35,070 nucleotides of DNA from Halovenus sp. (GTDB taxonomy: Archaea; Halobacteriota; Halobacteria; Halobacteriales; Haloarculaceae). Made by a program: the position numbers and the translations under genes. Position 1 is the first letter of the stretch. Each line of letters opens with the position of its first letter. The notes beneath the pieces are model-generated. The model was not told the origin of the DNA. It saw nothing but the letters and a program-made list of their open reading frames with translations, and ran no database searches. Of this stretch, positions 1 through 35,070 are shown one piece after another. The stretch spans positions 1 through 35,070 of the forward strand of contig JAQCNM010000181.1 of assembly GCA_028275025.1 (NCBI GenBank), given 5' to 3'.

Positions 1-108
1 GAGACTTTCTGTGGCCGCACTGTATACAGCTCTACGGGGAGACCCCGGTCGGATTCCTGCTGGGCAGGCAGACACGGATCTACAGACGGTGCCGAGTGAT
101 CACACTGC

Positions 109-270
109 ATGGCCGCCGAAGTTTCCGACCGGGTTCGAGAAATCGCCGAGGCTCGCGGTCTTTTAGAGTCCAAAGTGTTCGAACGGACAGTCGAACGCGG
201 ACTCGGAGATCTGTGGGGGGAGCTCGCACTGGCACAGTACCTCGACGACGAGAGCCCTCACGTTCGGTGA
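109..270 (+). pseudogene. Short (53 aa) antitoxin-like protein, probably 3'-truncated
   Basis: ATG at 109, TGA at 268-270; MAAEVSDRVREIAEARGLLESKVFERTVERGLGDLWGELALAQYLDDESPHVR*. Resembles the N-terminal part of a haloarchaeal antitoxin-like family that is usually about 70-80 aa; too short for the supplied ORF track. Confidence 0.5.
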
Positions 271-294
271 CTCGGTCGTTACTCGACTGTCCGA

Positions 295-3200
295 TCAGCT
301 CCTTCTGTCCCATCGGGCTCTCGGCACCCGCAGACAGATCTCTGTTCTCTCGGTCGTCGAGTCGACCCACACGTCACCCCCGGCCTGCGTGACGACCATT
401 CGAACCATCCACAACCCGAGCCCCTGCCCGTGATTGAGCGGTGTCTCTTCCCCGGTCTCGAGCAGATCCGCCTCCATCGCCGGCATCCCGGGACCGTCGT
501 CTCGCACGTCGACCTCGACCCACCCGTCCTCCGAGTAGGTGAGTTCGACCGCGATTGTGGCGTCTTCGCTCGCGTCTGCCGCGTTGCCGACGAGTTCACG
601 AACGGCCTCGAGTAGCGACGCGGGCAGCTGAACCCCCTCGCCGCTCGGCAGCTCGGTCAGGACTGTCGTATCCTCACACCCCTCTCGGACCGGAGTAACC
701 GCATTTTCGATGAGTGAACGGGAGTCCATCGTTGTCTGGTCGCCGTTCTGGGACTGGAGAATCTGACGGATATCGTTTATTCGCTCGGTCATCGACTCCC
801 ACTTCTCGAGGACCCGTTCGACGATCTCGAACTGTTCGGCCCGTTGTTTCGCATCCGACTCCTCGGACATCAGCCGTGTCCAGGCTCGCACCTTGGTCAG
901 GTCGTTTCGCATATTGTGACGTATCACACGCTGTATGACCTCCAGATGGCGTCTGACCTGTTGTTGTGCCGTGATGTCCCGTCCCTCGACAACGAGCAGG
1001 GACACATTGTCGTTTTCATCCCACACGGGTTTCACCGAGAAGTCGATCGTCGCGAGACCGTCACCGCCGCGCACCTCCGTCTCGTAACGGACAAACTCTC
1101 CGCCTGCAGCCCGTTCGATCGCCTCCCGGATGTTGTTCCTGACTGTCTCGGAGTGTGTCCACCACCGGGCGTCGAAAAACCGGTTCCCGACGATCTCCTC
1201 GCGTCCGACGCCGCCGAACTCGAGGGCAGCGTCGTTTACTTCGACAACCGTTCCGTCGGGCTCCAGTAATCCGGTGAACTGGAAGGTCTGGTTGAAGATA
1301 CCCTCGAAGCGCCGGGCTCGCTGTTTGCTTTCGGTCACATTCCGGAGGTAGATGAGTATCCCGTTGATCGCCTCATCGTCGAGCATATTCCGGCACCGGG
1401 TTTCGATGTTGAGCCACCCGTCGTCAGGAGCGGAGAAACGGCATTCGGCCTTGGCGCTGTCTGCTCCATCGACACACGTATAGAATGTCTGCAGCGCGTG
1501 TTCTCGACTGTCTGGATGGAGGAAGTCAAAGAGATTCTCCTCGACGAGCTCCTCGGGGTCGTAACCGAGGGTTCGCTTCGTCGAGCCACTCGCGTACCTG
1601 ATCGTCCCGTCCGGGTCGACGATTGTCACCACGTCGGTGGACTCCTCGACGAACAGTTCGGTCCGGCGCTGCCGGCGCCGTCTGTCGGTCATGTCGTGGA
1701 CGACACCCGCGTACCCCTGGAACCTGTCGTCGGATTCGAGCGGAGCGTACCGAACGTCCGCGTAGAACTCCGACCCGTCGGCGCGAACCTGATAGCCCTC
1801 GTGGGCACTCTCACCCCCGATACGCGCCTGCTGTAACAACCGCCCGGGCAGGCCTGACTCACGATCCGACTCGGGGTGGAGTTCGGATATCGACATACCG
1901 ATGGCCGTGTCAGCGTCGTACCCGAAGAGGCTGGCCGCGCCCGGGTTCCACGTCTGTACTGTCCCGCCCTCGTCGACAGTCAGAAAGGCGTACTCGTCGA
2001 CACTCTCGGTCAATAGCCGGAACCGTTCCCGTTCCTCGAGCAGTTCCTGTTCGCGGTTCACCTCGTCGGTGACGTCCTGTGCCAGCACTAACCCCTGGTT
2101 ACTCGTCGAGTCCGGGTTGTCTCTGTCGACCGGGACCAGGTGAACGCGGAGGGTCCGGTCGCGGATTTCGACCCGGCGGTCCGTTCGCTCTCCGTCCAGC
2201 GTTGCTCGGAAACGCGGGACGAGGTCGTGGTTGCCGTCGGCGAGTACCGTTCCGACCGCTTTCCCGGAGATGTCCGACGTTTCGAGACCGAACACCGACA
2301 GGAGTTCGCCCGCCGCCAGGACGTACTCGAGATTATCGTCGAACGTGAGAACGGCACCGTTCGGGATGTTCTCTGCCAGACTGCGGTACCGCTGCTCGTT
2401 TTGTCGCCGTGTCCGTTCCTCGATCTTCTGCTCGGTGATGTTGGTTCCGGTCGCGAGTACACGGACCGGGTTCCCGTCGTCGTACACCGGCGTTGCTCGC
2501 GTCGATAGCCAGGTCGTGTCGTCGCCATCACCGACGATCCGGAACTCGCCGGTCCACGGGTCGCCGGATTCGATCATCGAGTTCAGTTCCCGCCGGACGC
2601 GGTCACGGTCGTCGGGATGGACGGCCTCCCTGAACTCCTCGACCGACTCGATGTCTTGGCCGGCCAGGTCGACGAGCGTCTCGTCCCAACGCATCGTGTC
2701 CGTCCGAAGATTCCACTCGGCGATACCGGTGTTCGTCCCCGACAGCGTCAGCCCGAGTTTCTCCTGCTGTTGTCGCAGTTCCTCGTGGGTGTTTCTGCGG
2801 TCGATCTCGTAGCCGGCCCACCTGCCGAGGAGACTGACGAACGTGCGTTCGAACTCGTCAAAGGGTGACTCTCGTTGCTCACCCGATGCGAAACACAGCG
2901 TGCCGTACACGTCGCTGTCGACGCTGACCGTACTCCCAATGTAGGTTTCGAGTCCGAACGTGTCGTACGCTGCTTCCTTTATAAACTCACTCTCGGCAGC
3001 GTTCGTGAGTGCAAACTCACCGTCGCGGTCGACCGTCTGCTGACAGTACGACTCCGAGAACGGCCCCGATGCACCCGGTCGGAGGCGTTCGTGAGAGCCA
3101 ACTGCGTCGAGAATCGTCTGTGTCCCGGCGGCCAGGTCACTGTCTACGTCGGTCCGTGTCAGAAAGCCGTACGGCAGCTCCAGGTAATCACGCCCCGCTT

Positions 3201-5373
3201 TCAGGAGCCCGTCGATTTTCTCCTCGAACCCGGTCTGCTGATCGGTTGTCACCTCGTAGATACGTTCGAGCAACTCGACCCGCGCTTGTGCCTCCTGCCC
3301 GCGCTTTTTTCGTTCCGTGACATCCTGCTGGATGCCGATGTAGTTCGTCACTGTCCCGTCTGCGTCCGTCACAGGCGTGACAGAGAGCCGTGACCAGTAC
3401 GGCGTTCCGTTTTTGCGGCGATTTCTCAGTTCGAGCGAAACTGGTTCCTCGGAGTCGATCGCCTCCCGGAGCCGTGCTGCCTGCTCGGGGTCGGTTTCCT
3501 CGCCCTGGAGAAATCGGGGGTTCCGACCGATCGCCTCCTCGCTCGTGTAGCCGGTCATCCGCTCGAACCCGTTGTTGACGTAGACTAATGGGTTGTCGTC
3601 CTGTGTCGGGTCGGTGATCTGGATGCCGACGGTCGCCTCGTCCATCGCCCGTTCTTTCAGTTCGAGGTCGCGTTCGCGCTCTCGGCGCTCGGTCTCGTCG
3701 CGGACCGTACAGACGAGTCGGCCGTCATCGACGATGGTCAGGGAGAGCTCGGCCGGAAACGTCGACCCGTCCGGTCGACTGCCAGTGACCATCCCACGCC
3801 AGTGGCCGTCGGCTTCGAGCGTCGGGAACGCCTCCGTCTCCAGCCGCTCGATCTCCTCGTCGTCGTACAGCTTTCGCCACGTGTTCCCCAGCAGTTGGTC
3901 TTTGCTCTCGAACCCGTACATCTCGACGTGGGTTTGGTCGACGTAGCTGTACTCCCCGCCGTCGAGGATCGCGATTCCGTCGGCCGCTTTCTCGATCACC
4001 TGCTGGAACGATTCGAGCTGTCGTCGTCGTTCTTTGCGGTCGGTGATGTCCCTGAGAACGCCAGCAGTGCCGCGGAACTCGTTGTCTCCGATCAGTGCGA
4101 GTCGGTTCTCGACAGTCTTGTGACCGCCGTCGGCCGTTTCGAGTTCGAACTCAGCGGTCGCCGACCGGGTGTCTGTAGCGAGCAGCGTCTCGATCTGTTC
4201 TTGCAGTTGTTCGACGTCCGAGTCGTCCATTCCGACTGACGGCGACCTGCCGAGTATCTCCGTGCCGTACCCGAACTCGCGCTCCGCCGACTCGTTGACG
4301 AACGTAAACCGTCCGTCGGCGTCTAAGGCGTACACCGGGTCGTCAACAGCTTCGAGGATTGTCTCGTACCGCTCTAGCTCCTCGAGTCGGTGACGACGGG
4401 CGATCTCGGTGCCGACCCACTCTGCGAGGAGTCCGACGAACGCCTTTTCTTCTGGTCGAAACGGCTCCGGACGCGGTCTCTCCATCGAGAAGTTCAGCGT
4501 CCCGTAGCTGTCACCGTCGACGACGACAGACGCTGCGACGTACGCCTGAACGTTCTCGGCTGCTGGATGATCCTGGTGTTCGGTGTCCGTGATGTCGGCA
4601 AACGCGAGTGTGTCGGTTGCGTCGCCGGCGAGTGTCACATCGCACATCGTGTTTCCGAGGTCGTACGTCGCGCCCACCTCGTGCGATCCGGTGGCGTCGG
4701 CCACGGCTTCGACCTCGTAGTCGTCTCCGTCGACGTTCGCGAGGATTCCGGTGTCGAGGCCGAGATACTCACAGCAAAGAGACAGAAGCCCCTCGACACT
4801 GTCATCCAACCCGTTCGAACCGGTCGTGAGTTCGGTCAGACGGCGCAACGCGGTCGCAGCAGCCTCCGTTCGGTTCGCCGCCCGTCGACGTTTCGACTCT
4901 CGACCGTCGAGTCGACGCAACGCTGTTTCGAGATTCGCCGCGATCCCCCTGACGAGAGCCACGTCTGCGTCATCGAACTCACCCGACTCCGTCGTGTCGA
5001 GGCGCAACACTCGATTGCGACCGAGAGGGACGAACACCGCCCCCTGTGCCGACCCGCCGGGGTCGGTGTCGACAACTGCCTCGGGGGCGGAACCGACAGA
5101 CTGGCCGGCCGTGGGCCCGCTGACTCGTTCGACAACCGCCGCCGGTATCTCGTCCGGATGGCCCACCGTCTGGCCGGGAGACTGCTCGGCTGACCCGATC
5201 GCGGTGAACGTCTCCGTCTCGGGGTCGTACTCGCCGACAGTCACCACCGGTCTGTCGAACGCCGTTTTCGCCAGTTCGGCCGCGTGTGTCGCCGCAGCGT
5301 CGACCGTCTCGGCGCCGTTGAGTCTCGCGGATACTGAGAGAATATGTTCAGAAGACTGATTACTTGTGTACAT
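295..5373 (-). CDS. Multi-sensor histidine kinase (about 3 GAF and about 8 PAS domains, DHp and HATPase)
   Basis: Internal start MYTSNQSSEHILS at 5373 chosen because upstream codons are not haloarchaeal-like. Repeated PAS/PAC ends (DITDRK, DVTERK, NITEQK, NVTESK), DHp 'RVIRHNMRNDLTKV', ATPase 'ELVGNAADAS...VRDDGPGMP...GQGLGLWMV'. Confidence 0.9.
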   Translation of the reverse strand: MYTSNQSSEHILSVSARLNGAETVDAAATHAAELAKTAFDRPVVTVGEYDPETETFTAIGSAEQSPGQTVGHPDEIPAAVVERVSGPTAGQSVGSAPEAVVDTDPGGSAQGAVFVPLGRNRVLRLDTTESGEFDDADVALVRGIAANLETALRRLDGRESKRRRAANRTEAAATALRRLTELTTGSNGLDDSVEGLLSLCCEYLGLDTGILANVDGDDYEVEAVADATGSHEVGATYDLGNTMCDVTLAGDATDTLAFADITDTEHQDHPAAENVQAYVAASVVVDGDSYGTLNFSMERPRPEPFRPEEKAFVGLLAEWVGTEIARRHRLEELERYETILEAVDDPVYALDADGRFTFVNESAEREFGYGTEILGRSPSVGMDDSDVEQLQEQIETLLATDTRSATAEFELETADGGHKTVENRLALIGDNEFRGTAGVLRDITDRKERRRQLESFQQVIEKAADGIAILDGGEYSYVDQTHVEMYGFESKDQLLGNTWRKLYDDEEIERLETEAFPTLEADGHWRGMVTGSRPDGSTFPAELSLTIVDDGRLVCTVRDETERRERERDLELKERAMDEATVGIQITDPTQDDNPLVYVNNGFERMTGYTSEEAIGRNPRFLQGEETDPEQAARLREAIDSEEPVSLELRNRRKNGTPYWSRLSVTPVTDADGTVTNYIGIQQDVTERKKRGQEAQARVELLERIYEVTTDQQTGFEEKIDGLLKAGRDYLELPYGFLTRTDVDSDLAAGTQTILDAVGSHERLRPGASGPFSESYCQQTVDRDGEFALTNAAESEFIKEAAYDTFGLETYIGSTVSVDSDVYGTLCFASGEQRESPFDEFERTFVSLLGRWAGYEIDRRNTHEELRQQQEKLGLTLSGTNTGIAEWNLRTDTMRWDETLVDLAGQDIESVEEFREAVHPDDRDRVRRELNSMIESGDPWTGEFRIVGDGDDTTWLSTRATPVYDDGNPVRVLATGTNITEQKIEERTRRQNEQRYRSLAENIPNGAVLTFDDNLEYVLAAGELLSVFGLETSDISGKAVGTVLADGNHDLVPRFRATLDGERTDRRVEIRDRTLRVHLVPVDRDNPDSTSNQGLVLAQDVTDEVNREQELLEERERFRLLTESVDEYAFLTVDEGGTVQTWNPGAASLFGYDADTAIGMSISELHPESDRESGLPGRLLQQARIGGESAHEGYQVRADGSEFYADVRYAPLESDDRFQGYAGVVHDMTDRRRRQRRTELFVEESTDVVTIVDPDGTIRYASGSTKRTLGYDPEELVEENLFDFLHPDSREHALQTFYTCVDGADSAKAECRFSAPDDGWLNIETRCRNMLDDEAINGILIYLRNVTESKQRARRFEGIFNQTFQFTGLLEPDGTVVEVNDAALEFGGVGREEIVGNRFFDARWWTHSETVRNNIREAIERAAGGEFVRYETEVRGGDGLATIDFSVKPVWDENDNVSLLVVEGRDITAQQQVRRHLEVIQRVIRHNMRNDLTKVRAWTRLMSEESDAKQRAEQFEIVERVLEKWESMTERINDIRQILQSQNGDQTTMDSRSLIENAVTPVREGCEDTTVLTELPSGEGVQLPASLLEAVRELVGNAADASEDATIAVELTYSEDGWVEVDVRDDGPGMPAMEADLLETGEETPLNHGQGLGLWMVRMVVTQAGGDVWVDSTTERTEICLRVPRARWDRRS

Positions 5374-5786
5374 TACTGTACTGAGAAGAAGGTCCGTGCC
5401 ACATTGACTGTTTCGACTGTCCTGGCACCCGGCGGCCGTCGGTTCCGGCCCTCCCGAAACTGTGTATCTGTCTGCCCCGGGAGTAGAGAGTCGAGAGACC
5501 CACTCTCGGCGAGGCTGGGTGACAGCGAGGCCGTTGTGCTGTGTGCAGCTGCGAATCGGTGGTATCGGCCCCGGATACCGACTACATCGGTTACTCTCCG
5601 GTAGGGCGTCGTCCCGGAGTCTCACCGCTACACCCCGACCACCTCTCGAACGGACCGGTCGAAACGAGCCCGAGGATACGACACCACAAAGAGACTTGAG
5701 ACCGATTGCCACGGAGGTCGGTGTGTCCGTCCGACACGTCCCGGGGGCGGAAGGCTTGAAAGCTCTCGTGGTGTATCTGGTGATAG

Positions 5787-6899
5787 ATGACCTGGACCCG
5801 GAGGGGTGTGCTGGCGGCGGGCATCGCGGGGCTGGCAGGCTGTGTCGACGGGGGTGGATCGGCGACGCGGGCCCCGTTCGAGGCGGGGAGCGCAGACGCC
5901 ACTGTCGGGTTCGTCGGCGACGTCATGCTGGGCCGGGGTGTGACCGACCGCTGGGTCGACCGCGACCCGGCCGGCGTGTGGGGGTCGACCCTGGAGCGAC
6001 TCCAGGCGCTCGACGGCCTCGTGTTGAATCTGGAGTGCTGTCTCGCCGAGGGCGGACGCCGCTGGCCCGAGAAGGTCTACTACTTTCGTGCAGACCCCGG
6101 GTTCGCGGTGCCGGCACTCCGGGCCGCGAACGCCACCGTCGCCTCGCTCGCGAACAACCACGTTCTCGACTTCCGGGAACCGGGGCTCGAGAGCACACGC
6201 AGCCACCTCACGGAGGCGGGTGTCGCACACGCGGGGGCCGGTCCGGGGCTGGAGGCCGCACTCGCCCCGGCGGTGACAGAGGTCGGTCCGCTGACCGTCG
6301 CGACAGTCGGACTCACGGGCCGGTACCCGTCGTACGCGGCCACGACAGACAGTCCCGGCACCGCCTACGTGAGACCCGACCCCTCCGCCAGTGACACCCG
6401 CAGGACGGTCCGGCGGGCGCTTGCACGGGCGGAGGAACACGACCCGGACCTCGTTGTTGCCTCGCTCCACTGGGGGCCAAACTGGGAGACGACACCGGGT
6501 GAGACACGGGAGGCGTTCGCCCACTGGCTGGTCGAGCAGGGTGTCGATGTCGTCCACGGTCACAGCGCACACGTGCTCCAGGGCGTCGAGATTCATCAGG
6601 GACGCCCGATCATCTACGACGCGGGGGACTTCGTCGACGACTACATCGACAAGAACGGGCTGTACAACAAGCGGAGTGGGCTGTTCGAACTGGTGGTGAC
6701 CGACGGCTCGCTCAAGCGACTGCGGATCGTCCCCGTCGAGATCGAGAACGAGACGGCAACAGTCGCCGACGGGGCGGCGGCCACGTGGGTCGGTGAGACG
6801 GTACGAGCCCGGTCGGAACCGTTTGAAACGACCGTAGAGCGCACAGACGAGGGGGTGTCGGTGCCGATAGACGAGGACGACGCCGGGAGCCGACCCTGA
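5787..6899 (+). CDS. CapA/PgsA-family (poly-gamma-glutamate synthesis type) metallophosphatase-like Tat lipoprotein
   Basis: N-term 'TRRGVLAAGIAGLAGC' (Tat motif plus lipobox); 'VGFVGDVMLGRGV', 'LNLECCL', 'SLANNHVLDF', 'HWGPNWE', 'VVHGHSAHVLQGVEIHQGRPIIYDAGDFVDDY' are CapA signatures. Confidence 0.85.
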   Translation: MTWTRRGVLAAGIAGLAGCVDGGGSATRAPFEAGSADATVGFVGDVMLGRGVTDRWVDRDPAGVWGSTLERLQALDGLVLNLECCLAEGGRRWPEKVYYFRADPGFAVPALRAANATVASLANNHVLDFREPGLESTRSHLTEAGVAHAGAGPGLEAALAPAVTEVGPLTVATVGLTGRYPSYAATTDSPGTAYVRPDPSASDTRRTVRRALARAEEHDPDLVVASLHWGPNWETTPGETREAFAHWLVEQGVDVVHGHSAHVLQGVEIHQGRPIIYDAGDFVDDYIDKNGLYNKRSGLFELVVTDGSLKRLRIVPVEIENETATVADGAAATWVGETVRARSEPFETTVERTDEGVSVPIDEDDAGSRP

Positions 6900-7112
6900 C
6901 AGCGACCGAGGACAACAGGGTCAGACGAGATCGTATCGGGCCTACGCGCTGGGTTGTGTCGCCGCTCGCGCGCAGCGCCACACCGAGGAGACCGAGCGAA
7001 ACTCCGGGGACCCCCGCGACGTCCGTCCTCCGTATGCCTAGGGTGTCTCCACACAGACGGATCTGGATAGCTAGCTCGTGGAACAAAGTGTGTAGAGGGC
7101 GTACCGGTACGT

Positions 7113-7988
7113 ATGGGAGTTGTCGGTCGGTTCAAGACAGGGTTCGTGCTCACGAAACAAAGTGTCGAGATGCTGTGGAACAACCCACGGCTGGCGGTCT
7201 TTCCGGCGGTGAGCGGTGCGGCGAGTCTCGCGTTCATCGCGGCGCTCCTCGCACCGCTGCTCGGGGTGTTCGTGCTCGATGCCGACGGTGCCGTTGCGGT
7301 GGTCGGGTTGCTCACCGTCGCCGGACTGTATCTCGGGACCGCGTTCATCTCGGCGTTTTTCGCCGCGGCCCTCGTCGACCAGACCCGGGCCGTTCTCGAC
7401 GGCGATGAGCCCTCGCTCCGACAGGGGGTTCGCGCCGCCTGGGGTGTCAAGCGCCAACTGTTCGTCTGGGCGATTATCAGCGCCACTGTCGGGTTCGTGC
7501 TCGACACCATCAACGAGTCTTCCAGCTCCGGTGTCACACAGATTATCAGCGCCGTCATCGGAATGGCCTGGACGGTGCTGACGTTTTTTGTCGTCCCGGT
7601 TATCGTCTTCGAGCGGCCGTCGGTCCGGGGGATGTTCACCCGGAGCGGGGAGCTGTTCAAACAGACCTACGGCGAGACGCCGATCAGCCTCATCGGGACG
7701 GCGGTGCTCGCACTACTGCTCGGGTTGCCGCTGCTGGGACCGGGTCTGTACGCACTGTTCGAACTCGAACTCCTGGCCGTCGGTATCCCGCTGGTGGTCG
7801 CCGGGTTGGCGGTGGTGCAGTTGACGACCTACACCCTCCGCGGCATCGTCAAGACCGGGCTGTACTTCTACGCGGCCGAAGGGGACCGTCCGGACGAGTT
7901 CGCGGCGATGTTCGACGAACTCGACACGGTCCGAGGGGCGGAGAGCCAGAACAAGGATGTCGGTCCCGGGCTCGGGAGGTTCCGCTGA
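7113..7988 (+). CDS. Polytopic membrane protein, DUF6159-like
   Basis: 291 aa with several hydrophobic segments; N-term 'GRFKTGFVLTKQSVEMLWNNPRLAVFPAVSG' typical of the haloarchaeal DUF6159 group. Confidence 0.7.
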   Translation: MGVVGRFKTGFVLTKQSVEMLWNNPRLAVFPAVSGAASLAFIAALLAPLLGVFVLDADGAVAVVGLLTVAGLYLGTAFISAFFAAALVDQTRAVLDGDEPSLRQGVRAAWGVKRQLFVWAIISATVGFVLDTINESSSSGVTQIISAVIGMAWTVLTFFVVPVIVFERPSVRGMFTRSGELFKQTYGETPISLIGTAVLALLLGLPLLGPGLYALFELELLAVGIPLVVAGLAVVQLTTYTLRGIVKTGLYFYAAEGDRPDEFAAMFDELDTVRGAESQNKDVGPGLGRFR

Positions 7989-8041
7989 CTCGACGGACCG
8001 GGCAGGATTCAAGCACGGCGAGCCCCTCGTAGGATACACCG

Positions 8042-9994
8042 ATGGGAGACACCGCGGAGGACAACACGAGCGTCGGTGCCGACGCGGGGGTGGCGGCCCC
8101 GGTGCCGTCGGAGATTCCGACGCCAGCGGCAGTCTGTTCCGGGGACGACGTCACGGGGTACGTTGTCTGGCACCGGAAACACCTCCGCACCGACGACCAG
8201 CGGGCACTCGCTCAGGCGGTCGCCGACGGTGACGTTGTCTGCCCGCTTTTTATTTTCGACCCGCAGTTCTACGAGGCGGGTGGGCTGGCGTGTGACGCCC
8301 GTCTGCGCTTTCTCCACGAGGCGGTCACGAGTCTCGACAGACTGTACGCGACGGTGCCGGCAGAGACCGTCACACGGGGGTCCCGGGGCCGACAGTCCGG
8401 AACGGGACCACAGCAGGCGCCGACAGACACGCTCGAACGGGCGGGGTCGCCAGGGCTGACAGTCGGGTACGGCGACCCAGTCGGACTGCTCTCCCGGTTC
8501 GTCGACCGGGGCTGGTCGGTCGTCACGATGGCGACACCGACCAGTCGGTACGGGAAACGCCGGGACGAGCGGGTCCGAACGGTCTGTGGAGACAGTATCG
8601 AGTTCGTCTCGGGTGACGGACTCGTCCGGGGGGTAGAGTGGTCCCGGACAGACTGGCAGGACCACGTGACGTCGTGGCTCGACGGAACACAACAGACACC
8701 CGACTGGGCGGAGCAGGCAACGAGACATCTCGTCATCGACACGCCCGTCAGCCCGGCGAGGGTCGACAGGTGGTTCGAGGTCGAACCGACGAAGTCGAAG
8801 GTCCCTGCGGGGACACACCAGCAGGCGGCGGAGCGTCTGGACGGCTTCACCGACCGGATCCGCTCGTACCCGGAGCGGATCTCCGCGCCACAGGATGCCC
8901 GTGGCGGGACCAGCGGGCTGTCACCGTATCTCAACTTCGGCCTCCTCTCGGTGCGGCAGGTGTACCAGTCGGTCACCGCACGGGCCCCCTCGTGCCGGGG
9001 GCGTGAGATGTTCACCGACCGGTTGTTCTGGAATCTCCACTACAACCAGAAACTGGTCGACTGGCCTGGGTGGACAGAACAGGCGGTCAACCCGGTGCTC
9101 GAGGGGTTCAACGAGGACAACCACGACCCGGAGCTCGTGGCGGCGTGGAAACGGGGCGAAACCGGGTTCCCGATGGTGGACGCGGCGATGCGCTGTCTCC
9201 GGCAGACCGGCTGGTTGAACTTCCGTATGCGGGCGATGGGGGCGTCGTTTTTTACACACATCCTCCAGCAGCCGTGGTGGATCGGGGCCGAGTGGTACCA
9301 CCACCACCTCGTCGACAGCGACGTCGCTATCAACTACACACAGTGGCAGAGTCAGGCGGGGCTCATCGGTAAACCCGCCCAGCGGGTGTACAATCCACGC
9401 AAGCAGGTCCGCGACCACGACCCCGACGGCGAGTGGATAACGGAGTGGGTGCCCGAACTGGCGCCGCTACCGAGCGAGTATCTCGACCGGCCGGAGCGGG
9501 CACCGCTCGCGGTCCAGGCAGAACACGGCGTGGCCATCGGCGAGGACTACCCCCGGCCGGTGGTGGCGTTCGAGGCACGACGGGAGTCTTTCTGGACGCG
9601 GTACGAGCGCCACCGTCCCGAGGCTGCGCGTGCACTCGCCCGACCGGAGATCGCAAAGCGGGCGTCGTTCTCCGGAGGGTACGCGGCCGCCCGTGCCATC
9701 GCAAACGATGCAGAGCCAGAGAGTGCAGACGCCGTCCAGCAGTCTCTTGCCGATGTCGGCGACAGGAAGTCGGTCGACACCGGGTCGGCGGGGCCGCCAG
9801 CAGAGGAGTCGGAGGCTGTCCCAAAGACCGGGCCGGCCGACGACGTGACACGACCCACCGGTGCCGGGAAGCGTGCCGGGGAGCCCTCGCCGGACGACCG
9901 CGCGGCGGTCCCGGAGCGAGAGGATGACACGGGAAAGAGAGGAGAGAGAGCAGAGAGCGAGGGTGAGCAGACGAGACTCCCGGAGTTCGACTGA
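8042..9994 (+). CDS. phr: Cryptochrome/photolyase family protein with long C-terminal tail
   Basis: 'YVVWHRKHLRTDDQRAL', 'LFIFDPQF', 'LSPYLNFGLLSVRQV', 'DRLFWNLHYNQKLVDWPGW', 'TGFPMVDAAMRCLRQTGWLNFRMRAMGASFF'; about 120 aa low-complexity tail ending QTRLPEFD. Confidence 0.88.
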   Translation: MGDTAEDNTSVGADAGVAAPVPSEIPTPAAVCSGDDVTGYVVWHRKHLRTDDQRALAQAVADGDVVCPLFIFDPQFYEAGGLACDARLRFLHEAVTSLDRLYATVPAETVTRGSRGRQSGTGPQQAPTDTLERAGSPGLTVGYGDPVGLLSRFVDRGWSVVTMATPTSRYGKRRDERVRTVCGDSIEFVSGDGLVRGVEWSRTDWQDHVTSWLDGTQQTPDWAEQATRHLVIDTPVSPARVDRWFEVEPTKSKVPAGTHQQAAERLDGFTDRIRSYPERISAPQDARGGTSGLSPYLNFGLLSVRQVYQSVTARAPSCRGREMFTDRLFWNLHYNQKLVDWPGWTEQAVNPVLEGFNEDNHDPELVAAWKRGETGFPMVDAAMRCLRQTGWLNFRMRAMGASFFTHILQQPWWIGAEWYHHHLVDSDVAINYTQWQSQAGLIGKPAQRVYNPRKQVRDHDPDGEWITEWVPELAPLPSEYLDRPERAPLAVQAEHGVAIGEDYPRPVVAFEARRESFWTRYERHRPEAARALARPEIAKRASFSGGYAAARAIANDAEPESADAVQQSLADVGDRKSVDTGSAGPPAEESEAVPKTGPADDVTRPTGAGKRAGEPSPDDRAAVPEREDDTGKRGERAESEGEQTRLPEFD

Positions 9995-10085
9995 GACCGG
10001 TGGCGGTGTTTCCGAGCCGGCCAGCACCGTCACGGCCGGATCAGAACACTGTTGGGAGAGACCGTCGGGTTGGGACGACGACCGG

Positions 10086-11594
10086 CTACAGGTCGTACAG
10101 CCGTTCGAACTTCTCCCTGACGTACTCGGTAAAGTACTCGGCTGTCAGCGCCTCGCCGGTGGCCTCCTCGACGAGTTCCGGCGTGGTGTAGCGTTGTCCC
10201 TGACGGTGGACACGCTCGCCCATCCACTCCTGAATCGGGTCGAACTCCCGTTCGCGAACGAGCGTGTCCACGTCGAGGTCCTCCCGGATAGCGGCGTTTA
10301 GCTGTGCGGCGAGCACACTGCCGATAGTGTACCCGTGGAAGGCCGCGAACCCGCTGGTCCAGTGGATGTCCTGCAGGCAGCCCTCGCTGTCGGTCTCTGG
10401 CACCACGCCGAGATACTCGTCCATCTTCTCGTTCCACACCTGCGGAATCTCCCCGGCGTCGAGATCACCCTCGACGAAGCGCCGGCCGAGCTCACAGCGC
10501 AGGATGATGTGCATGTGGTAGGTGAGTTCGTCAGCCTCCACCCGGATGAGGTTGTTCGGGTCGACGCGGTTGACGGCCTCGTACGCCTGCTGGACCGTGA
10601 GGTCGTCGTGGCCGTCGACGTGTGAGTTGAACGTCGGGAGAAACTGCTCCCAGAACGGTCTGGTCCGACCGATGTGGTTCTCCCAGAACCGTGACTGTGA
10701 CTCGTGGACACCCGAGGAGCGGGGCTGGCCGAGCGGTGTGCCGTACGCGTCCTGCCGGAGACCGAGCTGGTAGCTCGCGTGGCCGTACTCGTGGATGGTC
10801 GCGGTCAGGGCGTCGAGGGGGTCTGTCGGCTTGAACCGTGTGGTCACACGGGCGTCGAACTGCGTTCCGGCCATGAACGGGTGTGGCGCTGTGTCGAGAC
10901 GACCGCGGTCACGGTCGTAGCCGAGCACGTCGAGAACTGCCTCGCTGAGCGCCCTCTGGTCGGCCTCCGGGTACTCACCCTCCCAGGGGTCGGCGAGGTC
11001 GGTCTCCGAACGACGTATCTCCTCGATCAGCGGCGGGAGCTCCGAACGGAGTGTCTCGAAGATGTCCTCGATGGTCTCGATTGGAACGTACGGGTTGCTG
11101 TCCTCGTACAGCACCTCGTAGGGGTCGGTTCCGGGGTCGACGTGGCCGGCCCGCTCGCGCTGGAGGTCGCGGAGCCGCTCCAGTCGGGGTGCGAACCGGT
11201 CGTAGTCGTCCTCGGTCTTTGCCTCCCGCCAGACCTGCTGGTTCTCGGAGCCGACCTGGCTGAGTTCCTCCGTGAGGTCGGCGGGCACCCCCGTCTCGCG
11301 CTCGTAGGCACGGCGGATCTCGCGGACGTTCGCCGCCTCCGCGCCGGTGAGTGTCGACTCGTCGATGGCGTCGAGCCAGCTCCCGACCTCGTCGTCGACG
11401 AGCAGTTCGTGGATGGTCTTCGAGATGGCACCTTGCTGTTTGGCCCGGGCCGGTGTGCCGTCCGTCGGCATCACCACCTGCTCGTCCCAGTGGAGGTGCA
11501 TCGCCGCGTCACCGAGGGTCGTTATCCGTTTGTTCCGCTCGAGTAACTGCTCGTACGGTGTCGGTGTGTCGCTGTTGGTCTCTGTCGTTGCCAT
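10086..11594 (-). CDS. M32 family carboxypeptidase (Taq-type metallocarboxypeptidase)
   Basis: 502 aa; zinc motif 'IHEYGHASYQLG' (HExxH), 'GVHESQSRFWENHIGR', N-term 'LGDAAMHLHWDEQVVMP' typical of M32. Confidence 0.92.
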   Translation of the reverse strand: MATTETNSDTPTPYEQLLERNKRITTLGDAAMHLHWDEQVVMPTDGTPARAKQQGAISKTIHELLVDDEVGSWLDAIDESTLTGAEAANVREIRRAYERETGVPADLTEELSQVGSENQQVWREAKTEDDYDRFAPRLERLRDLQRERAGHVDPGTDPYEVLYEDSNPYVPIETIEDIFETLRSELPPLIEEIRRSETDLADPWEGEYPEADQRALSEAVLDVLGYDRDRGRLDTAPHPFMAGTQFDARVTTRFKPTDPLDALTATIHEYGHASYQLGLRQDAYGTPLGQPRSSGVHESQSRFWENHIGRTRPFWEQFLPTFNSHVDGHDDLTVQQAYEAVNRVDPNNLIRVEADELTYHMHIILRCELGRRFVEGDLDAGEIPQVWNEKMDEYLGVVPETDSEGCLQDIHWTSGFAAFHGYTIGSVLAAQLNAAIREDLDVDTLVREREFDPIQEWMGERVHRQGQRYTTPELVEEATGEALTAEYFTEYVREKFERLYDL

Positions 11595-11906
11595 ACCTCC
11601 TCATGGGAGACCAGCAAAATAACCCCCACGCCGCACGACGGGTGAACCGGGCACCAAACGGCCCGAGACTCCGAGAAAGCTGGTCACAGCCTGCCCGCGG
11701 GGTCACGGGCCGGGCGCGACAGTTGAGCCGGGGGGTCGTCGCCGGGGTCGAAGGTCTCTCTCGCTCGGGTGCACGGTCTCGGGGTGGTCGACGAGCCGGC
11801 GGTAGGTAAAAAAGTATCTGACGCGGAGTACCCCGCCGGGACCCCGGAGAGACACAAGACGCTTGCACGCAGACCGACGACAGTTGTATCACGGAGTTCC
11901 GATACT

Positions 11907-12284
11907 GTGACCCAGGATGGAGCGGAGACGGCGGTGGACGAGAACAAACCGGAAGCGGTGAACGAGAACAAATCGGAAGCGGAGACGAGAGAGGACGAAC
12001 CGGAAGCGGTGAACGAGAACAAATCGGAAGCGGAGATGAGAGAGGACGAACCGGAGACGGAGGGAGACGACGGGTTTCTGAGTGACTACGTGGTGTACGT
12101 AGTCGGGGGGTCTATCATGCTCTCGGTCGCCTGGCTGGCACTCCCCTTACTCGGACTCGGCGCGATCTACGCGGGCAACCGACTGCGCGAAGACGAGGGA
12201 AAGAAGGTGAGTGCCGGTGTGCTCATACTGGGCGGGGCGGCCCCCGTCGCGCTCTGGCTCGCAGTACGTCTCCAGGGGCTGTAG
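11907..12284 (+). CDS. Small membrane protein with acidic repeat N-terminus
   Basis: ORF 11769-12284; GTG start near 11907 (VTQDGAETAV...) is my best guess, exact start uncertain. Two hydrophobic segments 'YVVYVVGGSIMLSVAWLALPLLGLGAIYAG' and 'AGVLILGGAAPVALWLAVRL'. Confidence 0.65.
   Translation: MTQDGAETAVDENKPEAVNENKSEAETREDEPEAVNENKSEAEMREDEPETEGDDGFLSDYVVYVVGGSIMLSVAWLALPLLGLGAIYAGNRLREDEGKKVSAGVLILGGAAPVALWLAVRLQGL
11949..12050 (+). repeat. Perfect-period tandem duplication, 2 x 51 bp (one mismatch)
   Basis: Unit 11949-11999 'ccggaagcggtgaacgagaacaaatcggaagcggagacgagagaggacgaa' repeated at 12000-12050 with only c->t in gagacgaga/gagatgaga; in frame (17 aa PEAVNENKSEAExREDE). Confidence 0.95.
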
Positions 12285-12307
12285 CGTATCGACCCGAGGC
12301 GTGAGGG

Positions 12308-14383
12308 TCAATCGTCGAGAGTCCGCTCCGGGTCGTATGTGGCGAACCACTCGTCGAGTGTTTCGAGGCGATGGATGGCCCGGTCCGGGTCACCGATGTT
12401 GTGGTGTTCGTCCGGGTAGACCACGAGCTTCGCGTCCACACCCTGCTTGCGGACACTGACGTACAGCTGTTCCGACTGGGTCGGTGGACAGCGGTCGTCG
12501 TTCTCGCCGGCGGTGAGCAACAGCGGGGTCTCGATGTTCCCGACGTCGGTGATAGACGAGGCCGCCTCGTACGCGTCGGGCCGCTCCCAGGGCAGACCAA
12601 AGTCGGCCTCGAGCCAGTTGTGTGAGTCGTCGGTCCCGAACGACGAGCGCATGTCGTAGATACCGTGCTCGGCGGCAGCCGCCGTCCACCGGCTGTCTCT
12701 CGTGACGAGGTAGCCGGTGTTGACACCACCCTGTGAGAACCCGGTCGGGAACAGCCGGTCCGGGTCGGCCCAGCCGCGGTCGACGACCTCGTCGACAGCC
12801 GCGAGCAGGTCCGTGACCTCGAGGGTGCCCCACTCGCCCTTTAGCGACTCACAGAACGCCCGACCGTAGGAGATAGAGCCGTGGTAGTTCACCTTCAGGA
12901 CAACGTAGCCCCGCGAGGTAAAGTACTGGTCCTGAAAGCGAAAGCCCGGTGTGTCATGAGCCATCGGTCCGCCGTGGATATCGAGCACGAGCCCTCGGGG
13001 GTCCGGCTCCGCGGGGTCGAACCCGGGCGGTGTGACCGCGAGTGCCTCGACGGTCTCCTCGCGTGCACCTGTAAACTGCAGGCGGTGGGTGGTCGGGGCG
13101 GGATGTGTCTCGTGAAACGAGGTGTTAAGCGTGGTCAGCCGTATCCGCGGGCTCTCCGGTCCGCCGTCGAGGTCACCGGTGTCGACCGCGTGGAGATCGC
13201 TCCCGCCGGCGGTCGAGAACTCGACCGCGACCGTCCCGCCGGCGTGGTCGAAGACACCCACCGACTCGTCGCGGTCCTGTTGTCTGAACGTTCGCTCGGG
13301 CCCGGTCTCGGTGTCGAACCGGGCGAGCCGGGTCCAGCCCTCGTCGCTGATCGGCGCGAGGAGCTCTGTCTCGCTCACCCACGCCGGCCCGCGGAGTGTC
13401 CGGTCCAGCCCCGAGGAGACCGGCCGGTAGCCGCTCTCGTCGGTGACGAACAGGTCGAACGGCACGTACAGGTTGTCCGGCTGGCGACCGGTAAACGCGA
13501 GCCGGCCCACGGGGCTCCAGGTCGGGCTCCCGGCGCTGAGTTCGCTGTCTGTCACCCGTGTGCGGTCCGCGCCGTCGGGTGCGATGGTGTAGATGTCCCG
13601 AACGTAGTTGTCGTCCGGTCGGTCGGTGTGGTTGGCGACGAACGCGATGCGGTCGTCGGGTCCCCAGGCGGGGCTCAACCCGCCCTGCACGCCGTAGCCG
13701 CCGTTGTTTGCCGCGTCCAGTCGCTCCGTCTCGCGGGTCGCCACGTCGACCACGAACAGGTACGTCGTCACCTCGTCGAGCCAGCCCTGACCGTCGGCCT
13801 TGTGCTGGAGTCGCTCGACCTCGATCGGTCCACCCTCTTCGCGCTGGTCGAGGTAGCTCTGTTCCTCGTCGGTCGGGTCGCGTGCCGCAACGACGACCCG
13901 CTCGCCCGCCGGCCCCCAGTCGAACTCCGAGACGCCCTCGGACTGTGTCGTGATCTGCCGGGCGTCACCGCCGAGCTCCATGTCGAACGCCCACACCTGC
14001 GGTGTTGGCTCGCCCTGGTCGGACCCGCCTTCCCCGTCGGCCTCGTCGTCTCCCGACACTCCCTCCCCGTCGTCTCCCGATACTGCCTCACTCTCGTCGC
14101 GGCCGACCCGGAGTGCTGGGTCCCGCTCCCGGGTGGCGACGAACCCGAGCTGTGAGCCGTCGGGGCTCCAGGCGGGGCTGCTCGCGTCCGAGGCGCGGGT
14201 CAGCCGGTGTGGCTCCCGCGAACCGTCGGCGGGAACGACCCAGAGTGAGACAACAGACTCGTCAGTCTCGGGGTCGCGCTCGCGTGTCAGCAGCGCTACC
14301 CGTTCGCCGTCTGGGGCGACCGCCGCGTCGGTGAGCCGTGTGAGGTCGTAGAGCGCGTCGGCCCGTGTCGGGGTCTGTGTCAT
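12308..14383 (-). CDS. S9 family peptidase (acylaminoacyl-peptidase/prolyl oligopeptidase type)
   Basis: Internal start MTQTPTRADALYDLTRL at 14383; WD40-like Tol/PD repeats, 'DIHGGPMAHDTPGF', 'GFSQGGVNTGYL' nucleophile elbow, 'DEHHNI' catalytic His. Confidence 0.9.
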   Translation of the reverse strand: MTQTPTRADALYDLTRLTDAAVAPDGERVALLTRERDPETDESVVSLWVVPADGSREPHRLTRASDASSPAWSPDGSQLGFVATRERDPALRVGRDESEAVSGDDGEGVSGDDEADGEGGSDQGEPTPQVWAFDMELGGDARQITTQSEGVSEFDWGPAGERVVVAARDPTDEEQSYLDQREEGGPIEVERLQHKADGQGWLDEVTTYLFVVDVATRETERLDAANNGGYGVQGGLSPAWGPDDRIAFVANHTDRPDDNYVRDIYTIAPDGADRTRVTDSELSAGSPTWSPVGRLAFTGRQPDNLYVPFDLFVTDESGYRPVSSGLDRTLRGPAWVSETELLAPISDEGWTRLARFDTETGPERTFRQQDRDESVGVFDHAGGTVAVEFSTAGGSDLHAVDTGDLDGGPESPRIRLTTLNTSFHETHPAPTTHRLQFTGAREETVEALAVTPPGFDPAEPDPRGLVLDIHGGPMAHDTPGFRFQDQYFTSRGYVVLKVNYHGSISYGRAFCESLKGEWGTLEVTDLLAAVDEVVDRGWADPDRLFPTGFSQGGVNTGYLVTRDSRWTAAAAEHGIYDMRSSFGTDDSHNWLEADFGLPWERPDAYEAASSITDVGNIETPLLLTAGENDDRCPPTQSEQLYVSVRKQGVDAKLVVYPDEHHNIGDPDRAIHRLETLDEWFATYDPERTLDD

Positions 14384-14552
14384 AGATTGGATGGTACCCC
14401 CGCGCTGATAGTTCTTGCTCCTCCAGCGGCCACCTGTCGTCGGAGAGACAGTACGAACCGGCGTCTGCGCGGAAGAACAGTCCGGCAGGGCTGTCTGTGG
14501 ACCACGGGAACGTCCCGTAGCGCTCTTGTGGCTGGCCTGGGCAGATGTTCGC

Positions 14553-15368
14553 ATGGGTGAGCTACGTCCGGAGGAGCGGTCACCGGAGCCGGTGACCGTC
14601 GACGCGATGGCGACCGACCTGCGCGGACTCGGCGTCGACACCGGCGACACGGTGCTCGTTCACGCGTCACTCTCGTCGTTGGGGTGGGTCTGTGGTGGCC
14701 CACCGGCGGTCGTCGACGCAGTGAAACAGGTCGTCACCGAGGCTGGAACGGTCGTGATGCCGACACACTCACCCGCGTACATGGAGCCGAGTAACCTCGA
14801 CAACCCGCCGGTTCCGGACTCCTGGCACGAGTCGATCCGGGCACAGACACCGCCGTACCGCCCGGCCGTCACCCCGACACAGGGGATGGGGGCCGTCGCC
14901 GACTGCTTTTGCTCGTACCCGGGGGTCGAGCGGAGCGCACACCCGACAGTGTCGTTTGCCGCGTGGGGTGCCGAGGCGGCGCTCGTCACCGACGGCCACA
15001 GCCTGGAGAACGGTCTCGGCGAGGACTCCCCACTCGCCAGGGTGTACGACCTCGACGGGACGGTGCTGTTTCTCGGCACCACCCACGCGACCAACACCTC
15101 ACTACATCTCGCGGAGTACCGGGCCGACCTCGACATAGGCACGTTCGAGCAGGGAAGCGCGGTGCTGGTCGACGGCGAGCGCGAGTGGGTCTGCTGGACA
15201 GAGCTCGACTACGACGACAGTGACTTTCCCGACTGTGGGGCGGCGTTCGAGGCCGAACACCCCGATGCCGTCGTGAGCGACACCGTCGGGACCGGCGACG
15301 CGGTGTGTCTCGAACAGCGGCGTCTCGTCGACTTCGCGACCGACTGGTTCGAGCGCAACCGGGAGTGA
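14553..15368 (+). CDS. AAC(3) family N-acetyltransferase
   Basis: Start MGELRPEERS at 14553; 'GDTVLVHASLSSLGWVCGGPPAVVDAVKQVV', 'GTVVMPTHS', 'GMGAVADCF', 'RSAHPTVSFAAWG', 'GEDSPLARVYDLDGTVLFLGTTHATNTSLHLAE' match the AAC(3) fold family. Confidence 0.88.
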   Translation: MGELRPEERSPEPVTVDAMATDLRGLGVDTGDTVLVHASLSSLGWVCGGPPAVVDAVKQVVTEAGTVVMPTHSPAYMEPSNLDNPPVPDSWHESIRAQTPPYRPAVTPTQGMGAVADCFCSYPGVERSAHPTVSFAAWGAEAALVTDGHSLENGLGEDSPLARVYDLDGTVLFLGTTHATNTSLHLAEYRADLDIGTFEQGSAVLVDGEREWVCWTELDYDDSDFPDCGAAFEAEHPDAVVSDTVGTGDAVCLEQRRLVDFATDWFERNRE

Positions 15369-15426
15369 GCGGTGTATCGACCGTCAGCCACGGGCTATCC
15401 TGTTGTCCGGTCTGGCACCCACGGGC

Positions 15427-16395
15427 TCACGGGGAGAGACCGGCCAGTTCCTCGGCGATCAGGTCGTACGCCGGCTGTGTGCCGTCGAGTGCGACCGGGT
15501 CGGCGACCATCGTGAAGAAACCGTGTATCAGCCCCTCGAAGTTGCGGTATGTGACCGGGACACCGTCGGCTGCAAGCGCCTCGGCGTAGGCCGCACCGTC
15601 GTCACGGACCGGGTCGAACCCGGCGGTCAGCACCGTCGCGGGCGGCAGCCCCGAGAGGTCCCGGCACAGACGCGGCCAGGCGTAGACGTTGCCCTCCTGG
15701 ATGCCGTCCGAGAGATACAGTTCGTGGTACCAGTCGGACAGTTCGGCCGTCAGAAAGTACCCCTCGGCGTTCTCCTCGTAGGCCGCCGTGTCGGTGACGT
15801 CACCGGTGACCGGGTAGACGAGCATCTGGTGTGCGATGTCGGGTCCGTCGCGGTCCCGGGCGAGCAGCGCGGTCGCGGCGGCGAGGGTTCCACCGGCGCT
15901 GTCGCCGGCAACGACCAGTCGGTCGGGGTCGGCCCCGAACGTGTCCGCGTTCGAGGCCGACCACTCGACGGCCGCGTAGCAGTCACGGAGACCGGCGGGA
16001 AACGGGTGTTCCGGGGCGAGTCGGTAGTCGACGCTGGCGACCGGGCAGTCCGTCTCCGCCGCGAGTTTCCGGCAGGCGGCGTCGTGGGTGTCTACGCTTC
16101 CGGTGACGAACCCGCCGCCGTGGAAGAACACGACGAACGGGCGTGACCCGTCGGCTGTCTCGTGGGGGTCGTACACGCGAACCGGGAGCTCCCCCGCCGG
16201 CCCCTCGATACGCCGGTCGGTGACAGAGGAGAGCTCGATATCGACGGAGACGGCACCGAACGTCTCGAACAGCGAGCGGGCCTCGGCCGGCGGGAGCTCG
16301 TGCATCGCCGGGGTGTCGAGACTGTTGTACAGGCTGAGAAACGACTGGACGTCCGGGTCGGGGGCCCCGGCACGGCCGGGGTCGAACTCTGACAT
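15427..16395 (-). CDS. Alpha/beta hydrolase, hormone-sensitive-lipase-like esterase
   Basis: Start MSEFDPGRAG at 16395; 'FFHGGGFVTGSVDTHD' (HGGG), 'VDYRLAPEHPFPA', 'VAGDSAGGTLA' (GDSAG). Confidence 0.9.
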   Translation of the reverse strand: MSEFDPGRAGAPDPDVQSFLSLYNSLDTPAMHELPPAEARSLFETFGAVSVDIELSSVTDRRIEGPAGELPVRVYDPHETADGSRPFVVFFHGGGFVTGSVDTHDAACRKLAAETDCPVASVDYRLAPEHPFPAGLRDCYAAVEWSASNADTFGADPDRLVVAGDSAGGTLAAATALLARDRDGPDIAHQMLVYPVTGDVTDTAAYEENAEGYFLTAELSDWYHELYLSDGIQEGNVYAWPRLCRDLSGLPPATVLTAGFDPVRDDGAAYAEALAADGVPVTYRNFEGLIHGFFTMVADPVALDGTQPAYDLIAEELAGLSP

Positions 16396-16467
16396 GACCG
16401 CCAGTACGAGACAGCGGTGCAAAAATCCGGGCGGTCACGGAAACGACCCGGCGAGGAGTCACAGCCC

Positions 16468-16475
16468 TTTTTATA
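16468..16475 (+). promoter_or_regulatory. TATA box of a probably leaderless maeB promoter
   Basis: TTTTTATA centred about 24 nt upstream of the ATG at 16496. Confidence 0.65.
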
Positions 16476-16495
16476 CGCGAGCGCACATTCTCTGC

Positions 16496-18748
16496 ATGGG
16501 AATCGACGAGGACGCGCTAGACTACCACCGGGAGGAGCCACCCGGGAAGATAGCTATCTCGACGACAAAGCCGACAAACACACAGCGCGATCTGAGTCTG
16601 GCGTACTCGCCGGGTGTCGCCGCCCCGTGCCGGGCAATCCGTGACGACCCCGGGGAGGCGTTCCGGTACACCGCAAAGGGGAATCTCGTGGGCGTCGTCT
16701 CCGACGGCAGTGCGACGCTCGGTCTGGGCGACATCGGCCCGGGAGCCAGCAAGCCGGTGATGGAGGGAAAGGGTGTCCTGTTCAAGCGGTTCGCCGACAT
16801 CGACGTGTTCGACATCGAACTCGACCACGACGACCCCGACGCGATGGTCGGCTCGATACGCGCGATGGAGCCGACCTTCGGCGGGATCAACCTGGAGGAT
16901 ATCGCGGCACCGGAGTGTTTCGAGATCGAGACGCGACTCCGCGAGGCGATGGACATCCCCGTGTTTCACGACGACCAGCACGGCACCGCGATTATCTCCG
17001 GGGCGGCGCTTCTGAACGCGACGGACATTCTCGACAAGGAACTCGGCGATCTCGACATCGTCTTCTCGGGGGCCGGGGCGAGCGCGATTGCCACCGCCCG
17101 GTTCTACGTCTCGCTCGGTGCCGACCCGGACCGCATCACGATGTGTGACTCCGGCGGTATCATCACGGCCGACCGGGTCGCGACCGACGGTCTCAACGAG
17201 TACAAACGCGAGTTCGCCCGCGAGATACCGGAGGGTGGCCTCGACGACGCGATGGTAGATGCAGACGTGTTTATCGGCCTCTCGGTCGGTGGTATCGTCG
17301 ACGACACGATGGTGCGGTCGATGGCCGACAACCCGATCGTCTTCGCCATGGCCAACCCCGACCCCGAGATCACCTACGAGGCGGCAAAGACGGCGCGTGA
17401 CGACACTGTCATCGTCGCCACGGGCCGGTCTGACTACCCCAACCAGGTGAACAACGTGCTCGGGTTCCCGTTTATTTTCCGTGGTGCACTCGACGTTCGT
17501 GCGACCGAAATAAACGAGGCGATGAAGGTTGCCGCGGCACGGGCGCTCGCGGGACTGGCCAGGGAGGACGTTCCCGACGCGGTGTTGAAAGCGTACGGCG
17601 ACCAGCCGCTACAGTTCGGCCCGGACTACATCATCCCGAAGCCGCTCGACCCGCGTGTGCTGTTCGAGTTGGCACCCGCGGTCGCGGAGGCGGCAATCGA
17701 GAGTGGCTGTGCCCGGCGCGGCCTCGACCGGGCGGCGTACGTCGAGCAGTTGGAGGCACGACTGGGCAAGTCACGCGAGATGATGCGGGTGGTGTTGAAC
17801 AAGGCAAAGAGCGACCCACAGCGGGTCGTTCTCGCCGAGGGGGAAGACGAGAAGATCATCCGGGCGGCGTACCAACTTGCCGACCAGGGCATCGCACAGC
17901 CCGTGCTGCTCGGGAACCGGGACAGCATCCGCCGACAGACCGAGCAGTTGGGGCTCCGGTTCGACCCCGAGATTGTCGACCCCGAGGCGGACTCACTCGA
18001 CCCGTACGCCGACCGACTGCACGAACTCCGTCAGCGAAACGGAATCACCCGCCGCGAGGCCGAGGAACTCGTCCGGAACGGCAACCACCTCGGGAGCGTG
18101 ATGGTCGAGATGGGCGACGCCGACGCGATGCTGACGGGCCTGATGAACCACTACCCCGAGGCGCTGCGCCCGCCACTTGAGGTGATCGGTACCGCCGACG
18201 ACGCCGACTACGCCGCCGGGGTGTACATGCTCGCGTTCGACAACCGCGTCGTGTTCTGTGCCGACACCACCGTCAACATCGACCCCGACGCCGAGGTGCT
18301 CGCGGAGGTCGCCCGGCACACGGCCGACCTGGCGCGGCAGTTCAACGTCGAGCCCCGGGCGGCCCTGCTTTCTTACTCTGACTTCGGGAGTGTCGACAAC
18401 GAGGGGGTCCAGACGGTTCGCCGCGCGGCCGACGACCTGCGAACCGACCCCGCAGTCGAGTTCCCCGTCGACGGCGAGATGCAGGCAGACACCGCGGTCG
18501 TCGAGGAGATGCTCACCGGCACCTACGACTTTGCCAATCTCGAAGCGCCGGCGAACGTGCTCGTGTTTCCGAACCTGGAGGCCGGTAACATCGGTTACAA
18601 ACTGCTCCAGCGACTCGGTGGGGCCGAGGCGATCGGCCCGATGCTCGTCGGAATGGACAAGCCGGTGCACGTTCTCCAGCGCGGCGACGAGGTAAAGGAC
18701 ATCGTCAACCTCGCCGGTGTCGCCGTTGTCGACGCACAGAACCAGTAG
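16496..18748 (+). CDS. maeB: NADP-type malic enzyme with C-terminal phosphotransacetylase-like domain
   Basis: Start [19 protein letters not shown] at 16496; '[20 protein letters not shown]', '[12 protein letters not shown]', followed by a PTA-like domain '[15 protein letters not shown]...'. Confidence 0.93.
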
Positions 18749-18780
18749 TGCAGTCCGGTTCCGAGCGCCGGCCGAAACGG

Positions 18781-18790
18781 TTTTGATTAT
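18781..18790 (+). promoter_or_regulatory. AT-rich TATA-like element upstream of pyrG
   Basis: 'ttttgattat' centred about 23 nt upstream of the ATG at 18809, compatible with leaderless initiation. Confidence 0.5.
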
Positions 18791-18808
18791 TCGCCGCACA
18801 CCCACGGT

Positions 18809-20473
18809 ATGCCGACCGAATCCGAGACGGACTACGACCCGAGTCTGGGACGAAAGTTCATCTTCGTGACCGGCGGCGTGATGTCCGGGCTCGGCAAGGG
18901 TATCACGGCCGCGAGCACGGGTCGACTGCTCGCAAACGCCGGTTTCGACGTCACCGCGGTCAAGATAGACCCCTACCTGAACGTCGACGCCGGTACGATG
19001 AACCCGTTCGAGCACGGGGAGGTGTACGTCCTGAAAGACGGCGGCGAGGTCGACCTCGACCTGGGCAACTACGAGCGGTTTCTCGACATCGACATGACCT
19101 TCGACCACAACGTCACCACCGGGAAGGTCTACCGGGACGTCATCGAGAACGAACGCGAGGGCGAGTATCTCGGCAAGACTGTCCAGATCATCCCGCACGT
19201 CACCGACGATATCAAGCGCCGCGTGCGCGAGACCGCGGCCGGCAGTGATGTCTGTATCGTAGAGGTCGGCGGGACCGTGGGTGATATCGAGGGGATGCCG
19301 TTTCTGGAGGCGCTGCGCCAGTTCGCGACCGAGCAGAACGACCGGGACGTCATGTTCGCACACGTCACGCTGGTACCACACTCGACAAACGGCGAGCAAA
19401 AGACCAAGCCGACACAGCACAGCGTCAAGGAGCTCCGGAGTATCGGTCTCCAGCCCGACATCGTCGTCGGTCGGTGTGAGGAGCCACTCGAACCACAGAC
19501 CCGGGAGAAGATTGCGCTTTTCTGTGACGTCCCCCAGGAGGCGGTGTTCTCGAACCCCGACGTCGAGGATATCTACCACGTTCCGTTGCGTCTCGAGGAG
19601 GAGGGGCTCGACGAGTGGGTGCTCGACAGGCTCGGTCTGGGTGTGGAGACAGACGAGGACCGCGACACGGAATGGCGCGACCGGGTCACCCGAGAGGCAG
19701 ACGGCGAGGTAACCGTCGCGCTCGTCGGCAAGTACGGGCTCGAGGACGCGTACATCTCGGTCCACGAGGCGCTGAAACACGCCGGTCTCGAGCGCGGCGT
19801 CAGGATCGACCACGAGTGGGTCCACGCCGAGAGCCTGGCCGAGGGTGGGCGGGGCCAACTCGACGGGGTCGACGCGCTCGTCGTCCCGGGTGGGTTCGGT
19901 TCACGAGGAACCGAGGGAAAGCTGACCGCAATCCGGCACGCCCGTGAGCGGGGTCTCCCGTTTCTCGGGCTCTGTCTGGGTTTCCAGCTCGCCGTCGTCG
20001 AGTACGCGCGCAACGTGGTCGGGCTGGCCGGCGCACACTCGGCCGAACTCGACGAGGACACCCCGCACCCAGTTGTCGACCTGCTCCCCGAGCAGGAGGG
20101 TGTCGACGACCTCGGCGGGACGATGCGGCTCGGCACGTACACGACCGATATCCGGGCCGAGACACTCGCACACCGGCTCTACGAGGCCGACAGCTGCGAG
20201 GAGCGCCACCGTCACCGCTACGAGGTCAACCCGGAGTACATCGAGCGGCTGACCGAGGCAGGGCTCGTGTTCTCCGGCCGGTCCGAGCGCCGGATGGAGC
20301 TGCTCGAACTCCCGGAACACCCGTTTTTTCTCGGGACACAGTTCCACCCCGAGTTCCGCTCGCGGCCGACACGTGCCAGCCCGCCGTTCGTCGGGTTGCT
20401 CGACGCCGCCCGGAGCCCGGGCGGGGCACAGAGTATCGGACAGCCCGCTAGCAGTGCCGGGGGTGAGAGCTGA
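18809..20473 (+). CDS. pyrG: CTP synthase
   Basis: '[26 protein letters not shown]', '[39 protein letters not shown]', glutaminase '[20 protein letters not shown]'. Confidence 0.97.
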
Positions 20474-21384
20474 TGGTCGACGTCGAGTCGTTTGTCGAGG
20501 AGAAGGTGGCGGAGGTGGGCGCGGCGGTCGGTGACGCGAACGCCATCATCGCGCTGTCGGGTGGGGTCGACTCCTCGACGGCGGCCGCACTAGCCTACGA
20601 GGCCGTCGGCGACCAACTCACCCCGGTGTACGTCGACACCGGTCTCATGCGCAAAGGTGAAACCGAACAGGTCCGCGAGACGTTCGCATACATGGACTCG
20701 CTGCGGGTCGTCGACGCCCGGGACCGGTTTCTCGACGCGCTCGCCGGTGTCACCGACCCCGAGGAGAAACGCCACGTCATCGGCGAACAGTTCATCCGGG
20801 AGTTCGAAACCGTCGCCCGCGACGTCGACGCCGACTACCTCGTTCAGGGCACCATCTACCCCGACCGCATCGAGAGCGAGGGCAGTATAAAATCACACCA
20901 CAACGTCGGTGGCCTGCCCGAGCGGGTCGACTTCGACGGTATCGTCGAGCCGATGCGCGACCGCTACAAGGACGAGGTCCGTGAGGTGGCGCGGAGTCTC
21001 GACCTGGCGATGGCCGAGCGGATGCCGTTTCCGGGGCCGGGGCTCGCGGTGCGCGTACTCGGCGAGGTCACTGCCGAGAAACTCGCCGTCGCCCGCGAGG
21101 CCACACACGTCGTCGAGGCAGAACTCGAGGAGGACGACCCCTGGCAGGCGTTTGCCGCCGTGTTAGGCAAAGCCACCGGCGTGAAAGGCGACAACCGCGT
21201 CCACGGGTGGGTCGTCGCCGTCCGGTCGGTCGAGTCCCGCGACGGGATGACCGCCCGGGCGCAGGAGCTCGACTGGGAGACACTCCAGCGCATCCAGTCC
21301 CGCATCACCGGTGAGAACAACAGCGTCGCTCGCGTCGTCTACGACGTGACCCACAAACCCCCCGCGACAATCGAGTACGAGTAA
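20473..21384 (+). CDS. guaAB: GMP synthase (glutamine-hydrolyzing) subunit B, ATP pyrophosphatase
   Basis: PP-loop '[17 protein letters not shown]', 'GLMRKGE', '[12 protein letters not shown]', C-term '[17 protein letters not shown]'; start overlaps the pyrG stop by 1 nt. Confidence 0.95.
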
Positions 21385-21704
21385 TGACACGAGCTATCGT
21401 TGCCGGCACCGACCAGTACAGTATCGCAACCGCAATCGCCGACGCCGGACACGAGGTCGCCCGGGTCGACCTCGCAACCGGCGACACACTCGACGCCACC
21501 GATATCGGGGCGACCGACGTGTACGTGCTCACCGAACTCGACCAGGCGACCTCTATCCCGGTCGCAAAGGAGCGAAACCCCGACCTGCGGGTTGTGGTGT
21601 ACGCCGACGACTCGCTCCCGGATTTCGTGCGCCGACAGACCGACCTCGCGCTCGACCCGGCGCTTTTCGACCCCGCGGACGTCGCGGCCGAGCTCGGCGG
21701 GTGA
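21384..21704 (+). CDS. Small conserved haloarchaeal protein (DUF7126-like, often found with nucleotide genes)
   Basis: 106 aa; '[36 protein letters not shown]'; start overlaps the guaAB stop (TAATG). Confidence 0.75.
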   Translation: MTRAIVAGTDQYSIATAIADAGHEVARVDLATGDTLDATDIGATDVYVLTELDQATSIPVAKERNPDLRVVVYADDSLPDFVRRQTDLALDPALFDPADVAAELGG

Positions 21705-21711
21705 GCGGGGC

Positions 21712-22455
21712 TCACCGCGTCTCGTCGGACCTGTCACCGACCTGCTCCGCACCGCGCCGGAACAGCCCCTGGAGCGTGCGCACCTCCCGCGGGGTCGGGT
21801 GTGCCCGTCCGAGGAGTCGCCGGAACAGCCGGCTCGCCTTCTCGCGTTTGGGCTCGGGGTGACCAACCGCCGTGACGTACGCCGCGAACTGCTCGTGGAG
21901 CCGTTCGAGTTCGGCCGGGTCCACACGCTCGTGGAGTTGGTCGGGATGTTGGGTCTCGGTGAGTGTCAGCCGCCGGAGCTCGTAACAGACCACTGTCGCG
22001 GCCTGACCGAGATTCAGCGACGGGTACACCGGGCTAGCGGGAATCGAACAGACCGTGTCCAGCCGCGCGAGTTCGTCGTTCGTGAGACCGACCCGCTCGC
22101 GGCCGAACACGACCGCGACGTCGGCATCGACACCACGGAGGTGGTCCGGCAGGTCGGCCGCGGTCACCGCCGGGTACCGGACGTGGCTCGTGGAGTCCTC
22201 GTTCGTGATGGCGGTGCAGCCGACCGTGTAGTACCCCTCGACGAGTGCGTCGAGTGTCGTCTCGGTGGCGTTCGGGAGCACGTCCTCGCGGGCGCGGCCG
22301 GCGAACCCGTACGCCTCCCCCTCCGGGTCGAGCGGCGGCGGGTCGACGAGCAGCAGTTCGGAGAGCCCGAAGTTCTTCACCGCCCGGGCGATGGTCCCGA
22401 CGTTGCCGGGGGTCTCGGCGTCGACAACTGCAACGGCGATGCGGTCTGCTGTCAT
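21712..22455 (-). CDS. trmJ: SpoU/TrmJ-type RNA 2'-O-methyltransferase
   Basis: Start MTADRIAVAVVDAETPGNVGTIARAVKNFG at 22455; knot motifs 'VVFGRERVGLTNDEL' and 'PVYPSLNLGQAATVVCYEL'. Confidence 0.87.
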   Translation of the reverse strand: MTADRIAVAVVDAETPGNVGTIARAVKNFGLSELLLVDPPPLDPEGEAYGFAGRAREDVLPNATETTLDALVEGYYTVGCTAITNEDSTSHVRYPAVTAADLPDHLRGVDADVAVVFGRERVGLTNDELARLDTVCSIPASPVYPSLNLGQAATVVCYELRRLTLTETQHPDQLHERVDPAELERLHEQFAAYVTAVGHPEPKREKASRLFRRLLGRAHPTPREVRTLQGLFRRGAEQVGDRSDETR

Positions 22456-22613
22456 CACGCACGGTACGCCCGGCCGGGGCAAAAACCGCGTGGCTCGGCC
22501 GACCACACGGAGCTGACGTGTCCGCCACCACAGCCCGGAACCGGTCGGAGCTGCCGCCGGACGGAGAGTCCGAGTCGGAGTGGCGAGCGGGCCGGCCAGC
22601 CGGAAACCGCAGT

Positions 22614-23276
22614 TCACCCCAGGCTGTACTCGAGCAAAACACCGTCGTCAACCCGGTCGACCGAGTCGAGTGTGAGCTCCGGAAACCCCTCGACGAACCC
22701 CTCGCCGTCGGCGAGTGTCGGTGCGTCCCGGCCGCCGATGACCAGCGAGCCGACGAACACAGAGAGCCGGTCGACCAGACCCGCGGCGACCAGCGAGTAG
22801 ATGAGCTCACCCCCGCCCTCGACCATCAGCTGGTCGACACCACGGGAGTCGAGTGTGGCGAACGCGGCCGAGAGGTCCACGCGGTCCTCACCTGCCCGGA
22901 GCAGCGTCGCGCCGGCCTCCGCGAGCCGGTCGGCCGCCCGGTCGGCGGCTGTCGTCGTCGTGAGCAGGACCGTCTCGGCGTCACCGGAGACCACCCGCGC
23001 GTCGTCGGGGGTGCGGAGCCCCGAGTCGGCAACGACACGCGCCGGGTCCGCCGGGTCACCGCGCGCCCGCCGCTCCGCTCGCCGGCGCTCACTCTCGAGG
23101 GTCAGCGACGGGTCGTCCGCCAGGACCGTCCCCACACCGACCATGACCGCGTCGCTCTCGGCACGGAGTGCGTCCACACGGTCGAAGTCGGCCGACCCGC
23201 TGATAGCGATCTGTTCGCGACGCCGCGAGGAGAGTTTCCCGTCGACACTCATCGCGGCGTTCACCACAACCTGCAT
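22614..23276 (-). CDS. arfC: 2,5-diamino-6-(ribosylamino)pyrimidinone 5'-phosphate reductase (RibD-C family)
   Basis: Start MQVVVNAAMSVDGKLSSRRREQIAISG at 23276; 'DAVMVGVGTVLADDPSLT', 'LMVEGGGELIYSLVAAGLVD' are RibD-C signatures. Confidence 0.85.
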   Translation of the reverse strand: MQVVVNAAMSVDGKLSSRRREQIAISGSADFDRVDALRAESDAVMVGVGTVLADDPSLTLESERRRAERRARGDPADPARVVADSGLRTPDDARVVSGDAETVLLTTTTAADRAADRLAEAGATLLRAGEDRVDLSAAFATLDSRGVDQLMVEGGGELIYSLVAAGLVDRLSVFVGSLVIGGRDAPTLADGEGFVEGFPELTLDSVDRVDDGVLLEYSLG

Positions 23277-23370
23277 ACCCACATTAGCGCCTCGATGCAC
23301 TACTCGGTTCGGGTCGTGACAGCGTGGGGTAGACGGGTCCGAAACCGCAGTGCCACGGCGGGACCGGGCG

Positions 23371-23399
23371 GTGACAGTCGGCTACCGGCCGTCTGTCAC
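23371..23399. promoter_or_regulatory. Hairpin/inverted repeat in the divergent arfC / rubredoxin-like spacer
   Basis: GTGACAG-T-CGGC-TACCG-GCCG-T-CTGTCAC: 7-bp plus 4-bp arms, one T:T mismatch, 5-nt loop. Confidence 0.6.
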
Positions 23400-23488
23400 G
23401 GAGGTCGACACGGCCCACGACGGCGACAACGAGACACCGCCAGGAGTCGCGGCACAGAGTTAAGCCGGTCGAGGTCGAACTCCTGTCT

Positions 23489-23773
23489 ATGGGCGCGAAC
23501 GACTCCGAGCAGCGTGTCGAGTTCGGACAGGCCATCTACACCGAGGCGGGCGTCAAACTCGGGACGGTCCGGGGGTTCGACGAGTCGGGGTTCTACGTGA
23601 CCGCGGTCGGTGGTGTCGAACTGGCCGACGAGCAGTCGGGTAGCGTTCACGTCGAGGCGCTGATGTGGCGCTGCCGGGACTGTGGCGAGATGGGCAAACT
23701 CGGTGAGATACCCGACGAGTGTCCCGACTGTGGGGCACCAAGGGAGGAGCTTTACCACTGGCAGGAAGACTGA
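23489..23773 (+). CDS. Small protein with rubredoxin/rubrerythrin-type zinc ribbon (DUF7130-like)
   Basis: 94 aa; C-term 'WRCRDCGEMGKLGEIPDECPDCGAPREELYHW' (CxxCG...CxxCG) preceded by a beta-rich 'EAGVKLGTVRGFDESGFYV' segment. Confidence 0.78.
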   Translation: MGANDSEQRVEFGQAIYTEAGVKLGTVRGFDESGFYVTAVGGVELADEQSGSVHVEALMWRCRDCGEMGKLGEIPDECPDCGAPREELYHWQED

Positions 23774-23792
23774 GAGGCGTGTACACGGGGGT

Positions 23793-24998
23793 TCAGGACG
23801 GTGTCTCCGTGGGGGAGACGTCACTGCGGAGTCGACGCCGGAGCGCGGTAGCGGTGAGCGCCACCAGCACGAGACCGAGCACCCCCGAGAGCGTGAGAAA
23901 CGTACCCGCCCAGCCGACGGTGTCGGCGAGCAGGCCGACCCCGACCGACCCGGAGGCACCGAACATCATGTAGGTCGTCCGGACGAGACCGAACCCGAGA
24001 CCCTCCTCTGCTGGGCTCATGTGGTCCAGAAACTTCGGGAGCATCGCCGCCCCCCAACTCATCGCGACCCCGACGAGACCGGTCGCGAGCGCGACACTCA
24101 CCAGCCCCGGCCCGCGGACGAACAGGGTGTAGCCGAGGACACCGGCGGCCATGCAGATGCTCATCGCGGCGTCGCGGCCGATGCGGTCCGAGAGCCAGCC
24201 CAGCAGGGGCTGTCCGACCCCCTGGACGAGGAAGTACGCCGAGAACACCGCGCCGGCCGCCGTCTCGGAGTAACCGCGGTGCTCGATGAGAAAGGTCGGG
24301 AGAAAGGACGCCGTTCCCTGCCAGACAAACGCACTGCACACGGCGATCAGGAGTGTCCCGGTGATGGGCGGCCGGGTCAGGAGTTCACCCAACACCCGAG
24401 GGTCGACCCGGTCGCGGATCCGCTCGTCGGGTCGCTGTGGTGCCCGCCCCGGGATACCGGCGGCTACCAGCAGTACTGCGGGCACAGCGCCGACCGCTCC
24501 GAGCGCGACGGCGTACCGCCAGCCGAACTGAGCTCCCACGTAGGCCGCTGTCACGGGTGCGAGTAGCCCCGCAACCGGCGCACCGGCGCTGTGGACCCCG
24601 ATAGCGGTGCCGGTGTTGTCGAACTCGCGTGAAAGCAGCGTCGTCGCCACGCTGTAGTGCAGTCCGGCCGCACTGCCGAGCACGAGTGTAAAAAACAAAA
24701 AGGCGAGAAACGCCGGGGAGAGTGCGAGCAGGAGACTCCCGACGGCGGTCCCTCCGACGGCGACGAGAATCACCAGCCGCCCACCGAAGCGGTCACCGAG
24801 CAACCCGCTCGGAAACTGCGCCAGGGCGTATGCCAGCCACACACCGCTGAGTGCCAGCCCGATCGTCCCGTTCGAGACACCGAACTCCGCCGAGATAGCG
24901 GGAACGACCGGGCTGATAACCAGCCTGGCGACCATCGTCGCAAAGAACGCGAGCGTGCAGGCAGTCAGTGTAGACCGTCTCGTCGACCAGCCGACCAT
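23793..24998 (-). CDS. Major facilitator superfamily transporter
   Basis: 401 aa, about 12 hydrophobic segments, 'GLLGDRFGGRLVI' and 'GWLSDRIGRDAAM' MFS loop motifs. Confidence 0.9.
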   Translation of the reverse strand: MVGWSTRRSTLTACTLAFFATMVARLVISPVVPAISAEFGVSNGTIGLALSGVWLAYALAQFPSGLLGDRFGGRLVILVAVGGTAVGSLLLALSPAFLAFLFFTLVLGSAAGLHYSVATTLLSREFDNTGTAIGVHSAGAPVAGLLAPVTAAYVGAQFGWRYAVALGAVGAVPAVLLVAAGIPGRAPQRPDERIRDRVDPRVLGELLTRPPITGTLLIAVCSAFVWQGTASFLPTFLIEHRGYSETAAGAVFSAYFLVQGVGQPLLGWLSDRIGRDAAMSICMAAGVLGYTLFVRGPGLVSVALATGLVGVAMSWGAAMLPKFLDHMSPAEEGLGFGLVRTTYMMFGASGSVGVGLLADTVGWAGTFLTLSGVLGLVLVALTATALRRRLRSDVSPTETPS

Positions 24999-25064
24999 CT
25001 ACGACACGTCGACGCCGGACCTGCAAGTAGCGCACGGTTTCCCGACGAACTGCCCGCTGTCGGG

Positions 25065-27236
25065 TCAGTCCGGCGACCCGTCGAGAGTCGCCGCGATGTG
25101 GTCGCGCCAGTCCGCGAGCGTGTCGGCGTTCACACTGACCGTCGCCTCGCCGACGGTCAGGGAGAGCGACCCCGAGTCGTTGGCCGTACCGAGGCGTGAC
25201 ACGGGGGCGACCCCCTCGAACGCCCGCTCGACGGCACCGGGTGCGGCCGTCTCGACGACCACCCGACCGGGCTGCTCCTGAAAGAGCAGTCCAAGCGCCC
25301 GCTCGGCCACGTCGCCCCCGCCGGACGGGTCGACCGTCACCGCGGCACCGGCCGCCCCGGTCACCATCTCGGCGAGTGTCACCGCGAGGCCGCCGTGGCT
25401 GACGTCGTGGGTCGCGAGCGTCGACGGCCAGTCGGCCACCTCGGCGACCGTCTCGAGCAGTGCCGCGGGGTTCGCGGGCAACACCGGGAACCGGTCACTC
25501 CCGCCGAACTGTGCGAGGTACTCCGAACCGCCCAACCGCGGCCGCTCACCGGCCAGTGGGCGGTCACCGACAACGAGCAGTTCGCCCGTGCCGTCGAGTG
25601 AGAGTGTAGGGGCGTCGTAATCGGTCTTCGTGCCGACGAGTGCGAGCGTCGGGGTCGGCGGAACCGGGCCGGTCGGGGAGTCGTTGTAAAGCGAGACGTT
25701 CCCGCCGACAATCGGGATCGAGAGGCTCTCACACATCTCCGCGAGTCCGTCGACGGCGGCGGCGAACCCGCCGTACACGTCCGACTGTTCCGGGTTACCG
25801 CCGTTGAGACAGTCCACGGCGGCGAGCGGCTCCGCCCCCTTCGCGGCGACGTTCGTGGCGGTCTCGAGTGCAACGGCACGTGCACCCTCGTACGGTGCCG
25901 TCGCCGTCCAGTGTGGCTCCGCGCCGGCGGCGAGAGCAACACCCACCCCGGCCTCCCGAACGGCGAGTATCGCCGCGTCGTCACCGGGTCGGAGCGCGGT
26001 TCGGACCCCTACCTCGTGGTCGTACTGCCGGTAGACCCACCGCTTCGAGGCGGTGTTCGGGCTCCCGACCACCGTCTCGAATGCCGTCTCGATGTCGGCC
26101 GTCGGCAGATGCTGCTCTGGGGTCGACGGCTCGGTCCGCTCGAGGTCGTGGACCGGCGCCCCCTCACCGAGATACGTCGCGTCGACGTCGACCACCGTCT
26201 CACCCTCGAACGTACAGACGTAGTTTCCGTCTGTCACCGTACCGACGACGGACGCGCCGAGGTCGTACCGGTCGGCGACGGCCCGAACCCGGTCGACGTG
26301 CTCGGACTGGACCTCGTAACACATACGCTCCTGTGACTCGGAGAGGAGGCGTTCGAGCGCGTTCAACCCCGGTTCGCGCTGGTGGAGCCCTTCGAGTTCG
26401 ATTCGTGCGCCGAACCCTCCCTTCGCGACGAGTTCGCTCGTTGCACCACCCAACCCGGCCGCGCCGAGGTCGCGTGCCGACTCGACGAGCCCCTCGTCGA
26501 GTAACGCCTCGTTTGCCTCGATGAGGAGTTTCTCGGTGTAGGGGTCACCCACCTGGACCGCCGGGCGGTCTGCCGTCTCGGCGTCCGCCGAGAGGTCCTC
26601 GCTCGCAAACGAGGCACCGCCGAGACCGTCCCGCCCAGTTCCAGCCCCGACGATGACGAGGCTGTTGCCCGCAGTCTGTGCCTCGGCGGTCACCAGCTGC
26701 TCGGGTTCGACGACACCGAGACAGGCCACGTTCACCAGCGGGTTCCCCTCGTACCCCGGGTGGAAGGCGACACTCCCGGCCACGGTCGGTACACCGATAC
26801 AGTTACCGTAGTGACTTATCCCCTCGACCACCCCCTCGAACAGGTACTGTGAGCGGTCGCGGTCGAACGGGCCAAAGTAAAGCGAGTCCGCGAGCGCAAT
26901 CGGATAGGCACCCATCGAGAGGGTGTCCCTGACGATGCCGCCGACGCCCGTCGCCGCACCGTCGAACGGGTCGACGTAGGACGGGTGGTTGTGGCTCTCG
27001 ATACCCATCGTGAGGTAGCTGTCCCCGCCGGGGAGTGCAACTACGGCGGCGTCGTCACCCGGCCCCACGACGACCTGCTCGCTCTCCGTGTCGAACGCCG
27101 AGAGCAGCGGCCGCGAGGAACGGTACGCGCAGTGCTCGCTCCAGAGGTTCTCGAACAGGGCTGCCTCCTCGCGTGTCGGCTCCCGCCCCAGGTGCTCGAC
27201 GACGAGTTCGCGGTCGGACTCGGCAAGCGCCATCAC
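25065..27236 (-). CDS. purL: Phosphoribosylformylglycinamidine synthase subunit II
   Basis: '[19 protein letters not shown]', '[35 protein letters not shown]', '[15 protein letters not shown]'. Confidence 0.95.
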
Positions 27237-27316
27237 CTCTCCGTTGTGTGAGCCCTGCTAAATCACTGCTGGTTTCGACGGGTGGTCGACGGTGACACGG
27301 GAACTGAACAACAGTG

Positions 27317-27748
27317 TTACAGCGAGGAGTCCTCGAAGCTACTGCCGATGCGGTACGGCGACTCCTCCTCGCCGTCGTCGAGTTCGTCTAGATCGACGAT
27401 GTCTTTCTTGCCGTGTCTGTCGAGATCCTGTCTGAGTTGTGTGACGTACTGTTTGTGCTCTTTGAGCTGTTCGCGGAGGTGTTCGGCCTCGAGTTCCAGC
27501 CGCTCGTGCTCGCGGACGAAGCTCTTTGGAACCTCTACCTTCGGCGGGAAACTCTCGCTGGTCGTGTCCGAGTCACTCACCTCGTGTTCCGGGATGACCT
27601 CGACCTGGCCGTCGTGGGCGACGAGCATGTCGACGTAGTCGCGAAAGACGGCAGACAGCGAGATATCACGCTCCTCGGCAATGTCGCGGAGGGTCTCGAA
27701 CTTCTCCTGGCTCACACGAAAGGAGATGGTCTTGTTCTTGTTTCCCAT
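27317..27748 (-). CDS. Ribbon-helix-helix DNA-binding protein with coiled-coil/acidic C-terminus
   Basis: 'NKTISFRVSQEKFETLRDIAEERDISLSAVFRDYVDMLV' is an RHH fold; C-term 'HERLELEAEHLREQLKEHKQYVTQLRQDL' predicts a coiled coil. Possibly related to haloarchaeal CdrS/CdrL-type RHH regulators, not established here. Confidence 0.78.
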   Translation of the reverse strand: MGNKNKTISFRVSQEKFETLRDIAEERDISLSAVFRDYVDMLVAHDGQVEVIPEHEVSDSDTTSESFPPKVEVPKSFVREHERLELEAEHLREQLKEHKQYVTQLRQDLDRHGKKDIVDLDELDDGEEESPYRIGSSFEDSSL

Positions 27749-27763
27749 ACTGCCAGACAGTAT
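27747..27763. promoter_or_regulatory. Inverted repeat ATACTG-N5-CAGTAT overlapping the RHH gene start
   Basis: Perfect 6-bp arms between a TATA-like element (27776-27782, minus strand) and the start codon at 27748. Confidence 0.45.
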
Positions 27764-27875
27764 CCGACGCTCACACTTAATCGTTTGTCAGACACGTTCC
27801 GTGTCGCGTCAGTACATCCGGTGTGCGAAGGACACCTGGACGGTCGGTCCGGTCCCGTCGGGGACACCGGGCGGC

Positions 27876-28910
27876 TCACAGCAGCCGCTGATAGATGCCG
27901 AGATACCGGTCGATAACGGCCTCGTGGTCGTACGACTGCCAGCTCTCCTCGCGGGTCAGTCGCTCCATGTCGCCGGCGTCGGTGATGGCGTCGGCGAGCT
28001 CCTGTGGGTCGGTGACCCGGAAGCTCCGCGGGTAGCTCTCCACGAGCTCGTGTGCGCTTGACTCGGCCTGATACTCGACGATACCGACACAGCCGGCAGC
28101 CAGTGCCCACAGTAGCTCGGTCGCAAACAGCTCCCGGGCCGCGGTCTGGACAAAGGTGTGTGCACCGCGGTAGACCGCGAGACGACGGGCACGGTCACAG
28201 CTCCCCAGAAACGAGACACGGTCGGCGATCTGTAGCTCGGCTGCCATCTCCTCGTACGCCTCGCGGCGGGGGCCGTCACCGATGACGGCCGCCTCCCAGC
28301 CACGCCGGCGTAACTCCGCCAGCGCGAGGAGAAACTGGTCGAGCGTGGCGTGCTCGTCGAGGGGATGTGCGTACACCAGGTCGATATCCGGGTCCGGCTC
28401 GACGGCCGCGACCCGGTCGAACCCGATACTCTCGGGAACGACCGCCAGTTGGTCGCTGTCGGCACCGCGCTCACGGGCACGGGTCCAGACTAGCTGTGAG
28501 GGAACGACCAGTTGGTCGGGACGGCGGGCACTCCGGCCGCCGAACGCTCTACTCGTCCCCTCGTCTCCGAACCAGTCGGCGACGAGCGGGGCACGCGCCA
28601 GCCACGCCCCCCACCGAACACTCCGCAACTGTGGCGGTGACGGGCGGGCGTGGACGATATCCGGCCGGTGGCGGGCGAGCGCGAACGGTAACCCGAGACG
28701 AAACGACGGTCTTCCGCCGACACTCACCCGACGGTACTCCAAGCCGTCCTCGGTAAACGAGTCGACCGTGTCACCACCCCACCACTGGTCACAGAACAGT
28801 GTCACGTCGTGTCCTCGCCGGACGAGCAGGCGGGCGATTCGTTCGAACCGGCGTGTTCCGGCGGTTGCCTCGTGGTGGCTCGTCCGAAACGACACGAAGG
28901 CGACGCGCAT
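27876..28910 (-). CDS. Glycosyltransferase (GT4-like, GT-B fold)
   Basis: Start MRVAFVSFRTSHHEATAGTRRFERIARLLVRRGHDVTLF at 28910; 'LVYAHPLDEHATLDQFLLALAELRRRGWEAAVIGDGP', 'VSFLGSCDRARRLAVYRGAHTFV', C-term 'AILDRYL'-like region. Confidence 0.85.
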   Translation of the reverse strand: MRVAFVSFRTSHHEATAGTRRFERIARLLVRRGHDVTLFCDQWWGGDTVDSFTEDGLEYRRVSVGGRPSFRLGLPFALARHRPDIVHARPSPPQLRSVRWGAWLARAPLVADWFGDEGTSRAFGGRSARRPDQLVVPSQLVWTRARERGADSDQLAVVPESIGFDRVAAVEPDPDIDLVYAHPLDEHATLDQFLLALAELRRRGWEAAVIGDGPRREAYEEMAAELQIADRVSFLGSCDRARRLAVYRGAHTFVQTAARELFATELLWALAAGCVGIVEYQAESSAHELVESYPRSFRVTDPQELADAITDAGDMERLTREESWQSYDHEAVIDRYLGIYQRLL

Positions 28911-29012
28911 ACTCCTCGGGACGACGCCACGGGAGAAAAGTCCAGCCATCTCCGAGCCGGTCTGTGCGGAACCGTATCACCACGAGAGAAACGCAGTTCG
29001 GTGACCGTCAGC

Positions 29013-30689
29013 CTACATCATGCCGCCCATACCGCCGCCCATGCCGCCCATGCCGCCGGCACCGCCGGGACCACCGGCTTCCTCGTCGTCACCTTCGGTC
29101 GAGAGGTCGCCGGCGGAGATGATGTCGTCGATTTTCAACACCAGGTTAGCGGCCTCGCTGGCCGCGGAGAGGGCCTGCTTTTTCGTGTGGGGTGTCTCGA
29201 CGATGCCTGCCTCGAGTGTGTCCTCGATGTCGCCGCTGTGGACGTTGATGCCCACACGCTCCTCGCCGTCGCTGTGGGCGGCGCGGAGCTCGACGAGCGT
29301 GTCGATGCTGTCGTAGCCGGCGTTCTCGGCGAGCACGCGCGGAACGACCTCGAGTGCGTCGGCGTACGCCTCGACAGCGAGCTGCTGGCGGCCACTGACG
29401 CTGTCGGCGAACTCGCGCAGCCGTCCGGCGAGCTCTGTCTCGGGAGCGCCACCGCCGGGAAGCACCTGCCCCGTGGTGAGTGCACTCGCAACAACGTCGA
29501 GTGCGTCGTTGACACCGCGCTCGATCTCGTCGACAACGTGGTCGGTCGAGCCACGGAGCAACAGCGTGACCCCGTGGGCCTCGTCGTTCGTACCCTCGAT
29601 GTAGAACAGCTCCTCGTCGTCGTCACGGCTGACAGTCCCGCTGCCGAGGTCCTCGGTCGTGGCTGTTTCGAGCTCCGAGACCACCTTCGCGCCGAGCACC
29701 TCGCGGAGGAACTCGATGTCGGAGCGCTTGACACGTCGGACAGCGAGGATACCCTCCTTTGCGAGGTAGTGCTGGACCATGTCGTCGATACCCTTCTGAC
29801 AGAGCACGACGTCGGCACCCAGGTCGGCGATGTTGTCTGCGATGGCGCGCAGCTCCTGTTCTTCCTGCTGGATGAACTCCTCGAGCTGGCTCGGGTCGGT
29901 GACACTGACCTGTGTGTCGGCCTCGGCCTCGGAGAGTTCGAGCGACTGGTCGACGAGCAGTACGTCACCGTCCTCGACGTCGGTAGGCATATCCTCGTGG
30001 ACGGGGTCCTTGCTGATTGCTCCACCGCGAATAAACTCGGACGCCCCGGGGCTCTGCCCGGTCTGTGTCTCGATTTTCATGAACGCCAGGTCGACGACGG
30101 TCGAGCCGTCGTCGGCCTCGACCGTGACCGCCTGTGCCGCGTCGACGACCAGATTCGAGAGGTGGTCGCTGTACTCCTCGGCACCCTTTCCGGTCATCGC
30201 GGTGGCGGCGACCTGTTCGAGCCGCTCGTCGTCGTCGCTCTCGACGTCGACAGCGATCTCGTCGAGCTCCTCCCGGGCCTGCTCACTGGCCAGTGTGAAC
30301 CCCTTTATCACTGCTGTCGGGTGGATATCCCGCTCGAGTAGGTCCTGTGCGTTCTTCAAGAGGTCACCCGCGATGGCTACGGCGGTGGTCGTCCCGTCAC
30401 CGGCCTCCTCTTCCTGTGTCTCGGCAACCTCGACGACCATCTCGGCGGTCGGATTGTCGATATCCATCTCGTCGAGGATGGTGACGCCGTCGTTCGTGAC
30501 GACGATGTCGCCAAGCGAGGTGACCAGCATCTTGTCCATCCCCTTTGGCCCGAGTGTGGAGCGTACAGACTCCGCGACGGCCTGTGCCGCCGAGATGTTG
30601 TGGTCCTGTGCGCTCTCGTCTTTCATACGCTGTGCGTCGTCGCCGAGAATAATCATCGGCTGCCCCTGCATCCGCTGCTCTTGACTCAT
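29013..30689 (-). CDS. ths: Thermosome (group II chaperonin) subunit
   Basis: '[13 protein letters not shown]', '[17 protein letters not shown]', '[16 protein letters not shown]', Gly-Met-rich C-term [14 protein letters not shown]. Confidence 0.97.
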
Positions 30690-30717
30690 GTTCGTCTGGT
30701 GTTTGCATGTGGTTCTA

Positions 30718-30726
30718 CATAAATGC
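30718..30726 (-). promoter_or_regulatory. TATA box of a probably leaderless thermosome promoter
   Basis: Minus-strand 'cgaaacacgagcatttatg' places a TATA about 32 nt upstream of the ATG at 30689. Confidence 0.6.
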
Positions 30727-30842
30727 TCGTGTTTCGGCCGGAGGAGCTCACACGTGAATTGTTACCAATATTCCCGAGAACTGGCGCCACAGTGGGTTGC
30801 TGACGGGTTTCCACGAGTTCCCGTTTCCTGGCAATCGACACA

Positions 30843-30876
30843 CCGTGGCACGGGTTTATACGATGCCGTGACACGG
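30843..30876. promoter_or_regulatory. Twin CCGTGNCACGG palindromes flanking a TTTATA box
   Basis: CCGTGGCACGG (30843-30853), gTTTATAcgatg (30854-30865), CCGTGACACGG (30866-30876). Confidence 0.6.
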
Positions 30877-30991
30877 CTCTCTCTGATGTTTCGCCCGGTG
30901 TTGGCGAGTCCGCAGGGCACACGACCTCCGCCTGTCTCCTCGGTCACCACGGCTCAGGTGGTCTACGTAGCTACGACAACGCCCGACCGGC

Positions 30992-31939
30992 CTACGGGCC
31001 GGGGCTCGTACAGTCCGTGTCCGGCGGTTCGATGGGGCCTGTCTCCCCCCAGTCGAAGAAGTTCGCCGTCGCGTTCTCGTACTCCGCCCGACGGACGTAG
31101 CCGGAGTCGAGTACGTAGAGAGTGTTCGTGGGGCCGTCCGGGTAGACGAGTTCGTACACCGTAACCGGCCGGCCGTCGATGCTGTCCGCCCCCAGTTCTG
31201 TGATCTCCGGGTCCTCCGTCTCGATAGTCTCGGGGTCGTTCGGGTCGACCGGGTCGTCCGGAGCCCCGGGCGCGGACCCCCCATCGAACACGGTACACCG
31301 GTCGCCCTGCACGATGTACGTCTGTTGGTCTATCTGATACAGCTCTACGGTGCCCTCGCTCGTCGACTCGAAGGTTATGCGAGTGTTCCCGTTGCTCACG
31401 ACGTACTCGTACGACCCAGACTGGCCCGCCTGCGTGGAGGTGCCGACCACGCGGAACTCTGACTCCCACCGTATCGTGTCGAAAAACACCGCCGCATCCC
31501 CGGGACCGCCACTGTCTCCGTTTCCGTCGTCACCGCTCCCGTCCCCGTTCCCGCCGTCGTCACTCCCCCCGTCGTCACTCCCGCCGTCGTTACTTCCGCC
31601 GTCGTCACTTCCCCCGTCGTCACTACTCCCATTCCCGTCGTCGTCACTCCCGTCATCGCCACTCCCCCCGTCCTCACTCCCCCCGTTGTCGGTTCCACCG
31701 TCCTCGCTCCCGCCGTCGTCACTCCTGCCGTTTTCCTCACTCACATCGTCCCCGTTCCCGTCGTCACTGTTCTCGTCCCCGTTCCCACCGTCGTCACCAC
31801 CGAGACAACCAGCGAGGAGTGTCGTCGCTGCACCGACAGCCAGGAGAAACTGTCGTCGGGTGCCGCGTTCGGCCCTACTCTCACTCCGGGCGCTCGTGGG
31901 TCTGTTCGTGTTGTTTCCTGGAGAGTCTCTGTTACTCAT
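30992..31939 (-). CDS. Tat-exported lipoprotein with Asp/Gly/Ser-rich linker and C-terminal beta domain
   Basis: 'RRQFLLAVGAATTLLAGCLGG' Tat plus lipobox; about 95 aa (GGSDD)n-type linker; C-terminal 'YEYVVSNGNTRITFESTSEGTVELYQIDQQTYIV'. Confidence 0.85.
   Translation of the reverse strand: MSNRDSPGNNTNRPTSARSESRAERGTRRQFLLAVGAATTLLAGCLGGDDGGNGDENSDDGNGDDVSEENGRSDDGGSEDGGTDNGGSEDGGSGDDGSDDDGNGSSDDGGSDDGGSNDGGSDDGGSDDGGNGDGSGDDGNGDSGGPGDAAVFFDTIRWESEFRVVGTSTQAGQSGSYEYVVSNGNTRITFESTSEGTVELYQIDQQTYIVQGDRCTVFDGGSAPGAPDDPVDPNDPETIETEDPEITELGADSIDGRPVTVYELVYPDGPTNTLYVLDSGYVRRAEYENATANFFDWGETGPIEPPDTDCTSPGP
31512..31800. repeat. Degenerate minisatellite encoding the (G/S/D)-rich linker
   Basis: Repeated 'ccgtcgtcactccc'-type units on the plus strand. 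Confidence 0.8.
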
Positions 31940-31989
31940 GCTGGTTCACCGTTTTCCGGCCCCGTTGTCTCTCGTGCCAGCGACCCGCG

Positions 31990-32011
31990 CCTGGTGAGCT
32001 ACCACACCAGG
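31990..32011. promoter_or_regulatory. Inverted repeat CCTGGTG-N8-CACCAGG in the lipoprotein promoter
   Basis: Perfect 7-bp arms immediately downstream of a minus-strand TATA (TTTATTT, 32014-32020). Confidence 0.5.
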
Positions 32012-32062
32012 TGAAATAAATGTACGTGACGGTACCCGAGAGAACAGGATCGACCCGCGAGC

Positions 32063-33775
32063 TCAGTCGGCGCCGGAGTTGCGCGCCTCGGCGAACCGTG
32101 CCAGCCCCTCGATCTCCGGTACGGACCGGTGTGGCCGTCCGACGACGATGTCGCCCGCGCGCTGGCTCCCGACACCCGGAACGGCCGTGAGCTCGTCCAT
32201 CGAGGCGGCGTTCACGTCGAGCGGGTATGGAACGCCGGTCACCGAGCGGTAGCCGTGGTCGGTGATAGCGACGTCGACAACCGACCCGAGCGAGCGCTCG
32301 CCGGGGATGGCGACCAGCAACGGGTAGGTGCCGAGCTGTCGCCCGAACGTCCGACCGTCCTGGTGATACTCCAGGTGGACGTTTCGAAGAACGGTTCCCG
32401 GCGGGACGACCCGCTGAAGCATCGGGTTGTCGATCTCCTCCCGGACAGTCTGTTTGTAGCGCTTGAACTGCTGTTTGTGGTCGTGGGCGATCTCCGCACC
32501 GGTGTCGGACATCTCGGTCCCGGCGAAGGCCATCACCTGCCGGATGTTCACCCGCCGGAGCACGAGCCCGGCGTCGTACACCCGGTTCAGGAACTGCCTG
32601 TTGTGTTCGAACGTCTCGGTGCGCTCGCCCTGTAACCCGTGGACCAGGTTGATACCCGGGAGGAGCTTCGGCAGACCACTCCCGGCGTCCGGCCCGTACG
32701 TCGGTGCGTCCCCAGGGTCCTCGCCGGGCCGCCAGCCGGCTTCCTCGTTGACGATCTTCACCGCCCGGAAACACTCGTCGGCGGTCACGTTGAGGTTGTT
32801 CGCCTCCTGAACGGCCGGGTCTGCCGACTCCAGCCCGAACGCCGCGGTGTCACCGGGGGTGTTGTGCTCGGCGATTATCCGGATACCCTCGCGGGACTTC
32901 TCCGGCCACCGGACGATCGTGATCGGGTTCATATTGTCCAAGTGCAGTGTCCCGAGCTCCGGAACCGCCTCGCGGATACCGCCGTACAGCGCCCGCAGGG
33001 CATCGGGGTTCGGCGCCTCGCCGTCCCCGCCGTACGCGAGGATATCGGCCTGACGCCCGAGTCTGAAGTGGTCGACCCCGCGGTCGGCGAGCTCTGATAC
33101 CTCCTCGACGACCGCCGTCGGCGCACGGAAACTCGGGTCCGCCCCGTACAGGGGTTCCGTGCAGAACGAACACCGGTACGGGCAGCCACGCGAGGTTTCG
33201 AGTTCACAGATGAGATACTCCGGGTGGTTCGGGTGCTGTTCGACCACGAAGGCACCCGCACTCGCCCACCGCCGGAGTTCCTCGTTGTCCCGCATCCGGT
33301 TTCCGAACCCCTCCATCCCGCCGTGCACGAGGTCGTACGCCGCCGCCTCGACGTCACCTTTCGCGACGAAGTCGTAGTCGAGGTCGTCGCGCTCGGTCTC
33401 TGAGGCCCCCTCGTTGGCGTCGGCGACACCGAACCGGACCGGCCCGCCGAGCAGTGTTGTCCCCTCCGCAGTCCAGCCCAACCGGCGCACCTCCTCGGGC
33501 TCTGCCGGTGTCCCGCCGACGTACTTGCCCGGGACGGTCATCCCGCCGACGTACACCATCAGGTCTGCCGTCTCGACATCCTGCCACAGCGAGCGGTCCT
33601 CACGCAGCGCGTCGATAGTGTGGTAGGTGACCTGTGCCGGTGGGACGCCGGCGTCCACGAGCGCACCGGCGACGTACCGCGGGTACGTCGATATGTACGG
33701 CGGCACGCCAAAGTGAGCCGGTTCGTCGACGTACCCGTCGACGATGGTCACGGTCAGACTATCGGGGTCACGCAT
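32063..33775 (-). CDS. Radical SAM protein with C-terminal helix-hairpin-helix (COG1031-like)
   Basis: Start MRDPDSLTVTIVDGYVDEP at 33775; 'SRGCPYRCSFCTEPLYG' (CxxxCxxC); C-term 'LDVNAASMDELTAVPGVGSQRAGDIV' HhH. Confidence 0.9.
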   Translation of the reverse strand: MRDPDSLTVTIVDGYVDEPAHFGVPPYISTYPRYVAGALVDAGVPPAQVTYHTIDALREDRSLWQDVETADLMVYVGGMTVPGKYVGGTPAEPEEVRRLGWTAEGTTLLGGPVRFGVADANEGASETERDDLDYDFVAKGDVEAAAYDLVHGGMEGFGNRMRDNEELRRWASAGAFVVEQHPNHPEYLICELETSRGCPYRCSFCTEPLYGADPSFRAPTAVVEEVSELADRGVDHFRLGRQADILAYGGDGEAPNPDALRALYGGIREAVPELGTLHLDNMNPITIVRWPEKSREGIRIIAEHNTPGDTAAFGLESADPAVQEANNLNVTADECFRAVKIVNEEAGWRPGEDPGDAPTYGPDAGSGLPKLLPGINLVHGLQGERTETFEHNRQFLNRVYDAGLVLRRVNIRQVMAFAGTEMSDTGAEIAHDHKQQFKRYKQTVREEIDNPMLQRVVPPGTVLRNVHLEYHQDGRTFGRQLGTYPLLVAIPGERSLGSVVDVAITDHGYRSVTGVPYPLDVNAASMDELTAVPGVGSQRAGDIVVGRPHRSVPEIEGLARFAEARNSGAD

Positions 33776-33865
33776 TACTCCCGGTTGTCGGCCGAACGGC
33801 AAAACGCTGACGGCACCGGCCACAACCGAAATGTGTTTTCACACGTCAGTCTAACCCGTTCACGC

Positions 33866-33950
33866 GCGAGGGTAGCCGAGCCAGGTCAAAGGCGGCGGGC
33901 TTAAGACCCGCTCCCGTAGGGGTTCCTGGGTTCGAATCCCAGCCCTCGCA
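33866..33950 (+). tRNA. tRNA-Leu (anticodon TAA)
   Basis: Acceptor gcgaggg/ccctcgc, D-arm gcc..ggc, anticodon arm gcggg-cttaaga-cccgc, type II variable arm, T-arm ctggg-ttcgaat-cccag, discriminator A; no intron. Confidence 0.95.
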
Positions 33951-34038
33951 GTGCACACCACAGACACCGGATACCGAGCGGGAGCGGTCGAAACCCGCGG
34001 ACGCCACGCTTTTCTCCGGTGGTTCCGTACCGCGTGTA

Positions 34039-34539
34039 ATGACAGACACCCCCGCTGCTGTGGAGACTGCCTTCGAGGATCACGGTTCGCTCAGCCCCGA
34101 CGGTGCAGGTGCGACAGTCACGACGACAGCCTTCGACGGTGTCGTGACGGCGGCACCGACCGACGGTGTCGGCCACAGCTACACTGTGACAGTGCAGGCA
34201 CCGACACTCGGCGCGGCAACGGCAGACGAGGTCGGTGACGCGGTCGCCACAGACTGGCTACGGACGTTCCGGCGGCGACTGTCAGACGCCCCGAAAGCCA
34301 CCCGTGTGGTTGTCGAACTCGAGTCGTTCACGGCCGAGCGAGAGGGAGAGACTGTTCGCGTGGAGTACGTCTTCGAGCACGGCAACCCGACGGCCGCAGC
34401 CGCCATCGCCACGACGTTTGCCGAGTTCGTCGAGGGAACCTACGTGGAGGGTATCGTCCCGGGCTACGACTACCAGCCACCGGTCGCCGGACTCCTCTCG
34501 CAGGCCAGTCAGGGCGGCGAGAGCGGCACACCGCTGTAG
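34039..34539 (+). CDS. Conserved haloarchaeal protein, DUF5813-like
   Basis: 166 aa; 'FEDHGSLSPDGAGATVTTTAFDGVVTAAP' and C-term 'EGTYVEGIVPGYDYQPPVAGLLSQA'. Confidence 0.75.
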   Translation: MTDTPAAVETAFEDHGSLSPDGAGATVTTTAFDGVVTAAPTDGVGHSYTVTVQAPTLGAATADEVGDAVATDWLRTFRRRLSDAPKATRVVVELESFTAEREGETVRVEYVFEHGNPTAAAAIATTFAEFVEGTYVEGIVPGYDYQPPVAGLLSQASQGGESGTPL

Positions 34540-34540
34540 C

Positions 34541-34771
34541 TCAGTCCATCGCGACGTAGGTCTGTGTCGACCCGACACCGTCGACCGACTGTATCTCCTT
34601 GGCGGCGACCGTTTTCACGCCGGCCGGCGTCTCTACGTCGACGACCGCGATCAGATCGACGTCCCCGGCGACGATGTGAGCACGCTCGACACCCTCGACG
34701 GCCTCGATGGCCGCCTGGATCCGGTCGGCCTCGCCGGTGTGTGCCGTTACCGTGACGTACGCACGGACCAT
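34541..34771 (-). CDS. Stand-alone Lrp/AsnC ligand-binding (RAM) domain protein
   Basis: 76 aa 'MVRAYVTVTAHTGEADRIQAAIEAVEGVERAHIVAGDVDLIAVVDVETPAGVKTVAAKEIQSVDGVGSTQTYVAMD'; no HTH. Confidence 0.88.
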   Translation of the reverse strand: MVRAYVTVTAHTGEADRIQAAIEAVEGVERAHIVAGDVDLIAVVDVETPAGVKTVAAKEIQSVDGVGSTQTYVAMD

Positions 34772-35070
34772 CAGGCGTCACCCTGCACCGGCGCCGGTTC
34801 ACCGACGACGAGCCGTCGGACGTCCTCGAGTCGGCCGGAGTCGACGAGCACCACCAGCCGGTCACCCGGCGAGAGGCTGTTGTCCGGGGTCGGCAACGAG
34901 AGCCGCTCACCACCCGGAGCAAACGCGATCAGTCGGGCCCGACCCGGCAGTTCGAGTTCACGCAGTGTGTACCCGTTCGTCGGTGCCTCGGGGGTGATGG
35001 TGAACTCGACTATCTGCAGGCTCTGTTCCACGTCGGCGATCGCCCGACTGTTTGCGCCGACGAGTGCGTT
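34771..35070 (-). CDS. TrkA-type RCK protein, C-terminal part (5' end outside window)
   Basis: Frame stays open to the window edge: NALVGANSRAIADVEQSLQIVEFTITPEAPTNGYTLRELELPGRARLIAFAPGGERLSLPTPDNSLSPGDRLVVLVD (TrkA-C). Stop overlaps the Lrp-domain start (TGATG). Confidence 0.8.
   Translation of the reverse strand, partial: NALVGANSRAIADVEQSLQIVEFTITPEAPTNGYTLRELELPGRARLIAFAPGGERLSLPTPDNSLSPGDRLVVLVDSGRLEDVRRLVVGEPAPVQGDA

Follow-up and report, generated by a model that had tools for sequence, protein, structure and literature searches.

A second TATA box in fixed register upstream of haloarchaeal thermosome genes, enclosed by a lineage-specific palindrome pair in Halovenus sp.

The hexamer TTTATA upstream of the thermosome gene in the analysed window (the whole 35,070-nucleotide stretch of Halovenus sp. 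DNA), read as TATAAA on the thermosome strand, is probably the distal box of a two-box thermosome control region that is conserved across the Halobacteria and acts on the thermosome gene. The comparison of thermosome promoters revealed the components of this region: (i) the box itself; (ii) its polarity; (iii) a spacing from the leaderless proximal promoter that is fixed and differs between the paralogs; (iv) a dyad located between the two boxes. Judged from sequence, the distal TATA box probably belongs to thermosome control, as a second element upstream of haloarchaeal thermosome genes, and the two palindromes placed around it in the window are, unlike the box between them, lineage-specific. 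The features concerned are listed in Table 1.

Table 1. Elements of the thermosome upstream region in the window, in order of position
Feature	Position	Strand	Remark
Thermosome subunit gene, cct1 type, 558 aa	29013-30689	minus	identity to relatives up to 77%
Proximal TATA box, TATGTA of TTTATGTAGAACCACATGCAA	30716-30721	minus	leaderless thermosome promoter
Best dyad of the window, ATATTGGTAACAATTCACGTG, 12.6 bits	30751-30771	minus	precedes the proximal TATA box by 50 bp; position common to relative G008
Usual cct1 place of the dyad, about 111 bp from the proximal TATA box	30812-30832	minus	degenerate in the window
Palindrome CCGTGGCACGG	30843-30853		1 bp downstream of the distal TATA box (thermosome sense)
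Distal TATA box, TATAAA	30855-30860	minus	matched by an in-register hexamer in 101 of the 136 thermosome promoters sampled in haloarchaea
Palindrome CCGTGACACGG	30866-30876		5 bp upstream of the distal TATA box (thermosome sense)

In the window, the distal TATAAA precedes the proximal box by 139 bp and the thermosome ATG (30689, minus strand) by 171 bp. The next gene upstream lies on the same strand (30992-31939, minus) and encodes a putative lipoprotein with a lipobox-like cysteine followed by a long low-complexity Asp/Gly/Ser repeat. The proximal promoter, TTATATAGAANNRCADNCAA, served as a probe for the sampling of thermosome promoters across the order; it was matched in 216 of 295 genomes, and the reversed control pattern gave no match. 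Across the order, the proximal promoter is also conserved well past its TATA box, as TTTATATAGAANCACATNCAA (30704-30724 on the minus strand of the window; 136 relatives). In an early dissection of the Haloferax cct1 promoter, heat responsiveness was reportedly located near the proximal core promoter, a placement that speaks against the two-box region.

Comparison of the thermosome upstream regions of 20 relatives, a check proposed in an earlier sequence-only reading of the window, separated the two kinds of element: the palindromes were not conserved, whereas a TATA box on the thermosome strand was, mostly at -170 to -173 from the ATG. The distal box is also present in other families (Halorubrum, Natrinema, Halapricum, Halobellus, Natronorubrum and others). 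The relatives' DNA further upstream of the conserved box is divergent; therefore, the box has not been inherited within an upstream gene.

A total of 136 thermosome promoters was assembled, 71 of the cct1 and 65 of the cct2 type, these labels being assigned from N-terminal residues (GQP versus GNQP/GGQP) with no phylogeny behind them. The 330 bp upstream of each proximal box were searched for perfect TATAAA, TTTAAA or CTTAAA hexamers. The cct1 promoters gave 58 matches, of which 54 are placed 136-141 or 146-152 bp from the proximal box and four at 78-80 bp, and 47 of the 51 matches in the cct2 promoters are placed at 79-84 bp. After the removal of near-duplicates, a filter by which alone, without a tree, relatedness was handled, the box stood in register in 44 of 56 cct1 and 35 of 50 cct2 promoters. 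Elsewhere in this deduplicated set, the same hexamers were encountered only twice in 17,584 positions (cct1) and four times in 16,100 (cct2). The register classes were derived from the same data, and the in-register counts are thus descriptive; the hexamers are nevertheless so much rarer in the rest of the region that the existence of a distal element is independent of these post-hoc classes. A perfect in-register box is missing in about a quarter of the sampled promoters.

The asymmetric hexamers point toward the thermosome gene in a ratio of 46:2 upstream of cct1 and 44:2 upstream of cct2, so that the distal box, like that of a core promoter, is a haloarchaeal-type TATA hexamer oriented toward its gene. 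This polarity speaks against the suggestion of the sequence-only reading that TTTATA may drive a plus-strand transcript, either an ncRNA or one antisense to the lipoprotein gene. Such a promoter would make use of the TTTATA and of a plus-strand ATG about 27 bp beyond it, but the matches in relatives are accompanied by nothing conserved on the lipoprotein side, and we regard this explanation as highly improbable.

The conserved polarity agrees better with a distal thermosome promoter. Initiation at the distal box would add to the leaderless thermosome mRNA a leadered one under different regulation, whose leader would measure about 140 nt for cct1 and about 85 nt for cct2; the two promoters would not have to stand in a fixed register. 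This is a serious possibility, though somewhat short of an even chance. It is consistent with the thermosome-ward haloarchaeal TATA hexamer and with the 139 Haloferax genes transcribed from two start sites, which mostly give a leaderless and a leadered mRNA; an Hsp20 gene with a leader of 250 nt is among them (PMC4983044). Against it, neither a BRE nor a conserved start region was found at the distal box in the sampled promoters; there is little information outside positions -2 to +5 and the purine fraction is 0.52. The proximal box possesses a BRE and a conserved start region, with a purine fraction of 0.64. Position-by-position conservation revealed no fixed start codon in the leader. Folding of the thermosome-sense leader of the window, the only strand folded, gave no excess structure (z +0.92), and hence no conserved or unusually stable RNA structure of the kind looked for in an ncRNA. 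A conserved small ORF and a structured leader RNA were rejected as candidates on these two results, respectively. A simple second promoter also leaves the tight spacing classes unexplained. The earlier proposal of a distal promoter with a leader of about 140 nt thus holds as far as the conserved distal TATA box is concerned, but not in the BRE and excess leader structure, which are absent. Because of this absence, the distal box may be an upstream TBP-type element instead of a second start. The lack of a BRE or start consensus, of RNA structure and of a fixed start codon, together with a spacing that is overly exact for a simple second promoter, therefore leads us to prefer, with moderate confidence, a two-box region whose boxes act in register.

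Between the two TATA boxes, and in register with them, lies the dyad CGTGNNA-N5-TNNCACA, with the sequence CGTGTGAACGACTAACACA. An expectation-maximisation motif search carried out without positional information returned CCGTGNNAACNNNTTNNCACA, a dyad of the form TG-N2-A-N5-T-N2-CA. Measured from the proximal box, the best dyad sites stand at 109-112 bp in cct1 promoters of both spacing classes and at 69-73 bp in cct2 promoters. Matches numbered 147 (cct1) and 138 (cct2) versus about 12 and 10 in shuffles, a 12- to 14-fold excess obtained with a matrix trained on the sequences that it scored and with both strands of a near-palindromic motif counted. The strict TATA-plus-dyad pattern matched four places, one of them another cct2 promoter; the search for a dyad-binding factor or regulon with a loose pattern was rejected as too noisy. 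In many cct2 promoters (for example at loci L129-L138 and L255), the dyad is repeated about 34 bp further downstream, at 35-38 bp from the proximal box. A third conserved element, TCCGGCGGTTTC, precedes the proximal TATA box of cct1 promoters by about 70 bp.

In cct1 promoters, the distance from dyad to proximal box is constant and the distal box occupies either of two places about 11 bp apart, an arrangement suggestive of helical phasing, with cct2 off that phase. The TATA-to-TATA distances of about 82, 139 and 150 bp have no single helical phase, a difference of about one turn being seen solely between the two cct1 classes; one phase for all distances was rejected, since it fails across cct1 and cct2.

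In the preferred two-box region, TBP, probably together with a heat-related TFB, would bind the distal box along with a dimeric factor on the dyad. Standing in a fixed spatial register to the proximal promoter, the distal assembly would then raise or gate thermosome transcription, and a leadered transcript from near 30832 may be made too. The binding of TBP/TFB is an assumption of this mechanism, because the BRE-like purine tract and the start-region consensus, both conserved at the proximal box, are missing from the distal one. In the window lineage, the dyad beside the distal box appears to have decayed, with another dyad present closer to the proximal box, and two GTG-N-CAC palindromes would have arisen against both sides of the distal box. 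A dimer bound on these palindromes would be expected to compete with TBP/TFB. The most specific version of this scheme, which we hold to be rather unlikely, combines a BRE-less distal TATA box bound by TBP and a dyad factor, at fixed distances of about 82, 139 or 150 bp, into an enhancer-like heat-shock element whose operator has been replaced in the window by the bracketing palindromes.

The palindromes were the starting point of the sequence-only reading, which described two near-identical 11-mers flanking TTTATA. Both are present, in the order CCGTGGCACGG, G, TTTATA, CGATG, CCGTGACACGG, with centres 23 bp apart as described, and the extension of the right copy to GCCGTGACACGGC is likewise seen. 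The window contains two palindrome matches versus 0.19 expected, and at least two were obtained in 3 of 100 shuffles. In the source assembly (2.03 Mb in 190 contigs, fragmented and 78.6% complete), CCGTGNCACGG occurs at 11 sites and its reversed control at four. The shuffle expectation of 0.19 per 35 kb, scaled to the genome, also amounts to about 11, and single sites are therefore at chance level; they are scattered among mixed settings. A genome-wide CCGTGNCACGG regulon was rejected for these reasons. Two further candidates were rejected as well: an origin of the spacer from a dispersed repeat or a mobile element, since the genome contains no second copy of it, and GTGNCAC as a general thermosome operator, its matches being scattered and at about the base-composition expectation.

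As a pair, the palindromes are rare. That at 30843-30876 is the only close one genome-wide, so that the pair search proposed earlier yielded no second instance, in addition to single sites at chance frequency. First-order Markov windows predict 0.025 close near-identical pairs per window, and 326 kb of other haloarchaeal DNA contained only five, all of them GACG/CGTCG-type repeats. A CGTGNCACG pair with a gap of 8-20 is absent from 17 other Halovenus genomes. In one relative, G015, the downstream copy has partly survived (TATAAACCTGTGCCACGTGG versus TATAAACCCGTGCCACGG in the window), with a GTGCCAC core in register at the CCGTGGCACGG position and a 9/11 match; no other relative has this. The lineage-specific character of the pair follows from its absence in the other sampled Halovenus genomes and from this partial retention.

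Near-identical palindromes adjoining both sides of a TATA box, and thus located at a core promoter element, suggest a candidate local operator. A dimeric factor would act through it on the distal box in the window species, in replacement of the ancestral dyad. This is possible but somewhat doubtful. The uniqueness and low expectation of the close pair, its abutment on the box and the in-register core in G015 speak for it; the 17 Halovenus genomes without the pair and the chance frequency and mixed settings of single sites speak against it. The geometry of the earlier operator proposal is therefore plausible, while the conservation (limited to the G015 core) and genome-wide recurrence that would accompany an operator were not found. 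We know of no cognate factor for these palindromes. A chance palindrome pair next to a functional distal box comes close to an even probability: the pair is lineage-specific and its single sites are at chance level genome-wide, but close pairs are rare, and this one brackets the single conserved TATA hexamer of the upstream spacer.

The palindromes could also form a stem-loop that ends or protects the 3' end of the lipoprotein mRNA, whose stop codon, at 30992 on the same strand, lies about 115 nt before them. The minus strand does fold into a stem of 10-11 bp (-17.9 kcal/mol, z -2.1), a fold that two like palindromes give automatically. No T-run follows it, and the conserved TATA box in the loop is left unexplained; this explanation is improbable.

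The two-box architecture was not found in the openly accessible literature, and it may thus be unreported, though not with certainty. The closest resemblance is to the two-start genes of Haloferax volcanii defined by dRNA-Seq (PMC4983044), which likewise combine a strong leaderless promoter close to the gene with a potential start further upstream, and include an Hsp20-type chaperone. There, the second start was measured and its distance is variable, whereas the distal thermosome box is inferred from conservation, has a class-wide fixed register and is linked to a dyad. In Halobacterium, cctA is induced 8.7-fold by heat (PMC1971269). According to the accessible part of PMC2121645, TbpD and TfbA take part in the heat-shock regulation of cctA and hsp1, and the thermosome transcript is lowered in tbpD and tfbA mutants. 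The targets are thus alike, and such specific TBP/TFB pairs are likely readers of the thermosome boxes. That part of the source concerns which factors are required and describes no second distal TATA box. The bop-type haloarchaeal upstream activating sequences cited in it resemble the present case in placing a regulator site ahead of a TATA box; unlike these, the thermosome dyad has a TATA box on either side, the proximal one at a distance of 70-111 bp.

The heat induction of haloarchaeal chaperonin genes is partly understood, and general factors have been implicated in it. The few exact distances, the occurrence in both paralogs and the common dyad point to a single mechanism of control throughout the class and to specific bases to mutate. 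They also suggest that strong selection can act on a TATA box at a great distance upstream of a leaderless promoter, while the sequence around the box escapes it.
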